From: Streptomyces europaeiscabiei
GTDB taxonomy: Bacteria; Actinomycetota; Actinomycetes; Streptomycetales; Streptomycetaceae
NCBI RefSeq assembly: GCF_036346855.1
Contig: NZ_CP107841.1
Location: 5,522,001-5,586,000 of the forward strand
Direction of reading: 5' to 3'
DNA: 64,000 nucleotides
Below the pieces are notes generated by a model. That model worked only from the letters and a program-made list of their open reading frames with translations. It did not search any database and was not told where the DNA came from. Position 1 is the stretch's first letter. Every line of letters starts with the position of its first letter. Shown in pieces: positions 1 to 64,000 of this stretch. The translations under genes were made by a program, and so were the position numbers.

Positions 1-264
1 GTGATGCATGGTCATGGGTGTTGCCCCCCTGGGCTGTTGAATCCCCTGGACCCCACTGGTCGAGGTGAGGTCGGAGAATGTCTAACCCAAGAGAGGGGAA
101 AATGGCCAGACGGGTGCCGCGGTGGCCGACATTCCACAATATCTCTTCACTACCTGGCGGTAGTTACCGTCTTCGAGCATCCCTTCGTAATCTTGGAACA
201 CCCCTGGCCGGTGCCCAGTGATGGGGCCCGGCCGGCCCCCCACGATCACGAAGGATCCGCGCAC

Positions 265-768
265 GTGTCGTCCAAGAACAGCCGTTTCAGGATCGCCCTC
301 CTCGCCGTGACCGCGGCGGCCGCCGCTCTCGCCCTGGCGGGACCCGCCGCCGCGGCCACACCGCGCACCGCCACCACCGTGTCCACGGCCGACCAGGCGT
401 CCGCCATACCCGTCGACTTCGTCGACCTCGCCACCGGCCCGCTCACCGCGGACGGCGAGAGCCACACGGTCACCCTCACCTACCGCAACGACTCGGCGGC
501 GGACCGGACCGTCGCCCCCCAGCTTCTGGTGGAGTCACAGGACGCCGGACCGTTCCTCGACCCGACCGACGTCCAGGTCGAGCGCCGCACCGCCGACGGC
601 TGCTGGAAGGCCGTCGGCCTCGGCAGCCAGACCGGCACCCTCTTCACCGACCTGACCACCGCGCGGCGCACCCTGCCCGCCGGCGGCACCCTCACCGAGG
701 TCTACCGCGTCACCGTCACCGACCCGGCGGCCGAGGGCACGCTCCACCCGAGGATCGCCCTCTACTGA
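265..768 (+). CDS. small secreted protein of unknown function
   Basis: The product is about 167 residues. A classical Sec signal peptide (basic N-terminus, Ala/Leu/Val-rich core, Ala-X-Ala cleavage near residue 30) is followed by a single compact domain rich in beta-prone Thr/Val segments. GTG at 265 is chosen because AAGGA lies at 251-255 and the signal peptide begins there; the open frame runs further upstream without coding character. The mature part holds one Cys and ends soon after a probable final beta strand, resembling a small extracellular Ig-like fold, but I do not recognise a named family. It stands alone, followed by a strong hairpin. The 264 bases before it show no gene. Export is well supported; function is unknown. 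Confidence 0.75.
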   Translation: MSSKNSRFRIALLAVTAAAAALALAGPAAAATPRTATTVSTADQASAIPVDFVDLATGPLTADGESHTVTLTYRNDSAADRTVAPQLLVESQDAGPFLDPTDVQVERRTADGCWKAVGLGSQTGTLFTDLTTARRTLPAGGTLTEVYRVTVTDPAAEGTLHPRIALY

Positions 769-798
769 CCGTCCCCCGCACCGCCTACGACCAGGGCC

Positions 799-824
799 TC
801 GCCCCGCTCCTCGGAGCGGGGCGA
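799..824 (+). terminator. intrinsic terminator-like hairpin
   Basis: A perfect 12-bp stem (TCGCCCCGCTCC with its complement) closes on a 2-nt loop 30 bases after the secreted-protein stop. There is no T-run, as is common in Streptomyces. Confidence 0.6.
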
Positions 825-965
825 ACCCGTCGGCCTGGGCGCCAGGCGCCGGCCCGGCAGGCTCCCGGCCCCTCCGCACGACCGCCCGTACGACCACCCC
901 TACGACCACCTCTGCGACCGTCCATCGACGGTGACGATGTGCGTGACGGGGGTCACGTCCCTACG

Positions 966-992
966 TGTCACATCGAACCGGCCCGGTCCGTC
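966..992 (+). promoter_or_regulatory. ECF41-type promoter of the AhpD-like gene
   Basis: TGTCACA at 966-972 is followed after exactly 16 bases by CGTC at 989-992. This matches the promoter described for ECF41 sigma factors, which typically drive carboxymuconolactone decarboxylase-type genes. It lies about 40 bases before the ATG of such a gene. The same motif with the same spacing occurs at 16676-16702, and an ECF41-like sigma gene lies at 15504-16397, so control in trans by that sigma factor is likely (inference). Confidence 0.75.
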
Positions 993-1032
993 CTTGTGTT
1001 GTCACCGCATACGACGGCACAAGGAGCCCGCC

Positions 1033-1506
1033 ATGGAAGCGCGTCTGAACCTGCTCGCCAACCCGGTCGCCGGGAAGCTCGTCAAGCACCTCGTCGGGGC
1101 CGGCAAGGCGGTCGACGAGACCGGCCTGCCGATCACCACCCAGGAGTTGGTGCGGATCCGCGCCAGTCAGATCAACGGCTGCGGGTACTGCCTCGACATG
1201 CACACCAAGGAGGCCGCGCACGCCGGGGAGACCGCCCAGCGGCTGCACCTGGTCGCCACCTGGCGGGAGGCCAAGGTCTTCACCGATGCCGAGCGCGCCG
1301 CGCTGGAGCTGGCCGAGCAGGGCACCCGGATCGCCGACGCGGCCGGCGGTGTCCCCGACGAGGTCTGGGCGAACGCGGCCAAGCACTACGACGAGGATCA
1401 GCTCGTCGCCCTGGTGGCGCTCATCGCCCTCATCAACACCTTCAACCGGCTGAACGTCATCCTGCAGCAGCCTGCGGGCGACTACCAGGTCGGCATGTTC
1501 GGCTGA
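1033..1506 (+). CDS. carboxymuconolactone decarboxylase family / AhpD-like protein
   Basis: The product is 157 residues with the all-helical CMD/AhpD fold. The segment RASQINGCGYCLDMH carries the redox CXXC (Cys50, Cys53) and the conserved His57, so a thiol peroxidase-like or alkylhydroperoxidase activity is plausible; the physiological substrate is not known. ATG at 1033 is chosen over in-frame upstream codons because AAGGAG sits at 1021-1026 and similarity begins here. It is monocistronic: an ECF41-type promoter lies just upstream and a long terminator just downstream. It is probably co-regulated with the CMD gene at 16748-17236, which lacks these cysteines. Confidence 0.92.
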   Translation: MEARLNLLANPVAGKLVKHLVGAGKAVDETGLPITTQELVRIRASQINGCGYCLDMHTKEAAHAGETAQRLHLVATWREAKVFTDAERAALELAEQGTRIADAAGGVPDEVWANAAKHYDEDQLVALVALIALINTFNRLNVILQQPAGDYQVGMFG

Positions 1507-1554
1507 CCTCGGCATGGCAGGCCGACATCGGCCCCTCCGGCCGACCAGAGCCTC

Positions 1555-1599
1555 AACGGCGCATCCCCAGACCGTGGAAGGGCCTGGGGATGCGCCGTT
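1555..1599 (+). terminator. strong intrinsic terminator hairpin
   Basis: A perfect 16-bp stem beginning AACGGCGCATCCCCAG, with a 13-nt loop, lies 48 bases after the AhpD-like gene. It could also serve the convergent gene at 1671-2021. Confidence 0.8.
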
Positions 1600-1670
1600 C
1601 TCCGCCCGGTCATCCCGGTCGGTCGGCCGGCCGACCCGGTCGACACGGATGACGGCCGGGCGCAGTCGCG

Positions 1671-2021
1671 TTACGCCCCGTCCCGCTGTGCGAACTGCAG
1701 GGAGAGGGACCGCAGGACGTCGGTGGTCGTCGTATCGGTCCGCCCCTCGTCGTGCACCTCGGCAAGGTGGACGAAGGCGTAGGAGAAGCAGTTGGCCAGG
1801 GCCACGATCGCCGGTCCCAGGGCATCCGTGATGATGCCCGTGGCTTCCCGGGCGCTCGCGTCGGCGGGCAGTTTGATCTCGGGCAGGGTCTCCGCGAGCA
1901 GCGCGGAGACAGCTCCCGTCAAGGCCACTTCGGCGTCCGGGTTCTCGCGAACCTGCCGCCGTATCTCGATCGCTTCGGTGAGGATGCCGACGACTCGCTG
2001 CATGATCTCGGATTGCTCCAT
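1671..2021 (-). CDS. small helical protein, unknown function
   Basis: The product is 116 residues, predicted largely alpha-helical, with no signal peptide or membrane segment. The N-terminus (MEQSEIMQRVVGILTEA) reads as an amphipathic helix and the C-terminal half continues in helical segments rich in Ala and Leu. No family is recognised with certainty. It is convergent with the AhpD-like gene and separated from the Rieske gene by about 100 bases. The ribosome binding site before the ATG is weak. Coding potential is supported by clear third-position GC bias and a well-formed hydrophobic pattern. Confidence 0.7.
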   Translation of the reverse strand: MEQSEIMQRVVGILTEAIEIRRQVRENPDAEVALTGAVSALLAETLPEIKLPADASAREATGIITDALGPAIVALANCFSYAFVHLAEVHDEGRTDTTTTDVLRSLSLQFAQRDGA

Positions 2022-2118
2022 GGGGGGAGCCTAGGAGCGGTCGCGTCGTCGGGCGCGGTGAACCCACTGGTTAGGCCTGCACAAAAAGCCGGCGCGCACG
2101 CGGCCGGCCACCTGGTTC

Positions 2119-3303
2119 TCAACGGGCCCGGCTCGCTTCCTCGAACCGTGTCGCCCCGCCCACACCCTTTCCCGGCTGCACGGGCCGGGGCGGCACCATG
2201 CCGTCGCCGGTGCTCCTCGACGGCACTTGGTCGTCGCCCGTGCTTCCCGAAGGCACCTGGCCGTCGCCCGTGCTTCCCGACGGCACTTGGCCGTCGCCCG
2301 TGCAGCCCGACGGATAGAACTGCGCGTACCACCGCCGCAGCGCCCTGATCCCCTTCTCGTGCGGAAGCAGCACGGGCCGGGCCTGGTGGATCTTGTGGTC
2401 CCAGATCCGGACCTCCTCGCGCACCTCACCGAGCGCCTCGGCCCGGAAGACGAGCTTGAACAAGGGGGTGAGGAAGGGCAGCCAGGCCGGTTTGCGGAGG
2501 TAGTACAGCATCCGCAGCTCGCTGGTGCGGTCGTCGACGGGCGTGCTGAGCGCGACGGCCGTCACCGACAGCACCGGCCCGTGGGCCCGGACGACCATCA
2601 CCCCCGGCCCGTACATGTACGCGTCGAACGTGTTGTGGATGTCCCAGCCGAACACCCGCCGGCTGATCGTCCCCCGCGCCTCGGCGAACGGCCCGTCCTC
2701 CCGCCACTCCTGGACCGGCGGTTCGCTCTGACCGTGGATGAAGTGGAAGTGGGACTCGTCGACGATGTTCTCGCGCATCTCCTGGATGTGGATCCGCGCC
2801 CGGCAGGTGTCGTCGATCGGCGCGGCGAAGTCCCGGGACCCCGTCTCCTCGATCTCCGGCACCTCCCACGAGGGCTCGCCCGGCCCGGCGTACACGAGGA
2901 CGAGTCCGCTGTGTTCACGCACCGGAAGCCCGCCGATCGACACCTTGGGGGTACGGGCGGCGAACGGCGCCTCCACGCACCGCCCGTCCGCCCCGAACCG
3001 CCACCCGTGGAACGGGCACTGAACCGTCCCGTCCACGACCTTCCCGCCGACGCCCAGATGCGCGCCGTAGTGCGGACAGTGCGCGTCCCGCACGGCCGCC
3101 CGCCCGTCCGGCCCCCGGAACGCGATCAGCGCCCGCCCGAAGTAGTGCAGGCTGACGACCTTCCCCGCCCGCAACTCCCCGCTCCGCAGCACCGCGTACC
3201 ACCCGTACGGCACGCTGGGCATCGGGTACTCGTCGGCGCGTGGATCACGGGGCAGAGCCGTCGCGTCGAGGTCGTTGTTGTCATGGCGCCGACGAATTCG
3301 CAT
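2119..3303 (-). CDS. Rieske non-heme iron oxygenase (KshA-like)
   Basis: The product is about 394 residues. An N-terminal Rieske [2Fe-2S] domain has CPHYGAH (Cys76, His78) and CPFHGW (Cys96, His99). The catalytic domain carries ENIVDESHFHFIH, giving Asp182, His185 and His190 as likely ligands of the mononuclear iron. The layout, including the PYGWY motif before the Rieske domain, resembles terminal oxygenases such as 3-ketosteroid 9-alpha-hydroxylase; the substrate cannot be read from sequence. No ferredoxin or reductase lies nearby, so electron partners must come from elsewhere. The C-terminus (about residues 335-370) is an expanded tandem repeat of a 10-residue unit ending in GDGQVP, probably disordered. 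Confidence 0.9.
   Translation of the reverse strand: MRIRRRHDNNDLDATALPRDPRADEYPMPSVPYGWYAVLRSGELRAGKVVSLHYFGRALIAFRGPDGRAAVRDAHCPHYGAHLGVGGKVVDGTVQCPFHGWRFGADGRCVEAPFAARTPKVSIGGLPVREHSGLVLVYAGPGEPSWEVPEIEETGSRDFAAPIDDTCRARIHIQEMRENIVDESHFHFIHGQSEPPVQEWREDGPFAEARGTISRRVFGWDIHNTFDAYMYGPGVMVVRAHGPVLSVTAVALSTPVDDRTSELRMLYYLRKPAWLPFLTPLFKLVFRAEALGEVREEVRIWDHKIHQARPVLLPHEKGIRALRRWYAQFYPSGCTGDGQVPSGSTGDGQVPSGSTGDDQVPSRSTGDGMVPPRPVQPGKGVGGATRFEEASRAR
2201..2314 (-). repeat. 30-bp in-frame tandem repeat in the Rieske gene tail
   Basis: Nearly four units of 30 bp encode repeats of SGSTGDGQVP with small changes. They lie beyond the catalytic domain, so they should not affect the active site. Confidence 0.85.
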
Positions 3304-3385
3304 GCGATCGATGCTAACGGTGGTCGTGATCGTTGACCCCCAACATGTCTCATGTGCACGGCAGTTGGCGCTCGGGAGAAATCCG

Positions 3386-4627
3386 CTACGACGGCATGCC
3401 GTAGGCGGCCACCATGACGTTGAGGGCCACCCTGTTCACGTCTCTGCCCTTGGCATCCGTGGAGTTGACGCTGTAGACGACGGTGCGGGAGCCGTCGCGG
3501 GTGGACGCGATGGCCGCGTTGTAGCCCCAGCGACCGCCCGTCTTGCCCCACACCTCACGCCCGCCGAGCATCTTCCTCGCGAGCCCGGCGGCGAACTCGG
3601 CGGGCTTGCCGCTCGTGAAGTCCGCCACCTTCGGCACCGTGAACATCTCCTCCAGTACCGGCCCGCGCGGCACGATCCGCCCCCGGAACAGCGCGTTCGT
3701 GAACCGCTCCAGATCCGCCGTGGTCGAGACGATGTCACCGGCCGCCCAGCCGTCCGTCACCCCCCACACGGTCACGTCCCGCAGCCCGGTCGTCCCGTCG
3801 TCCAGCGTCATCCGCTGATAGCCGTGGTTGTGCGGGCCGACGATCCGTGGATCGGTCCCCGGGAAGTACGTGTCCCGCAGCCCGAGCGGCTTCAGCACCC
3901 GCCGGGCGACCTGCCGCTCGTACGAGTCCCCGGTCACCCGCTCCACCAGCAACCCGGCGATGGTGTACCCGATGTTGAGGTAGTGCTGCCGCTCACCCGG
4001 CGCGAACTCCCGCTCCTTCGCCGTGGCCGACAGCACCATCTCCTCCGGCTGGTGGATCCGGAAACGGTTCGCGTACCACTCCTCGACCGTGGTCCCCGAT
4101 GAGTCGGCCGCCGGGATGCCGTGCGTGTGATTGAGCAACTGCCGGACGGTGACACCGCCGTACGACGCCGGGATCAGCTCCGGCAGATACGAGCGGGCAC
4201 TCCGGTCGAGGTCGACCTTCCCCTCGGCGGCCAGCTGCAGCACCACGGCCGCCGTGAACACCTTGGTCACGGACCCGGCCCGGAAGCGGGCGTCCGGATC
4301 GGCGGCCCGGCCGGTCGTCAGGTCGTGCACCCCCGAACTGCCCCGCCACCGGCCGTCGGTACCCCCGACGCGTACGAGCGCGGCGGTGGCGTCGGAGGCG
4401 GGGAGCCCGGCGATGGCGGTCTCCATGGCGGTGGCAAGTTCGGGGTCCGTCTGCGTCTGCGTCTGCGTCTGTGATTGCGATTGCGACTGCGACTGCGACC
4501 GTGCGGAGACGGTGTCTGTGGCGGCGGACGAGGACGAGGATGAGGCGGTGGCGGGCAGGGCCGCCGGTCCCGTCACCACCCCCAGGACGAAGGCGGCGGC
4601 GAGCAGCGTGCGGGTGGCGCTCTTCAT
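3386..4627 (-). CDS. secreted serine hydrolase (beta-lactamase / D-Ala-D-Ala carboxypeptidase family)
   Basis: The product is 413 residues with a signal peptide (residues 1-28), a Ser/Gln/Thr-rich linker and a class C-type serine hydrolase domain. The motifs are SVTK (Ser119, Lys122), YLN and GKTGG, the standard SXXK, YXN and KTG triad of penicillin-recognising enzymes. It probably acts on peptidoglycan or D-amino-acid peptides outside the membrane. ATG at 4627 is preferred because it starts the signal peptide and has GGAG six bases upstream. A hexanucleotide microsatellite (about 4447-4501) encodes alternating SQ/TQ in the linker and may be length-variable. It lies 82 bases after the divergent Rieske gene. 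Confidence 0.9.
   Translation of the reverse strand: MKSATRTLLAAAFVLGVVTGPAALPATASSSSSSAATDTVSARSQSQSQSQSQTQTQTQTDPELATAMETAIAGLPASDATAALVRVGGTDGRWRGSSGVHDLTTGRAADPDARFRAGSVTKVFTAAVVLQLAAEGKVDLDRSARSYLPELIPASYGGVTVRQLLNHTHGIPAADSSGTTVEEWYANRFRIHQPEEMVLSATAKEREFAPGERQHYLNIGYTIAGLLVERVTGDSYERQVARRVLKPLGLRDTYFPGTDPRIVGPHNHGYQRMTLDDGTTGLRDVTVWGVTDGWAAGDIVSTTADLERFTNALFRGRIVPRGPVLEEMFTVPKVADFTSGKPAEFAAGLARKMLGGREVWGKTGGRWGYNAAIASTRDGSRTVVYSVNSTDAKGRDVNRVALNVMVAAYGMPS
4447..4501 (-). repeat. 6-bp microsatellite encoding an SQ/TQ linker
   Basis: About nine hexamer units (GTCTGC and GACTGC variants on the plus strand) encode alternating Ser-Gln then Thr-Gln between signal peptide and catalytic domain. 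Confidence 0.85.
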
Positions 4628-4752
4628 GATCAACTCCGTGGATGTGAGCCGGTGTTCGCGACCGGTCGTGGTCGCTCTCGATGGCTCCATCCTTCTGACC
4701 GGCGGCTTTTCGCGGATCGCCCGCACAGGGGGTCTTCGGGAGGCGGGTTCGG

Positions 4753-5730
4753 TCACTCCCTCGCCGACGCGGGGGAGGAACCGGGCCGGTGGACTCCCCC
4801 GGGCGGGGGACCCGCGGCCCCGGGGGGCGCGTCACCGGCCGAGATCAGCCCCGTCTCGTACGCGCAGATCACCGCCTGGATACGGTCCCGCAGCCCGAGC
4901 TTGGCGAGCACGTTGCCGACATGCGTCTTGACCGTGTGGTCGCTGACGACCAGCTCGCCGGCGATCTCGGCGTTCGACAGCCCGCGCGCCAGCAGCAACA
5001 GCGTCTCCCGCTCCCTCCCCGTCAACGCGTCGAGCCGGGGATCGGGCCGCCGGGCCCGGGCGGCCGCAGGCCGGGTGTACTGCTCCACCAGCCGCCGCGC
5101 CACGGACGGCGCGAGCAACGAGTCACCCCGCGCCACGACCCGAACGGCATGCACGAGGTCGTCCCGCCGGACATCCTTGAGCAGAAACCCGCTCGCCCCC
5201 GCGTGCAGCGCCTCGTACACGTACTCGTCGGAATCGAAGGTCGTCAGCATCACGACCCGACAGACACCGCCCGCACGGCCCCCGCTGTTCGCATGGCCCC
5301 CGCTGTCCGCGCTGTTCGCATGGCCCCTGCTGTCCGCGCCGTCTGCACGGCCCCTGCTGTCTGCGCTGTTCGCATGGCCCCCGCTGTCCGCACCGTCCGC
5401 ATGGCCTCCGCTGTCCGCACCGTCCGCATGGCCTCCGCTGTCCGCACCGTCCGCACGGCCTCCGCTGTCCGCGCTGCCCGCACGGCCGCCGCTGCCCGCA
5501 CAGCCCCCGCCGTCCGCACTGATCGCCCGGCACGCCTCGATCCCGTCCATCCGGGGCATCCGGATGTCGAGCAGCGCCACGTCGGCGCGGTGCCGCCGCA
5601 CCGCCTCGACCGCCTCCGCCCCGTCACCGACCTCGGCAACCACCTCGATGTCCGGCTGGACGTCGAGGATCAGCGCGAACCCGCTGCGCACCAGCTCCTG
5701 GTCATCGGCCACGACCACCCGGATCGTCAA
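4753..5730 (-). CDS. NarL/LuxR-family response regulator with an expanded receiver loop
   Basis: The product is 325 residues, against about 215-230 for the family. The receiver domain has the acidic pair at residues 9-10, phospho-acceptor Asp55 in LLDIRMP, the Thr of MLTTF and Lys of LLKD; the C-terminal LuxR HTH contains LTGRERETLLLLARGLSN. Between helix 3 and beta strand 4 (about residues 74-156) lies an 83-residue insertion of a 9-residue repeat (ADSGGHADG type) encoded by a 27-bp minisatellite. Its start overlaps the stop of the upstream histidine kinase by 4 bp, so the two form a co-translated two-component system. The insert does not interrupt catalytic residues and the frame is open, so the protein may still work. 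Confidence 0.9.
   Translation of the reverse strand: MTIRVVVADDQELVRSGFALILDVQPDIEVVAEVGDGAEAVEAVRRHRADVALLDIRMPRMDGIEACRAISADGGGCAGSGGRAGSADSGGRADGADSGGHADGADSGGHADGADSGGHANSADSRGRADGADSRGHANSADSGGHANSGGRAGGVCRVVMLTTFDSDEYVYEALHAGASGFLLKDVRRDDLVHAVRVVARGDSLLAPSVARRLVEQYTRPAAARARRPDPRLDALTGRERETLLLLARGLSNAEIAGELVVSDHTVKTHVGNVLAKLGLRDRIQAVICAYETGLISAGDAPPGAAGPPPGGVHRPGSSPASARE
5272..5505 (-). repeat. 27-bp minisatellite inside the receiver domain
   Basis: About eight to nine imperfect copies of a 27-bp unit (plus strand GCATGGCCCCCGCTGTCCGC followed by 7 more bases). All copies keep frame and encode Gly/Ala/Asp/Ser/His-rich nonapeptides. Confidence 0.88.
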
Positions 5731-6953
5731 CGCCCCGCCTCCGCCACGGATGCCCTGTCCGCGAGGGACGCCACCGGTATCCGCACCCGCACCTCGAACC
5801 CCCGCCCATCGGGCCCCGCCCCGACCTCCGCCGTACCCCCGTGCGCGGCCGCCCGCTCCCGCACCCCGACGAGCCCATGCCCACCGCCGCCGTACCCGCC
5901 CTGGGGACCGCGCCCGTCATCCGTCACGCGAACACCCAAGTCCATTTCCCCATAGGTGAGTTGAACGGATGCCGTACGGGCAGCCGCATGCCTGACGGTG
6001 TTCGTCAGCGCCTCCTGGACGATCCGGAAGACGGACGCCCCGACCGCCCCCGGAAGCTCCCGCTCCCGCCCCACCACCTCGTACCCGACCGCAAGCCCAC
6101 TGTCCCGCACCCGGTCGAGCAGCGTGAGCAGGTCCGCGAGCACGGGTTGCGGCTCACGAGGCGCACGCCCCGGTGTGTACCCTTCGCCGCCCCTCTCGCC
6201 GCCCCTCTCGTCACCCTCCCGCAGCACGCCCAGCATCCGCCGCAGCTGGACCATGGCGTCCCGCCCGGCCTCGGAGATCGCGTCGAAGGCGGCCTCGGCC
6301 CGCTCCGGAGCGGTACGCACCGCCACCGGCCCGGCCTCCGCCTGCACGATCATCAGGCTCACCGCATGGGACAGGATGTCGTGCATCTCGCGGGCGATCC
6401 GGGCCCGTTCACGCGCGGCGGCCTGCTCGGCCTCGACACGGTTCGCCCGCTGACGAGCATCGGTGAGCCGCCCGAAGACGTACGCCGCCGCGAACACGAA
6501 GGCGGAGAAGGTCAGTTCACGGGCCGACCGGCTGTTGAGCCCAACGCCCACCGGCACCGCGACCAGCACCAGCAGCCCGGTGACCATCCGCTTCCACGGC
6601 GACGACAGCGCGGCGATCGTGTAGACGATCACCAGCCCGTTGTACGGCAACGGCTGCCCGGGCCCGTCCAGCGCCAGCTTGTACACCATGCTGGTCACCA
6701 GGATCGACAGCAGCACGGCGAGCGGAGCCCGCCGTCGCCACACCAGCGGCACCACGGTCAGCGTCGTCAGCCCGTACGCCGCCCATGTCGCGGGCGGCAG
6801 TCCGGCAGCCCGCGGCACCACGAACGGCATCGTCATCGCCCCCTGCACCAGCAGCGCGACCCCGACATCCACCACCCACGGATGAGCGTCCCCGAGAGCC
6901 CGCCCCCGCTCCCACCACCCCCGCGCCCCGCGCACTCCCCGTAAGCCCGTCAC
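5727..6953 (-). CDS. two-component sensor histidine kinase (HisKA_3, NarL-partner type)
   Basis: The product is 408 residues. About five hydrophobic segments fill residues 25-165, with no large extracellular domain, followed by a HisKA_3 dimerisation domain with the phospho-acceptor His in AREMHDILSHAVSL. A HATPase_c domain follows with an N box (IVQEALTNTVRHA) and G boxes DDGRGP and GHGLVGVRER. This is the usual Streptomyces kinase type that pairs with NarL-like regulators. Its stop codon overlaps the ATG of the response regulator, so the pair is translationally coupled. The signal is unknown; the membrane-embedded sensor suggests a cell-envelope cue. Confidence 0.93.
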   Translation of the reverse strand: MTGLRGVRGARGWWERGRALGDAHPWVVDVGVALLVQGAMTMPFVVPRAAGLPPATWAAYGLTTLTVVPLVWRRRAPLAVLLSILVTSMVYKLALDGPGQPLPYNGLVIVYTIAALSSPWKRMVTGLLVLVAVPVGVGLNSRSARELTFSAFVFAAAYVFGRLTDARQRANRVEAEQAAARERARIAREMHDILSHAVSLMIVQAEAGPVAVRTAPERAEAAFDAISEAGRDAMVQLRRMLGVLREGDERGGERGGEGYTPGRAPREPQPVLADLLTLLDRVRDSGLAVGYEVVGRERELPGAVGASVFRIVQEALTNTVRHAAARTASVQLTYGEMDLGVRVTDDGRGPQGGYGGGGHGLVGVRERAAAHGGTAEVGAGPDGRGFEVRVRIPVASLADRASVAEAGR

Positions 6954-7118
6954 GATTCCCCACCGTAACGGGCGCGGCGCACCCGCCGACGACGGGACTT
7001 GCCCAACCGCAGCCGCCCCCCGGATCCCGCCCCCCGGACCCCCGGCCCCCCGCCCGTGTCAGCCCGAAGTCCCGCCCGCCGCCACCCCGTACAACCCGGC
7101 ACGCACCCGCCCGAGACC

Positions 7119-8207
7119 CTAGACGCCGCGCGCGATGCCCGGCGCCGGTGCCGTACTGCGGCGCCGTACCAGCCGCGTCGGCACCAGCGTCGTCCCGTGC
7201 TCCTGCTCCCCCTCGTCCTCCTCGCCCCCGCCCTCCCGCATCTTGCTGAGCACTCCCTCCACACACAGCCGCCCCACCTCGGCGAAGTCCTGGTGGACGG
7301 TGGTGAGGGGCGGCAGGAAGGAAGCGGCCTCGGGGATGTCGTCGAAGCCGACGACGCTGACGTCCTCGGGAACCCGGCGCCCGCGCTCGTTCAGGGCCCG
7401 CAGCAACCCGAGGGCCATCTGGTCGTTCGCGACGAACACGGCGGTACAGTCCGCCTGTTCGGCGATCCGCAGCCCGGCCCGGTACCCCGACTCCGCGGAC
7501 CAGTCGCCGCGCACGAGGGGCGGCACCTCCCGGACGCCCGCCTCGTCGAGCGTGGCGCGCCACGCGTTCGCCCGCCGCTGCGCCGCGAAGGAGTCCTCGG
7601 GCCCGGCCAGATGCCACACCGTCCCGTGCCCCAGCTCCAGCAGATGCCGTACGGCGTCCCGCGCGCCGCCCGCCTGGTCGGTGTCGACGACGGTGTACCG
7701 GTCCCCGGCGTCCGAGTCGGCGACCACGACCTGCACACCGGGCGGCACCGACACGGTCGCCGCGTCGAGCAGATGGACCTCCATGATCACGATGACGGCG
7801 TCCACGGCCAGCTCCCCGAGCCGCGAGAACGCCCCGTTCACCTCGTCCTGCGTCGGCACGGCGACGGGCAGCAGTGTGACGGCGTACCCCTCCCGCGCGG
7901 CGGACGTGGCGATCGCGTCGAGCGTGCGGATGTTGCCCAGGGTGGAGAGGGAGAAGGTGATCACGCCGAGCGTCCGGAACTCCCCGCGCCGCAGCGCCCG
8001 CGCGGCGCTGTTGGGCCGGTAACCCAGCTCCCGCATCGCGGCGAGCACCTGCTGCCGGGTGTCCGCGTTGACCCCGGCGAACCCGTTGGACACTCGGGAG
8101 ACGGTCTGGGACGAGACCCCGGCGAGCCGCGCGACGTCGCCCATGGAGGGCCCCTGCCGGGGCCGGGCGGAACGTCTCCTCGTACTACGACCGTCGGTCG
8201 CGTCCAC
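7119..8207 (-). CDS. LacI-family transcriptional regulator
   Basis: The product is about 362 residues. The HTH is clear (MGDVARLAGVSSQTVSRVSN), followed by the hinge (YRPNSAARAL) and a periplasmic-binding-protein-like sugar-sensing domain. I place the start at GTG 8207, which has GGGGGAA upstream; ATG 8144 directly before the HTH and upstream codons in the basic repeat (to 8261) are alternatives. It is divergent from the GH30 galactanase gene, and a 32-bp perfect palindrome lies between them, so it probably represses both genes until an oligosaccharide binds (inference from LacI family behaviour). Confidence 0.9.
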   Translation of the reverse strand: MDATDGRSTRRRSARPRQGPSMGDVARLAGVSSQTVSRVSNGFAGVNADTRQQVLAAMRELGYRPNSAARALRRGEFRTLGVITFSLSTLGNIRTLDAIATSAAREGYAVTLLPVAVPTQDEVNGAFSRLGELAVDAVIVIMEVHLLDAATVSVPPGVQVVVADSDAGDRYTVVDTDQAGGARDAVRHLLELGHGTVWHLAGPEDSFAAQRRANAWRATLDEAGVREVPPLVRGDWSAESGYRAGLRIAEQADCTAVFVANDQMALGLLRALNERGRRVPEDVSVVGFDDIPEAASFLPPLTTVHQDFAEVGRLCVEGVLSKMREGGGEEDEGEQEHGTTLVPTRLVRRRSTAPAPGIARGV

Positions 8208-8215
8208 CTGGTTCC

Positions 8216-8346
8216 CCCGACTCTTCCGGCTCGTGCGGCTGGTGCGGCTCATGAGGCTCACGCGGCTTGTGCGACTCTTGCGACCCGTCCGGCTGTTCCT
8301 GCTGTTCTGGCTGCTCCGGCCCTTGCGGCTCTTCCGACCCTTCCGG
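8216..8346. repeat. degenerate 9-bp tandem repeat upstream of the LacI gene
   Basis: The stretch repeats variants of CGGCTCTTG/CGGCTGGTG with a period of about 9 bases. On the minus strand it would encode an Arg/Ser-rich N-terminal extension of the regulator, which makes the true start uncertain. Confidence 0.6.
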
Positions 8347-8408
8347 AACGACTTGTTGATCTCTTACGAATCCTTGACCGCCGCGATTCGGACAGTGTAG
8401 ACATCCGC

Positions 8409-8440
8409 CTCAGTGAATGTTTACGTAAACATTCACTGAG
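8409..8440. promoter_or_regulatory. 32-bp perfect palindrome, likely LacI-family operator
   Basis: Every base pairs with its mirror over 16 + 16 positions centred on ACGT at 8423-8426; the core reads AATGTTTACGTAAACATT. It sits between the LacI gene and the GH30 gene, in an AT-richer island than its surroundings. LacI regulators bind such CG-centred palindromes. Confidence 0.85.
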
Positions 8441-8495
8441 ACAAACCATACGAGAGCGCGCCGAACCACCTCGAAGCGAAGTAAAAGCTTCGCTC

Positions 8496-8560
8496 GAACC
8501 GCTGTAAAGACGCTTCGCACCGAACCGCTGTAAAGACGCGTCGTACCGAACCGCACCACG
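8496..8560. repeat. 26-bp direct repeat in the galactanase leader
   Basis: Two adjacent 26-bp copies beginning GAACCGCTGTAAAGACGC (8496-8521, 8522-8547), plus a partial third, lie between the palindrome and the GH30 start. They follow a short AGCGAAG hairpin. A regulatory role is possible but unproven. Confidence 0.7.
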
Positions 8561-8627
8561 GCTGAACGCCGGCCCCGATCTCCGTGTCTCGCCGGGACGC
8601 GGCACACGGAAGAGTTGGAGTACTCGA

Positions 8628-10688
8628 ATGGCACACCGCACCCGTACGAGACGGCTTTTCGGGGCCATCGGCGTCACGGCCCTGGCCACCGGAACCGTCA
8701 TGGCCACGACCTCCCTGCCGATGGCGCACGCCGACACGTCGGCCGCCGTCGCCTCGGTGACGGTCCGCCCCGATCCCTCCTACAAGGGCGACAGCTTCGA
8801 GGGCTGGGGCACCAGCCTGGTCTGGTTCGCCAACGCCACCGGCGACTACCCCGCGGACGTACGCGAAAAGCTCGCCGACCTCCTCTTCGGCGAGGACGGC
8901 CTCGACCTCAACATCGCCCGCTACAACATCGGCGGCGGCAACGCCCCCGACGTCAAGGACTACCTGCGGGCCGGTGGCGCGGTCGAGGGCTGGTGGAAGG
9001 CCCCGGCGGGCACCACCCGCGAGGACGTCGACTGGTGGAGCGCCGACGACAAGAACGACTGGAACAACGACGCCGACGCCACCCAGCGCTGGTGGGTCGA
9101 CCGCATCAAGAACGACATCGACCACTGGGAGACCTTCAGCAACTCCCCGCCGTGGTTCATGACGGAGAGCGGTTACGTCTCCGGCGGCTTCGACTCCACG
9201 AAGGACCAGCTGAAGGCCGACTCGGTCGACGACTTCGCCAAGTACCTGGTCGGCGCCACCGAGCGCCTGGAGAAGGCGCACCACATCAAGGTCGACACCC
9301 TCGACCCCTTCAACGAGCCCAACACCAACTACTGGGGCACCAAGCTCGGCGCCGACGGCCAGCCCACGGGCGGTCGCCAGGAGGGCGCCCACATCGGCCC
9401 CGAGCTCCAGCAGAAGGTCATCAAGGCACTCGCCCCGGTCCTGGAGAAGTCCCGTTCGGACGCGGAGATCTCCGCGATGGACGAGACCAACCCGGGCACC
9501 TTCGCCACGAACTGGAACTCCTACCCCCAGGCCGTGCGCGACCTCGTCGGCCAGATGAACGTCCACACCTACGGCACCAGCCAGCGCACCACGGTCCGCG
9601 ACCTCGCCAAGGGCGCCGACAAGCCGCTGTGGATGAGCGAGGTCGAGGGCGACTGGGGCGACGGTCAGAGCTTCACCGACATGCGCCCCGGACTGGGCCT
9701 CGCCCAGCGCATGGTCGACGACCTCCGCGAGCTGGAGCCCCAGGCCTGGGTCTTCTGGCAGCCGGTCGAGGACTACGACAACATGAAGCCGGGCGGTGAG
9801 TCCGCCAAGGGCGGCAACTGGGGCTCCATCCAGCTCTCGTTCTCCTGCAAGTCGTCGGACACCCTGCAGTCGTGCCCGATCTACACGAACACCAAGTTCG
9901 ACACGGCCCGTAACTTCACGCACTACATCAAGCCGGGCGACCGCCTCATCAAGACCAACGACGAGTCGAGCACGGCCGCGGTCGCGAAGAAGGGCAAGAA
10001 GGCCACGGTCGTCCACGTCAACAGCACGACGGCACCCCGCGCGGTGACCCTCGACCTGTCCAGGTTCGGCGACGTCGGCAAGCACGCGAGGGTCACCCCG
10101 GTGGTGACGGACGCCGCCGGCAAGCTGATCCGCCAGAAGGCCGTGGAGGTCACGGACAAGAAGGCCACGATCACGGTCCCGGCCCAGTCGGTGACGTCGT
10201 TCCTGATCAGTAACGTCTCGGGCGTGGACGCTGCCTCGGCCGAGATCCAGGACGACCACACCTACACTCTGACGGGCTTCCAGAGCAACAAGAACCTCTC
10301 CGTCGCCGCCGACGGCAAGAGCCTGGTCATCAAGACCCCGAACGCGACCAACCCCGCCGGCCAGCGGTGGACCCTGGACCGCATCGGTGACGCCCCCGCG
10401 GACAACCGCACCCGCTACGCCCTGACCGAGGCCTCCTCGAACAAGCGCCTGGCGATCCGCAACGGCTCCCTGGTGGCCGAGGCCGAAACGGGCACCGGCG
10501 ACACCGCCGCTCAGTGGATCCTCTCCACCACGGGCGACGGCACCTGGACCCTGGTGAACGCGGCCACCGGCCAACTCGCCGACGTCGGCGGCCAGTCCAC
10601 GAACGACGGCGCCGGTGTGGGCGTCTGGTGGCCCAACTCGGGCTACAACCAGCGCTGGAAGCTGACGGACGTGACACCGGCCGGCTGA
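8628..10688 (+). CDS. secreted GH30 endo-beta-1,6-galactanase-like enzyme with ricin-type lectin domain
   Basis: The product is 686 residues: signal peptide (about 1-36), a GH30-type (beta/alpha)8 barrel with its beta-sandwich to about residue 530, then a C-terminal beta-trefoil of the ricin B/CBM13 type (about 545-683) with repeated QRW-like motifs. Glu230 in DPFNEPNTNYW is the likely acid/base and Glu338 in WMSEVEGD the likely nucleophile. The sequence resembles Streptomyces beta-1,6-galactanases that attack arabinogalactan side chains. The neighbouring LacI gene and intergenic palindrome suggest induction by galacto-oligosaccharides. ATG 8628 starts a typical signal peptide, with GGAG about ten bases upstream. 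Confidence 0.88.
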   Translation: MAHRTRTRRLFGAIGVTALATGTVMATTSLPMAHADTSAAVASVTVRPDPSYKGDSFEGWGTSLVWFANATGDYPADVREKLADLLFGEDGLDLNIARYNIGGGNAPDVKDYLRAGGAVEGWWKAPAGTTREDVDWWSADDKNDWNNDADATQRWWVDRIKNDIDHWETFSNSPPWFMTESGYVSGGFDSTKDQLKADSVDDFAKYLVGATERLEKAHHIKVDTLDPFNEPNTNYWGTKLGADGQPTGGRQEGAHIGPELQQKVIKALAPVLEKSRSDAEISAMDETNPGTFATNWNSYPQAVRDLVGQMNVHTYGTSQRTTVRDLAKGADKPLWMSEVEGDWGDGQSFTDMRPGLGLAQRMVDDLRELEPQAWVFWQPVEDYDNMKPGGESAKGGNWGSIQLSFSCKSSDTLQSCPIYTNTKFDTARNFTHYIKPGDRLIKTNDESSTAAVAKKGKKATVVHVNSTTAPRAVTLDLSRFGDVGKHARVTPVVTDAAGKLIRQKAVEVTDKKATITVPAQSVTSFLISNVSGVDAASAEIQDDHTYTLTGFQSNKNLSVAADGKSLVIKTPNATNPAGQRWTLDRIGDAPADNRTRYALTEASSNKRLAIRNGSLVAEAETGTGDTAAQWILSTTGDGTWTLVNAATGQLADVGGQSTNDGAGVGVWWPNSGYNQRWKLTDVTPAG

Positions 10689-10717
10689 CGGCACAGCCAG
10701 GCCCTACGGCCGACAAG

Positions 10718-10744
10718 GAAGCCCCAGGCACTGCCTGGGGCTTC
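10718..10744 (+). terminator. intrinsic terminator
   Basis: GAAGCCCCAGGCA and its complement form a nearly loopless inverted repeat followed by TTCGTG, 30 bases after the galactanase stop. Confidence 0.8.
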
Positions 10745-10884
10745 TTCGTGCCGGGCGAGCCATGCGACCGAGCCGCCCGTACTCGTACGACCACTCGGCC
10801 CGGCAACTCCCCCACACGCGATCCGTCGTCGTCGCCCGGAACCACCGTACGGCGGGCGGCCTTCGGGGCGGGATGCGGTTCCCT

Positions 10885-11164
10885 GGGCGTTGAGCAGCCA
10901 GCCGATGACGGGCCAATCGCCCGCGTCCTCCGAGGCGTCCTCGAAGTCCTTGGCATCGACGACGTCCTGGACGAGGGGCAGCCGACCGGAGTCCTCGTCG
11001 GGCTCACGCAGCGAAAACGTCCCGGTGGGGACGCCGACGGTCTGCAGGAGGCGGGCGCCCTCGGTGTCCGCGGCGGAGGGCGGGAAGGCGGTGGCGGGCA
11101 GGGCCGCGAGCCGGTCCTCGCCGAAGATGCCGGCCAGTTCGCCGCGGGTGACGTCGAAAAGCAC
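10885..11164 (-). pseudogene. truncated SUKH-4-like immunity protein
   Basis: From GTG 11164 (GAGAGGAG eight bases upstream) about 90 residues read as the N-terminal half of a SUKH-4/SMI1-KNR4-type immunity protein, including GEDRLAALPATAFP and GDWPVIGWLLN. Similarity then stops: the frame continues through low-complexity residues and runs antisense into the galactanase. Full-length members are about 170-200 residues, so this is a 3'-truncated remnant. SUKH proteins neutralise polymorphic nuclease toxins; no toxin gene is next to it. Family assignment is from recall of sequence pattern. Confidence 0.6.
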
Positions 11165-11746
11165 TGCCGGAACTCCTCTCTTCAAAATGTGCTGATGTCA
11201 GCGAACCAGGGACTCGCGGAGCTGCCGAATCAAGGTATGCGGGCGGGTGGTGACGGCGAAGGTCTGACTCCGTTGCGCCGATGGGCTGTTGCGGGGCCGG
11301 TGCAGCCTCCCTGTGAGAGCGTGGGGAGTACTCATCAACTGTGCTGCGGCCACCCCCGACAGGCCCATGGAGGGTCCTGTCGGGAGCCGGTCCGATGACC
11401 TGCCTGTGCTGGGACGTTTTACGCGCGCCCACAGGATGTGCGCCGTTCCGGGCGAGGTCTGAACCGACTGACGGCAGTCCGGCGCGGTCGGGGGTGTCGG
11501 CTCGCCGTCGAGGGCGCGGCACAGGGCGGCGTGGAGATGCTCGGCCTCGGTGTTCGGCAGCACTTGTTTGGGCTCCAGTGCATGGGGTTGAAGTGGCTCC
11601 CGCGGAGTAAGAAGTTGATCTGGCTCCACTTGGCTGTCGGCGGCCACTTCACATTCCCCAGGTACGGCCAGATACGTGATCACAGTCGGTGATCGATGAG
11701 GGCTGGGTCACAGCGGGCCTCCAAGAACGCCTGGTAAGCACGGCGT
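11165..11746. other. intergenic region without a supported gene
   Basis: Several overlapping open frames exist on both strands, but none has a convincing ribosome binding site, domain or consistent codon bias. The lower GC of 11560-11700 and the neighbouring gene fragment suggest decayed accessory DNA. Confidence 0.5.
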
Positions 11747-12508
11747 ATGGAGGAACTTGCACGGCTCAGCGATATCGAGCAGGCCACGGCCGGCGACGGA
11801 CATCCGGTCTGGGCCGCCCAGGGACCAGGCGGTGACGGCCTGGGGCCGGGGGTACGGGCCTGGTGCCACGGCGCGGCGCTGGCGGTGGCGAGCCCGAACC
11901 CTCAACAGGACCGGCTTGCGGTCAAGGGCGACGGCGCCGACGTGGCCGTGTTGGTGCGGCGGATCCTGGAGGAGATCGGCCCGTCCTACCGAGTCTTGGG
12001 GGAAGCTGCCTTGATCGATGCGCTGGTGCGGCAGCTGCCCAACCTGGTGCCGGTCCACAACTTCTTCTGGATGGAGGCCACGTCCCCATCCGGTGCCGCC
12101 GCCCCAGGCGTGCGGTGGCTGAACGCCCGAGAGGAGAAGGAGGCGACCTCGCTGTTCGACCGCTTCTTCCCTGACTCCTACGCGCAGCCGGGACGCGCGG
12201 GCATGCGCCGCTGGGCCGGGGTCGTCGGCGAGGTGGACAGCAGCGTCGGGGTGAAGCCGCTAGCGGTGGCGGCGGACGCGTGGTCCGCGGCCGGCTGCGG
12301 GTTCATGGGCGGGGTGGTCACCCACCCCGCCGCACGCGGACGCGGCCTTTCGCGGGCCGTGTGCGGCTTCGTCGTGGACGCCCTCGTCAACCAGCACGGC
12401 CGCGCCGCGCTCATGGTGCTCACCGGTAACGCGCCGGCCATCGCCACGTATGAACGCCTCGGCATGACCAAGCGCCTGTTCGGGGCGGCGCACATCTCGG
12501 CCCGGTGA
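11747..12508 (+). CDS. GNAT-family N-acetyltransferase
   Basis: The product is 253 residues. The C-terminal third shows the GNAT core: a beta strand (GFMGGVVTHPAARGRGLS) with an acetyl-CoA-binding R/Q-X-X-G-X-G/A-like loop, a helix, and the closing segment GNAPAIATYERLGM. The N-terminal half is less conserved and may provide substrate specificity. It would transfer an acetyl group from acetyl-CoA to an amine; the substrate is unknown. There is no clear ribosome binding site before ATG 11747, so a short leader or a different start is possible. It lies alone between decayed accessory DNA and the small-protein operon. Confidence 0.82.
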   Translation: MEELARLSDIEQATAGDGHPVWAAQGPGGDGLGPGVRAWCHGAALAVASPNPQQDRLAVKGDGADVAVLVRRILEEIGPSYRVLGEAALIDALVRQLPNLVPVHNFFWMEATSPSGAAAPGVRWLNAREEKEATSLFDRFFPDSYAQPGRAGMRRWAGVVGEVDSSVGVKPLAVAADAWSAAGCGFMGGVVTHPAARGRGLSRAVCGFVVDALVNQHGRAALMVLTGNAPAIATYERLGMTKRLFGAAHISAR

Positions 12509-12620
12509 GGCCAGGGCTTCACCGTGGCAAGCCGACGCGGGCCCGCTCACGCGGAGTGATCACTGGCGGCCAGACAGCCGTCACCGGCCAGCGGAACCAC
12601 CCGATCGAAGTGGGGCCAAA

Positions 12621-12863
12621 TCACCTTGCTACAGGGGCGCGAACACCCTCCCCGCACGCCCATCCAGCCTGCCCATGGAGCCAAAAGAACTCGGTGCGGT
12701 GGAGCCCGAAGAAGTGCTCAGAGACAGCCTCGGCGAGAGTCAGAGCCAGCTCGGTGTCCGTGGCCTGCCCGCCGGTGAGACACAGGCGTAGCGGTACGGC
12801 GAGACGATTGTCGCCGGTGCGCCGTACAGGCCGACCAGGTGGGCGCTCGATGGTCCAGCTCAT
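12621..12863 (-). CDS. small protein, last gene of a four-gene coupled operon
   Basis: The product is 80 residues, beginning MSWTIERPPGRPVRRTGD, with a helical middle and an aromatic segment (HFFGLHRTEFFWLHG). No known domain is recognised. The ATG overlaps the TGA of the preceding gene in an ATGA arrangement, which argues that it is genuinely translated. Similar tiny proteins accompany GntR regulators in Streptomyces genomic islands (general knowledge; exact family not identified). Confidence 0.65.
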   Translation of the reverse strand: MSWTIERPPGRPVRRTGDNRLAVPLRLCLTGGQATDTELALTLAEAVSEHFFGLHRTEFFWLHGQAGWACGEGVRAPVAR

Positions 12864-13057
12864 GACGCCGCCCTCCCGATGCGCGCGAGGCGGTACGTGC
12901 CCCACAGTCGCCGTCCGTCCTCGCAGCCGTCCTGTGCCTTGGGGGTGCCCCTGCAGCCGTCGGCGCACTTGCGAGTGTGCTCGAACCACAGGCGGTATGC
13001 GCGGAGCATGGGGATCTCTGTGCGGGGCGAGGCTGCGGTGTTCTGTCCATCGGTCAT
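12860..13057 (-). CDS. small Cys-containing protein
   Basis: The product is 65 residues. It contains ARTEIPMLRAY-like and WFEHTRKCADGC segments with three cysteines, possibly a small metal-binding or zinc-finger-like fold, but this is not certain. Its ATG overlaps the TGA of the upstream gene (13057-13059) and its own stop overlaps the next start, so it is translationally coupled on both sides. Function is unknown. Confidence 0.65.
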   Translation of the reverse strand: MTDGQNTAASPRTEIPMLRAYRLWFEHTRKCADGCRGTPKAQDGCEDGRRLWGTYRLARIGRAAS

Positions 13058-13389
13058 CAGCTTGCCTCCGCGAACTGCGTGGCTTGGCCGATACGTTGGT
13101 GCACCTCGGGCGGCAGGAGATAGGCACCCACGAGGGTGCTGCTGATGTCATCGGCGGTGATGGCGGGCAGTCCTGCGCGAGGTCGTGGAGGCGAGGTCCT
13201 GCGACGACGCGCGCTCGCGAGGAACGGGGCCCACATCTCCGGTGAGGGGCAGCGTGCCGGAGGGCTCGGGGTGGCCTCCGTGGAGGTGCCGATGTGCAGG
13301 TCAGGTGGCGGCGGGCGATGGGCGCCGGTCACATGCAGTCCGAAGAGCACTGCCCTGGACCAGGCAAGTGCCCGTGATACAAGGTGCAT
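13057..13389 (-). CDS. hypothetical protein of the small-gene operon
   Basis: The product is 110 residues. The start is strong: AGGAG seven bases before ATG 13389. The N-terminal 25 residues are hydrophobic and basic, the middle is Pro-rich and the C-terminus ends in a short helical region. No domain is recognised. It overlaps the upstream gene by about 60 bp and the next gene by 3 bp, so the four genes form a compact operon divergent from the GntR gene. Confidence 0.6.
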   Translation of the reverse strand: MHLVSRALAWSRAVLFGLHVTGAHRPPPPDLHIGTSTEATPSPPARCPSPEMWAPFLASARRRRTSPPRPRAGLPAITADDISSTLVGAYLLPPEVHQRIGQATQFAEAS

Positions 13390-13709
13390 TGTCGATCTCC
13401 TGGTGGGTCGGCCATGCCCCGGGGCCGTGTCAGCGGTCGCCGGGGCTCTGTTGTGGCCTTGTTGATGACGAGCGCCCAGAGGCGGTCACCTTCGCCGGTG
13501 CGGCGATGCCCGTACGCGTCGGCGTCGGCGATGGCGGCCAGGACGGCTCTGCGCGTGGTCTCGCTCAGCTCCCGGGGGAGGTCCGCTTCCAGTCGGACAC
13601 CGCCCGGGACCTCTTCGCGGCGCACCTCGGCTCCCGTGGCGTCGGCCAGTCGTGCGGCAATGCTCTCGGCCTTCGGACGCACGGATCTCCCAAGTGAGCG
13701 CGTGATCAC
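13329..13709 (-). CDS. hypothetical protein, first gene of the small-gene operon
   Basis: The product is about 126 residues. The N-terminal 75 residues look like a compact alpha/beta domain (KAESIAARLADATGAEV, then ELSETTRRAVLAAIADAD), with a probably disordered, Pro/Arg-rich tail. The start is taken as GTG 13709, next to the operator-like repeats shared with the divergent GntR gene. The unusual 60-bp overlap with the next gene could mean that the true stop or downstream start differs. Function is unknown. Confidence 0.65.
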   Translation of the reverse strand: MITRSLGRSVRPKAESIAARLADATGAEVRREEVPGGVRLEADLPRELSETTRRAVLAAIADADAYGHRRTGEGDRLWALVINKATTEPRRPLTRPRGMADPPGDRQCTLYHGHLPGPGQCSSDCM

Positions 13710-13720
13710 ACACCGTACTT

Positions 13721-13751
13721 CTACTTCAGTAGCTTCTACCTGATGCAGTAG
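13721..13751. promoter_or_regulatory. paired CTAC...GTAG operator-like repeats
   Basis: CTACTTCAGTAG (13721-13732) and CTACCTGATGCAGTAG (13736-13751) lie in the divergent intergenic region; both sit in a CTTCTAC...AGTAGCTT context. They are likely binding sites for the adjacent GntR protein, controlling both its own gene and the small-protein operon (inference). Confidence 0.6.
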
Positions 13752-13815
13752 CTTGTCAATGTCGTCGTCAACCGCACCATCAGCCCTGCGCGTTCAGGGC
13801 AGCACGGAGGGCCCT

Positions 13816-14568
13816 ATGCCGCGAGAGGCCCCGTACCTCGATGTCGCGGACGATCTGCGCCGCCGGGTGAGGGCGGGCGACTGGGCCGTCGGTGAACGCC
13901 TGCCCTCCCGAGCACAGCTCGCCGAGGAGTACGGGGTGGGCCGCAATGTCACGCAACGTGCGATGGAACGCCTGATCATCGAGGGCATCCTGGAAGGCCG
14001 GGCCGGATCAGGCACCTATGTCCGAGCCGCACGTGAGCGGTTGCGCATGATCCGGTCCCGGCACCGTGAGCATCGAGGTGGTTCGCCATTCCGTGCCGAC
14101 ATGAACGAGCAGGGACGGCGCGGCACTTGGGAGTCCCACAGCCAGGCCCGCGTCCCCGCACCGGGGCACATCGCCGAGCGCCTTGCCATCGATCCGGGTG
14201 ACCCCTGCGTCGTCACCCGGTACGAATTCCTCGCTGACAGCCAGTCCGTTCAGTTGTCCGAGTCGTGGGAGCCGATGGCCGTCACCGATGGGACGCCGAT
14301 CGTCCTGCCCGAGATGGGGCCGCTCGCCGGTATGGGTGTGGTGGAGCGGATGCGTTCCATCGGGGTCGTCATCGAGACAGCCGTGGAGGTGCCGCGGCCG
14401 GGGCGGGTCACCCAGGAAGAGGCCAATCTGCTGGGTGTCAGCGTTGGTGAGCTGCTGACCCGCATCGAGCGCACCTACTACGACAGCGACGGTCGTCCCG
14501 TCGAGACGGCGGACATCACCGTGCCGGACGTGCGTTGGGAAATCGCCTACGAGATCTCGATCGAGTGA
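13816..14568 (+). CDS. GntR-family regulator with UTRA domain
   Basis: The product is 250 residues. ATG 13816 is chosen because GGAGG ends six bases upstream and the winged HTH begins shortly after (VADDLRRRVRAGDWAVGERLPS, with the typical LAEEYGV...TQRAME recognition segment). The C-terminal UTRA ligand domain runs from about residue 90 to the end. It belongs to the HutC/KorSA-like branch common on actinomycete mobile elements. Together with the divergent small-protein operon and shared operator repeats it looks like an autoregulated accessory module. Confidence 0.88.
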   Translation: MPREAPYLDVADDLRRRVRAGDWAVGERLPSRAQLAEEYGVGRNVTQRAMERLIIEGILEGRAGSGTYVRAARERLRMIRSRHREHRGGSPFRADMNEQGRRGTWESHSQARVPAPGHIAERLAIDPGDPCVVTRYEFLADSQSVQLSESWEPMAVTDGTPIVLPEMGPLAGMGVVERMRSIGVVIETAVEVPRPGRVTQEEANLLGVSVGELLTRIERTYYDSDGRPVETADITVPDVRWEIAYEISIE

Positions 14569-14654
14569 GCCGCGCGCCGACCGCGTACGCGCCGACCGCG
14601 ATAACATCCGCGCCCTGACGTCGACTTGACCTCGACCTGAAGGGGGCGAGCGCT

Positions 14655-15146
14655 GTGACGACCATCGCGGTGACCGGGCACCTGGACCTGACCGAGGGCA
14701 CCGTGCCTCTGGTGCGGGCGGCTCTGGATTCCCTGCTCGGGCCGTACGCCGTCGGGGGGCGGCTCGTCGGGGTTTCGTGTATCGCCAAAGGGGCCGACAC
14801 CCTGTTCGCCGAGGCCGTTCTCGCCCTCGGCGGGCGGCTGGTCGTCGTCACCCCGTCGCGTGACTATCGCCGGAACACGGTCGAGGCCGAGCACGGGGTT
14901 TCCTACGATCGGCTCGTCGAGGCCGCCGGGGAGGTCGTCGTTCTTCCCTACGAGACGGCCGGCCGGCAGGCGTACGAGGCCGCCAACGCGGTGCTCGTCG
15001 AGCGGGCCGATCGTCTCGTCGCCGTATGGGACGGCGCTCCGCCCACCGGCAGCGGCGGCGGCACCGCAGATGCCGTTCTCGAAGCGCGGGCGGCCGGCAT
15101 CCCCGTGGATGTCGTATGGCCGGACGGGGCCGCGCGGCGAGGGTGA
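14655..15146 (+). CDS. SLOG-like nucleotide/ligand-binding protein
   Basis: The product is 163 residues with a Rossmann-like pattern: VTGHLDL near the start, a GADTLFAEA segment after strand 2, VVVTPSRDYR after strand 3 and VAVWDG followed by a Gly-rich loop near the end. This order resembles the SLOG/YspA-LOG group of putative nucleotide or nucleoside-derivative binding proteins. Some members work with NUDIX or TIR effectors in signalling or defence, but no such partner lies next to it here. GTG 14655 has AAGGGGG eight bases upstream. Family assignment is moderately sure, role unknown. Confidence 0.65.
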   Translation: MTTIAVTGHLDLTEGTVPLVRAALDSLLGPYAVGGRLVGVSCIAKGADTLFAEAVLALGGRLVVVTPSRDYRRNTVEAEHGVSYDRLVEAAGEVVVLPYETAGRQAYEAANAVLVERADRLVAVWDGAPPTGSGGGTADAVLEARAAGIPVDVVWPDGAARRG

Positions 15147-15201
15147 GGGGCGCGGGGGTGAGCCGGGCTCTCGGGGTGCGGGTAGATCCACCCTCGGTTC
15201 G

Positions 15202-15366
15202 GTGGGGGACCGCATGGCTTCGGGGACTCGGAAGCGGGCCTGTTGAAGTGGGGCGGTCCCCGGAAGCGCAGGTTCTCGAACGCAGAGAGCCCCACGAAGT
15301 CGACGCGGCCTTCAGAGACACGTGCCACCGAGGTGCCGGACGGGGGCGGGTTCGGCCCGCTGCTCG
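15202..15366. repeat. ~165-bp direct repeat, copy A (degenerate)
   Basis: The segment starting GTGGGGGACCGCATGGCTTC matches 17277-17446 closely over its full length. In this copy the ATG seen in copy B (17373) is replaced by ACG, so the small reading frame is not startable here. The two copies flank the ECF41 sigma gene and its CMD partner. The rest of the 15147-15503 gap holds no supported gene. Confidence 0.85.
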
Positions 15367-15503
15367 GGTGGCGCGGATCGACCTCAGCGCGCCAGCGTGT
15401 TCTCCTCCCCGGGCCCCGGGCCCCGGGCGGCTGCTGCGGCTGCCGCGCGGGCCGGTTGGCGTCCGACACTGCACTGACGGATCGCGACACGAGGATGTGA
15501 CAG

Positions 15504-16397
15504 GTGAGCGGGACAGAGTTTCTGGCCGGGGTCTTCGAGGAGCATCGCTCCCATCTGCGGGCGGTGGCCTACCGGATGCTGGGCTCGCTCAGCGATGCCG
15601 ACGACGCCGTTCAGGAGGCCTGGTTGAAGCTGAACCGCTCCGACGTCTCCGGAGTGCAGAACCTGGGTGGCTGGCTGACCACCGTGGTGAGCCGGGTGTG
15701 CCTGGACATGCTGCGTTCTCGCGCCACGCGCCGTGAGGAGTCGCTGCACGATCAGGACGGCCGGATCCGGCTGCCCGACCCGGTCGTCAGCGGCCCGAAC
15801 GGCGTGGACCCGGAGCAGGAGATACTCGTGGCCGACTCGGTGGGCATCGCCCTCATGATCGTCCTGCAGACCCTCTCTCCCGCCGAGCGGCTCGCGTTCG
15901 TCCTGCACGACTTGTTCGCCGTCCCCTTCGACGAGATCGGCCCTGTGCTCGGCCGCACCGCTGCTTCCACCCGGCAGCTCGCCAGCCGCGCCCGCCGCCG
16001 GGTCAACGGGGCCGCCCCCGTCCCCGACACCGATCTCGCCCGCAGGCGGCAGGTCGTGGACGCCTTCCTCACCGCATCGCGCGGCGGCGACTTCGAGGCG
16101 CTCCTCGCCGTCCTGGACCCGGAAGTCGTGGCGCGCTCCGACGGCGGCGCCCTGCGCCCGAGCCTGCTGCGGCGCGGCGCGGCAGAGGTCGCCTCCCAGG
16201 CGATCACCTTTGCCCGCTTCGCGGAGGCCGGGTACGCGGCGCTGGTCAATGGCACGCCCGGCGTGGTCGCGGTCGCGGAGGGCCGCGCGTTGTCGGTCAT
16301 GGCGTTCACGATCCAGGGTGGCAGGATCACTGCCATCGACATCCTCACCGACCCCGAACGCCTTGCACGGATCGACCTTGGTGTCCTGGGAGGCTGA
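15504..16397 (+). CDS. ECF41-group RNA polymerase sigma factor with SnoaL-like C-terminal domain
   Basis: The product is 297 residues, longer than minimal ECF sigma factors. Region 2 is at about residues 8-75 (YRMLGSLSDADDAVQEAW, then WLTTVVSRVCLDMLRSR) and region 4 at about 110-165 (LSPAERLAFVLHDLFAVPFDEI). The extra C-terminal SnoaL-like domain contains DGG and ILTDPERLARI, corresponding to the DGGGR and NPDKL motifs of ECF41; this domain acts as a built-in regulator in place of an anti-sigma factor. GTG 15504 has GAGGA upstream. The CMD gene next door and the AhpD-like gene at 1033 carry matching promoters. Confidence 0.92.
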   Translation: MSGTEFLAGVFEEHRSHLRAVAYRMLGSLSDADDAVQEAWLKLNRSDVSGVQNLGGWLTTVVSRVCLDMLRSRATRREESLHDQDGRIRLPDPVVSGPNGVDPEQEILVADSVGIALMIVLQTLSPAERLAFVLHDLFAVPFDEIGPVLGRTAASTRQLASRARRRVNGAAPVPDTDLARRRQVVDAFLTASRGGDFEALLAVLDPEVVARSDGGALRPSLLRRGAAEVASQAITFARFAEAGYAALVNGTPGVVAVAEGRALSVMAFTIQGGRITAIDILTDPERLARIDLGVLGG

Positions 16398-16416
16398 GCC
16401 ACCGGGTACGTGTCGC

Positions 16417-16440
16417 GCGGCGGGCAGCTGAGCCCGCCGC
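16417..16440 (+). terminator. hairpin after the sigma gene
   Basis: GCGGCGGGC / GCCCGCCGC with a 6-nt loop, 20 bases after the stop. It separates the sigma gene from the CMD gene, which has its own promoter. Confidence 0.55.
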
Positions 16441-16675
16441 ACGACCAGCTCATTTCGGTTTGTCCGCGGTGGTGATGGCGAGGGTGGAGCCACAGCGGGA
16501 ACACGGCTCGCCGTTCGGCCTCCGACCGGTGGGGACGGGCGCCGGGGCGGCCGCGCAGCTTGCGGCCCGCGGCCAGGTCCAGGCGCCGCCCGGCGGCCAG
16601 GTCCAGGCGCCGCCCGGGGGAGGACACCGGTGCCACCAGGCTCGGAGCACGCCGGGAAAAATCTTTCCGGATCCC

Positions 16676-16702
16676 TGTCACATGTCCGTGGGCCCATCCG
16701 TC
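16676..16702 (+). promoter_or_regulatory. ECF41-type promoter of the CMD gene
   Basis: TGTCACA (16676-16682), a 16-base spacer and CGTC (16699-16702), 46 bases before the ATG of the CMD gene. It is identical in both boxes and spacing to 966-992. Confidence 0.82.
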
Positions 16703-16747
16703 AATGCTGCGAAGACGCCGACCAGGCCGATGCGAAGGAGAGCAGCC

Positions 16748-17236
16748 ATGACGAACACCTCCATCTCCCGGATGCCCAACCCGGCCGAGTTCGTGCCCGA
16801 ACTGAACGACATCAGCGCGGCCCTCTTCAGGGCCACGGGCAACCGCTCGGTGCCGCGTACCACGATGAGCCTCGTCCACCTGCGCGCCGGGCAGATCGTC
16901 GGCAACACCTACCTGACCATCCTCAACACCGGCTTCCTGCGCAAGGCCGGGGAGTCCGAGGAGCGCATCACCGCGGTCTCCTCCTGGCAGGACGCCCCCT
17001 ACTTCACCGACGCCGAGCGCGCCGCCCTCGCCTTGCTGGAGGCCACCCTCCAGCCCGCCCCGCACGGCAGGGAGCGCGTCTCCGACGAACTGTACGCAGA
17101 GGTGGCGAAGCACTACGACGAGAAGGCACTGGCCACCCTCACCATCGCGATCGGCCAGATCAACTTCTTCATCGCCCTGGCCGTCATCGGCAAGCCGCAG
17201 CCGGTCGGCTCCCTCGCGGACGAGCAGTGGGACTGA
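16748..17236 (+). CDS. CMD-family protein lacking the CXXC motif
   Basis: The product is 162 residues with the CMD/AhpD helical pattern. Where active relatives carry CXXCXXXH, this protein reads LRAGQIVGNTYLTILN, so both cysteines and the His are replaced (Asn53, Leu56, Asn60 by alignment with the gene at 1033). Peroxidase or thiol chemistry is therefore unlikely; ligand binding or another reaction is possible. ATG 16748 has AAGGAG at 16735-16740. It follows the ECF41 sigma gene, has a matching promoter and a strong terminator. Partner genes of ECF41 factors are often CMD proteins. Confidence 0.88.
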   Translation: MTNTSISRMPNPAEFVPELNDISAALFRATGNRSVPRTTMSLVHLRAGQIVGNTYLTILNTGFLRKAGESEERITAVSSWQDAPYFTDAERAALALLEATLQPAPHGRERVSDELYAEVAKHYDEKALATLTIAIGQINFFIALAVIGKPQPVGSLADEQWD

Positions 17237-17238
17237 CC

Positions 17239-17276
17239 TGATCCGTTCGCAGCCTGGCCCCGCTGCGAACGGATCA
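17239..17276 (+). terminator. strong intrinsic terminator after the CMD gene
   Basis: A perfect 14-bp stem TGATCCGTTCGCAG with a 10-nt loop directly follows the TGA. It abuts repeat copy B. Confidence 0.85.
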
Positions 17277-17446
17277 GTGGGGGACCGCATGGCTTCGGGG
17301 ACTCGGAAGCGGGACTGTTGGAGTAAGGCGGGTCCCGGAAGCGCTGGGTTCCCCAGACGGAGGGAGAGTCCCATGAAGCCGACGCGGCCTTCAGAGACGC
17401 GTGCCACCGAGGGGCAGGACGAGGGCGGGTTCGGTCCGTTGCTCGT
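17277..17446. repeat. ~165-bp direct repeat, copy B
   Basis: Near-identical to 15202-15366, in the same orientation. It contains the start and ribosome binding site of the small gene at 17373. The repeat begins immediately after the terminator stem. Confidence 0.85.
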
Positions 17447-17561
17447 CGCATGGGATCGGGCGCATCCCGCCCCCGTCGCGGACCCCGACTGGCGGCACCT
17501 GCTCGACGAGATGGTTCACCCCGGTACTACTCGGGCGTTCCACCGGCTGGCCGAGGCGTAG
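17373..17561 (+). CDS. small hypothetical protein
   Basis: The product is 62 residues, starting MKPTRPSETRATEG, with AGGGAG six bases before the ATG. The C-terminal half (DPDWRHLLDEMVHPGTTRAFHRL) has a plausible helical pattern. The first 25 residues lie within the repeat and are largely readable in copy A too, where no start codon remains. It may be a real small gene whose duplicate decayed, or a chance frame in a repeat. Confidence 0.45.
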   Translation: MKPTRPSETRATEGQDEGGFGPLLVAWDRAHPAPVADPDWRHLLDEMVHPGTTRAFHRLAEA

Positions 17562-17710
17562 GCCGGTGCCGGTGCCGCTGCGGCCCCGAGGTCGCGCCCG
17601 TACGAGGGGTCCGGGCCGGCCCTGGCGACCCAACTGGCGGCGGTGCCATGGGACTTGGGGCCCCGACTCAACAGAGCGGATGCCGGGGCCCGTCGCGTAC
17701 GCCGTCCGTC

Positions 17711-20011
17711 TCAGGCGGTCGTCAGGATGACCAGTCGCTGTGTCGCCCGCGTCATCGCCACGTAGTGGTCCACGGCTCCCTCGATGCCCTCGCCGAAGTC
17801 CTCCGGGTCGATCAGGACCACGAGGTCGAATTCGAGGCCCTTCGACAGCTCGGGGGTCAGGGAGCGGACCCGGGGTGCCGTACGCAGGAGCGGGCGTGAC
17901 AGGGACGTCGTACGCGAGCCCGGGGCCGCGATGACGCAGGCGATGCCGTCGGCGTTGGCGGCCAGCCAGGTGTCCAGGGTCGCGTCCAGGTCCGAGGCCG
18001 GGCCGTGTACGACCGGGACACCCCCGCTGCGGATCGAGGTCGGGACGTTCGCGTCCGGAAGCACGGCGCGGATCACCGGTTCGGCCTCCGTCATGATCTC
18101 CTCCGGCGTCCGGTAGTTGATGGTCAGGGAGGCCAGGTTGATGCGGTCGAGGCCCACGCGCTTCAGGCGTTCCTGCCAGGACTCCGTGAAGCCGTGCCGG
18201 GCCTGGGCGCGGTCGCCGACGATCGTGAAGCTCCGGGACGGGCAGCGCTGCAACAGCATCTGCCACTCCGCGTCCGTCAGCTCCTGCGCCTCGTCCACGA
18301 CGATGTGGGCGAACGGGCCGACGAGCAGGTCGGGGTCGGCGGTGACGAGTTCGGAGTCGTCGACCAGGCTGACCTGGGCGTCCTCGCCGCGGAGCATGTT
18401 CACCAGGCCGATACCCTCGTCCCCGTCGGCGCCGGAGTTGGCCACGGCATCGATCAGGTTGTCGACGACCTGGGTCATGCGCTCACGCTGGGCGGCGAGG
18501 GTGGCCGCGTGCCGGCGCTTGCGGCGGGCCGTCTCGGGGTCGCCGAGGCGTTGGCGGGCCGCGTCCAGGAGGGGGAGGTCGGACGTCGTCCAGGCCTGGG
18601 GCTCGTCGCGCTGGAGGCGCTGTACTTCCTCGCGGTTCAGCCAGGGCGCGCACATGCGGAGGTACGCCGGTACCGACCACAGGTCCCCGACCAGGTCCGC
18701 CGCCTCCAGGAGGGGCCAGGCACGGTTGAAGGTCGTGACCAGGTCCCTGTTCTGGAGGAGGGACCTGCGCAGAAGAGCGGGGGAGGGGGAGGCGGCGGTG
18801 TCCGGGTCGGGGTCGGGGTCGGCTTCGGCGTCGTGTTTGTCCGTCAGGATCGTCAGGAGTTCCTCCCAGACCTGGTGACGGGCCTCGTTGTGCGGGGTGC
18901 CGGGTTCCGCCGCGTCGAAGGCCGCGGTCCAGTCCTCGGGGCTCAGCCAGATGTCGGACCAGGGGGTCGTGACCGTCATGCCCTTGGCGGGGGGTTCCTC
19001 GTAGAAGCGGACGGCCTTCTCGATCGAGCCCACCAGAGCCGCCGACGACTTCAGGCGCGCCACCTCCGGGTCGCTCTCCGTACCGGCCGCCGCCCCCTCC
19101 GCGACCAGGTCGCGCAGGATGCACGTCTGTACGCCCTCCTCGCCGAGGCTCGGGAGCACGTCGGCGACGTAGGAGAGGTACGGGCGGTGCGGGCCCACGA
19201 AGAGGACGCCGCCCCGGCGGTGCCCCAGACGGGGGTCGGAGTGGAGAAGGTACGCGGAGCGGTGGAGGGCCACGACGGTCTTGCCGGTGCCGGGCCCGCC
19301 GTCCACGACCAGGGCGCCGCGGGAGCCTGCGCGGATGATGGCGTCCTGGTCGGCCTGGATGGTGCCGAGGACGTCCCGCATGCGCTCCGACCTGTTGGTG
19401 CCCAGGCTGGCGATGAACGCGGACTGGTCGTCGAGGGAAGCGGCGTGGTGGTCGGTGAGCCCGTCCAGTTCGTCCCGGGAGAAGACCTCGTCCCAGTAGT
19501 CGCTGATACGGCCGTTGGTCCAGCGGTAGCGGCGGCGGCTCGTCAGGCCCATCGGGTTGGCGTGGGTCGCGCCGAAGAACGGCTCGGCCGCCGGGGACCG
19601 CCAGTCGATCAGCAGGCGCCGGCCGGTGGCGCTGTCCGTGAGGCCCAGGCGGCCGATGTAGACGGGGTCGGTGTCGTCCGGGCTCACCATGTGGCCGAGG
19701 CACAGGTCCAGGCCGAAGCGGCGCAGGGTGCGCAGGCGGGAGGTCAGGCGGTGGACCTCCGTGTCCCGGTCCATCGCCTGCCGGCCCATGCCGCCGGGGG
19801 CCCTGCGTGCGGCGTCGAGCTGGGCGGACACCTCGGCGATGGACTGTGCGAGGCACGCGGCGAGCGCCGCGAAGTACCGCTCGTCGGCGGCGATCAGGGC
19901 CGGGGCGGCCTTGGCGGAGAGGCGGTCGGGGAGGTCGAACGCGCTGGGGGTGGTCGGGGGGGTCACTTCATTCGCTCCGAACGCTCCGAATGTGAGGTCG
20001 TTTACGACCAT
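17711..20011 (-). CDS. helR: HelD-type helicase-like RNA polymerase-associated protein, HelR candidate
   Basis: The product is 766 residues with superfamily 1 (UvrD/HelD) organisation: an N-terminal arm of coiled helices (about 25-100), Walker A GGPGTGKT near residue 240, Walker B VVDEAQELTD and the C-terminal VAMTRATQRLVIL motif, with an inserted variable segment rich in Asp/Pro between them. Actinobacterial HelD proteins dissociate or rescue stalled RNA polymerase, and HelR members displace rifamycins from it. The gene follows a glycosyltransferase on the same strand, with a rifamycin-associated-element-like site upstream of that gene, which supports the HelR reading. No separate element is visible in the 168-base gap before this gene. 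HelD family is near certain; HelR function is inferred. Confidence 0.85.
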   Translation of the reverse strand: MVVNDLTFGAFGANEVTPPTTPSAFDLPDRLSAKAAPALIAADERYFAALAACLAQSIAEVSAQLDAARRAPGGMGRQAMDRDTEVHRLTSRLRTLRRFGLDLCLGHMVSPDDTDPVYIGRLGLTDSATGRRLLIDWRSPAAEPFFGATHANPMGLTSRRRYRWTNGRISDYWDEVFSRDELDGLTDHHAASLDDQSAFIASLGTNRSERMRDVLGTIQADQDAIIRAGSRGALVVDGGPGTGKTVVALHRSAYLLHSDPRLGHRRGGVLFVGPHRPYLSYVADVLPSLGEEGVQTCILRDLVAEGAAAGTESDPEVARLKSSAALVGSIEKAVRFYEEPPAKGMTVTTPWSDIWLSPEDWTAAFDAAEPGTPHNEARHQVWEELLTILTDKHDAEADPDPDPDTAASPSPALLRRSLLQNRDLVTTFNRAWPLLEAADLVGDLWSVPAYLRMCAPWLNREEVQRLQRDEPQAWTTSDLPLLDAARQRLGDPETARRKRRHAATLAAQRERMTQVVDNLIDAVANSGADGDEGIGLVNMLRGEDAQVSLVDDSELVTADPDLLVGPFAHIVVDEAQELTDAEWQMLLQRCPSRSFTIVGDRAQARHGFTESWQERLKRVGLDRINLASLTINYRTPEEIMTEAEPVIRAVLPDANVPTSIRSGGVPVVHGPASDLDATLDTWLAANADGIACVIAAPGSRTTSLSRPLLRTAPRVRSLTPELSKGLEFDLVVLIDPEDFGEGIEGAVDHYVAMTRATQRLVILTTA

Positions 20012-20179
20012 GGGCCCTTCTGGGTGTCCTACTGGGTTCTGCTGAGTCCTACTGGGTCTGGGTGTCCGGCTGGGTGTCCTGCCGGATGGTCCCGCTCGAC
20101 GGGGCTGGTCGAAGCATCCCGGATGGGTCGACGGACCTGGATGGGCCGGCGGACCTGGATGACGGGTCTGCCCGATCGG

Positions 20180-21670
20180 TCAGCTGCGAACGATGGTGTC
20201 AAGGAGCAGTTTCGCCGCCACCGCCGCCCCGTCCGTGTGGACCATCTGGGCGACGGCGGCCGCCCGTACCCGCGTCTCGGGGGCCAAGGCCACCTCCAGC
20301 GCCGCAGACAGGGACTCGAACGTCGGGGTCGGGCCGTCGTGCGCCGCGCCGATACCGAGCGCGGCGACCCGGCTCGCGAAGTACGGCTGGTCCGCACCCT
20401 GGGGTACCACCACCTGGGGCGCGCCCGCCCAGGTCGCCGTGGTCGTCGTGCCCGAGCCACCGTGGTGGATGACGGCGGCGACCCGGCGGAACAGTACGTG
20501 ATGGTTGGTTTCGCCGACGACGAAGCAGTCGTCCCGGTCGTCGACGAGGGCCAGCCCGGCCCAGCCCCGGGAGACGATCGCGCGGCGCCCCTGCGCACGG
20601 ACGGCCTCGATGGATGCCCAGGCGACGTCCTCGGAGCCGCCCATGGTGATGCTGCCGAAGCCGACGTACACGGGCGGCGCGCCGGCGTCCAGGAACGCCG
20701 TCAGCTCGGGCGGGAGCGGACGCTCGTCGGGAACGATCCACGTGCCGGTCTGTACGACGCCGGCCTCGGAGGGTTCCGGCCGTGGGTTCGAGGTGGTGCC
20801 GGAGGGTTCCGGCCGTGGGTTCGAGGTGGTGCCGGAGGGTTCCGTGCGCGGGTTCGAGGTGGTGCCGGAGGGTTCCGTGCGCGGGTTCGAGGTGGTGCCG
20901 GAGGGTTCCGACCGCAGGTCCGAGGTGGAGCCGGAAGGTCCCGACCGCAGGTCCGAGGTGGAGCCGGAAGGTCCCGACCGCAGGTCCGACAGAGGAGCCG
21001 ACACGGGATCCGACGGCTCCTGCCCTGGGTCCCACGGGTCCCACGGTTCCCACGGGTCCAGGACCGGATCCGTCGCCAGCCACGGGCGGTCGGTGAAGAC
21101 GTGGTCGCGCACGTCCTCCACCGGCGGCAGACCGACCGACGCCCGGTGGGCATTGATCACCTCACGGAACAGGTCGTTCGCGCTCTGCGCGTCCAGATCC
21201 CACAGCGCGCGGTTGTCGGTCACGTCCGGCGGCAACGGCTTGCCCGGCCGCTGCATCGGCGGGTGGTGCGGCGACGGCAGGGAGACGGACTGGAAGCTCG
21301 CGTACACGTACGGGATGTCCAGCTTGTCGGCCACCGACCGTACGCAGGCCGCGGCCGGGAGCAGGCCGGTCGCCACCAGCACGTCGCAGCCCTCGGCCGC
21401 CTCGGCGACCGTGTCGAACCGGGCGAGCAGTTCGGCCGCGCGCCGGGGCACACCGCACGCCGTCGGCGGCGTCGCCGCGGTCATCAGCGCACGCACCGAC
21501 CGGCCGAACGGCACCAGCGGTACGCCCACACCGGCCAGCCGCCGCGCGAACTCCCCGTCCGGAGGTGCGCATACCCGCACCTCCGCGCCGAGTCCACGCA
21601 GCCTGACCGCGAGCCCCAGCAGTGGTTCGAGGCCCCCACGCGAGTCGTAGTTCGCCAGCAGCACACGCAT
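20180..21670 (-). CDS. rgt: GT1-type (GT-B fold) glycosyltransferase, rifampin glycosyltransferase candidate
   Basis: The product is 496 residues, about 80-100 longer than usual. The N-terminal acceptor domain opens with MRVLLANYDSRGGLEPLLGL, and the C-terminal nucleotide-sugar domain carries YVGFGSI and the donor-binding motif HHGGSGTTTTATWAGAPQ. Antibiotic glycosyltransferases, including those that glycosylate rifamycins, have this form. Between the domains (about residues 205-303) sits a WEPWDPWDPG stretch and seven 11-residue repeats encoded by a 33-bp minisatellite. A near-consensus rifamycin-associated element lies 57 bases upstream and a HelR-like gene follows. Specificity for rifamycins is inferred from that context only. 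Confidence 0.82.
   Translation of the reverse strand: MRVLLANYDSRGGLEPLLGLAVRLRGLGAEVRVCAPPDGEFARRLAGVGVPLVPFGRSVRALMTAATPPTACGVPRRAAELLARFDTVAEAAEGCDVLVATGLLPAAACVRSVADKLDIPYVYASFQSVSLPSPHHPPMQRPGKPLPPDVTDNRALWDLDAQSANDLFREVINAHRASVGLPPVEDVRDHVFTDRPWLATDPVLDPWEPWDPWDPGQEPSDPVSAPLSDLRSGPSGSTSDLRSGPSGSTSDLRSEPSGTTSNPRTEPSGTTSNPRTEPSGTTSNPRPEPSGTTSNPRPEPSEAGVVQTGTWIVPDERPLPPELTAFLDAGAPPVYVGFGSITMGGSEDVAWASIEAVRAQGRRAIVSRGWAGLALVDDRDDCFVVGETNHHVLFRRVAAVIHHGGSGTTTTATWAGAPQVVVPQGADQPYFASRVAALGIGAAHDGPTPTFESLSAALEVALAPETRVRAAAVAQMVHTDGAAVAAKLLLDTIVRS
20765..20995 (-). repeat. 33-bp minisatellite in the glycosyltransferase linker
   Basis: Seven imperfect 33-bp units (plus strand core TTCGAGGTGGTGCCGGAGGG) encode 11-residue repeats of the type SNPRTEPSGTT and SDLRSGPSGST. 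All keep the frame. They fall between the two Rossmann domains. Confidence 0.9.
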
Positions 21671-21726
21671 TCAGGGCCCCCGGTTTCGCTCGATACTGGC
21701 CTAGGCCGGAGATTCTGCGCCACGAC

Positions 21727-21749
21727 GGGGGCCTTGCCGCAAGCCCCCC
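21727..21749 (-). promoter_or_regulatory. rifamycin-associated element (RAE)-like palindrome
   Basis: Read on the minus strand it is GGGGCTTGCGGCAAG-G-CCCC. The published RAE, as I recall it, is GGGGCTTGCGGCAAGCCCC, so this site matches with one inserted G and has further G/C extension at both ends. It lies 57 bases upstream of the glycosyltransferase. RAEs mark rifamycin-inducible resistance genes such as rgt, rph and helR in actinomycetes. Confidence 0.75.
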
Positions 21750-21770
21750 GGTGCGCTATACGTTGAGAGT

Positions 21771-21796
21771 GGCAAGGAGTGGGAAATCTCCTTGCC
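21771..21796. promoter_or_regulatory. inverted repeat next to the RAE-like site
   Basis: GGCAAGGAG / CTCCTTGCC with an 8-nt loop, followed on the plus strand by a T-rich stretch. It could be a terminator, but no plus-strand gene ends here; a second protein-binding site for the glycosyltransferase promoter is equally possible. Confidence 0.45.
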
Positions 21797-21953
21797 TTTG
21801 TTCTTTGCCCCCGCCTTCGTTTGTTCGCTCATCGGAGGACGGCCCGCTGTCAGGTACCAGGTCCGCCCAGGTCCGCCCAGGTCCGCCGCACACTCCGACC
21901 AGGACACCGCCACCGGCTGGAACACGGCTGCGGCGGAGTCACCCCTGCGGGGC

Positions 21954-22346
21954 ATGGGTAGTGCGCAAGGCATGCCGGAAGACATATCCGACCACGTCCT
22001 TCGAGAAGTCGTCGCGGAAGTCCGCAGGTGGTCGGCGGAATGCCACGAGCACGCCCCCCGAAACATCAGGGTCGTGTCGACCACGCGCGACGCCGCACAT
22101 GCCTTGTTGTATCCGGGCAGCGGATCCAGCGACCAGCCGGTGTTCTTCGCTTCCGCCGAGGGCGACTTCCATCTGGTCGGCCCAGGTCCCCCACGCAGCG
22201 GGGTGTGGGCCGGTTTGTTCGTCACCTACCCCCCTGCCCGTGTCACCACATTCACGCTGAGGCCGGAGGCGTACGTTCCCCGGCTGGAGCTTGGCCGGCT
22301 GGGGCGGGTGTACACGGCGGACCGACCCAGGGGCACGGACTCGTAG
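21954..22346 (+). CDS. hypothetical protein
   Basis: The product is about 130 residues from ATG 21954 (ATG 21972 is an alternative; neither has a strong ribosome binding site). The first third is helical (EDISDHVLREVVAEVRRWSAE), followed by alternating beta-prone segments such as PVFFASAEGDFHLVG and VTTFTLRPEAYVPRLEL. There is no signal peptide or membrane segment. It lies 7 bases before the next gene, so the two are probably co-transcribed. No family is recognised. Confidence 0.6.
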   Translation: MGSAQGMPEDISDHVLREVVAEVRRWSAECHEHAPRNIRVVSTTRDAAHALLYPGSGSSDQPVFFASAEGDFHLVGPGPPRSGVWAGLFVTYPPARVTTFTLRPEAYVPRLELGRLGRVYTADRPRGTDS

Positions 22347-22353
22347 GGTCCGG

Positions 22354-22737
22354 ACCATGCACAGCAACCCGTCCTCGCACGACAATCCGTCCTCGCACAG
22401 CACCCTGACGGAGCACGCCCGGTGTCTCTACGGCGACGAGTACCGCCCCACGCCCGAGTGCGGCCTCGAACACCGGGAGCACTACTTCGTCGAGGAGCTG
22501 ACGTTCGCCGACGCGGAGTCCATTCTCGCCATGCTGCGCGAACTCTGCCCGCACGTGGCTGACGGCCATCTGCCGGTGTGGGTTCGGAACCTGGCCTACC
22601 GGCTGGTGCTCCTGCAGCGGCCGGACGAGCCGGCGCTGATGCGAGAGGCTGCCGGGAACCTGTGGATGCACGGCCCGGAGTGGGACGACATCGCAGCCGA
22701 TCTGACGCAGCGGGCCGACGCCCTTGAGGCGGGCTGA
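22354..22737 (+). CDS. hypothetical protein
   Basis: The product is 127 residues. The N-terminus has a duplicated SSHDNPSSHS stretch, followed by CLYGDEYRPTPECG with two cysteines and a helical C-terminal domain (AESILAMLRELCPHV, LAYRLVLLQRPDEPALMREAAGNLW). ATG 22354 follows the preceding stop after 7 bases. The function is unknown; the helical part has a strong amphipathic pattern, so it is likely a real soluble protein. Confidence 0.65.
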   Translation, partial: TMHSNPSSHDNPSSHSTLTEHARCLYGDEYRPTPECGLEHREHYFVEELTFADAESILAMLRELCPHVADGHLPVWVRNLAYRLVLLQRPDEPALMREAAGNLWMHGPEWDDIAADLTQRADALEAG

Positions 22738-23051
22738 GCAGGGCCGCCCGCCGTTCACAAACTCGGATGAACGCCTGCTCGTGATGTGAAATCCGATCCC
22801 TTCGCGGCCTCGTGGCAGTCCGGAATCCGCCAGCCAGAAGCCGTCTGATCAGCTGCGATGCTCATGCTCCCTCATGCTCGACACTGCCCCCGCTCCGTCA
22901 TTCATGGTTCATCCATGTGAACACAACCCACGTACCGATCTATTGACGTGTTCAGGCCACCCTCCGACACTCATGAGGGGAAAGCGCTTTCTGATCCGAG
23001 TGAACCTGAATGAACCCGAATGAATCGGCCAACCCGTCCAGGAGATCAACG
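22738..23051. other. promoter region of the PL9 gene
   Basis: There is no gene in this 314-base gap. It is AT-richer than its neighbours, contains TTGACG at about 22943 as a possible -35 box, and includes the operator-like palindrome at 22980-22991. Confidence 0.5.
22980..22991. promoter_or_regulatory. LacI-family operator-like palindrome
   Basis: GAAAGCGCTTTC is a perfect 12-bp palindrome with the central CG typical of LacI/cre-type operators. It lies about 60 bases before the start of the secreted lyase gene. The regulator is not encoded next to it. Confidence 0.6.
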
Positions 23052-24629
23052 ATGCAAAAGACGCACGTGAGACCCGTCATGGCGACGGCGAGCGCAGGTC
23101 TGGTGGCAGGCCTGCTGGTCGCGTCGTCCGGTACGGCGGCGCAGGCCGCGACCGCGCGGTACGAGGCCGAGACGTCGCCGGCCGTCTGCACCGGCACGAT
23201 CGACTCCGACTGGACCGGATACTCGGGCAGCGGATTCTGCAACGGCACCAACGCCGCAGGCGCGTACGCGCAGTTCACCGTGACCGCACCCGCATCGGGC
23301 ACGGCGACACTGTCCGTACGGTTCGCCAACGGCACCACCGCGGCACGGGCCGCGAGCGTCGCGGTGAACGGTACGACCGCCGCCACCACGTCGTTCGAGA
23401 GCACCGGCACATGGACGGGGTGGACCACCAAGACGCTGACCGTGCCCGTGACGTCGGGCAGCAACGTCATCCGGATCAACCCCACCGTCGCCACCGGGCT
23501 GCCCAACATCGACCGCCTCGACGCCGACGTGCCCGACGGCACCACCACCCCACCGCCGACCGCCTCCGCGCTGTACGTCTCGCCGAGCGGGACGGACGGA
23601 GCCGCCGGAACGATCTCGAACCCCACCACCCTCACCTCGGCGATCAGCCGGATCACCGCCGGCGGGACCATCTACCTGCGCGGCGGGACGTACGCCCACT
23701 CGTCCACCGTCACCATCCCGGCCGGCAGCTCGGGTACCGCCGCCGCCCGTACGAAGCTGTCGGCCTACCCGGGCGAGACGCCGGTCCTCAACTTCTCCGC
23801 GCAGAGCGAGAGTTCATCGAACCGCGGACTTCAGATCAACGGCTCCTACTGGCATGTCTTCGGGCTCGTCGTCGAGCGCGCCGGGGACAACGGGATCTAC
23901 GTCGGCGGCAGCGACAACGTCATCGAGCGGACCGTGACGCGGTTCAACCGGGACACGGGGCTGCAGTTGGGGCGGATGGCCTCCACCACTCCCGCTGCCG
24001 ACTGGCCGTCGGACAACCTCGTCCTGAGCGCCGAGTCGCACGACAACGCCGACTCCGACGGGGAGGACGCGGACGGGTTCGCGGCGAAGCTCACCACCGG
24101 GACCGGGAACGTCTTCCGGTACGCCGTGGCCCACAACAACATCGACGACGGCTGGGACCTCTACACCAAGACGGACACCGGGCCCATCGGACCGGTGACC
24201 GTCGAGGACTCGCTCGCCTACGAGAACGGCACACTCAGCGACGGCTCGCAGGCCGGGAACGGCGACCGCAACGGCTACAAACTCGGCGGCGACGACATCT
24301 CCGTGAACCACGTCGTCCGGCGCAGCATCGCCTACGACAACGGCAAGCACGGTTTCACGTGGAACAGCAACCCGGGCTCCATGGCGGTCTCCGGGAACGT
24401 GAGCATCGACAACACCGAGCGGAACTTCAACTTCGACGGCGGTACGTCGGTGTTCCGAGACAACACGTCGTGCCGCAGCGGCAGCGGTACGAACGACCGG
24501 ATCATCGGCAGCTCCGACAGCTCCAACCAGTTCTGGTCCGGGGCGAACGGCTCCCGCTGCTCCTCGTACTCCGGCGGCCTGCACTGGTCCTTCGGCAGCG
24601 ACGGCGGCCTTGACGTCACCTTCGGGTGA
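23052..24629 (+). CDS. secreted CBM35 - PL9 family polysaccharide lyase
   Basis: The product is 525 residues: signal peptide (1-33, AAQAATA cleavage region), a CBM35-type beta-sandwich (about 34-165, beginning RYEAETSP), a short Thr/Pro linker, then a right-handed parallel beta-helix of the PL9 type. Features of PL9 include LYVSPSGTDGAAG at the start of the helix and the Asp-rich NADSDGEDADGFAAK and NNIDDGWDLYTK segments that bind calcium and hold the catalytic Lys. It should cleave pectate or a related uronic-acid polysaccharide outside the cell. ATG 23052 has GGAG seven bases upstream. A LacI-type operator precedes it and a terminator follows. Confidence 0.9.
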   Translation: MQKTHVRPVMATASAGLVAGLLVASSGTAAQAATARYEAETSPAVCTGTIDSDWTGYSGSGFCNGTNAAGAYAQFTVTAPASGTATLSVRFANGTTAARAASVAVNGTTAATTSFESTGTWTGWTTKTLTVPVTSGSNVIRINPTVATGLPNIDRLDADVPDGTTTPPPTASALYVSPSGTDGAAGTISNPTTLTSAISRITAGGTIYLRGGTYAHSSTVTIPAGSSGTAAARTKLSAYPGETPVLNFSAQSESSSNRGLQINGSYWHVFGLVVERAGDNGIYVGGSDNVIERTVTRFNRDTGLQLGRMASTTPAADWPSDNLVLSAESHDNADSDGEDADGFAAKLTTGTGNVFRYAVAHNNIDDGWDLYTKTDTGPIGPVTVEDSLAYENGTLSDGSQAGNGDRNGYKLGGDDISVNHVVRRSIAYDNGKHGFTWNSNPGSMAVSGNVSIDNTERNFNFDGGTSVFRDNTSCRSGSGTNDRIIGSSDSSNQFWSGANGSRCSSYSGGLHWSFGSDGGLDVTFG

Positions 24630-24646
24630 GGGACGAATGACGTGTC

Positions 24647-24684
24647 GCCCCCGCCCGCGACGGTTCGCCGTCACGGGCGGGGGC
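24647..24684. terminator. bidirectional terminator
   Basis: GCCCCCGCCCG-CGACGG and its complement form a 17-bp stem with a TTCG loop followed by TTT, just after the lyase. Its right arm overlaps the last codons of the convergent hydrolase gene. Confidence 0.85.
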
Positions 24685-25510
24685 TTTCCCGCCTCGGGCC
24701 GGTGCCGTCGACGAAGGCCGTCACGACCCGCGCGTACTCCCTCGGATGGGTCACGTGGGGAATGTGGCCGGCGCCCTCGAAGGTGAAGGTGTCCGCCTGG
24801 GGGAGGGCTTCGGCGAGGCGGGTGGTGACCGTGGCGAACCAGGGTGGGCCGGCCGTGCCCCGGGTGAGGAGGGCCGGGCCGGTGTAGGCGGAGAGGCCGG
24901 GGAGGTCCAGGTCGGCCCAGTGCGGGTCGTCGTGTTCGTCGAGGAACGTGGGGGCGTTGGCCAGGAAGGTCTGCCGGACCGGGGAAGGCAGTTGGTCCCA
25001 GGTGCCGGGGCCGACGGCGATCTCGTCCGTGAACTGGCGGGCCGCCGCCAGGGGTTCGTGCCCGCGCAGGTGGGTGAGGACGGAGGCGAACCTCTCGGCG
25101 ATCTCCGTCATGAGCGGCTGTGGGCGGGGGTCCTCGGGGACGATGCCCGTGAGCGGGGGGTCGTGGGCGATGATGCCCCGGAAGAGGTCGGGGCGGCGAG
25201 CGGCCAGGCCGAGCGTGGTCGAGGCGCCGAAGGAGTTGCCGGCGACGTAGGCCGGGGCGAAGTCCAGGGTCTCCATCAGGGCCGCCAGGTCCTCCTCGTC
25301 CTCGTGCCGTGAGCCCTGTCCCGGGGGACGTTCGCTGCGGCTGTGACCGCGGCGGTCGTAGATCAGGACGCGGAAGCGTTCGGTGAGGGCGGGGAGGGCC
25401 GGGAGCCAGGCGTGGTGGTCGCCCCAGGAGCCGTGCACCAGGACCAGCGGGTCGCCGGACCCGGCCACCTCGTAGAAGAGTTCGACGCCGTTCGCCTCGG
25501 CCCTTGGCAC
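24671..25510 (-). CDS. alpha/beta-hydrolase fold protein
   Basis: The product is 279 residues. The oxyanion-side motif LVLVHGSWG, nucleophile elbow GNSFGAS (Ser93), an acidic residue in the late strands and GHIPHVTHP (catalytic His) define an alpha/beta hydrolase, close to the haloperoxidase/esterase-like group. No signal peptide, so it acts in the cytoplasm on an unknown ester or similar bond. The stop lies inside the terminator of the convergent lyase gene. It lies next to the Tn3 remnant but its codon use matches the host. Confidence 0.88.
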   Translation of the reverse strand: MPRAEANGVELFYEVAGSGDPLVLVHGSWGDHHAWLPALPALTERFRVLIYDRRGHSRSERPPGQGSRHEDEEDLAALMETLDFAPAYVAGNSFGASTTLGLAARRPDLFRGIIAHDPPLTGIVPEDPRPQPLMTEIAERFASVLTHLRGHEPLAAARQFTDEIAVGPGTWDQLPSPVRQTFLANAPTFLDEHDDPHWADLDLPGLSAYTGPALLTRGTAGPPWFATVTTRLAEALPQADTFTFEGAGHIPHVTHPREYARVVTAFVDGTGPRRESPRP

Positions 25511-25619
25511 GCCCGGTCTCCTTGTCCGTCGGGTCCACCGGGTGGTGGTGTGGACATGTACCCCAACGAGACGGCGCCCCCTCCGGCACTGTGGCTCCGC
25601 CGGTGCTCAGCCCTGCGGC

Positions 25620-27385
25620 TCGGAGATGTTGACCAGTGTTCGCCGGCGGCGACCGAGCTGATCCCGGAGTTGGTGCCGTACGCGTAGGCGATCAGGAGCA
25701 GGCGTTCCAGGAGCTTGGCCTCGTCGATGGCCTCGCGGGTGCCGACCGGGGCGAGGGCCTTGAGCATCCCGGTGCGCAGGGCGGCTTCCTTGAGGATGTC
25801 GATCAGGGCGACGGTGCCCCACTTCTTGCGGATCGCCTTTTTGAGCTTGCGCAGGTTCTTCGGTTCCTTCTGCGGCTCGGGCTCGGTGAACTTGATCGCG
25901 CCGTTGCGGTGCTTGCCGCTGATCGTCACCCACGGCAGTTTCGGCAGCCTGGTGTCCAGGGCGCCGAGCTCGGCGCGCATCTCGCTCTTCAGCTGGGCGG
26001 TGAAGACCTTCCCGTCGCGCGGCTTGTTGAGCTTCTCGTAGTACTCCGCGCGCCTGACCTCGAAGTCGTCGGGCAGGTCGTCGTCGGGGTTGCGCCACTT
26101 GTCGGCGCCGGTCACCCAGATCTCCTTGCAGCGCAGCCGGTCGCGCAGGGCCTGGAAGACGCACGCCTCGTAGACCGTGCGCATGACGCGCTTGGGCCCT
26201 TTGTCGGGGGTGAAGATCGCGAACTCCATCCAGTCCTTGCGGACTACTCCGTCCAGCGGGATGGTCTCGCCGAGCGGCAGGTAGGTGGTGGAGGAGTCCT
26301 TGTGCCGCTCGATGAGCTTCAGCGCCTCCAGAAGTCGAGGACGCCGAGCAGCTTCATCAGCCCGCTGCGGTAGTGGTTGCTGTAGGAGGGCTTGAACACC
26401 TCCCGCTTGGAGCGGGCGAACTCGGCGTTGGTGGCCTTCATCTCGGCGACCAGGTCCTTGAGGGTCTTCTCCCCGCCGGCCGCCGGGTAGATCACGTCCC
26501 GTACCGAGCCCTCGGGGGCGCCGAGGGAGGCTGCGGCGATCTTCCCGAGCAGCCCGGACTTGCCACGGACCTTGGTGAGCTCGGCCACGAACGCCTCGGT
26601 GACCTTCTTCTCCGCCCGCGCGTTGATGCGGTGCACCGTGGAGTTCAGCAGCTCCACCAGGGTGTCGGTGATCTCCCGCTCCCGCTGGAACAGCAGCGCG
26701 GCCAGCAGCACGTGCCGGACAGGCGTGTCGAAGCGGCGCAGGTGACTCGGTGAGGCGGCCGATGCCCTGGCCCGCCACGCGTTGATGACCTGCACGCCGA
26801 TCCCGGCGAACACCTTCGCTGGGACACTGACGGCGCGGACCTGCCCCAGCTTGGATATCTCGTCGAGCAGCGAGTTGAGGCTGACGTTTGCCCGGATGGG
26901 CCTTGATGTCTGCCAGCACCGACTCCGCGTCGTCTTCGTGGTCCTCACCGTCGCCGTCCACGGCTGCCTCGTCGCCCTGCTCGGCGCCGGGCAGGGCAGT
27001 GAAGACCAGCGCGTCCAGCCGACGGGGACATTCCTCGGCCTGCGTGAGCCGTGCGGCGACCTCGGTGACAGCCCGTTCGTCGGCCTGGTGCAGCGCGGAG
27101 CGGATGACCGTGGTGACCTGGGCCGCGGTTGGCGGCTCGATCAGGTCCACGCGCATCTGCCGCAGGAGCTCGGCCCGCACCTGTTCCTCGCGGCGTTCGT
27201 CGTGCCAGATCACGTCCACCAGGTGCGAGACGAGCTTGACCAGGTCGGTCCTGGTGCACTCGTGCCAGCCGGTCAGATCCCGCAGCTCGCTGCGGTGCCG
27301 CTTCGCGGGCGCGCGAGGTGAAGTCGTAGAACCCCAGCTCGGACGCGGCAACGCCGAGTTCCCTCGATCAGCGGCCCGGCCGCGG
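25620..27385 (-). pseudogene. decayed Tn3-family transposase
   Basis: Three reading frames together give parts of a Tn3-type transposase. The N-terminal DUF4158-like part (about 26900-27360) includes ELGFYDFTSRAR and, in another frame after an extra base near 27305, KRHRSELRDLTGW. The middle part (26319-26948) includes VINAWRARASAASPSHLRRF. The catalytic-domain part (25620-26320) includes EIWVTGADKWRNPDDDLPDD and LLIAYAYGTNSGI. At least three frameshifts separate them, and the C-terminal catalytic end and extreme N-terminus are missing. No terminal inverted repeats or resolvase were found. It marks an old insertion between host genes. Confidence 0.88.
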
Positions 27386-27539
27386 CGCCGACGCCTGCCT
27401 CGGCGGTTTCCCGCCCCCGGCCTCAGGGGGCGATCTTGTCCGGACGAACAGACAATGAGCGCGAGGGATCCTGTCACAGCTGTGGCGGGATGTGCGGTTC
27501 TGCGGTCTGGAGGTCGTGGGAGATGGGACACGTGCGGCC

Positions 27540-27932
27540 ATGACGGTCGAAGAACAGACTCCTGACGTCCGTGGATGCCTCCCCGTCGGGAGCTTGATCC
27601 GCCGCCCCGGGCCGGTGAAGCGCACCGGTCCCGCAGGGCCTGCGACCGCCCCGCCGCCCGGCTCGCAGGACGAACTGGTGTCCGTCCGGAACATGATGGC
27701 TCGGCTGAGGGCCGTCTATCCCTCCGTCGACGCGGTCACCGTCGAGGCCACAGTCAGGACCGCTTATGACTCCTTCCACCAGGCCAGGGTCAGAGCCTAC
27801 GTCCCGATCCTGGTCGAACGCCGGTCCCGGAGAGTGCTCCGTGCCGCCTGCCGCACCGCTCCCGGTCAGGCTGTCGACCGCAGCGCGGCCCCCGAGACGC
27901 GCCGCGCTCACCCCGGACCGGAGAAGGACTGA
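27540..27932 (+). CDS. three-helix bundle domain protein
   Basis: The product is about 130 residues. Residues 45-100 carry a helical segment (RLRAVYPSVDAVTVEATVRTAYDSF, then ARVRAYVPILVERRSRRVL) that matches the small actinobacterial three-helix bundle dimerisation domain seen near stress-related genes. The N-terminal 40 residues are Pro-rich and the tail is disordered. The start is ATG 27540. It ends 2 bases before the PPK2 start, so the two are almost certainly co-transcribed. Confidence 0.7.
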   Translation: MTVEEQTPDVRGCLPVGSLIRRPGPVKRTGPAGPATAPPPGSQDELVSVRNMMARLRAVYPSVDAVTVEATVRTAYDSFHQARVRAYVPILVERRSRRVLRAACRTAPGQAVDRSAAPETRRAHPGPEKD

Positions 27933-27934
27933 TC

Positions 27935-28927
27935 GTGATGTCGGACGACAGAGCCGAACGCATTGCGGACTTCATCGCGCCACTCCGGGTGAAACCGGGG
28001 TCGAAGGTGCGCCTGGAGCGGGACTTCGATCCTCGCTACAAGGCAGGTCTGAAGAAGCGGGAGGGGATCGAGCTGCTGCGGACCGGGGTGTCTCTGCTGG
28101 CCGAGTACCAGGAGCGGCTGGCCGCCCAGGACACCTACGGCGTACTCCTGTGCCTCCAGGCCCTTGATGCCGGTGGCAAGGACGGGACGATCCGCCATGT
28201 GATGAGCGGCGTCAATCCTCAGGGCGTACGGGTCAGCAGCTTCAAGGTGCCCTCCGCCGAGGAACTCGACCACGACTACCTGTGGCGCTACGCCCAGCGC
28301 CTGCCCACGCGCGGTGAGATCGCTATCTTCAACCGCTCGCACTACGAGGAGGTTCTCGTCGTGCGCGTCCACCCCGAGAACCTGGTCCGGCAGAGCCTGC
28401 CGGACGACACGCGCGGGCCGGACATATGGCAGCGGCGCTACCGGGAGATCAACCACTGGGAGCACTACCTCACGGACAACGGGTTCAAGGTGGTGAAGAT
28501 CTTCCTGAACCTGTCCAAGGAGGAGCAGCGCACCCGTTTCCTGAAGCGGATCGACCGGCCGGAGAAGAACTGGAAGTTCTCCGCGGCCGACGTCCGCGAG
28601 CGGCGCCGGTGGGACGACTACCAGCACGCGTTCTCCGAGATGCTGTCGGCCACGAGTACGAAGTGGGCGCCGTGGTACGTCGTGCCGGCGGACCGGAAGT
28701 GGTTCGGGCGGATCTGCGCGGCGGCGATCCTCGCGCACACCCTGATGGACATCGATCCTCAGTTCCCCGACGTCGGGGAAGAGGCACGCAAGGACCTGCT
28801 CGTCACCAAACGGGACCTGGAGCAGGAGGCCCCTGCCGGGGCACCGGCCGATCCGTACGCCGACCGGCACCCATCAGCCGCGCGGGCCACCGGGCGGAAA
28901 GACCGGCCGAGGAGGAAGCGAGGCTAG
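27935..28927 (+). CDS. ppk2: polyphosphate kinase 2 family protein (PPK2 class III-like)
   Basis: The product is 330 residues. It has the PPK2 P-loop-like Walker A LDAGGKDGT, the lid and catalytic segment IFNRSHYEEVLVVRVHP, and the characteristic RPEKNWKFSAADVRERRRWDDY, ending with WYVVPADRKWFGR. The pattern is closest to class III enzymes, which phosphorylate AMP/ADP using polyphosphate. GTG 27935 or ATG 27938 follows GGAGAAGGA. The C-terminal 40 residues are Pro/Arg-rich and atypical. It is followed 70 bases later by a cation P-type ATPase; such pairs occur in actinobacterial stress clusters. Confidence 0.93.
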   Translation: MMSDDRAERIADFIAPLRVKPGSKVRLERDFDPRYKAGLKKREGIELLRTGVSLLAEYQERLAAQDTYGVLLCLQALDAGGKDGTIRHVMSGVNPQGVRVSSFKVPSAEELDHDYLWRYAQRLPTRGEIAIFNRSHYEEVLVVRVHPENLVRQSLPDDTRGPDIWQRRYREINHWEHYLTDNGFKVVKIFLNLSKEEQRTRFLKRIDRPEKNWKFSAADVRERRRWDDYQHAFSEMLSATSTKWAPWYVVPADRKWFGRICAAAILAHTLMDIDPQFPDVGEEARKDLLVTKRDLEQEAPAGAPADPYADRHPSAARATGRKDRPRRKRG

Positions 28928-28997
28928 GACCTGTCGGAGCGGCGCGCGACCGGCCTGGACGCAGCCGCGGCCACGGCCACGGATCGGAGGCAGAACG

Positions 28998-31718
28998 ATG
29001 ACGGTGCGTTCGCATTCCGTGGGAGAACAGCCTCCGTCCTCGGGTGACGACTGGTACGCACAGGCTCCCGAGGAGGTCGTAGCGGCGTTCGGTGTCGATC
29101 CGCCGGTCGGTCTCTCCGCGGCACGGGCCACGCAGCTGCTGACCGCGCACGGCCCGAACTCGCTGCCCGAGGAGAAGCGGCCTGCGGCCTGGCGCCGGTC
29201 CCTCGCGCAGTACCGCAGTTACATGCAGATCGTCCTCGTGGCCGCGGCGGTCGTCTCGCTGCTCATCAAGGAGTGGACCACTGCGGTCCTGCTGATCGTC
29301 CTGACCCTGCTGAACGCGGTCGTGGGCCTGCGCCAGGAGGGCAAGGCCGAGAGCGCGATGAACGCGCTGCAATCGATGATGAAGGCGACGGCACGGGTAC
29401 GCAGGGACGGCACGGAGGCCGAGATCCCCGCCGAACAGCTCGTCGTCGGCGACATAGTGCTCATCACCGCCGGGGACCAGGTGGCGGCGGACGGACGCAT
29501 CATCGAGGCCAGTGCCCTGCAGATCGACGAGTCGGCACTCACCGGCGAGAGCGTCCCGGCCGCGAAGAACGCCGGCACACTCCCTGGCCCCCTGCCGGCC
29601 CCCGGCGACCGGACGAACATGGCCTTCATGAACACCCCGGTCACCCACGGCAGCGGCGTGCTCGTCGTCACCGCGACCGGCGCCGCAACTGAGGTCGGCA
29701 AGATCTCCGGGATGCTGTCGGCCACCGAGAAAGAGGTACCGCCACTCACCAGGGAACTCGACACCCTGACGCTGTGGATCACCGGGGCGGCGGCTCTGAC
29801 CATGATCGTGATGTTCGCCCTGGGACGCGGGCGGGACCAGGCCTGGGACGTCCTGTTCGTCAGCGCGGTCTCGCTGGCCATCGCCGCCATCCCCGAGGCC
29901 CTGCCGACCGTGACCCAGGCGATCCTCTCCGTCGGCAGCCTCAACCTGGCGAAGCGGAACGCCATCGTCAAGGAACTCCCGTCCGTCGAGACCCTGGCGT
30001 TCACGTCGGCGATCAACTCGGACAAGACCGGCACCCTGACCATGAACCAGATGACCGCCGTCGAAGTCGTGAGTCCCACCGACCGGTACACCGTCTCGGG
30101 CACCGGCTACGGGCTCGACGGGAAGATCCACCATGCCGCGGGGGCCTCCGCAGGCATCGAAGACGCGATCCTGCCGTACGTGGTGGCCAGCGACGCGAAG
30201 CTGGTGGACGGCGAGGTGGTGGGCGATCCCACCGAGGGCGCGCTGCTGGTGCTCGCGCACAAGGCCGGGCTGGACATCGACGCCACCAGGGAGGGACTTC
30301 CCCGGCTCGCCACGCTGCCGTTCGACCCGGACTACAAGCTCATGGCCACCTTCAACCAAGCGGTCGACGCCTCCGGGCAGCAGATCGTCCGGTGCTTCGT
30401 CAAAGGCGCGGTCCCGGCAGTGACGGCGCGGGCCGCCACCGCGCTCGCGGCCGGCGCGACCATCCCGTGGGACGCCGAGCTGAACGCGCGCGCCGACGCG
30501 CAGACCGAGCGGATGGGCGGCGAGGGACGCCGGGTGATGGCCGCGGCCACCCGTGATCTGGACCCCGCCGGCTTCGATCCGGACGGCGACCTCCTCGCCT
30601 ACATCACCGAGCTGCGGATGACCAGCCTCGTCGGCATGGTCGATCCGCCCCGAGAAGACGCCAAGGCAGCCGTGGCCGGCGCGCAGGCGGGGCACATCCG
30701 AGTCCGCATGGTGACCGGTGACGACGTCACCACCGGCGCGGCGATCGCCCGGCAGCTCGGCATCCCCGGCGACGCGGTCCTCGGCGCCGACTTCGCCGCC
30801 ATGAGCGAGGACGAGCAGCTCGCCCGCATCGACGGCATCGGGGTGGTGGGCCGCGTCGCACCGGAGCACAAAGTACTGCTCGCCGACACGCTCAAGAAGA
30901 AGGGCGATGTCGTGGCGATGACCGGGGACGGTGTCAACGACGCGCCTGCCATCAAAGCCGCCGACATCGGTATCGCCATGGGCAGCGGCACGGATGTGGC
31001 GAAGAACGCCGGACGCATGATCCTCTCCGACGACCGCTTCGCCACCATCGTCTACGCCGTGGAGCAGGGCCGGCGAATCTACGACAACCTGACCAAGTAC
31101 ATCCGGTTCGTCCTGCTCCTGCTCGTCACCTTCGTGCTGACCTTTCTCGGGGCCACCGTCTTCAACATCGCCGCCGGTGAGCCGTTCACCCCGCCGCAGG
31201 TGCTGTGGATCCACTTCGTCGTCAACGCCTCCTTCGGCTTCGCGCTCGGTTTCGACCGGGAGAGCCCCGGGCTCATGCGACGCAGGCCGCGTCCGCGAGG
31301 GGAGTCCGTGCTCACCCGGCCCGTACTGGTCACGGTCGGACTCGGCGGGCTGGCGATCACCGTCGTCCTGCTCGGACTGATCAAGCTCGGTCAGACCCAC
31401 TTCGACAGTGTCGAGACCGGTCGGTCGATCGCGTTCACTGCCTTCGCCCTCTGTCTGATCGTGGCCGCGTTCGAGTGCCGCAGCGAGACGGACTCGGTGC
31501 TGACGACGTCCACCTTCGACAGCAGGCAGATGAACTGGGTGGCACTGACCCAGTTCGTACTCGCGGTCCTGGTGACCCAGATGGACGGCTTCCGCCGCAT
31601 CCTCGGAACGACCCAGATCAACGCGCGGCAGTTCGGCTGGGCGCTGCTGGCCGCCCTCGCGCTCCTGCTCCTGTGGGAACTGGGAAAGTTCCTGGCCCGT
31701 CGGTCAAGAGACACCTGA
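28998..31718 (+). CDS. P2-type cation-transporting ATPase
   Basis: The product is 906 residues, full length for the P2 (SERCA-like/PMR1-like) group. It shows an N-terminal cation-ATPase domain, LTGES in the actuator, IPEALP in helix M4, the phosphorylation motif SDKTGTLTMNQM, MVTGDDVTTG and MTGDGVNDAPA of the P domain, and about ten membrane segments, four to six of them after the P domain. IPEALP instead of the usual PEGLP places it in a bacterial side branch; calcium, magnesium or monovalent transport cannot be distinguished by sight. GGAGG precedes ATG 28998. The PPK2 gene upstream suggests shared stress or energy regulation. Confidence 0.93.
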   Translation: MTVRSHSVGEQPPSSGDDWYAQAPEEVVAAFGVDPPVGLSAARATQLLTAHGPNSLPEEKRPAAWRRSLAQYRSYMQIVLVAAAVVSLLIKEWTTAVLLIVLTLLNAVVGLRQEGKAESAMNALQSMMKATARVRRDGTEAEIPAEQLVVGDIVLITAGDQVAADGRIIEASALQIDESALTGESVPAAKNAGTLPGPLPAPGDRTNMAFMNTPVTHGSGVLVVTATGAATEVGKISGMLSATEKEVPPLTRELDTLTLWITGAAALTMIVMFALGRGRDQAWDVLFVSAVSLAIAAIPEALPTVTQAILSVGSLNLAKRNAIVKELPSVETLAFTSAINSDKTGTLTMNQMTAVEVVSPTDRYTVSGTGYGLDGKIHHAAGASAGIEDAILPYVVASDAKLVDGEVVGDPTEGALLVLAHKAGLDIDATREGLPRLATLPFDPDYKLMATFNQAVDASGQQIVRCFVKGAVPAVTARAATALAAGATIPWDAELNARADAQTERMGGEGRRVMAAATRDLDPAGFDPDGDLLAYITELRMTSLVGMVDPPREDAKAAVAGAQAGHIRVRMVTGDDVTTGAAIARQLGIPGDAVLGADFAAMSEDEQLARIDGIGVVGRVAPEHKVLLADTLKKKGDVVAMTGDGVNDAPAIKAADIGIAMGSGTDVAKNAGRMILSDDRFATIVYAVEQGRRIYDNLTKYIRFVLLLLVTFVLTFLGATVFNIAAGEPFTPPQVLWIHFVVNASFGFALGFDRESPGLMRRRPRPRGESVLTRPVLVTVGLGGLAITVVLLGLIKLGQTHFDSVETGRSIAFTAFALCLIVAAFECRSETDSVLTTSTFDSRQMNWVALTQFVLAVLVTQMDGFRRILGTTQINARQFGWALLAALALLLLWELGKFLARRSRDT

Positions 31719-31775
31719 TGCGTTGGCACTTCACGGCCCGGTGAGACGCTCAGGGACGCCTGTGACACTTTGCCG

Positions 31776-34700
31776 GTGAGACACAGAACCGCACGCATAC
31801 CCGGATTCAGACACAGACCCGGGCACCACACAGCCACCGCAGCCCTGCTCGTCCTCGCCCTGACCGGTGGCGCGTTCGCCGCCGTGGGACAGGCGGTCGC
31901 CGACGACACCACGACCACGGCCGACACCGCCACGGAGACCGTCGAGGAGCGCGATCTCGGCCCCGCGGAGGCCGACGACGAGGCGACCGCACGGCTGCTC
32001 GCACAGGCACAGGACCGTCGTATCGAGATCCTCTCCGCCCGTACCGAGACCGGCTCCACGTACGCCAACCCCGACGGCACCCTCACGGCGGAGGCGTTCG
32101 CCGCGCAGGTGCGGGTGAAGGAGGACGGGCGATGGAAGGAGCTCGACACCTCACTGTCCGACACAGGTACCGCCCTCACTCCCGACACCGCGGCCGCCGA
32201 CATCACTGTCTCCGACGGCGGGGACACCGCCCTCGCCTCGGTCTCCGAAGACGGCAGGACCTTCGGGCTCGGCTGGGCGGAGAAGCTGCCCAGCCCAACC
32301 GTGGACGGTGACACCGCCTCGTACGACCTCGGCGCGGGCGAGACACTCGAAGTCACCGCGCTCCCCCAGGGGTTCTCGCAGAACGTCCTGCTGGACCGGG
32401 CGCCGGACGAGCCGGTGTCGTACCGGATCCCCCTGGAGCTCGACGGGCTCACCCTCGCCGAGGCGGACTCCGGGCATCTGCTGCTCACGGACCCCTCCGG
32501 CGCGCTGATCGCCGAGGCGCCCGCGCCGATGATGTGGGACTCCAGCCGGAACGAGCTGTCCGGCGAACCGGAGCGCCAGGCCCGGGTCGACGCGGACATC
32601 GAGACCGCCGCCGACGGCAGCCAGACCCTGGTCCTCACCCCGGACGCCGGTTTCCTCGCCGAGGCCACCTACCCCGTGACGGTTGATCCGACCTCCACCC
32701 TCGCGGTGACCACGGACACTTGGGTGGCCACTAACTACACCGACTCGCAGGTCTCCTCCACAGAGCTGAAGTCGGGAACGTACGACGCCGGTGGCACCAA
32801 GGCCCGTTCGTATCTGAAGTTCGACGTCTCGGACTTCGCTGACAAGCACATCACCGACACCAACCTGTCGCTCTACTCGTACTGGTCCTCGTCCTGCTCG
32901 ACCGCGGGCGCCGGCACCCAGATCCGGCGGATCACCTCCACCTGGTCCTCGTCGACCGTCACCTGGGACGAGCAGCCGTCGACGACCACCACGGGCGCGG
33001 TCACCAGCACCGCCGCCAAGGGCTACTCGGACGACTGCCCGGCCGGCACGGTCAACTTCGACATCGACGACATCGTGCAGGACTGGGCCGACGGGTCCAC
33101 CAACTACGGCATCCAGGTGCGCGGGGCGAGCGAGACGGACTCGCTGACCTGGCGCCGCTACCGGTCGGCGAACTACATCGCCAGCGACTCTGCCGTCGAG
33201 CCGCACCTGACCGTCACCTACAACTCGTACCCGAGCACGGCCACCCAGATCCTGCCGCCCGCCTCGGCCGTCACCCCCGACGCCACCCCCACCCTGTGGG
33301 CCAGGGCGAGCGACGCCGACGCCGACCAGCTCCGCTACACCTTCGAGGTCTGGGACAGCGGCCTGACGACCCGGAAGACCACCGGCAACTCCAAGTACCT
33401 GCTCTCCGGCCGGATGGGCACCTGGACCTCGGGCACGCTCGCCGCCGGGACCTACAAGTGGCGGGTCAAGGCGTACGACGCGACCGACCTGTCCAAGTCC
33501 TGGTCGGCCTGGCGGACCCTGACCGTCGACCCGACGGCACCGGCCGCGCCCGGCATCACCAGCACCAGCCACGCCTCGTCCACCGGCTGGTACGCCGCCG
33601 ACGACTTCACCGGCACGCTCACCGCCGACGACACCAGCGGCATCGACGGCTACGCCGTGAAGATCGACCGCTCCCCGGCCACCGGCGCCGGCACCACGGT
33701 CACCCAGACCTCCACCACCGTTAGCGCCGCCGACCGGGCCGACGGCACCTGGTACGTCCACGCCGCCGCCCGCAATAAGGCGGGCCTGTGGTCGACGACC
33801 CAGAGCCTCCCGTTCAACGTCGACACCACCGCCCCGAGCGCCCCGACGGTCACCTCGTCCACGCACCCGCTCGGCACGTCCACGTACGCGAGTCGCACGG
33901 CCTCCTTCACCTGGACCGCGCCGACCGATACTTCGGGCGTGGCCGCGTACGCCGTGAGCGTGGACCAGAATGCCTCGACGCTGCCGTCGAGCAGCTCGAC
34001 CACCCAGACAGCCGCTTCCCTCACCACCACGGTGAGCGCCGACGGCACCTGGTACCTGCACGTACGGGCCAAGGACAAGGCGGGCAACTGGGCAGCGTCC
34101 GCCGCTCATTACTCCTTCGGTGTCGACTCGACCCTGGCGCTGCTGCCGACCGTCAGCTCGGCCACACACCCGGACCAGGCCGCCGCCTACAAGACGACCG
34201 CCTTCACGGCGACCTGGGCGACGAGTGCCGCCGCGGCCGGGTACAGCTACGTCCTGGACGCCGCATCGGACACGGTCCCGAACACCACCACCGACTCCAC
34301 CACCGCGTCCTACGCCGGCACGGTCACGGAGGGCACCTGGTACCTACACGTCCGCGCGGCCGACGCCGCCGGGACATGGGGACCCACGGCCCACTACCGC
34401 TTCACCGTCGACACCACCGCACCCGCCGTCCCCACGGTCTCCTCGCCGGACTTCCCCGACGAAGTATGGGCCGGTGACGCGGGCGACACCGGAACGTTCA
34501 CCCTGAGTTCCGGCGACAAGGGCCTGAAGTCGTTCACCTACGCGCTCGACGGCGGAACGGCCACGACGGTCACCGCGACCGCGGCGGCCGAGGCGATCGA
34601 CCTGACCCCGGCAAGCGACGGCAGCCACAAGCTCACCGTCACCGCCACCGACAAGGCGGGCAACACCTCCGCCGCCACCGCCTACACCTTCCACGTCGGC

Positions 34701-36374
34701 GGCGCCGGGCTCACGGCTCCCCTGGCAGGGGAGGAGGCCGGGCACTCGGTCACACTCACCGCGGCGGGGCCGGCTGATCTGACGGGAGCGACCTTCCAGT
34801 ACCGGCGGGGTGACAGCGACGCCTGGGCGGACATTCCCGTCTCGGCCGTCAGCCTCGCCTCGGACGCGTCCGCGGTGACGTGGCCGGTCGCCATGACGGA
34901 CGGAATCACGCCAGACCTGACCTGGGACACCGACGCGCTGGCCGACGACGGGGAGCTGCAGCTGCGGGCGGTCTTCACCGGGGCGAACTCTCCGGCGCCG
35001 TCGGACGCGGTCGAGGTGCTGCTGAAGCGGGTCGACGTCACAGAGGAGGGCACCGACCTGGACAGCATGACCGAGCCGACCACGGTCCAGTCCTACGCCC
35101 TGGAGGCGGCCGAGGAACGCGCCGAGGTGTCCGCGGACACGCTCGCACCGCCCTACCTCGACCAGGACACCGGCGACATCGTCGCCCCGGTCGCCGAGAC
35201 CGACGCCAAGGACGACGCCACGGCCGCCATCTCCCTGACCGACGTACCGGTCGACCTGGGCACGGGCGACGGCAGCACGGAGGATACCGCCGAGGCCGCC
35301 GACGGCACCACCACGACCGAGGACGACGTCGCGGGCACGGTCGCCACGACCGACGCGACGGTGACCCCGGTCACCGAGGTCGTCGCGCACAGCCAGGCCG
35401 AACTCGACTCCGTCGCCGACGAGATCCTCTACCTCGACGAGGACGACATCACCGGCGCCACCGCCCTCGCCTCCGCTCGGGTCGACGCCGAGACCAACAA
35501 GGTCGTCGTCGAGATCGCGGCCGAGGACGACGGTTTGGCGGACCGGCTCGGACAGCGGTACGGCAACGACATGATCACCGTCCGGGTCAACCCCGGCGTC
35601 ACCGAGATCAACGAGACCGCGGACCGCTGGAGCGACAAGAACCCGTTCAAGGGCGGAGCCGGCTACGAGTCCCACTGGCCGGCCGGTGAGGCCGCCAACA
35701 AGTTCGCGGCCTGCACCACCGGGTTCGCCTGGACCTACAAGGGCAACCCCTACATCGTCACCGCCGGGCACTGCACGACCCTCGACGGCTGGATGAACAC
35801 CTGGGACAAGACCCCCCCTGACAACTCGATGAGCGTCGGCAGCGTCGACTACGACAACTACACGAACGGCAAGGGCTCGGCCAAGCTCTCCGGCCAGAGC
35901 TACTACTCCGGGGACCTGTCGCTGATCCGCATCTACGAGAACAAGTACAACGTCTCCGCGCGCATCTACAAGAAGGGCTCCACACTGCGCAGGGTCGAGA
36001 ACCGGTGGACCACCCGCTCCAAGAAGGCCGAGCAGTTCTGCACCGGAGGCGCCCGCAGCTCGGAGGTCTGCGGCTGGAAGGTCACCGAGACCAAGAAGCG
36101 GTGGAAGTACGGCAACGGAGACGTCGCCCAGAACATGACTGTGGCAGAGAAGAACTCCGGGGCGTGCATCATCGGCGGGGACTCCGGAGGCCCCGTCTAC
36201 ACCGTGAAGTCCAACGGCTATGTCTACGCGAAGGGCATCATTTCGGGCTCGGGATGCGTCTCCCTCACCGACGACGGCGAGTGCAGCGACTCCTGGGACG
36301 GTAAGTGCCGCGTATTCTTTACTGACATCTCCCTGGCGGAGAAGGCGCTTCCCGGAGGGGTGAAGAAGTGGTGA
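31776..36374 (+). CDS. giant secreted protein: Rhs-like N-terminus + DNRLRE + Ig-like repeats + S1 serine protease
   Basis: The product is about 1,532 residues. A basic signal region (1-45) is followed by an N-terminal region typical of Streptomyces Rhs/LamG-type exoproteins (to about 305), a DNRLRE domain (about 305-482), at least five Ig/fibronectin-like modules separated by DTTAPSAP-type linkers (about 484-975), an acidic linker with a pro-region-like segment (about 1180-1270), and a chymotrypsin-fold domain with His1332 in TAGHC, Asp1380 in SGDLSLI and Ser1470 in GGDSGGP. Six or more cysteines sit in the protease domain. Most proteins with this N-terminus end in Rhs repeats or a toxin; here a protease takes that place. 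GTG 31776 is preferred to TTG 31770. The next gene overlaps its stop. Confidence 0.88.
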   Translation: MRHRTARIPGFRHRPGHHTATAALLVLALTGGAFAAVGQAVADDTTTTADTATETVEERDLGPAEADDEATARLLAQAQDRRIEILSARTETGSTYANPDGTLTAEAFAAQVRVKEDGRWKELDTSLSDTGTALTPDTAAADITVSDGGDTALASVSEDGRTFGLGWAEKLPSPTVDGDTASYDLGAGETLEVTALPQGFSQNVLLDRAPDEPVSYRIPLELDGLTLAEADSGHLLLTDPSGALIAEAPAPMMWDSSRNELSGEPERQARVDADIETAADGSQTLVLTPDAGFLAEATYPVTVDPTSTLAVTTDTWVATNYTDSQVSSTELKSGTYDAGGTKARSYLKFDVSDFADKHITDTNLSLYSYWSSSCSTAGAGTQIRRITSTWSSSTVTWDEQPSTTTTGAVTSTAAKGYSDDCPAGTVNFDIDDIVQDWADGSTNYGIQVRGASETDSLTWRRYRSANYIASDSAVEPHLTVTYNSYPSTATQILPPASAVTPDATPTLWARASDADADQLRYTFEVWDSGLTTRKTTGNSKYLLSGRMGTWTSGTLAAGTYKWRVKAYDATDLSKSWSAWRTLTVDPTAPAAPGITSTSHASSTGWYAADDFTGTLTADDTSGIDGYAVKIDRSPATGAGTTVTQTSTTVSAADRADGTWYVHAAARNKAGLWSTTQSLPFNVDTTAPSAPTVTSSTHPLGTSTYASRTASFTWTAPTDTSGVAAYAVSVDQNASTLPSSSSTTQTAASLTTTVSADGTWYLHVRAKDKAGNWAASAAHYSFGVDSTLALLPTVSSATHPDQAAAYKTTAFTATWATSAAAAGYSYVLDAASDTVPNTTTDSTTASYAGTVTEGTWYLHVRAADAAGTWGPTAHYRFTVDTTAPAVPTVSSPDFPDEVWAGDAGDTGTFTLSSGDKGLKSFTYALDGGTATTVTATAAAEAIDLTPASDGSHKLTVTATDKAGNTSAATAYTFHVGGAGLTAPLAGEEAGHSVTLTAAGPADLTGATFQYRRGDSDAWADIPVSAVSLASDASAVTWPVAMTDGITPDLTWDTDALADDGELQLRAVFTGANSPAPSDAVEVLLKRVDVTEEGTDLDSMTEPTTVQSYALEAAEERAEVSADTLAPPYLDQDTGDIVAPVAETDAKDDATAAISLTDVPVDLGTGDGSTEDTAEAADGTTTTEDDVAGTVATTDATVTPVTEVVAHSQAELDSVADEILYLDEDDITGATALASARVDAETNKVVVEIAAEDDGLADRLGQRYGNDMITVRVNPGVTEINETADRWSDKNPFKGGAGYESHWPAGEAANKFAACTTGFAWTYKGNPYIVTAGHCTTLDGWMNTWDKTPPDNSMSVGSVDYDNYTNGKGSAKLSGQSYYSGDLSLIRIYENKYNVSARIYKKGSTLRRVENRWTTRSKKAEQFCTGGARSSEVCGWKVTETKKRWKYGNGDVAQNMTVAEKNSGACIIGGDSGGPVYTVKSNGYVYAKGIISGSGCVSLTDDGECSDSWDGKCRVFFTDISLAEKALPGGVKKW

Positions 36375-36874
36375 CCACGGCACGGCACGCCCGCGTGCTA
36401 GGCGGTGCCGCCGCCCTCCTCGTGGGTCTGTCCGGCTGTGTCGACTCGTCAACCTGCGCCGGGATCGACGTGGTGTCCCAGGTCGGCGTGTACGTCGTGC
36501 AGGACGGCTACGGCGATCTCGCGGGCGCCACCTACGAGTTGTGTACGCGCGGTGAGTGCGCCAAGGGCGAGTTGGAGCAGACGGGCATCGCGAACGTGAC
36601 CGTCGGGCTGCCGGACGACGTCGACCCCGACACCGCCCCGGTCCGCCTCCGCGTCACCCGCGCGGGCGCGGCCAAGCCCTTCATCGACGACTCCGTGGAC
36701 GTCAAGCTCGCCCACCAGTCCGACGGCTGCGGCGGCGGTGGCTACTCGCAGGGGCTGGCGTACACCAAGGAGGACGGTCTGCTGCCGAACGTCCCGAAGG
36801 AGATCGGGAAGGCCTGGGTCCAGCAGCGCACGGCCGAGGCCACCGCGGATCCCAGCCCCACGGCATCCTCCTGA
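36371..36874 (+). CDS. lipoprotein translationally coupled to the giant protease
   Basis: The product is about 167 residues. The lipobox LSGC at about residue 22 predicts a membrane-anchored lipoprotein. The mature part has six cysteines (for example STCAG, YELCTRGECAKG, DGCGGGG), beta-prone segments and a Thr/Ser/Pro tail. GTG 36371 overlaps the TGA of the protease gene (GTGA), or GTG 36368 may be used; both imply coupling. A role as inhibitor, chaperone or surface tether of the protease is a reasonable guess from the coupling, but no family is recognised. Confidence 0.8.
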   Translation: MTTARHARVLGGAAALLVGLSGCVDSSTCAGIDVVSQVGVYVVQDGYGDLAGATYELCTRGECAKGELEQTGIANVTVGLPDDVDPDTAPVRLRVTRAGAAKPFIDDSVDVKLAHQSDGCGGGGYSQGLAYTKEDGLLPNVPKEIGKAWVQQRTAEATADPSPTASS

Positions 36875-36886
36875 TCCTCGGCAACC

Positions 36887-36922
36887 CCGTGCCCGGCCCC
36901 TCCTCGGAGCGGCCGGGCACGG
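36887..36922 (+). terminator. intrinsic terminator
   Basis: CCGTGCCCGGCC / GGCCGGGCACGG, 12-nt loop, followed by CCTTTGTG. It ends the protease-lipoprotein operon. Confidence 0.85.
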
Positions 36923-37105
36923 CCTTTGTGTTCGGGGGCTAGGCATTCAGGGGGCTCAGACACGTCCGCTCGCACCCTGTCGATTCCTTGACAGCTATGC
37001 CCGTTCTCGGCTCCTGCTGAAGCCCCGAGACCGTTATCCGCCGCTTGATTGATCCTGACCCCGAACCCGCAGCTGACCGTCAGGTTGGCTACAGAAAGCT
37101 ACTTG

Positions 37106-37297
37106 TCACTTGGTTCGCCGCTCGTTAACGGTGCCCCGCATGCCGTGCATGATCTTGTCGGAGTCCGGGGTGTCGGGTTGGCCGAAGCTGCCGAAGGTGT
37201 TCAGCGTCAGATCGCCGCCGAAGACCTCCTTGTAGAACTCCAGCGCCGGCCGGGCGTCGCCGTCGAAGCTGAGATAGGGGTTGAGCCGCGAGACCAC
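37106..37297 (-). pseudogene. 5' fragment of a PhnB-like VOC-family gene
   Basis: From GTG 37297 (AGGAGG five bases upstream) the frame reads VSRLNPYLSFDGDARPALEF and GGDLTLNTFG, the start of a PhnB-like glyoxalase/VOC protein. Similarity ends after DKIMHGM, where members usually continue for another 80-90 residues; here a short unrelated tail and stop follow. The start and ribosome binding site are intact, so loss of the 3' end is probably recent. Confidence 0.75.
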
Positions 37298-37621
37298 GAG
37301 AACCTCCTGAAAGCAGAGCAAACGGAGCGAACGGTCAGTTGTCCGGAGACTAGCCCCCGCCACTGACAACGGCATGCCGGACCGTCGAGCGCCTCCGGTG
37401 CCGGCCGCGCGGCGCGCCCGTCCGTCGGTCCGTCAGCCCGTACGGCGTGGCGTCCGTCACAAACGGAGGCCGACGCGTCAAGTCTTCACAAAGAACCCAT
37501 CGGTAGCGGGAGTTCATGCTGTTACTTTCGCTTTCAAGATTCTGGCGTTTCCGTGTTTCCGTGTTTCCGTGCTCCCCGCATTTCCTCGAAGCTTCCTGAA
37601 CCTCCCCCCACCGAGGCCCCC

Positions 37622-38965
37622 ATGTCCAGCTCCTCCTCTCCGTCCTCCGCCCTCCGCGCGAGCGGCCGGCACCGCAAGGCCAAGGCTCCGAACCCGGCGC
37701 TGCGCCGGGCGGCCGTGATCGCCGTGGTCGCCCCCGTCGCCGGCACGATCCTGGCCGGGACGTCCGCCTTCGCCGCCGACAAGGCGACCGTGAAGGCCGG
37801 TGCCACCGAACTCGACGCCGCCGAGCAGAAGATCGCGGACAACCTGAACACGCGCAGCCAGGACGCGCGCCTCGGCAGCAAGCTGGGTGGAGTCGTCATC
37901 GACGCCGGGTCCGACAAGGTGGTGTGGGGTCACAACGCGGACACCGCGCTGATGGCCGCGTCGAACACGAAGCTCGCGACCTCCACCGCCGCGCTGACGG
38001 TGCTCGGCCCGGACCACCGGTTCACCACGAAGGTCGTGTACGGCGACGGCACGCTGACCCTCGTCGGCGGTGGCGACCGCACCCTGACGACCGACGACCT
38101 CGACGCGCTCGCCAAGACCGCCGTCGCCGGGCTGAAGAACGCCGGGCTCACCTCGGTGAAGGTCCGCATCGACGACAGTCTCTTCCCCGAGCCGACCCTC
38201 GCGAATGGCTGGAACACCGGCTACTACCCCGACTCCATTGCCCCCGTCCGCGCGCTGGTCGTCGACTCCCACAACGTCGACGACACCTCCCTCGACGCGG
38301 GCGGCGTCTTCGCCAAGCTCCTGGCCGGGCGTGGCGTGACGGTCGACGGTGGGGTCACGCGCGGGGTCGTCGGCAAGGGAGACGTGCCCGTCGCCTCGCA
38401 CACGTCCGACAAGCTGTCCACGGTCGTCAAGCAGATGCTCAAGGTCAGCGACAACGACATCGCCGAGTCGCTGCTGCGGCTCACCGCGCTCGGCGCGGGC
38501 CGCTCCGCCACCTTCGAGGACGGCACGGCCGTCGTCCGCGACGTCCTCACCCGGTACGGCATCTCGCTCGACAACTTCGAGATGTACGACGGCAGCGGCC
38601 TGTCCCGCGCGACCCGTATCCCGGCGCGGACCATCGCCGACATCGTCGACCTGGCCGCCGACCCCCGGCACGCCCAGACGCTGAAGTACATCATCGACGG
38701 GCTGCCCGTCTCGGGTGAGGCGGGCGCCACGCTGGGCCCGGAGTTCGGCCGCTTCGACACCGCCGACTCCAAGTGCGCCGTCGGCCAGGTCAAGGCCAAG
38801 ACCGGCACCCTGACCGGTGCCGTCGCCCTGAGCGGTCTCACCAAGGCCCAGGACGGCGAGTGGAAGGTCTTCTCCTTCATCGAGAACGACTCCACCGCCG
38901 GGCCGTCCGACATCAAGGACGCCCTGGACGGCCTCGCGGCCACGGTCAACGGCTGCTGGGTGTAG
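37622..38965 (+). CDS. dacB: D-alanyl-D-alanine carboxypeptidase/endopeptidase (PBP4 type)
   Basis: The product is 447 residues with a Sec or Tat-like signal segment (basic region about residues 12-30, then a hydrophobic core ending TSAFAAD). The peptidase S13 motifs are present: SNTK (Ser114, Lys117), SDN in VSDNDIAESLL, and KTGT in KAKTGTLTG. It removes terminal D-Ala or cleaves cross-links in peptidoglycan. ATG 37622 is used because the signal peptide starts there. Upstream (about 37548-37572) an 8-bp GTTTCCGT unit is repeated three times in the leader. A terminator hairpin follows the stop. Confidence 0.92.
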   Translation: MSSSSSPSSALRASGRHRKAKAPNPALRRAAVIAVVAPVAGTILAGTSAFAADKATVKAGATELDAAEQKIADNLNTRSQDARLGSKLGGVVIDAGSDKVVWGHNADTALMAASNTKLATSTAALTVLGPDHRFTTKVVYGDGTLTLVGGGDRTLTTDDLDALAKTAVAGLKNAGLTSVKVRIDDSLFPEPTLANGWNTGYYPDSIAPVRALVVDSHNVDDTSLDAGGVFAKLLAGRGVTVDGGVTRGVVGKGDVPVASHTSDKLSTVVKQMLKVSDNDIAESLLRLTALGAGRSATFEDGTAVVRDVLTRYGISLDNFEMYDGSGLSRATRIPARTIADIVDLAADPRHAQTLKYIIDGLPVSGEAGATLGPEFGRFDTADSKCAVGQVKAKTGTLTGAVALSGLTKAQDGEWKVFSFIENDSTAGPSDIKDALDGLAATVNGCWV

Positions 38966-38983
38966 CGCACCCCCCTCAAGACT

Positions 38984-39019
38984 CACGGACGCCGGGTGTG
39001 GGGACGGCCGGCGTCCGTG
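38984..39019 (+). terminator. intrinsic terminator
   Basis: CACGGACGCCGG / CCGGCGTCCGTG, 12-nt loop, 18 bases after the dacB stop. Confidence 0.85.
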
Positions 39020-39406
39020 GGGCACGGCGACATGCGTCCGCGTGCCGACGGACAGCGACTCACCCCGACACTCGCCCGGGTGACGTGCGGTGACTTCGCT
39101 CTGCCGCCCGCCCACTCGTCGTGCCCAGGTGCCGCCCCGCGGACTTCCGCGATCCGCGCCGTCCCTGCGCCGTCCCCGCACCGACCGACCCCCGGACCGG
39201 GCATCGCTCCGGTGACATGGCCCGGGGGTCCGCGCGGAGCGACGACCCGGCGAGGTCCGTCGGCCACCGGGTGAGACGGTCCGCCAGATGGCCGAGCGCC
39301 CCGTCGGCGGCCGTCACGCCGACGCCGGGGTGCCAGGTCTCGTCCGGGACGTCGTACGCGTCGAGAGAGCGCGCCCTGGGGCGCGCCCTGCGTCCGAGCG
39401 GCCCTG
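39020..39406. other. intergenic region, possible gene remnant
   Basis: No intact gene. On the minus strand a stretch around 39230-39380 reads with coding character (for example DETWHPGVGVTAADGALGHL) but has no start, domain or stable frame boundary. It also holds a direct repeat of GCGCGCCCTG near 39370-39390. Confidence 0.35.
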
Positions 39407-39994
39407 TCAGAGGCCGAACTCCTGCGGGGACAGGCCGAGGGCCGCACACGCCTCGCGCAGGACCTGCTCCTCGGACTGGGCGATGTACCCGTCCGCGCCC
39501 GCCACCACGAAACCGGTCTGGACGACCGCCCGCGCCTCCGTCGGTTTCTTCGCGGCCTTGGCGATCTCCTGCATGGCCTCGGCCTTGCCCTGCTGGAAGT
39601 TGAAGGACAGCTGGTCGACGTGCTTGTTGAAGCGCTGCCGCAGCTGGTCGGCCGGGAAGTTCTGCAGGACGTCGTTGTTCAGGATCAGCGACTCCACGTG
39701 CGCCCGCTCGTGCTCGTCCACATTCCCGTCGGCGGCGGCGACCAGGGCGCACATGGCCATGCTGGCGTCCCGGTAGGCCCCGCTCTTCAACTCCGTCTTG
39801 AGGGAGGTGAGCTGGGACTTGAGCGCGCTCACCAGCTGGGCCTTCGAGCCGCCGCCGGACCGCCCGGAGCCGGAGGACCCGGTGGAGCCCATGGGCCCCG
39901 CGCCGGGCCGACCGTGTCCGGTACCGCCCCGCGTCCCCTGCGCCTGCTGCTGCAGACCCTTGGCCTGGTCCTTGATCCGATCCCACATCGCCAT
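39407..39994 (-). CDS. TerB-family protein
   Basis: The product is 195 residues. A short helix and Gly/Ser/Gln-rich linker (1-55) lead to a TerB-like all-helical domain with the acidic metal-binding pattern CALVAAADGNVDEHE and the paired VVAGADGYIAQSEEQ, as in tellurite-resistance TerB domains. Such proteins are common in Streptomyces, cytoplasmic or membrane-linked, and implicated in stress responses. ATG 39994 has GAGG about eight bases upstream; GTG 40003 is an alternative. It stands alone. Confidence 0.85.
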   Translation of the reverse strand: MAMWDRIKDQAKGLQQQAQGTRGGTGHGRPGAGPMGSTGSSGSGRSGGGSKAQLVSALKSQLTSLKTELKSGAYRDASMAMCALVAAADGNVDEHERAHVESLILNNDVLQNFPADQLRQRFNKHVDQLSFNFQQGKAEAMQEIAKAAKKPTEARAVVQTGFVVAGADGYIAQSEEQVLREACAALGLSPQEFGL

Positions 39995-40089
39995 GCGTGC
40001 CACCTCGGCTTGAGCCCGTGTCGTGCCGGTCGTCCGCGTGCGTTCCGCACGTCCCCCGGTGAACGGCTGCCGCCCCCTCCAGAGTTCCT

Positions 40090-40560
40090 GAGTACGTCAG
40101 TGCCGTACCGCCGCCCGACCCCGGATCGCTGCGCGGCCGGGCCGGCGACGGCGTCACCGGGCTCTTCCAGCCGCTCGCCACGATCTGCCTGGTCATCGGT
40201 TCCGTGGTCATCGGTTCCGTGGGTATCGGTTCCGTGGATGTCGCCGACACCACGCTGGTCGCCGTCCTGGAACACACCGGGGGAGGTCGGTCCACGCCGG
40301 TCGCGGGGGCGCGCGCCCGCCACAGCACGGTGCGGTCACCGGTGGAGTCGGGCGTCCCGGGCATGCTGGGCGGCCTGGTCGGCGCTTTCCCGGGCGTGGC
40401 GCCCGTGGTGGCGGTCGCAGTCGCCCGCGACCGGACACCGGTGATCCACTCCGTCACACGGTCGCGGCGGCCCCGACCATCGGCCCGGCCGCCGGCCGCT
40501 GCCCGGCCTGGCGCGCCTCCCGCGTCCAGCGGCGGAGGCACCGCGCCGCCGAGCGCCGAG
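40090..40560 (+). pseudogene. ABC transporter permease (MacB/FtsX type) 3' remnant
   Basis: One frame reads LFQPLATICLVIG, then DVADTTLVAVLEHTG, SGVPGMLGGLVGAF and DRTPVIH, the C-terminal part of a MacB/FtsX-like permease (usual wording: IANTMLVAVLERTGEIGLRRA...). The closing PAAGRCPAWRASRVQ is in another frame after about 40455, so there is a frameshift. There is no start or ATPase partner. A 15-bp tandem triplet at about 40192-40236 has expanded the VIGSV motif. It lies convergent to the DEAD-box helicase. Confidence 0.72.
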
Positions 40561-40576
40561 GTCTACGCGGCCGCGC

Positions 40577-42220
40577 TCAGCGGCCGTTGCCCTTCGCGGG
40601 GGCGCGGCGGCGGCCCTGGGCGGGCCGGCTGCGGCGGCCGCGTGACGTGGAGGACGGGCGGGTGGCCGGCTGTGCGGTGACGGGCGGGGCGAGGACGACC
40701 GGGACGCCCGAGGGGGCCTGGGCGCCGGTGATGCGGTTCAGGTCGGCGTCCCCGGAACGGACCCTGGTGGTCGTCGGGGTGATGCCGGCGACGGCCATCA
40801 GGCGGGTCACGTCACGGCGCTGGTGCGGCAGGACGAGCGTGACGACCGTGCCGGACTCGCCGGCGCGGGCCGTACGGCCGCCCCGGTGCAGGTAGTCCTT
40901 GTGGTCGCCGGGCGGGTCGACGTTGACGACGAGGTCGAGGTCGTCGACGTGGATGCCCCGTGCCGCGACGTTCGTGGCGACCAGGGCCGTCACGTCGCCG
41001 TCCTTGAACTGGCTCAGGGCCCGGTTGCGCTGGGACTGCGACTTGCCGCCGTGCAGCGCGGCGGCGCGCACGCCGACCGCCAGCAGCTTCTTGACCAGCC
41101 GGTCCGTCGCGTGCTTGCTGTCCAGGAACATGATCACCCGTCCCTCACGGGCGGCGATCTCGGTCGTGGTGGCGTGCTTGTCGTCGTCCTCGATGTGCAG
41201 CACGTGGTGGTCCATCGTGGTGACGGCGCCCGCGGACGGGTCGACCGAGTGGACGACGGGGTCGTGCAGGTAGTCGCGGACCAGACGGTCGACGTTGCGG
41301 TCGAGGGTGGCCGAGAACAGCAGCCGCTGGCCGTCGGGACGCACCTGGTCGAGCAGCGCGGTCACCTGCGGCATGAAGCCCATGTCGGCCATCTGGTCGG
41401 CCTCGTCCAGCACGGTGATCGCGACCCGGTCCAGCCGGCAGTCGTCGCGGTCTATGAGGTCCTTGAGCCGTCCGGGTGTCGCGACGACCACCTCGGCGCC
41501 GCCGCGCAGGGCGCTCGCCTGACGGCCGATGGACATGCCGCCGACCACCGTGGCGAGCCGCAGACGCAGCGCGCGGGCGTAGGGGGTGAGGGCGTCGGTG
41601 ACCTGCTGGGCCAGTTCCCGGGTGGGTACGAGGACGAGGGCCAGCGGCTGCCGGGGCTCGGCCCGCTGTCCCGACGTACGGGCCAGCATCGCGAGACCGA
41701 AGGCGAGCGTCTTGCCCGACCCGGTGCGCCCCCGGCCCAGAACATCCCGGCCGGCGAGCGAGTTCGGCAGCGTCGCGGCCTGGATGGGGAAGGGGGAGGT
41801 CACCCCTTCGGCGCGGAGGGTCTCCAGCAGCCGCGCGGGAAGCTCCAGTTCATCGAAAGCCTCGACCGCGGGCAGTGCGGGTGTGACCGTCACCGGCAGT
41901 GCGAACTCCCCACCGGTGGCCACGGGGGGCCGACCGCCGCCGCGCCGGGTCCGGCCGTTCTGGGAAGAGCTGTTCCTGGCCGCACCGGCCTTGGCCGCAC
42001 CGTTCTTCGGCGAGCCGTTCTTGGCCGCGCCGTTCCTGGCCGCACGAGAAGGAGCGCTCGGGTTGCCCGACCCCGTCCCTGTTCCCGTCCCCTGTGCGCG
42101 GGTGCGGTTGCCCCGGGCGGCTCCCGCACCGGTGGAACCCTTGTCCGTGCGGGCGGCAGAGCCCTTCTCCGTACGGGGGCGGGAGGAGCTGCTGCTGTTC
42201 GTACGAGCCGTGCGGTTCAT
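40577..42220 (-). CDS. DEAD-box RNA helicase
   Basis: The product is 547 residues. A low-complexity, Arg/Gly/Ser/Asn-rich N-terminus (about 1-105, NGAAKNGSPKNGAAK-type repeats) precedes the helicase core: a Q motif (TSPFPIQAATLP), GRTGSGKT, PTRELAQQ, TPGRLKDL, LDEADQM, SAT, and the C-terminal ARGIHV and HRGGRTARAG. The tail is basic and disordered. It unwinds RNA, probably in ribosome assembly or RNA decay. ATG 42220 has AGGAAGG upstream. The cold-shock gene lies just upstream on the same strand, with a strong terminator between them, a typical cold-adaptation pairing. Confidence 0.93.
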   Translation of the reverse strand: MNRTARTNSSSSSRPRTEKGSAARTDKGSTGAGAARGNRTRAQGTGTGTGSGNPSAPSRAARNGAAKNGSPKNGAAKAGAARNSSSQNGRTRRGGGRPPVATGGEFALPVTVTPALPAVEAFDELELPARLLETLRAEGVTSPFPIQAATLPNSLAGRDVLGRGRTGSGKTLAFGLAMLARTSGQRAEPRQPLALVLVPTRELAQQVTDALTPYARALRLRLATVVGGMSIGRQASALRGGAEVVVATPGRLKDLIDRDDCRLDRVAITVLDEADQMADMGFMPQVTALLDQVRPDGQRLLFSATLDRNVDRLVRDYLHDPVVHSVDPSAGAVTTMDHHVLHIEDDDKHATTTEIAAREGRVIMFLDSKHATDRLVKKLLAVGVRAAALHGGKSQSQRNRALSQFKDGDVTALVATNVAARGIHVDDLDLVVNVDPPGDHKDYLHRGGRTARAGESGTVVTLVLPHQRRDVTRLMAVAGITPTTTRVRSGDADLNRITGAQAPSGVPVVLAPPVTAQPATRPSSTSRGRRSRPAQGRRRAPAKGNGR

Positions 42221-42257
42221 GGGGACCTTCCTCGATGCGGCGACGCCGGTCACACAC

Positions 42258-42296
42258 GAGCCGGGGCCCGCGCCTTTCGGGCGCGGGCCCCGGCTC
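42258..42296 (-). terminator. strong terminator between cold-shock gene and helicase
   Basis: A perfect 17-bp stem GAGCCGGGGCCCGCGCC with a 5-nt loop. It could let the cold-shock gene be expressed far above the helicase gene while still permitting read-through. Confidence 0.85.
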
Positions 42297-42313
42297 ATGC
42301 GTTCGCGTCAGAG

Positions 42314-42517
42314 TCAGGCGGGAACGATGTTCTCGGCCTGGGGGCCCTTCTGGCCCTGCGTGACGTCGAAGGTCACCTTCTGGCCTTCCTGAAGCTCACG
42401 GAAGCCGGAGGTGGCGATGTTCGAGTAGTGGGCGAAGACGTCCGGGCCGCCACCCTCCTGCTCGATGAAGCCGAAGCCCTTTTCCGAGTTGAACCACTTC
42501 ACGGTGCCGGATGCCAT
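42314..42517 (-). CDS. cold-shock protein
   Basis: The product is 67 residues, full length for bacterial CspA-type proteins. The RNP1 motif KGFGFIEQ and RNP2 motif DVFAHYS are intact, and the end [14 protein letters not shown] is typical of actinobacterial forms. It binds single-stranded nucleic acid as an RNA chaperone. The start is ATG 42517, followed at once by [12 protein letters not shown]. About 200 bases of gene-free DNA upstream may hold a long regulatory leader, common for cold-shock genes. Confidence 0.97.
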
Positions 42518-42874
42518 GCTGAAACTCCCTTGATGCCAAGCCCGGGGTCCGCACTTTGCGGACCCGGTGTCGCAGCAACGGTTTAGACCCGACGGGAAGA
42601 TTTGAAAAGTCCCGGAAAGCCCCGGAAACAACAAAGAGTGCTCGTCGACGGAAGGTCGAAGAGCACTCAGAAGCCTCTGGTAACCAAAACTGCCACTTCA
42701 GGTCAAGGTAGCACAGGCTTGGGAGGTCTGGTGTGAGACGTGGGACACCCGCGGCGAAAATCTTCGGCGCTCCGGATCCCCGCCGCCGTGGCCTGCGCGT
42801 TTGTACGCCTACCCGGGCGGAGAGGACGCATGCATCGGCCCTGCGACGGGGACGGCGCGGCGAGTCGCCGGGCC

Positions 42875-43753
42875 TCAGTCGGCGGGCGGCTGCGGCGGCT
42901 GGTGCGGTGCCGGAGGCGGGGCCGACGGGTACGGCTGGGCGGCGGGTGCGCCGGGAGCGGCCGGCCAGGGCTGCGCGGGCTGCGGAGGCTGTGGGACCTG
43001 TGGCGGCTGTGCGGCCTGGAACCCGGACGGTGCGGGGAAGGCGCCGGCGGGCCGGCGGCCGGCGAGGACGGTGGTCACGGTCGCGCCGAGTGCCAGCAGG
43101 GAGGCGACGGTCAGCAGATAGAAGCCGGGGCCGAAGGTCGTGGTCCGGCCGTCCCCGTCCCACTGGGTGTCGTTGAACGCGTCCGTCAGCACCGTGAGCG
43201 TCGTGCCGAGAAGCAGCACCGCGCCCGCGACGCCGAGTGCGGGCCCCAGCGGGAGCCGGCGGCTGCGGCCGGTCAGGAGGAGCACGGCCGCGGCGATGGC
43301 CAGCAGGCCGCCGAGGAGCAGCGGGACCCCGGAGAACTGCGTGACCTCGGTCGTCTCTCCGCCCACTTCCCAACTGGAGTACGACCACGCCTTCGCGACG
43401 TTCTCGTAGACCGGCTCCCCCTTCTCTTCGTCGCCGAGGTACTGGACCGACTTGTCCAGCGTGGCGAAGGAACCGCCGATGGCGAGGAGGGCGCCGAGGA
43501 TCAGCAGCGCGCCGGAGGCGCGGTCGGAGGCCGCCGCCGGGTCTCCCGGCGGGGCGGGCGGTCTGCCGTAGCCGGCGGGCGGCGTGGTCGCGTAGGGATA
43601 GGGAGCCCCTTGCTGCGGGGGCGGGGCCGACCAGCCGGGTGCGGGCGCCGTCGGCTGGGGCGGAGGGGCGGGCTGACCCGGGTACGGGCCGGGCTGACCC
43701 GGGTACGGGCCGGGCTGGCCCGCGTACGGGCCGGACTGCGTCGGTTCCGTCAT
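42875..43753 (-). CDS. four-helix membrane protein with Pro-rich ends
   Basis: The product is 292 residues. The N-terminal 80 residues are Pro/Gly/Gln-rich with 7-residue GPYPGQP repeats; four hydrophobic segments follow (about 85-105, 145-165, 172-192, 215-235), then a second Pro/Gln-rich tail. Between the first two helices lies an extracytoplasmic stretch with conserved aromatic residues (ENVAKAWSYSSWEVGG). This layout is frequent in Streptomyces membrane proteins of unknown function. The start is ATG 43753. It is divergent from the TPR-like gene. Confidence 0.82.
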   Translation of the reverse strand: MTEPTQSGPYAGQPGPYPGQPGPYPGQPAPPPQPTAPAPGWSAPPPQQGAPYPYATTPPAGYGRPPAPPGDPAAASDRASGALLILGALLAIGGSFATLDKSVQYLGDEEKGEPVYENVAKAWSYSSWEVGGETTEVTQFSGVPLLLGGLLAIAAAVLLLTGRSRRLPLGPALGVAGAVLLLGTTLTVLTDAFNDTQWDGDGRTTTFGPGFYLLTVASLLALGATVTTVLAGRRPAGAFPAPSGFQAAQPPQVPQPPQPAQPWPAAPGAPAAQPYPSAPPPAPHQPPQPPAD

Positions 43754-43918
43754 TTTCCGATCATAGGGAGTGGAGATCGTGCACAAAAGGTGAAGTGCCC
43801 CTCCATGTAGGGGAGTTGGGCATAAAGTGCTGGCCCCCGCTCCCCGGTCGGGATATCTGATCGACATACGTCCATCTCAAAGCATCACTGTGCGACCGAA
43901 ATTCGTTACTCTCCGGGC

Positions 43919-44866
43919 ATGGCTCTCCTCGGTCGCCGGCGAAGCACGACCAGACTCGCTCCCGAACTCGACGACACCGACCTCGGTAAGGTGCGCAAGC
44001 GTCTTGTGGAGAGGGGGAGTTCGGGTGGCCGCAGTCTCGCGGTGGCCATGATCGAGCAGTTGCTGCGCGACACCGGCCGGGACTGGGACCGCCGGGCCCA
44101 CCGCCTGAGCGTCCTCGCGGAGTCGGCGTCACCCGCCCTGCAGCGTTCCTGGGCCGAGGAGCAGCCGCAGGACCCGGACGCGCAGCTGCTGTTCGCCTGG
44201 GGTGTCCTGCTGCGGGCGCGGTACGAGGAGCAGCCGGTCCCGGGGGAGACCCGGGAGGCGCTCGACGCCTGCGAACATGCCGTCGGGCTGCGGCCCGAGG
44301 ACCCCACCCCCTGGGTGGTGCGTCTCGGTCTGCTGCGGTTGTGGCGCCGGCCGGGCGCGGAGGTCTTCCCGCTCTGGGAGGAGATCGTCCGACGCGATCC
44401 CTGGCACCGCGAGGCCCACTTCCAGATGCTGGGCTATCTGTCCCCGTGGGAGTGCGGCTCGCACGCGCAGACCGTCGACTTCCTGGACCGGGTACGCGCG
44501 GGCGCGGCGCCCACGGCCCCGACGGCGGGCCTGGAGATGGCGGCCCTCATCGACCTCTACCAGGGCACCCTCGACCAGGGCGGCCTCGAAGCCCTCACCG
44601 CCGTCCATCTGTGGAGCCGTCCGAACGCGGTGGCGGCCCTGGACCGCGCGCTGGCCGACTGGCCCCGCCCCGGGTATCTGACCCACGCGGCGGCCGTCGC
44701 GGACCTCAACCTCCTGGCGTACGCGCTGGTGCAGGCGAAGCGGGCCGGCGAGGCGGGCGAGGTGTTCCGTGCGATCGGGGGCCTGGCGACGGCGTACCCG
44801 TGGGCCCTGGAGAACGGCGATCCCCTGCAGTCCTTCGGCGGCTGGCAGCAGCGCGCGACAGGCTGA
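43919..44866 (+). CDS. TPR-like helical repeat protein
   Basis: The product is 315 residues, predicted all-helical, with tandem helix pairs such as AQLLFAWGVLLRARYEE, ALDACEHAVGLRPEDPTPWVVR and FPLWEEIVRRDPWHREAHFQML, which fit degenerate tetratricopeptide repeats. There is no signal peptide. It probably forms a protein-interaction scaffold. The start is ATG 43919; there is no obvious ribosome binding site, so a leaderless message is possible. It is convergent with the APC permease across a shared terminator. Confidence 0.78.
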   Translation: MALLGRRRSTTRLAPELDDTDLGKVRKRLVERGSSGGRSLAVAMIEQLLRDTGRDWDRRAHRLSVLAESASPALQRSWAEEQPQDPDAQLLFAWGVLLRARYEEQPVPGETREALDACEHAVGLRPEDPTPWVVRLGLLRLWRRPGAEVFPLWEEIVRRDPWHREAHFQMLGYLSPWECGSHAQTVDFLDRVRAGAAPTAPTAGLEMAALIDLYQGTLDQGGLEALTAVHLWSRPNAVAALDRALADWPRPGYLTHAAAVADLNLLAYALVQAKRAGEAGEVFRAIGGLATAYPWALENGDPLQSFGGWQQRATG

Positions 44867-44901
44867 CGGCCGGGACACCCGTACGGGGTGTTCCCGGCCG
44901 T
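44866..44901. terminator. bidirectional terminator
   Basis: ACGGCCGGGACACCC pairs with GGGTGTTCCCGGCCGT (one bulge), lying between the convergent TPR-like and permease genes. Confidence 0.85.
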
Positions 44902-44919
44902 GACCGTGTGAGGTTCTTG

Positions 44920-46377
44920 CTACCGCCTGCGGGGCGAACGGGCCAGCAGGGGCATCGCCATGCCCGCCAGCAGCGCGCCCGGGACGGCCAGGCCGAGCCA
45001 GACGGCCGTGGCGGTGTCCCCGCCGATGAGGGTGGTGAAGTTGGAGATGATCAGCCAGATGGCACCGGCGATGCCGCCGGCGCCCAGGGCCGGGGCGATC
45101 AGGGTGTTCCAGAGGCGGGTGTCGCCGGACCGCTCGTGGCGGAAGTACACGATGACCGACACGGAGGTCAACAAGTACAGCAGCATGATCGCCAGTACGG
45201 CGAGACCGCTGAGCCAGGAGAAGAGGGTGAGGACGGGGTCCTTGCCCGCCAGGGCGAAGGGGAAGACCAGCAGCGCGGCGACCCCGGTCTGCACGACACC
45301 CGCGAGCCACGGCGACTGGCGGCCGTTGAGCGAGCTCAGCGTGCGCGGCAGCAGGCCCTCCCGGCCCAGGGAGAACAGATAGCGGTTGGCGGAGTTGTGG
45401 AAGGCCAGGATGCTGGCGAAGAGCGAGGTGGCCAGCAGGATCGGCAGCGCGTCCCCCGCCCACGCGCCCAGCTCCGCCGAGACCGGCGCGGCGACGAAGG
45501 CCGCCCCGTCCCCGGCCTCCAGGGCCTTGCCCGCGGCGGCCGCACTGGAGGACGGGCCGTGCGCCGAGATCAGCATCCAGGACGTGAAGGCGAAGAACGC
45601 CGTGACGAGGACGACCGCGAGATAGGTGGCCCGGGGAACCGTCTTGTGCGGCTCGCGCGCCTCCTCGCCGTAGATCGCGGTCGCCTCGAAGCCGAACATC
45701 GACGCCACCGCGAACATCAGTGCCACGCCGGGCGCGCCCTCCAGCGCGGCCGACAGGGAGAAGGAGGAGCCCGGGGCCAGTCCCTCGGGGCCGCCGCCCT
45801 TGAGGAGCATCACCACGCCGAAGACCAGCAGCAGGCTGATCTCGGCCAGCACGAACACCGCGAGCACCTTGGCGCCCACGTCGACGCCGGTCGCGCCGAG
45901 CCCCTGCACGATCACCATCGTGCCCAGCGCGAACAGCCACCAGGGCACGTCCGTCTCCAGGTACTGCAGCGCCAGCCCGTTCATCACGGCGCCGAACAGG
46001 CCGTACACCGCCGCCTGGATGGCGTGGTAGGCGAGCAGGGCCACGCCCGCGCTGCCCGCGGCGGCCGTACCGCCGAGGCCCTTGCCGACGTACGAGTAGA
46101 AGGCGCCCGCGTCGACCACATGGCGGCCCATCGCGACGTAGCCGACGGAGAAGAGCAGGACGACCACCCCCGCCACGACGTACATCGCGGGGACTCCCGG
46201 GCCGTTGCCGATGGCTATCGCCACCGGTGCCGCCCCGGCGACACCGGTCAGTGGCGCCTGCGCGGAGAGAACGAAGAAGAGGATGCCCAGGACGCCGAGC
46301 GCGTTCTGTTTGAGGGAGCCGGTGGACGCGTAACCGTCGCCGGCCGCGTGCCGCATTCTGGACGCACTTGTAGACAT
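44920..46377 (-). CDS. APC-superfamily amino acid permease
   Basis: The product is 485 residues with about twelve membrane helices. The APC signature is visible in helix 1 (LGILFFVLSAQAPLTGVAG) and helix 6 (FGFEATAIYGEEAREP, with the conserved Gly-Phe-Glu of amino acid/polyamine antiporters). It likely takes up an amino acid or amine by proton symport or exchange; the substrate is unknown. The start is ATG 46377. The upstream 465 bases contain its promoter; no related enzyme lies next to it. Confidence 0.9.
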   Translation of the reverse strand: MSTSASRMRHAAGDGYASTGSLKQNALGVLGILFFVLSAQAPLTGVAGAAPVAIAIGNGPGVPAMYVVAGVVVLLFSVGYVAMGRHVVDAGAFYSYVGKGLGGTAAAGSAGVALLAYHAIQAAVYGLFGAVMNGLALQYLETDVPWWLFALGTMVIVQGLGATGVDVGAKVLAVFVLAEISLLLVFGVVMLLKGGGPEGLAPGSSFSLSAALEGAPGVALMFAVASMFGFEATAIYGEEAREPHKTVPRATYLAVVLVTAFFAFTSWMLISAHGPSSSAAAAGKALEAGDGAAFVAAPVSAELGAWAGDALPILLATSLFASILAFHNSANRYLFSLGREGLLPRTLSSLNGRQSPWLAGVVQTGVAALLVFPFALAGKDPVLTLFSWLSGLAVLAIMLLYLLTSVSVIVYFRHERSGDTRLWNTLIAPALGAGGIAGAIWLIISNFTTLIGGDTATAVWLGLAVPGALLAGMAMPLLARSPRRR

Positions 46378-46843
46378 GCCTCACCTGTCGGGCGGAAATG
46401 AAGGATGTGGTTTCGGCTCAAACGAGCTGCCCCATGTTGGCCTCAACGCGCCTGCCTGGCAAGGGAGTGACACGTGTAGGGCCACAGATTGTTCGGGTGC
46501 TTACGACTGTCTGTGCGCGCCCGCCCGGCGCGTGAGGGCCGCGCCGCGATCGCCGACGAGGCAGGCCCGACCCTGATCCGGCCCGACCTTGATCCGCCCG
46601 CGCTGCTCACCCCGTCACCGCGTCACCCCGTCACCCCGTCACCGCGGACCGCCGTGAGGACGCCGGAACCCGCCGGGTCGGCGTAGTGCGGGGGCAGGGG
46701 TGGGGTGGGACGGGGTGGAGGCGGGGGCGGTGAAGCCCATGTGGCGGTCGCGAAATAGAGTGAAACGGGTGTGACGGGACATATCAAAGGTAGCGAGGAG
46801 AGCCTCGACGGGGGGTGCTCGGGCGAGAGTGAGATGAGCGGCC
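46378..46843. other. intergenic region
   Basis: No supported gene. It holds the divergent promoters of the permease and the PAS-GAF-SpoIIE gene and a short run of CACCCCGT direct repeats at about 46607-46645. Confidence 0.5.
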
Positions 46844-49324
46844 ATGGAGCGGCATGTCGTCGACGAACCGGGGGTGGACCCGGGCCCGGACGCGTTCGGG
46901 GAGGCGCTCACCGTGCGGGCCACCGTCGACGAACACGGCACCGTGACCGGCTGGAGCGCCGGCGCCGAACGCCTGCTCGGCTACACGCCGACGCAGATCC
47001 TGGGTCGGCCGGCCGCCTCCCTGCTCGCCGAGGAGCCCCCGGCGAGCGCCCTCCCGTCCTCCTCCGGCCTGCCGAGATGGCACGGCACGCTCGTCCTGCG
47101 GCACCGTGACGGCCGCCGCCTGGAGGTCAGGGTCCTGGCGCATCACCGCACGACGTACTGCGGGACCCGCGACTGGTTTCTGGTCTCCGCCCTGGCGGGG
47201 ACGCGGCCCCGCCCCGGTGACGACGCGCTCGCGCTGCGCGGTTTCCTCGACTCCCCGAGCTGCGCCACCTCGGTGCACGACACGGACCTGCGCTGGCGCC
47301 GGTCCAACCGGGCCTCACGGGACGCCCTGGGGCTGGGCGACGACGACCTGCGCGGGCTGCGGATGACGGAGGCGATCGACGACCCGGCCATGGGGGAGGT
47401 CGAGCGGCTGATGCGGCAGGTCCTGGAAACTGGCGAACCGCAGTACATGGAGAACCACGCGCGGGCACCCGGCGAGACCCGCGAACACGCTTGGTCGGTC
47501 CACCTCTACCGGCTGGAGGCCGAAGACGGCCGCGTCCTCGGCGTGGCCACCACCGGGCACGACATGACGGAGCAGTACTGGGCCCGCAAACGCCTCCAGC
47601 TCATCGCAGAGGCCGGCCAACGCATCGGCAGCACCCTCGACGTGACGCGGACGGCGCAGGAACTGGCGGACATCGCGGTCCCGGACCTCGCCGACTTCAT
47701 CAGCGTCGACCTCCTGGCGTCCCTCGACGACCTGCGCGAACCACCCCCGCAGGCCGCCGAGGCCGGCCGCGCCATCGCCCTGCGGCGCATCGCCCACCAG
47801 TCCGTGCTGCCGGGGAGCCCGGAGGCGGTCGTCGCGCCGGGCGGGGTGGACGCGTACCCGGACGGCTCGCCGCCGGTGGAGAGTCTGCGCTCGGGCCGTG
47901 CCGCGCTGTACCGGGTGACCGAGCCCGCGATCGCCGACTGGGTGGCCCAGGACCAGCTCCGGACCTCCCGTATCCGCGATTTCGGGTTCCACTCGGTGAT
48001 GACCGTGCCCCTGTCGGCACGCGGAACCACCCTGGGCGTCGCCGTCTTCGCCCGGCACCGGCATCCCGAGCCCTTCCAGCAGGACGACCTCGTCCTGGCC
48101 GAGGAACTGTCGGCCCGAGCGGCCGTCAGCATCGACAACGCCCTGCGCTACACGCGCGAACGCGCGACGGCCGTCACCCTGCAGCGCAGCCTGCTGCCGC
48201 AGAGCCTGCCCGAGCAGGCCGCGGTCGAGGTCGTCACCCGCTACCTCCCGGCCGGCGCCCGCGCCGGGGTGGGCGGCGACTGGTTCGACGTCATCCCGCT
48301 GTCCGGGGCCAGGGTGGCACTGGTCGTGGGCGACGTCGTGGGCCACGGCATCCACGCCTCCGCGACCATGGGCCGGCTGCGGACCGCCGTACGCACCCTC
48401 GCCGACATCGACCTGCCTCCGGACGAACTGCTCACCCACCTCGACGACCTCGTGGCCCGTCTGGCCACCGATGCGGAGGCCGGTGCGGAGCGGGCCGCCG
48501 AGGGAGGGGCGGCGCCAGGGGACGTGACCGCGGGCGTCGTCGGCGCGACGTGTCTGTACGCCGTGTACGACCCCGTCTCGCGCCGGTGCACGCTCGCCCG
48601 GGCGGGGCATCCGCTGCCGGTCGTGGTGAGCCCGGACGGCACCGCCGAACTGCTCGACCTTCCGGCGGGACCCCCGCTGGGCCTGGGTGGGCTGCCCTTC
48701 GAGTCACGGGAGACCGAACTGCCGGAGAACAGCCTGCTAGCTCTCTACACGGACGGCCTGATCGAATCCCGGGACGGTGAGAACAACGGCGGCGCCACCG
48801 GCATCGACGACGGCATCACCCGGCTGCGTCGGACCCTCGCCGCCCCCGCCGCCTCCCTGGACGCGCTGTGCGACCGGGTCCTGGGCGCCGTACTGCCCGA
48901 GCGACCCACCGACGACGTGGCCCTGCTCGTCGCCCGCCCCCGCGCACTCGACCCCGACCGGGTCGCCACCTGGGACGTGGCCTCCGACCCCTCCTCGGTC
49001 GCCGAGGCCCGCAAGAACGCCCTCTGCCGGCTGGAGAGCTGGGGTCTCAACGACGCGGCCTTCGTCACCGAGCTGGTCGTCAGCGAACTGGTCACCAACG
49101 CCATCCGGCACGCCGAACCGCCCGTCCAGCTGCGGCTGATCCACGACAGAAGCCTCATCTGCGAGGTCTCGGACGGCAGCAGCACGACACCTCACATGCG
49201 CCGCGCCCGCGCCTACGACGAAGGAGGCCGGGGTCTGCTCCTGGTCGCCCAGCTGACCGAACGCTGGGGCACCCGCCCCACCCCCACGGGCAAGACGATC
49301 TGGACGGAACAGACCCTCGAATGA
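46844..49324 (+). CDS. PAS-GAF-SpoIIE phosphatase-HATPase multidomain regulator
   Basis: The product is 826 residues: an N-terminal PAS domain (about 22-110), a second PAS-like domain (about 125-235), a GAF domain (about 255-435), a SpoIIE/PP2C Ser/Thr phosphatase (about 445-685, with metal-binding Asp in VGGDWFDVI, VVGDVVGHG and RPTDDVALLV) and an RsbW-like HATPase (about 695-826, with VVSELVTNAIRHA and GGRGLLLVAQL). This layout is typical of Streptomyces regulators that dephosphorylate anti-anti-sigma factors and may also bind sigma factors, in partner-switching control of stress or development. No anti-sigma-antagonist gene lies next door. Cytoplasmic; no membrane segment. Confidence 0.93.
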   Translation: MERHVVDEPGVDPGPDAFGEALTVRATVDEHGTVTGWSAGAERLLGYTPTQILGRPAASLLAEEPPASALPSSSGLPRWHGTLVLRHRDGRRLEVRVLAHHRTTYCGTRDWFLVSALAGTRPRPGDDALALRGFLDSPSCATSVHDTDLRWRRSNRASRDALGLGDDDLRGLRMTEAIDDPAMGEVERLMRQVLETGEPQYMENHARAPGETREHAWSVHLYRLEAEDGRVLGVATTGHDMTEQYWARKRLQLIAEAGQRIGSTLDVTRTAQELADIAVPDLADFISVDLLASLDDLREPPPQAAEAGRAIALRRIAHQSVLPGSPEAVVAPGGVDAYPDGSPPVESLRSGRAALYRVTEPAIADWVAQDQLRTSRIRDFGFHSVMTVPLSARGTTLGVAVFARHRHPEPFQQDDLVLAEELSARAAVSIDNALRYTRERATAVTLQRSLLPQSLPEQAAVEVVTRYLPAGARAGVGGDWFDVIPLSGARVALVVGDVVGHGIHASATMGRLRTAVRTLADIDLPPDELLTHLDDLVARLATDAEAGAERAAEGGAAPGDVTAGVVGATCLYAVYDPVSRRCTLARAGHPLPVVVSPDGTAELLDLPAGPPLGLGGLPFESRETELPENSLLALYTDGLIESRDGENNGGATGIDDGITRLRRTLAAPAASLDALCDRVLGAVLPERPTDDVALLVARPRALDPDRVATWDVASDPSSVAEARKNALCRLESWGLNDAAFVTELVVSELVTNAIRHAEPPVQLRLIHDRSLICEVSDGSSTTPHMRRARAYDEGGRGLLLVAQLTERWGTRPTPTGKTIWTEQTLE

Positions 49325-49345
49325 CCCCGTGGATCCTTCGGGGGC

Positions 49346-50026
49346 CTACGGCCTGCCCTGCTTCGGCCCGTTGAGGGTGTCGGCGGCGTGGCGGGGGCCG
49401 TGCCCGGACGAGAACTGGCCGACGAGTTCACGGAAGCAGACGAGGGCCGTGATCGGCGGGATCCCGACGATCGCCATGGCCAGCAGGGAACCCGGAGACT
49501 GGCCGATGCACAGGGCCACCGCCGTGCCGGAGCAGAGCAGCATCACCGCCCAGGACCGCCGGGCGGTCCGCTGCTGAACGGATGCCCGCAGGATGGACAG
49601 ACCCGCCAGGAGCCACGGCCCGTACACGGTCAGGGGCCACCATCGCGCCAGATGTTCCGCCACGACCAGCAGCGCGATGCCGCGAAGCTGACCGTACGAA
49701 TAAGAGACGGACCAATAAAGCATCGTCAGTGCGCACACGGCGATTGTCGTAATTAAGAAAACGACTGGGACGATCCTAGGGTTTTTGGAAAAGATGTGGG
49801 CGCCCGGGCGTGGCCGCCGTCGGCTGACCGGGCGGCGCGGGCGCTCGCGCACGTCCGGCAGGGGAGGGGTGGGATCCACGTGGTGCGTCATGTACGGCAT
49901 GTGGATCAGCTCGTCGTTCGGGTCCCACACGCCGGACGCGGCCCTTGGGCCGGGGAGCCAGATGGGCTGTGTCTCGAAGGGCTGCCCGTCGAAGTGTTGA
50001 TCTACCGAATCATAATCGGTTCTCAT
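49346..50026 (-). CDS. DUF2637-like membrane protein
   Basis: The product is about 226 residues. The N-terminal 80 residues are hydrophilic (DELIHMPYMTHHVDPTPP); four hydrophobic segments follow (about 95-115, 125-145, 150-170, 180-200). The spacing and the SYGQLRG and PLTVYGPWL motifs resemble DUF2637 proteins, some of which are Spd-like proteins of actinomycete plasmids and chromosomes. ATG 50026 lies in an AT-rich leader with a poor ribosome binding site. It converges with the phosphatase gene 21 bases away. Confidence 0.7.
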   Translation of the reverse strand: MRTDYDSVDQHFDGQPFETQPIWLPGPRAASGVWDPNDELIHMPYMTHHVDPTPPLPDVRERPRRPVSRRRPRPGAHIFSKNPRIVPVVFLITTIAVCALTMLYWSVSYSYGQLRGIALLVVAEHLARWWPLTVYGPWLLAGLSILRASVQQRTARRSWAVMLLCSGTAVALCIGQSPGSLLAMAIVGIPPITALVCFRELVGQFSSGHGPRHAADTLNGPKQGRP

Positions 50027-50286
50027 TTGAATCAGTCCATTCGGGGTCCGCTTTTCCGACCGGCACGAGAGGAGTCGATACCTGATTTTGGGCATTCGGG
50101 AGAATAGCGATCGATGGGGATTTTCGCGAGTTTCGAACCGCACTGGATGGTGGTTGAAATGGTGAAGGTTCGCTTGGCTCCGAACGAGTGGACTCGCCCC
50201 CGCACGTCCCGGACGGGGGCCTCGGCCCGGGGCCCGGATGGTGACGTTGGCCCCTCTGGTCCCTGATCCGGAAGAGGCGCCCCGAC

Positions 50287-51522
50287 ATGCGACGTACCCC
50301 CTCCCGCCGTCTGTTCGCCGCCGCGTTGCTGGTGGCGTCCGTCCTGGCCCCGATGGCGGTGACGCCCGCCGCGGCCGTCCACACCGCACGCGTCGACCGG
50401 TACGACAAGGTGGACCGCCACGACAAGGGCGACCCGCACAGCAAGGACGAGTGCCCATCGGGCGGCCTCGGCCGTGGAGTGACCGCCCGGCTGGACAAGG
50501 CCGTCGCGGACGTCCGCCGGGAGGCCGGCATCCCCGGCGTCGCCGTCGGACTGTGGATGCCGGGCAAGGGGTGCTACGTCCGCGCGACCGGGGTCGCCGA
50601 CACGGTCACCCGCAGGCGGATGACCACCGACCAGTTCATGCGGATCGGCAGCGAGACCAAGACCTTCACGGTCACCGCGCTGCTCGAACTCGTCGACGAC
50701 CGTCTGATCCGGCTGGACGACCAGATCTCCCGCTACGTCCGCGGTGTGCCGAACGGTGCCCGGATCACCCTGCGCCATCTCGCGGAGATGCGCAGCGGCC
50801 TGTTCCCGTACAGCGCGGACTCGGACTTCGCGCGGGCCCTGCTGAGCGACCCGGGCCGTTCGTTCACCCCGCGGGAGCTGCTCGCGTACGGCTTCCGGCA
50901 TCCGAACACCTTTGCGCCGGGTGAGGAGTTCCAGTACTCCAACACCAACCTCATCCTGCTCGGACTGGTGGTCGAGAAGGTCGGCGGGCGGCCCCTCGCC
51001 GACTTCATCCGCGAGCGGGTGCTCCACCCGGCCCGGCTGCGCCACACGCTGTTCCCCGAGGGCCGCGAGTTCCCCGAGCCGCACGCACACGGCTACACCA
51101 ACCAGACGCTGAGCGGTGAGATCGAGGACGCCACGGACTGGAACCCCAGCTGGGCCTGGGCGGCCGGGGCGATGATCTCGGACCTGCACGACCTGCGCCG
51201 CTGGGCCAGGATCGTCGCCACCGGGACGCTGCTCAGCCCGCAGACCCAGCGGGAGCGGCTCAGGATGCTGCCGACCGGCTTCCCCGGGACCAGCTACGGC
51301 CTCGGCATCTTCGACTCCGGCGGCTGGATCGGGCACAACGGCTCCATCCCGGGATACCAGAGCGTCACCGTCTACCTGCCGTCGCGGAAGGCCACCCTGG
51401 TGCTGCTGCTCAACACCGACGTCACCCACGACGGCCAGGAGCCGTCCTCGCTCCTCGCCCGCGCGATCACGGAGATCGTCACCCCGGACAACGTCTACGA
51501 CCGCCCGGCGCCCCCGCGCTGA
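50287..51522 (+). CDS. secreted serine hydrolase (D-Ala-D-Ala carboxypeptidase / beta-lactamase family)
   Basis: The product is 411 residues with a signal peptide (1-30), a Lys/Asp/His-rich linker and a beta-lactamase-fold domain with SETK (Ser122, Lys125), YSN and HNG in place of KTG. HNG-type third motifs occur in class C-like carboxypeptidases and esterases. It likely acts on cell-wall peptides or a related amide/ester. ATG 50287 follows a GGAAGAGG stretch. It precedes the BrkB-family gene by 54 bases, so they may be co-transcribed. Confidence 0.9.
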   Translation: MRRTPSRRLFAAALLVASVLAPMAVTPAAAVHTARVDRYDKVDRHDKGDPHSKDECPSGGLGRGVTARLDKAVADVRREAGIPGVAVGLWMPGKGCYVRATGVADTVTRRRMTTDQFMRIGSETKTFTVTALLELVDDRLIRLDDQISRYVRGVPNGARITLRHLAEMRSGLFPYSADSDFARALLSDPGRSFTPRELLAYGFRHPNTFAPGEEFQYSNTNLILLGLVVEKVGGRPLADFIRERVLHPARLRHTLFPEGREFPEPHAHGYTNQTLSGEIEDATDWNPSWAWAAGAMISDLHDLRRWARIVATGTLLSPQTQRERLRMLPTGFPGTSYGLGIFDSGGWIGHNGSIPGYQSVTVYLPSRKATLVLLLNTDVTHDGQEPSSLLARAITEIVTPDNVYDRPAPPR

Positions 51523-51576
51523 CTGTTATGTCGTGAATGTGCGCATGGGTCGGTACTGGTCGGATACCCGCCCGGA

Positions 51577-52617
51577 ATGATGCGGACGCTGAAGCGACAT
51601 GACAAGCGGTCGGACACAAAGCCGGAGGCGGGGCCGAACGCCGGGCCGGACGAGCAGGTGGAGCGGCGGGCGCCGGACAGTCCCACGGACCTGTCCGGGC
51701 GCTCCTGGCGTTCGGTGCTGAAAGGCACCCTGAAGGAGTTCAAGAAGGACGAGCTGACCGACCGGGCGGCGGCACTGACCTACTACGGGATCCTGGCCCT
51801 GTTCCCGGCGCTGCTGGCACTCGTGTCCCTGCTGGGGATCGTCGGGGAGTCGGCGACGCAGCAGGTGCTGGACAACATCCAGAAACTCGCCCCCGGCGCC
51901 GCCCGGGACGTGTTGACCAACGCGGTCCAGCAGATGCAGGGCAACGCGGGGCTCGGTTCGGTCATGGCGATCGTGGCTCTGGCGCTCGCGGTGTGGTCGG
52001 CCTCCGGCTACGTCGCGGCGTTCATCAGGAGCGCGAACGCGGTGTACGACGTCCCCGAGGGCCGCCCGGTCTGGAAGGTGCTGCCGGTCCGGGTCGGCGT
52101 GACGGTGCTGCTGATGGTCATGGCCGTGATCAGCGCGCTGATCGTGGTGTTCACCGGCGGCCTCGCGCGGGAGCTGGGCACCGCGCTCGGGGTCGGCGAC
52201 ACGGCTCTCACCGTGTGGTCGATCGCGAAGTGGCCGGTGCTGGTCCTCCTGGTCACGGTCATGATCGCGGTCCTGTACTGGGCCACACCGAACGCGAAGG
52301 TCCGCGGCTTCCGCTGGATCACACCGGGCAGCTTCCTCGCCCTGCTGATCTGGATGATCGCCTCCGCCGGGTTCGCGTTCTACGTGGCGAACTTCGGCTC
52401 GTACAACAGGACGTACGGTGCCCTCGCCGGCGTGATCATCTTCCTGGTCTGGCTGTGGATCACGAACCTGGCGATCCTGCTCGGCCTGGAGTTCGACGCG
52501 GAGCTGGCCCGCCGCCGTGCCATCGAGGGCGGTCATCCCCCGCACGAGGAGCCGTACGTCCAACCGCGCGACACCCGGAAGTGGGACGAGGAGGACCACC
52601 GCCGTCTCGAACACTGA
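51577..52617 (+). CDS. YihY/BrkB-family membrane protein
   Basis: The product is 346 residues. After a hydrophilic N-terminus (about 1-45) comes LTDRAAALTYYGILALFPALLAL, the hallmark of YihY/virulence factor BrkB proteins, then six predicted helices with the conserved RSANAVYDVPEGRPVWK loop. These proteins are often misannotated as ribonuclease BN; their transport or envelope role is not established. The C-terminal tail is charged. It is followed 47 bases later by the DUF4235 gene. Confidence 0.92.
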   Translation: MMRTLKRHDKRSDTKPEAGPNAGPDEQVERRAPDSPTDLSGRSWRSVLKGTLKEFKKDELTDRAAALTYYGILALFPALLALVSLLGIVGESATQQVLDNIQKLAPGAARDVLTNAVQQMQGNAGLGSVMAIVALALAVWSASGYVAAFIRSANAVYDVPEGRPVWKVLPVRVGVTVLLMVMAVISALIVVFTGGLARELGTALGVGDTALTVWSIAKWPVLVLLVTVMIAVLYWATPNAKVRGFRWITPGSFLALLIWMIASAGFAFYVANFGSYNRTYGALAGVIIFLVWLWITNLAILLGLEFDAELARRRAIEGGHPPHEEPYVQPRDTRKWDEEDHRRLEH

Positions 52618-52664
52618 GGCGGCGGGGAGGGGCGGGGGGCAGGCTTCGGCAGCGAGGAGACGTG

Positions 52665-52931
52665 ATGAAGGCCTCGAAGATCGCCTACAAGCCCGTCGGT
52701 CCGGCGCTGGGCGCCGTCAGCGGTGCGCCGGCCGGCGGGGTGTTCAAACAGGTGTGGAAGAAGCTCGGGCATGATCAGGGCGCCCCCGACGCGACCGACG
52801 AGGACCGTACCTGGCGCGAGGTCGTGTCGGCGGCCGTCGTACAGGGCGCGATATTCGCCGGAGTCAAAGCCGTCGTCGACCGCGGTGGTGCCGTGGCGAC
52901 CCGGCGTCTGACCGGCGCCTGGCCCGGCTGA
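52665..52931 (+). CDS. DUF4235 domain protein
   Basis: The product is 88 residues. ATG 52665 has GAGGAGA five to six bases upstream. The pattern MKASKIAYKPVGPALGAVSG, then FKQVWKKLGH, and a final hydrophobic helix (VVQGAIFAGVKAVVDRGGA) matches small actinobacterial DUF4235 membrane-associated proteins. These frequently follow BrkB-family genes, as here. Function is unknown. Confidence 0.88.
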   Translation: MKASKIAYKPVGPALGAVSGAPAGGVFKQVWKKLGHDQGAPDATDEDRTWREVVSAAVVQGAIFAGVKAVVDRGGAVATRRLTGAWPG

Positions 52932-53084
52932 CCCCGGCCGACCCCATCCGCGGAAGTCCGAGACGTCCGCCGCGGCCCCGAGGAGAGGCCGGAGCCGGGC
53001 CGTGAGGGGAGTCGACGGGCGGGACACGCCGTCGGATGGACTATCGGGCCTGTTCTTGACGCATGTGGTCATATCTTGCGGAAT

Positions 53085-54146
53085 ATGACGAAATGGCATA
53101 TCGCCTCCATGGCATGTATCGCGGCACTCATCGGGGTGGGGCTCGGGGCCGCCCCGCAGGCTGTCGCCCACCACCGGACCCATGTGGTCTTTCCGGGGCA
53201 GTCGATCCAGAAGGCGGTGAACGCCGCCGCGGCGGGGGACACCGTCCTCGTGACCTCCGGCAAGTTCCGCGAGAGCGTCAGGGTGAGCACACCCGGGATC
53301 ACCCTGCGCGGCATGGGCCGCGGCACGGTCGTCTCACCCCCCGCGAAGAAGGCCGCCGGCGGCTGTGCCGACGGCAACGGCATCTGCGTGATCGGGACCA
53401 AGGACAGCAAGGTCGAGGACGTCACCGTCGCCGCCCTGACCGTCACCGGGTTCACCGGGTCCGGAGTGTTCGCCCAGGACACCGACGGGCTGACCGTGCG
53501 GCACGTGACCGCGGTGAAGAACGGCGTGTGGGGCATCGCCCAGGAGCGTTCGGTGCGCGGCGTGTTCCGGAAGAACACCGCCCGGGACAACGGCGACGCG
53601 GGCCTGTTCCTCGCGAACACCATCAAGGCCGAGCAGGGCGCCACCGACAGCGGCGGGACCGTGGTCGCGCACAACCGCCTGGAGGGCAACCGGATCGGCC
53701 TCACCGTCCGGCGGCTGCGCAACCTCACCGTGGCGGACAACCACCTCACCGGCAACTGCGCGGGCGTCTTCGTCGTGGGCGACGAGAACAAGCCGAGGGC
53801 CGGCGCGCTGACCGTGCGCGACAACCTCATCGACCGGAACAACAAGTCCTGCCCGAAGACCGCGCGGCTGGACGCCCTGCAGGGCATCGGCATCGTGCTG
53901 ACCGGTACCGAGGACACCCTCGTCACCCGGAACCGGATCCTGGGGAACGTCGGCGCCTCCCCGCTGTCGGGCGGCATCGTCGTCTGGAAGAGCTTCGTGG
54001 GCACCACCAGTCAGCGGAACCGGATCACCGACAACCTGCTGGAGGCCAACTCCCCGGCGGACATCGTCAACACGGACACCGCCGGCAAGGGCAACACCTT
54101 CACGGGCAACACCTGCCGGGCGTCCAAGCCCGCGGGACTGTGCTGA
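53085..54146 (+). CDS. secreted right-handed parallel beta-helix protein
   Basis: The product is about 353 residues: signal peptide (1-28) and then a run of about ten beta-helix coils (for example GITLRGMGRGTVV, NLTVADNHLTGN, DTLVTRNRILGN), as in NosD/pectate-lyase-like proteins. No lyase catalytic residues can be assigned. Three cysteines are present towards the ends. ATG 53085 has only a weak GCGGAA upstream; TTG 53076 is another candidate. It lies 41 bases before the O-methyltransferase gene on the same strand, so the two are probably co-transcribed, although their functions look unrelated. Confidence 0.8.
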   Translation: MTKWHIASMACIAALIGVGLGAAPQAVAHHRTHVVFPGQSIQKAVNAAAAGDTVLVTSGKFRESVRVSTPGITLRGMGRGTVVSPPAKKAAGGCADGNGICVIGTKDSKVEDVTVAALTVTGFTGSGVFAQDTDGLTVRHVTAVKNGVWGIAQERSVRGVFRKNTARDNGDAGLFLANTIKAEQGATDSGGTVVAHNRLEGNRIGLTVRRLRNLTVADNHLTGNCAGVFVVGDENKPRAGALTVRDNLIDRNNKSCPKTARLDALQGIGIVLTGTEDTLVTRNRILGNVGASPLSGGIVVWKSFVGTTSQRNRITDNLLEANSPADIVNTDTAGKGNTFTGNTCRASKPAGLC

Positions 54147-54187
54147 CCGGCCCGGTCGCTCATGAACTCGAAGAAGAAGGGCGTCAC

Positions 54188-55294
54188 ATGACGACCGCTC
54201 AGACCGGACGGACGGCACAGCCACCACCCACCGCTCCGACCTCACGGACCCAGGCCGCGCACACGGCCCAGGGCGCCCAGGCATCACCTCCGCCCCCCAT
54301 GCGGTTCAGGGAACTCGTGTTCGGCGCGGCCTGTGCCGCCGCCCTGCGCGCGGCCGCCCGGCTGGGGGTCGCCGACGCCCTCGACGACACTCCGCAGACC
54401 GTGGAGAACCTCGCGGCGGCGGTGAAGGCCGAACCGAAGCCGCTGCGACGGCTGTTGCGGGCCCTGTCCTGCTACGGCGTCTTCACCGAACGGCCGGACG
54501 GGACGTTCGCGCACACCGACATGTCCCGGCTGCTGCGCGAGGACGACCCGCACAGCCTGCGCGCCATCGCCCTGTGGTGCACCGAACCGTGGACCTGGGA
54601 CGCCTGGCCGAAGCTGGACGAGGCGGTGCGCTCCGGCCACAACGTCGTCGAGGAGCTGTACGGCAAGGAGTTCTTCGTCTACCTCAACGAGGACGCCCCG
54701 GAGTCGGCCGACGTCTTCAACCGAGCCATGACGACCTCCAGTGTGCAGTCCGCGCGGGACGTCGCCGAGCTTCTCGACCTGTCGGGGAGTTCGTCCGTCG
54801 CCGACATCGGCGGCGGCCAGGGGCACGTGGTGGCGAGCCTGTTGGAGAAGCACCCGTCGCTGCACGGCACCCTGCTCGACCTGCCGCGCGTGGTGGAGAA
54901 CGCCGACCCGCGGCTGCGTCCGGGCGGCGCGCTCGCAGACCGGATGCGCGTCGTCCCCGGCGACTGCCGCGAGGCCGTCCCGGTCCGGGCCGATGTGTAC
55001 GTCATCAAGAACATCCTGGAGTGGGACGACGACAGCACGGCCCGGCTGCTGCGCAACGTCATCGGGGCGGGCGGCCCCGGGACACGGGTCGTGGTCATCG
55101 AGAACCTCGTCGACGACTCGCCCTCGATGCGGTTCAGCACCGCCATGGACCTGCTGCTGCTCCTGAACGTCGGAGGGGCCAAGCACACCACCGAGAGCAT
55201 GACCCGCAGGCTGACGGACGCGGGGCTGGTGATCGACGACGTGCGGCCGGTCAACGCCTATCTGCACGCCTTCGACTGCCACGTGCCCGGCTGA
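54188..55294 (+). CDS. SAM-dependent O-methyltransferase (TcmN/TcmO type)
   Basis: The product is 368 residues. A Pro/Thr-rich N-terminus (1-37) precedes a winged-helix dimerisation domain (about 40-130) and a class I methyltransferase domain with the SAM motif VADIGGGQGHVVASLL, LLDLPRVVENA and IKNILEWDDD. This is the family that methylates hydroxyl groups on aromatic polyketides. The gene is convergent with the whiE-like operon, separated by a terminator, so a role in modifying the pigment is likely but not proven. The start is ATG 54188 with GAAGAAGGG upstream. Confidence 0.88.
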   Translation: MTTAQTGRTAQPPPTAPTSRTQAAHTAQGAQASPPPPMRFRELVFGAACAAALRAAARLGVADALDDTPQTVENLAAAVKAEPKPLRRLLRALSCYGVFTERPDGTFAHTDMSRLLREDDPHSLRAIALWCTEPWTWDAWPKLDEAVRSGHNVVEELYGKEFFVYLNEDAPESADVFNRAMTTSSVQSARDVAELLDLSGSSSVADIGGGQGHVVASLLEKHPSLHGTLLDLPRVVENADPRLRPGGALADRMRVVPGDCREAVPVRADVYVIKNILEWDDDSTARLLRNVIGAGGPGTRVVVIENLVDDSPSMRFSTAMDLLLLLNVGGAKHTTESMTRRLTDAGLVIDDVRPVNAYLHAFDCHVPG

Positions 55295-55301
55295 TCGCAC
55301 A

Positions 55302-55338
55302 GGCCGCCGGGCACGTGGTCCTCACGTGCCCGGCGGCC
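55302..55338. terminator. bidirectional terminator at the end of the pigment operon
   Basis: A perfect 16-bp stem GGCCGCCGGGCACGTG with a 5-nt loop lies between the convergent methyltransferase and the last cyclase gene. Confidence 0.88.
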
Positions 55339-55348
55339 GGCGGCGGGT

Positions 55349-55681
55349 TCAGGAGCGGCCGTCCCGCTCCCACCGGTAGAAGCAGTTCGCCATCGCGTCC
55401 TTCGGCGAACGCCAGGTCGCCGGGTCGTACGCGGTGACGTACGCCGACAGCCGTTCGCTGATGCCCCGGAACTCCGGGTGACCGGCCAGCTTCGTGATGG
55501 CAGGGGTGGGGTCCCGCTCGGACTCGACGAGGTGGAGGTACACGTCGTCGAACTGGAAGAGGCTGCGCCGGGACACCCCGATGAGGTGCGGCAGCTCCCC
55601 TCGGTCGGACTCCTCGAAGATCTTGGCGATGTCGGGGGCGGCGCCCGGGGCCATCCGGGCGACGATCAGGGACTGGTGCAT
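55349..55681 (-). CDS. whiE-ORFVII: TcmI-family polyketide cyclase (WhiE ORFVII-like)
   Basis: The product is 110 residues, the usual size of TcmI-type cyclases. It has the ferredoxin-like pattern SLIVARMAPGAAPDIAKIFEESD, then SRRSLFQFDDVYLHLVES and PATWRSPKDAMANCFYRWE. Such enzymes set the late ring closure of aromatic polyketides. It is the last gene of the operon, 34 bases after the aromatase/cyclase gene. Numbering follows the S. coelicolor whiE order, with which the gene order agrees. Confidence 0.9.
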   Translation of the reverse strand: MHQSLIVARMAPGAAPDIAKIFEESDRGELPHLIGVSRRSLFQFDDVYLHLVESERDPTPAITKLAGHPEFRGISERLSAYVTAYDPATWRSPKDAMANCFYRWERDGRS

Positions 55682-55715
55682 GAGGTGTTCTCCGTCCGGC
55701 TCGGTCGGCTGGCGC

Positions 55716-56454
<739 letters not shown>

Positions 56455-56518
56455 GCGGTTCTCCTTGGTGCGTAGGTGATGCGTTGGTGGTGCGTTGGTG
56501 GTGCCTGGTGCGGGATGG

Positions 56519-57769
56519 TCAGGAGGGATCGCCGGTGCCGAGCCGGAGCACCAGCGCCGAGTTCGACCCCATGAGTCCCCGGCTGAGGACCAGTGCCGTG
56601 CGCGGCTCGGCGGCACGGGCGCCGACGGTGACGAGGTCGAGGTCGTGGCAGACGTCGAAGACGTTGGGGGTGGGCGGGATCACGCCGTGCTCCATCGCGA
56701 GCACCGCCGCCGCGACGTCCAGTACGGCCGCCGCGCCGTTGCCCCGGCCGATGGCTGTCTTCGGCGCGGTGACGGGGACGCGGGTGCCGTGCGCGCCGAG
56801 GGCGTCCGCGATCGCCTGCGCCTCGGCGCGGTCCGCCGCCTGTACGCCGAGGGCGTCGGCGAAGACCACGTCGATCTCCTCGGGGGCGCAGCCGGCCTCG
56901 TCCAGGGCGACCCGGATCGCCTCGGCGAGTCCGGCCCGGGACTCCTCCCAGCGGGAGGCGCCGGTGAACGTCGCCCCGTGGCCCGCCAGGAGGGCCCGTA
57001 CGGGCGCGCCCCGTTCCCGGGCCTCGGCCTCGGCCTCCACGACCAGCATGGCGCCGCCCTCGGCGGGCACGAATCCGCAGGCCGTGGCGGTGAACGGACG
57101 GTAGGCGCGGTCCGGGTCGGCGACGGTGCTCAGCTCCTCGTAACCGAGCTGGCAGACCACCGAGTAGGGGGCGAGCGGCGCCTCGGTCGCGCCGGCCACC
57201 ATCACGTCGGTGCCGCGCCGCACGGCCCGCGCCGCGTGCGCCAGGGCGTCCAGGCCGCCGGCCTCGTCGGAGGCGATGACCCCGCAGGGGCCCTTGAAGC
57301 CGCGGCGGATGGAGATCTGGCCGGTGGTCGCGGCGTAGAACCAGGCGATGGACTGGTAGGGCCCCACGAAGCGGCTGCCCTTGGACCACAGTTGCTGCAG
57401 CTCCCGCTGCCCGAACTCGCCGCCGCCGGAGCCGGCCGCGGTGACCACGCCCACGGAGAACGGCGCGGCGTCGGTCTCGGGCCGGTCGAGGCGGGCGTCG
57501 TCGAGCGCCTGGTCGGCGGCGGCCATCGCGAAGTGCGTGAAGCGGTCGGTCTGGACGAGGTAGCGCTCCTCGACCGCCGACGGCGGGTCGAAGTTCCGGA
57601 CCTCGCCGGCCACCCGCAGCGGCAGGTGCTCGCAGCCCTCACGGGTGACCCGGTCCAGGACGCTGATGCCCTCCCTGGTGGACTTCCAGAACGTCTCGGT
57701 GCTGGTTCCGTTGGGCGCGACCACGCCGATTCCGGTGACGGCCGCGCGCCGAGGACGCCGTTCGCTCAT
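56519..57769 (-). CDS. whiE-ORFIV: chain length factor, KS-beta (WhiE ORFIV-like)
   Basis: The product is 416 residues with the ketosynthase fold but without the catalytic Cys, as expected for KS-beta. At the position where most chain length factors carry Gln in a VxxQAGG motif, this protein reads ASDEAGG, giving Glu169. The Gln has been linked to malonyl-ACP decarboxylation at chain start, so the change may alter priming, although Glu may occur among spore-pigment factors. It pairs with KS-alpha and sets chain length; whiE systems make long (about C24) chains. Its ATG overlaps the KS-alpha stop (ATGA). Confidence 0.93.
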
Positions 57770-59037
57770 CGTGTCCTCTCCTCCCTCGGCAGGCTCAGGA
57801 CCACCGCGGACTGGAACCCGCCGAACCCGCTGCCCACGGAGAGCACATTGGTCAGCCGCCGCTCGCGGGCGACGCGCGGGACGTAGTCCAGGTCGCACTC
57901 GGGGTCCGGGGTCTCGTAGTTCGCGGTGGGCGGGACGACCTGGTGGGCCAGGGCCAGGGCACAGGCGACGACCTCGATCGCGCCGATCGCGCCCAGGGAG
58001 TGGCCCACCATGGACTTGATGGAGCTCATGGGTGTGTCGTAGGCGTGCGCGCCGAGCGTCCGTTTGACGGCGGCGGTCTCGTGCCGGTCGTTCTGCTTGG
58101 TGCCCGACCCGTGCGCGTTGACGTAGTCGACGGCCGTGCGGTCGATCCGGGCGTGGTCGAGGGCGTCCTCGATGGCCCGTGCCATCTCCAGGCCCTCGGT
58201 GGTCAGACCGGTCATGTGGTAGGCGTTGCCGAAGGTGGCGTAGCCGCCGATCTCGCAGTACACATGGGCGCCGCGGGCCCGGGCGTGTTCCAGCTCCTCC
58301 AGGACGAGTACGGCGCCGCCCTCGCCCATGACGAACCCGTTGCGGTTGGCGTCGAAGGGGCGGGAGGCGTGGGCCGGGTCGTCGTTGTCGGGGGAGGTGG
58401 CCTTGATCGCGTCGAAGCAGGCCATGGTGATCGGGGAGATCGGCGAGTCCGAGGCGCCGGCTATGCAGATGTCGGCCCGGCCCTCCTCGATCGTGTGGAA
58501 GGCGTACCCGACGGCGTCGAGCCCCGAGGTGCAGCCGGTGGAGACGGTCTGCACCGGCCCGCGGGCCTCGAAGCGTTCGGCGACCGTAGAGGCGAGGGTG
58601 CTGGGCGCGAACGCCCGGTGCAGATGCGGCCCGGCCTCCCGGTGGTCCACGTCCCAGCGCTGCCCGCGGTGGCTGACCAGGACGTAGTCGTGCTCCAGCC
58701 GGGTGGTGCCACCGACCGCCGTGCCCAGGGAGACACCGACCCGCCAGGGGTTCTCCGAGGCGAGGTCGAGGCCGGAGTCCAGGATCGCCTCCTCACCGGC
58801 CACCAGGGCGAACTGGATGTACCGGTCGCAGCGGGCGACCTGCTCCGCGTCCAGTCCGTGGGCCGCCGGGTCGAAGTCGCACTCGGCGGCGATCCGCGAA
58901 CGCAGCCCGGACGGGTCGAAGAAGGTGATGCCGCGTGTCGCCGTACGACCGTCGGCCAGCAGGTTCCAGAACGCCGGGACACCGATGCCGCCCGGAGCGA
59001 CGATGCCTATGCCGGTGACCGCCACGCGCCTGGTCAT
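57766..59037 (-). CDS. whiE-ORFIII: ketosynthase KS-alpha (WhiE ORFIII-like)
   Basis: The product is 423 residues. The nucleophile Cys169 sits in [13 protein letters not shown], with histidines in [11 protein letters not shown] and [12 protein letters not shown], the complete decarboxylative condensation triad. It forms a heterodimer with the KS-beta encoded next. Its ATG overlaps the cupin stop and its own stop overlaps the KS-beta start, so the three are translated as a coupled unit, which would hold stoichiometry. Confidence 0.96.
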
Positions 59038-59495
59038 GAGCGGACCTGAGGCCGTTCGGCCGCCCGTCCCGCACCCGAGTGGGCCGCCTCCACCGGGATC
59101 GGTACGCCGTTCGCGTCCTCGGTGTCGACATGGCCGAGCGGCGGGCTCGGGGCCAGCGGACCGAGGTGGAAGACCATGCGGGCCTCCACCTTGCCGACGT
59201 TGCGGAAGCGGTGGCGCATGTGGGCGGGGATCAGCAGCCCCTGCTCGGGCCGCAGCTCGTGCGGCTCGCCGTCCAGGTCGACCTCCAGCTGGCCGCAGAC
59301 GACGTAGATGAACTCCTCGGAGTACGGGTGGTAGTGCTCGGCGATGCGGTCGCCGGGCGGCACGATGGCGACGCCCATGAAACCGCTGGTGGAGCCGACT
59401 GTGGTGGGGGTGAGCATGGCGCGCAGGTCGCCGCCGCGCCGGGTGTTGGGCTCGACCTCGCTGACATCCACGATGCCGGGATGGCGATTGATCAC
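59034..59495 (-). CDS. whiE-ORFII: cupin-domain protein (WhiE ORFII-like)
   Basis: The product is 153 residues. The cupin motif 1 is clear, with [19 protein letters not shown], and motif 2 includes [11 protein letters not shown], giving probable His/Glu metal ligands. Cupins of this type lie next to spore-pigment KS genes, perhaps assisting cyclisation or oxidation. GTG 59495 is chosen for GGAGG eight bases upstream; the in-frame codons further up lack such a site. Confidence 0.87.
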
Positions 59496-59577
59496 GACGT
59501 TCCTCCGAACATGAGCTGCATCGGACAGGTGCTGCACCGGCAGGGCGCGGGGCCGTCACGGCCCGGGTGCCGGAGGG

Positions 59578-60732
59578 TCAGGCGTCGGGCGCCCGGCGGT
59601 CGGTGACGAGTTCCATGCGGGCGACCGTGAGCAGCCGGGCGGGAGCACCGTCCTTCGGTGAACCCTTCGCGCCGAGCGCGCCGCCGTCGAGGAGCGCCGT
59701 CAGCTCGGCAGCGCGGGCACGGTCGGTGAGACCGAGCACGGGGCCGGGGTCGTTGTCGATCCCGCCGCGTACGTCGACCAGCCGCACCACGATGTCGTCG
59801 CGCTGGAAGATCGTGCTGCGCAGCACCGGCCCCTGCGGGTCGTCCGCCGCCGCCTCGTCCTGCCGGGCGAGCAACTCGGCCAGCCGCAGACCGCAGCCCT
59901 CACGGGCCGGGTAGTACAGCGCGTGCCGTACGGCGTCCGGGCTCTCCTGGCCGGCCGTCACATGGTGGACGGCGGGCAGCGCCGCGCGGGTGAAGAAGAC
60001 CCGGGCGGAGTCGGGGTCGTCGAGGTCCCGGTCCTGCTCCAGATAGGGGTTGAGGGCCTCCTCGACGGCCCGCACCTCGGGCTGCCGGGCGACGTGCCGC
60101 AGCGCGGCGAGCAGGTCGCCCCGCACCTCGACGGCGCGGACGACCCGGTTGCCGTGCATGAACAGGGAGGTGCGGCAGAGCCGGGTGGTGTCGTCGACCT
60201 TCGGTTCCGGCGCGGCGTAGTCGGCGAGGATCCTGGCGACCTTCTCCTCGCTGCCCGGCTTGACCGTGAAGGTGAGCGCGTGCCGGATGAGGCCGTCACC
60301 GATCCGGGGCGAGGTCTGGAGCCGACGCTCGCCCGACTCGGCCTGCACGGCCGGGCCGCCGGTCTCGCGGACGATGTGGAAGCGCAGCGAACGGGTGTCC
60401 CGGACGCAGTTGTGCAGCGGCTTCACCATCTGCACGTGTTCCTCGCTGTTCACCCAGGTGAGGAAGGGCGGGGCGCTCTCCCACTCACTGGTGATGAGCC
60501 ATTGGGAGGGGTTCTCGATGGACTGGCACAGCTGGTCGCTGACATGGCCGGGGACGGACGCGACCTGGTTGCACAGCTGCTCGTACGCCTCCAGGAACTG
60601 CTGCTGGGCCCCGTCGTAGACGTCCACCAGCAGGACGACACGGAGCCGGGAGCCGTCGAAGACGGACTGGGAGACCCGCTGCGACACCTGTCGCTTCAGT
60701 GTCTCCGTAAGACGTTCGGAGGTGGTGGTCAT
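59578..60732 (-). CDS. whiE-ORFI: SchA/CurD-like spore-pigment protein (WhiE ORFI-like)
   Basis: The product is 384 residues. An N-terminal ABM-like (ferredoxin-fold monooxygenase-type) domain (about 25-115, with SQWLITSEWES) precedes further ABM-like modules and the SchA/CurD-like region (about 130-370). The family is named from spore-pigment clusters sch and cur, and opens the pigment operon in S. coelicolor whiE. The exact reaction is not established. ATG 60732 has GAGGAG about 13 bases upstream and GCAGG closer by. The operon promoter should lie in 60733-60958. Confidence 0.9.
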   Translation of the reverse strand: MTTTSERLTETLKRQVSQRVSQSVFDGSRLRVVLLVDVYDGAQQQFLEAYEQLCNQVASVPGHVSDQLCQSIENPSQWLITSEWESAPPFLTWVNSEEHVQMVKPLHNCVRDTRSLRFHIVRETGGPAVQAESGERRLQTSPRIGDGLIRHALTFTVKPGSEEKVARILADYAAPEPKVDDTTRLCRTSLFMHGNRVVRAVEVRGDLLAALRHVARQPEVRAVEEALNPYLEQDRDLDDPDSARVFFTRAALPAVHHVTAGQESPDAVRHALYYPAREGCGLRLAELLARQDEAAADDPQGPVLRSTIFQRDDIVVRLVDVRGGIDNDPGPVLGLTDRARAAELTALLDGGALGAKGSPKDGAPARLLTVARMELVTDRRAPDA

Positions 60733-60912
60733 CCTGCGCACATCTCCTCGGTGGGGGGCGGGACGGACGGACGTCGGCCGGATCGGCGTGACGTCGGCGT
60801 GCCTCGATCCTGAGCCCGCCCCTTCCGGCGCGCGACTCGTATGCACTGCGCGGGTGACCGGTGCGCCGCACGGGTGACCGGCCGGGCCGCCACGCGGCGG
60901 CGGCGGCCGGTG

Positions 60913-60958
60913 ATGGCGGCCGGCGCGCCGGTCATGGCGGCCGGCGCGCCGGTCACGG
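60913..60958. repeat. 21-bp tandem repeat with embedded palindromes
   Basis: Two full copies of ATGGCGGCCGGCGCGCCGGT plus one base (60913-60933, 60934-60954), each containing the palindrome GGCGCGCC, lie directly after the stop of the small secreted protein gene and before the pigment operon start. It may act as terminator or insulator. Confidence 0.7.
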
Positions 60959-61456
60959 TCAGGCCGCGCTTCCGGCCGTCTTCTTGCGGCGCGCCGCGTA
61001 CAGACCGGTCGCGGCGACGGCCAGGACGGCGAGCCCGCCGGCGGTCACGGACGGCGAGGCGAGACCGCCACCACCGGTGTGCACCCCACCACTGGGCTTC
61101 TCGGGCTTGCCGCTCCAGGACTCCCCGCCCTGCTTGCCGCTCCAGGAGTTCTCGTCCTGCTTCGTGGCGCCGGGGCCGGTGTCCTGCTTCGCGGCGCCGG
61201 GCGCCGTGCCCTGCTCGCCGCCCTTGGTGGTCTCCGAGTCCTGCTTGCTCCAGCCGTTGTCGGTCGCGGTGGTCGGCGTGCCGCCACCCGTGGGCATGTC
61301 CCCGCGCGGCGCCTCGTGGCTGTCCTTGCCGTGTTCCTCGCTGGAGGAGGAGTCCGTGGTGTCCCAGCCTCCGGACGCGTACGCGACGCCGGGCGCGCCG
61401 AGCGTGAGGACGGCCGAAGCCGCCGCGGTGACCAGGAGCATGCGAGCAGAGCGCAT
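60959..61456 (-). CDS. secreted low-complexity protein with C-terminal membrane anchor
   Basis: The product is 165 residues: signal peptide (1-27), a hydrophilic Ser/Thr/Gly/Lys/Gln-rich middle with short repeats (AAKQD, NSWSGK, ESWSGK), a hydrophobic helix (about 137-155) and a basic tail ARRKKTAGSAA. The arrangement resembles wall- or membrane-anchored surface proteins of Streptomyces, but a sortase motif (LAXTG/LPXTG) is not present. ATG 61456 starts the signal peptide, with GGAAGGATC a few bases upstream. It lies between the pigment operon and the pigment hydroxylase gene. Confidence 0.78.
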   Translation of the reverse strand: MRSARMLLVTAAASAVLTLGAPGVAYASGGWDTTDSSSSEEHGKDSHEAPRGDMPTGGGTPTTATDNGWSKQDSETTKGGEQGTAPGAAKQDTGPGATKQDENSWSGKQGGESWSGKPEKPSGGVHTGGGGLASPSVTAGGLAVLAVAATGLYAARRKKTAGSAA

Positions 61457-61607
61457 CTGACGATCCTTCCGTCGGTGGACGGGCAGCCGACGCTTCGTCA
61501 GCTGGGGTGACCCGCCCCCGACGTGATCCACCGTCAGCCCGCTGTCTCCCCGTCACCACTCAAGACGATCACTTGGGTGAACCCGCCCGGCCCGGCAGGC
61601 GAGTTCA

Positions 61608-61818
61608 CGGCGGAGGCGACGCGGACGCAACGCGGGACGACGCGGAGGTGATGCGGGGCGACGCGGAGGTGATGCGGGACGACGCGGAGGTGATGCGGGG
61701 AGACGCGGGGCGACGCGGAGGTGATGCGGGGAGACGCGGGGCGATGCGGGGAGACGCGGGACGACGCGGAGGTGATGCGGGGCGATGCGGGGCGACGCGG
61801 GGCGACGCGGGGCGATGC
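61608..61818. repeat. complex GATGCGGGG/GACGCGGGG tandem repeat
   Basis: About 210 bases are made of variants of a 9-base unit (GATGCGGGG, GACGCGGAG, GACGCGGGG), partly arranged in higher-order 18-24-base units. There is no supported gene here. It lies upstream of the small secreted protein gene and downstream of the FAD hydroxylase. Confidence 0.85.
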
Positions 61819-61830
61819 GACCGCATGACG

Positions 61831-61870
61831 CAGCCGGCCGGCCCCGGAGTCTCCCGGAGCCGGCCGGCTG
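61831..61870 (-). terminator. strong hairpin after the FAD hydroxylase
   Basis: A perfect 12-bp stem CAGCCGGCCGGC with a 16-nt loop that can itself fold. It lies 400 bases beyond the hydroxylase stop; the intervening 61871-62269 shows no gene. Confidence 0.65.
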
Positions 61871-62269
61871 GGTGCGTCGAGGGTTTGAACTGCTCACCAA
61901 GGAGAGCGCACAAGGCCGAATTGGCTCGATCGTGTGCTCGTCCGCCGGCGGGCTTGCGGGGCCCTGGGCCGATCGAGCTGACGTGGCCGTGCGACCTGGG
62001 ACACCGGATACGGCGTCAGCGTGCGGGGCCCTGCTCCACCAGAGCGTGGTTCAGGGCCTCGCCGTCGCCTCTGGCCGTGCCCTCCTTCTGGCCAGGTCGC
62101 GCAGGACCGTGTCCATCGGCGGCCTCCGGTCGCGGGGGCGGCCCGGGCCCGGACCACGCACAGGATGCGTGTCGCCACCCGGGGCCGAGAACGCCGGGGA
62201 CCGGCTCGCCCAGGACCGTTCGGGGCGCGCGGCCGAACGGACTCACCCCTGCTCAGCCCACAGGAACGG

Positions 62270-63985
62270 TCAGACCGTCCCCAGCAGCGTGGTCAGGACG
62301 TCGCGCAGTGCGGACTCGGTGTCCGGGACCGCCCCCGGCGACCGCCACGCCACGAACCCGTCGGGCCGGACGAGTACGGCACCCGAGGGCGTCGTGCCGT
62401 GGGCCGCCGCCCAGTCCCTGTCGCCCTCGGGCGTCAGCTCGGCATCGGGTCCCGTGCCGAAGCGGTACGAGGCAAGGGGTACGGACATCGTCTCGGCGAG
62501 GCGGAGGGCGGCCTCGTGCCAGTTGCCGGGTCCGCCGGCGTCCGCGTCCGCGCCGGTGTCGGCGTCGGTGTCGGCGTCGCTGAGCAGGACGAGCGAGCGT
62601 TCGTAGAGGTCCAGGGTGGAGATGCTTTCGCCCCGGTGCCGTACCGCCATGTGGGGTGCCCTGCTGCCGGGTTCGCCGGACAGGTCGAGGCGTTCCGGGA
62701 CGACCGGGGTCTCGGGGTCGGTGCCGAGGACGGCACCCTGCGGATAGCGGTAGCCGAGGGCCACGTTGAGGATGCCGCGCTGCGGGCCGCCGCCACCGCC
62801 TACGCCGGGCGCCGGGGCGAAGCCGGGGTGGCTGTGTTCGACCGACCGGGCGGCGGCGCGGGCGCTGGTCGCCTCCGCCACCGGGCGGCGCTCGGCGTCG
62901 TACGTCTCCAGCAGGCTTTCGCCCGCCCAGCCGCCGAGCACCGCCGCCAGCTTCCAGGCGAGGTTGTGGGCGTCCTGGATCCCGGTGTTGGAGCCGAAGG
63001 CCCCCGTGGGGGACATCTCGTGGGCCGAGTCGCCGGCCAGGAAGACACGTCCCGACCGGTAGCTGAGGGCGACGCGCTGGGCGGCGTGCCAGGGGGCCTT
63101 GCCGGTGATCTCGACGTCGAGGTCGGCGACCCCGACCGCGCGGCGGATGTGCTCGACGCACCGCTCCTCGGTGAACTCCTCCAGGGTTTCGCCGTGTTCG
63201 GGGTGCCAGGGGGCGTGGAAGACCCAGTTCTCCCGGTTGTCCACGGGCAGCAGCGCCCCGTCGGCGTCCGGGTTCGTCAGGTAGCAGACGATGAAGCGGC
63301 GGTCGCCGACGACCTCGGCGAGGCCGCGGGAGCGGAAGGTGACGCTGACGTTGTGGAACAGGTCGCCGGGCCCGCTGTGGCCGATGCCGAGCTGTTCGCG
63401 GACGGGGCTGCGGGGGCCGTCGGCGGCGATGAGGTAGTCCGCGCGGATGGTGGTGTGCTCGCCGGTCTCCCGGCTCTTGACGATCGCGGTGACACCGGAG
63501 GCATCGCTGTCGAACGACATCATCTCGGTGGAGTACCGCAGATCGCCGCCGTATTGCGCGGCGTGCTCGATCAGCACCGGCTCCAGGTCGTTCTGGCTGC
63601 ACAGGCACCATGAACTGGGGCTGAACCGGGCCAGGCCGCCGCCCGCGTCGATCTCCTTGAAGAGCCACTCGCCCGCGTCGCCGACCAGGGTGGGCGTCTG
63701 CAGGATGCCGTGGTTGCCGGCCAGCGTGGCGGCGGCCCGCCGGATGCCCGGCTCGACGCCGGCCGTCCGGAACAGCTCCATCGTGCGGACGTTGTTGCCC
63801 CGGCCGCGCGGGTGGATGGAGGTGCCGGAGTGCCGCTCCACGAGCATGTGCGGCACCCCCAGCCGGCCCAGGAACACCGAGGCCGACAGGCCGACGAGGG
63901 AACCCCCGACGACGAGGACCGGGACGCGGTGGGTCGTGGTGCCGGTGGGGTCGGTCCGGTCAGGGTTCTGCTTCATCGGTTTCAT
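62270..63985 (-). CDS. whiE-ORFVIII: FAD-dependent aromatic polyketide hydroxylase (WhiE ORFVIII/SchC-like)
   Basis: The product is 571 residues of the PHBH-type flavoprotein monooxygenase family: the FAD-binding GXGXXG variant VVGGSLVGLSASVFL with ending ER, the DG motif AADGPRSPVREQL and the GD motif FLAGDSAHEMSPTGAFG. A thioredoxin-like C-terminal domain closes the protein. A microsatellite near 62535-62580 encodes an Asp/Ala/Thr stretch (DADTDADTGADADAGG) in a surface loop. It probably hydroxylates the cyclised pigment. In whiE the equivalent gene is divergent; here it is on the same strand as the operon, 1.5 kb upstream. The start is taken at 63985; ATG 63973 is an alternative. Confidence 0.92.
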   Translation of the reverse strand: MKPMKQNPDRTDPTGTTTHRVPVLVVGGSLVGLSASVFLGRLGVPHMLVERHSGTSIHPRGRGNNVRTMELFRTAGVEPGIRRAAATLAGNHGILQTPTLVGDAGEWLFKEIDAGGGLARFSPSSWCLCSQNDLEPVLIEHAAQYGGDLRYSTEMMSFDSDASGVTAIVKSRETGEHTTIRADYLIAADGPRSPVREQLGIGHSGPGDLFHNVSVTFRSRGLAEVVGDRRFIVCYLTNPDADGALLPVDNRENWVFHAPWHPEHGETLEEFTEERCVEHIRRAVGVADLDVEITGKAPWHAAQRVALSYRSGRVFLAGDSAHEMSPTGAFGSNTGIQDAHNLAWKLAAVLGGWAGESLLETYDAERRPVAEATSARAAARSVEHSHPGFAPAPGVGGGGGPQRGILNVALGYRYPQGAVLGTDPETPVVPERLDLSGEPGSRAPHMAVRHRGESISTLDLYERSLVLLSDADTDADTGADADAGGPGNWHEAALRLAETMSVPLASYRFGTGPDAELTPEGDRDWAAAHGTTPSGAVLVRPDGFVAWRSPGAVPDTESALRDVLTTLLGTV

Positions 63986-64000
63986 CGCTCAACTCCAGCG

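What the first reader, a model, noticed from the sequence alone, without database searches (positions are those of the whole stretch)
17711..21749. Candidate two-gene rifamycin-resistance locus: RAE-like site, glycosyltransferase, HelR-like helicase
Seen: on the minus strand an RAE-like palindrome (one extra G in the right arm), then a GT-B glycosyltransferase, then a HelD-type helicase, all in one direction. Known: RAEs precede rifamycin-inducible genes in actinomycetes, including rgt (drug glycosylation) and helR (displacement of drug from RNA polymerase). Inference: one induced transcript would couple drug inactivation with target protection. Having the two mechanisms side by side behind one element is the most system-like arrangement in the window.
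Basis: partly seen in the sequence, partly recalled or inferred. Interest (0 to 1): 0.85.

Follow-up and report, generated by a model that had tools for sequence, protein, structure and literature searches.

The report
Rifamycin operon behind a two-way promoter
A soil bacterium carries two genes against rifamycin antibiotics behind one known drug-response DNA element, and comparison with relatives suggests that this element is really a pair of mirror-image promoters facing opposite ways, which gives a concrete, testable idea of how bacteria sense the drug.

Summary
17711-20011(-) is HelR (NCBIfam HelR model 1252.5 bits, cut-off 750). 20180-21670(-) is an Rgt-like glycosyltransferase, below the curated Rgt cut-off (488.8 of 800). 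21727-21749 is an RAE in its commonest form; the "extra G" is normal. The gene pair is common: RAE-rgt-helR in 47 of 146 related helR loci. rgt was gained or lost at least 17-23 times while the RAE stayed. The window's enzyme lacks Asp13, kept in 47 of 48 relatives, so drug inactivation is unproven in this strain.

The new point is the RAE itself. Its centre is the axis of two mirror-image promoter-like arms, TTGCSG-N19-YANNNT, with overlapping -35 boxes: CANNNT faces the gene and TANNNT faces away. Both boxes are exact in 129 of 132 sites of this genus and 63 of 70 exact sites from other genera, before HelR, Rox, Rgt, Arr and Rph genes; 0 of 10 near-RAE decoys have either. In the genus an intrinsic terminator often follows the outward arm (82 of 132; mirror position 0 of 132). 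I propose that the RAE is a bidirectional promoter. Transcription from the outward arm is not shown, and whether the pair senses rifamycin without a transcription factor is open.

The parts
21727..21749 (-). RAE palindrome; centre at 21738
   Evidence: exact RAE, one of two in the own genome
21737..21742 (-). gene-facing -35-like box TTGCGG
   Evidence: geometry
21712..21717 (-). gene-facing -10-like box CAGAAT, 19 bases from the -35
   Evidence: CANNNT at this place in 130 of 132 sites of the genus
21734..21739 (+). outward -35-like box TTGCCG, overlapping the gene-facing one by 3 bases
   Evidence: geometry
21759..21764 (+). outward -10-like box TACGTT, 19 bases from its -35
   Evidence: TANNNT at this place in 131 of 132 sites of the genus
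21771..21806 (+). intrinsic-terminator-like hairpin GGCAAGGAG-loop-CTCCTTGCC with T-rich tail, on the outward strand
   Evidence: mechanical scan, fold z -3.4, arm-swap test
20180..21670 (-). Rgt-like GT-B glycosyltransferase, 496 aa
   Evidence: NF000354 488.8 bits, cut-off 800
20780..21049 (-). repeat-rich insert of about 90 aa between the two halves of the glycosyltransferase
   Evidence: alignment, coordinates; 33-base tandem repeat 20767-20989
17711..20011 (-). HelR, 766 aa, Walker A at residue 238, DEAQ at 573
   Evidence: NF041254 1252.5 bits, cut-off 750; motifs

Best explanation
A rifamycin-inducible two-gene operon, rgt-like then helR, is driven by the gene-facing arm of a bidirectional promoter whose shared, overlapping -35 region is the RAE. 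HelR would remove rifamycin and stalled RNA polymerase (shown by others for HelR proteins, inferred here). The glycosyltransferase would inactivate the drug in most relatives, but in this strain it may be weakened or changed. Shown here by comparison: the two-fold geometry (TTGCSG-N19-CANNNT towards the gene, TTGCSG-N19-TANNNT away from it), the outward terminator at many sites, and the same layout before non-homologous resistance genes. Inferred: both arms are used by RNA polymerase with the main sigma factor; the outward arm has the better -10 and so holds the shared -35 in drug-free cells, making a short dead-end RNA; rifamycin shifts the balance to the gene-facing arm. How it shifts the balance (trapping of polymerase, loss of the short RNA, or a regulator on the palindrome) is not known.
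For: Boxes at exactly mirrored places (centre +/-21 to 26): outward TANNNT 131 of 132 and gene-facing CANNNT 130 of 132 in the genus, 81 and 79 of 90 in other genera, 0-2 at shifts of 1-4 bases; both in 129 of 132; both in 63 of 70 exact RAE sites of other genera, followed by HelR-type 39, Rox 10, Rgt 5, Arr 8, Rph 6, ABC 1, unassigned 1. 0 of 10 near-RAE sites of the own genome have either box; both true RAEs have both. Outward hairpin plus T-run in 82 of 132 against 0 of 132 at the mirror place and 51 of 660 shuffles; arms pair better with their own partner than swapped, z 10.4, or 5.6 with distinct arms. 0 of 44 rgt-bearing loci have an RAE within 700 bases of helR, while 91 of 93 rgt-less loci do, as expected if one RAE serves both genes. 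No minus-strand terminator between the genes. In M. smegmatis the -35 of the mapped promoter P2 overlaps the RAE (PMC10719064 section 9).
Against: No transcript of the outward arm has been seen by me. The strict sigma-70 scan found no promoter at the RAE (it allows spacers of 16-18 only, and -35 TTGCSG matches TTGACA poorly). A clear outward terminator is missing in 50 of 132 sites of the genus, and outside it only 19 of 90 have one (2 of 90 at the mirror place, 22 of 450 shuffles). RNAalifold found no consensus structure. A second gene-facing promoter mapped about 20 bases upstream of the RAE in M. smegmatis (PMC10719064) is not explained. In B. subtilis, bringing the two helD promoters close enough to clash abolished induction (PMC12802891 section 48), so plain competition at a shared -35 may not give induction. 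Kinship among sites lowers the effective numbers.
Confidence: 0.6

Rival explanations
1. The RAE is an ordinary operator for an unknown rifamycin-responsive transcription factor that controls the gene-facing promoter; the outward box and hairpin are further parts of a large operator, or a by-product.
For: The palindrome is conserved beyond the -35 letters. Reviews name an unknown RAE-binding factor (PMC10719064 section 9; PMC12802891 passages). Deleting half of the RAE abolished helD induction in M. abscessus (PMC10719064).
Against: The outward hairpin varies in loop length and letters while keeping its pairing, unlike an operator. The outer boxes look like -10 elements at equal promoter spacing. 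The same half-RAE deletion also removes the -35 of P2, as that review says.
Confidence: 0.35
2. rgt and helR are not co-induced: helR in this strain has its own promoter in the 168-base gap, and the RAE serves only rgt.
For: The gap is long for a tightly coupled pair.
Against: No sigma-70-like site and no minus-strand terminator in the gap. In rgt-less relatives the RAE stands before helR (91 of 93 within 700 bases), the nearest relative G108 included.
Confidence: 0.12
3. The window's glycosyltransferase is no longer a rifamycin-inactivating enzyme: it is on the way to loss or has another acceptor, and HelR alone gives resistance from this operon.
For: Asp13 is Gly in the window and two close relatives, Asp in 47 of 48 others; repeat insert; helR-linked rgt is gained or lost often and remnants exist in 5 of 146 loci; the nearest relative has none.
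Against: Still under purifying selection (dN/dS 0.27-0.43 against 0.19-0.22 for HelR in the same pairs); a new Asp9 in the same three proteins might stand in; the donor-site motif HHGGSGTTT is intact. The catalytic role of Asp13 is recalled from GtfA-type enzymes; no paper was found for it.
Confidence: 0.35

Closest known systems
RAE-controlled helR (S. venezuelae SVEN_6029, M. abscessus MAB_3189c)
   Same: HelR family over the curated cut-off; RAE upstream
   Different: an Rgt-like gene stands between RAE and helR; induction not tested
Rgt, rifamycin-inactivating glycosyltransferase (NF000354)
   Same: best model by far; RAE upstream
   Different: below the cut-off, helR-linked sister group, Asp13 lost, repeat insert
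B. subtilis helD/pps dual-promoter rifampicin alarm (PMC12802891)
   Same: an opposing, apparently stronger promoter beside the promoter of a rifampicin-protection gene (in the proposal)
   Different: there the promoters converge and both polymerases fit; here the arms diverge and share a -35, which would exclude double binding
Bacterial bidirectional promoters (PMC12825309)
   Same: pseudo-symmetric sequence that could bind polymerase in only one orientation at a time
   Different: here the axis is a shared -35 palindrome kept before five unrelated resistance families, often with a terminator on the outward arm; divergent RNA not yet shown

Membership tests
HelR (NF041254) | score over the curated cut-off of 750 bits | tested here: met
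   1252.5 bits
HelR (NF041254) | RAE upstream of the gene or operon | tested here: met
   21727-21749, rgt between
HelR (NF041254) | PCh loop with acidic tip | tested here: inconclusive
   the region aligns with M. smegmatis HelD, but Glu484 and Asp485 fall on Ala and Val in a low-identity stretch; an acidic DDGEG-like stretch is moderately kept in relatives
HelR (NF041254) | rifamycin induction and release of drug from RNA polymerase | not testable with these tools
   needs experiment
Rgt (NF000354) | score over the curated cut-off of 800 bits | tested here: not met
   488.8 bits; 0 of 295 genomes of the genus have a match over it
Rgt (NF000354) | Asp13 of the SRGD motif (role as catalytic base recalled) | tested here: not met
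   Gly13 in the window
Rgt (NF000354) | rifamycin glycosylation | not testable with these tools
   needs assay
Rifamycin-associated element (RAE) | palindrome of about 19 bases before rifamycin-resistance genes | tested here: met
Rifamycin-associated element (RAE) | needed for rifamycin induction | not testable with these tools
   needs reporter
Bidirectional promoter | promoter elements on both strands about one axis | tested here: met
   mirrored boxes
Bidirectional promoter | divergent RNAs are made | not testable with these tools
   needs transcript-start data
B. subtilis-type dual-promoter alarm | promoters converge with room for both polymerases | tested here: not met
   arms diverge and their -35 boxes overlap by 3 bases

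The most novel reading that the evidence does not exclude
The RAE is not an operator but a rifamycin sensor built from RNA polymerase's own binding sites: two back-to-back promoters sharing one palindromic -35. The outward arm has the better -10 and idles, making a dead-end RNA of about 40 nt; drug-bound polymerase upsets this balance and releases the weaker arm towards rgt-helR, rox, arr or rph. No dedicated transcription factor is needed.
Probability: 0.27. Interest if true: 0.86.

Novelty: new variant of a known kind. Interest (0 to 1): 0.7.

Why it matters
How actinomycetes sense rifamycins is open: PMC10719064 and PMC12802891 both point to an unknown regulator on the RAE. If the RAE is a two-way promoter, the question becomes testable with single box changes in a reporter and an in vitro transcription reaction. 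It would link the actinobacterial RAE to the promoter-pair alarm of B. subtilis, and define one regulatory module shared by five unrelated rifamycin-resistance families, which helps to find new members (here a DrrA-type exporter).

Tried and rejected
A loose 18-base RAE pattern with 3 mismatches was at chance level and was replaced by exact forms. Rfam (gathering threshold) and tRNA scans of the window were empty. I first took TATAGC for a gene-facing -10, but no -35 fits it, and in mycobacterial relatives TATA decays while the outward TANNNT stays. I took the upstream inverted repeat first for a second operator; rejected because loop length varies, the arms co-vary and the T-run lies on one side. 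RNAalifold on MAFFT alignments gave no structure. PADLOC hits of HelR are weak general helicase matches. Papers: PMC10719064 (passages and section 9), PMC12802891 (outline with abstract, passages, section 48), PMC8655204 (passages), PMC12825309 (outline with abstract, discussion), PMC11077062 (passages); the others appear only in search listings. The primary RAE and HelR papers are not held and are known to me only through these and recall. A two-way-promoter reading of the RAE was not found in the searches; most subscription papers are outside the library. A structure prediction of the glycosyltransferase was started and was unfinished at six collections; nothing rests on it.

Full report
What is there. 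On the minus strand the window reads RAE (21727-21749), a 496-aa glycosyltransferase (20180-21670), a 168-base gap, and a 766-aa HelD-type protein (17711-20011). The HelD-type protein scores 1252.5 bits with NCBIfam motor_HelR (cut-off 750) and matches M. smegmatis HelD in the PDB. The glycosyltransferase's best model is Rgt at 488.8 bits, far above any other (next 55.9) but under the curated 800. Its closest solved kin are the GtfB, GtfA and GtfD chains (recalled as vancomycin-type enzymes). No minus-strand terminator and no strict sigma-70-like site lies between the genes, and the gap folds no better than shuffles.

The RAE is real and in its usual form. The own genome (10.95 Mb) has two exact sites: this one, and one 89 bases before the start codon of a rifampin monooxygenase (NF033145, 852.7 bits, cut-off 800). 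In 296 genomes of the class an exact RAE is in 108, in 42 of 114 genera; the pattern read backwards is in 1 genome.

The gene pair is ordinary in the genus. A HelR orthologue (E <= 1e-100) is in 188 of 295 genomes. I read 147 of these loci, the window's own included. An RAE within two mismatches was found before 142; of the other five, four held too little upstream DNA (the window's own cut-out is one of them) and L072 lacks it. Of 146 loci compared, 47 have an Rgt-like gene between RAE and helR, 5 have only remnants and 94 have none. On the HelR tree (FastTree) this needs at least 23 changes, 17 of them forced by well-supported branches. The remnants show that at least some changes are losses. 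G108, the nearest relative (95% identity), has the RAE 130 bases before the HelR match and no rgt. Of 44 rgt-bearing loci with a recovered RAE, 0 have an RAE within 700 bases of helR; of 93 rgt-less loci with an RAE, 91 do. So one RAE seems to serve both genes and passes to helR when rgt is lost. The order RAE-rgt-helR is also in one Rhodococcus and four Mycobacterium or Mycolicibacterium loci (L194, L207, L211, L214, L221). Of 80 HelD-type loci returned, 24 have an RAE upstream; many of the rest are more distant HelD proteins. Whether the primary papers describe the pair could not be checked.

The glycosyltransferase is not a plain Rgt. The Rgt model matches in 107 of 295 genomes at E <= 1e-100, in 0 over the cut-off; the best score is 708 bits, and the window's own gene, split by its insert, is not listed at that threshold. 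The 8 best-scoring proteins, all stand-alone, and 42 helR-linked ones lie on two sides of a 99%-supported branch, with the window's protein nearest to linked ones. It has a repeat-rich insert of about 90 aa and Gly for Asp13, which is Asp in 47 of 48 other proteins; L149 and L150 share this change and a new Asp9. Asp13 aligns with the SRGD motif of GtfB; its role as catalytic base is recalled, and one search found no paper for it. The gene is still under selection: dN/dS 0.27-0.43 against 0.19-0.22 for HelR in the same three pairs. Drug inactivation by this protein is therefore open.

The element is wider than the palindrome. Aligning 132 RAE sites of the genus (window included) without gaps shows a conserved block of about 100 bases. 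About the RAE centre (21738) it is two-fold symmetric: TTGCSG, 19 bases, YANNNT in both directions, the last box at centre +/-21 to 26. The gene-facing box is CANNNT in 130 of 132, the outward box TANNNT in 131 of 132, both in 129; shifts of 1-4 bases give 0-2. Ninety sites outside the genus, oriented by coding signal or by helD, give 79 and 81, with 6 TANNNT on the gene side that look like wrong orientation. Seventy exact RAE sites from other genera, oriented by the boxes themselves, have both in 63; the genes that then follow are HelR-type 39, Rox 10, Rgt 5, Arr 8, Rph 6, one DrrA-type ABC protein and one unassigned. These 70 and the 90 overlap. Of the genes, Arr was checked on 2 proteins (both over a curated cut-off), Rph on 2 (best model Rph, but the pieces are cut by the locus ends and under the cut-off), and the ABC protein is over the DrrA cut-off. 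Of 30 mycobacterial helR loci, 7 had no RAE in the DNA held; of the other 23, 20 have the outward and 22 the gene-facing box. Decoys: 10 near-RAE sites of the own genome have neither box, while the two true RAEs have both. The 8 stand-alone Rgt-like genes all have an RAE with the outward TANNNT; 7 of 8 have CANNNT.

An outward terminator. On the outward strand, right after the TANNNT box, the window has GGCAAGGAG-loop-CTCCTTGCC-TTTGTTCTTT (21771-21806), found by the mechanical scan (3 found in the region, 0.5 expected) and folding better than all but 2 of 200 shuffles. A hairpin of at least 7 pairs with at least 4 T in 8 follows the outward box in 82 of 132 sites, the mirror place in 0 of 132 and shuffles in 51 of 660; outside the genus the counts are 19 of 90, 2 of 90 and 22 of 450. 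Hairpins without the T criterion are common in shuffles too (270 of 660), so the T-run carries the test. A locus's own arms pair better than arms swapped between loci (z 10.4; 5.6 with distinct arms; other genera 6.8 and 5.5), with no such effect on the mirror side (-1.8, -0.5). Kinship lowers the effective number. RNAalifold found nothing on a MAFFT alignment.

Reading. The gene-facing arm agrees with mycobacterial promoter P2, mapped by others, whose -35 overlaps the RAE; a further gene-facing promoter about 20 bases upstream in M. smegmatis is not explained by my reading (PMC10719064 section 9). The outward arm is new as far as my searches go. Bidirectional promoters that bind polymerase in one orientation at a time are known, and strong activity one way can repress the other (PMC12825309 abstract, discussion). 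In B. subtilis a stronger antisense promoter keeps helD low until rifampicin blocks it (PMC12802891 abstract, section 48). The simplest joint reading is that the RAE is such a pair, with the better -10 facing away from the gene. Two cautions: the strict sigma-70 scan sees no promoter there (it allows spacers of 16-18 only), and in B. subtilis bringing the promoters close enough to clash abolished induction, so the RAE cannot work in exactly that way. A regulator, or the short RNA, may be involved. I hold the two-way promoter as likely (0.6) and the factor-free sensor as possible (0.27).

Verdict. The value of the locus is that it exposes the symmetric promoter-like architecture of the RAE.

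Noticed in passing
G000 C1:524131-524147 (L151), outside the window: The only other exact RAE of the own genome, with both boxes, precedes a rifampin monooxygenase (NF033145 852.7 bits, cut-off 800).
   Followed up: yes
L274 689-1612 (-): An exact RAE precedes a DrrA-type ABC transporter ATPase (338 bits, cut-off 312), a candidate rifamycin exporter not seen before other RAEs in this sample.
   Followed up: partly
L294 1036-1692 (-): The ORF picked after an exact RAE matches no NCBIfam family; it may be the wrong ORF or a new RAE gene.
   Followed up: no
L082, RAE-like sites at -698 and -178 from helR: An Rgt-like gene lies on the opposite strand, divergent from helR, near a second RAE-like site.
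   Followed up: no
window 20767-20989 and L149 2919-4415 (+): Repeat-rich inserts in the same linker of the glycosyltransferase in two close species have different letters; L150 has none.
   Followed up: partly
L015, L056, L057, L083, L100: Remnants of rgt between RAE and helR: natural steps of gene loss with the RAE retained.
   Followed up: partly
window 13753-14568, 16460-17236, 23010-24629, 28998-31718 (+): Neighbours by Pfam: GntR/UTRA regulator, carboxymuconolactone decarboxylase-like protein, CBM6/beta-helix protein, P-type cation ATPase. None looks rifamycin-related.
   Followed up: no
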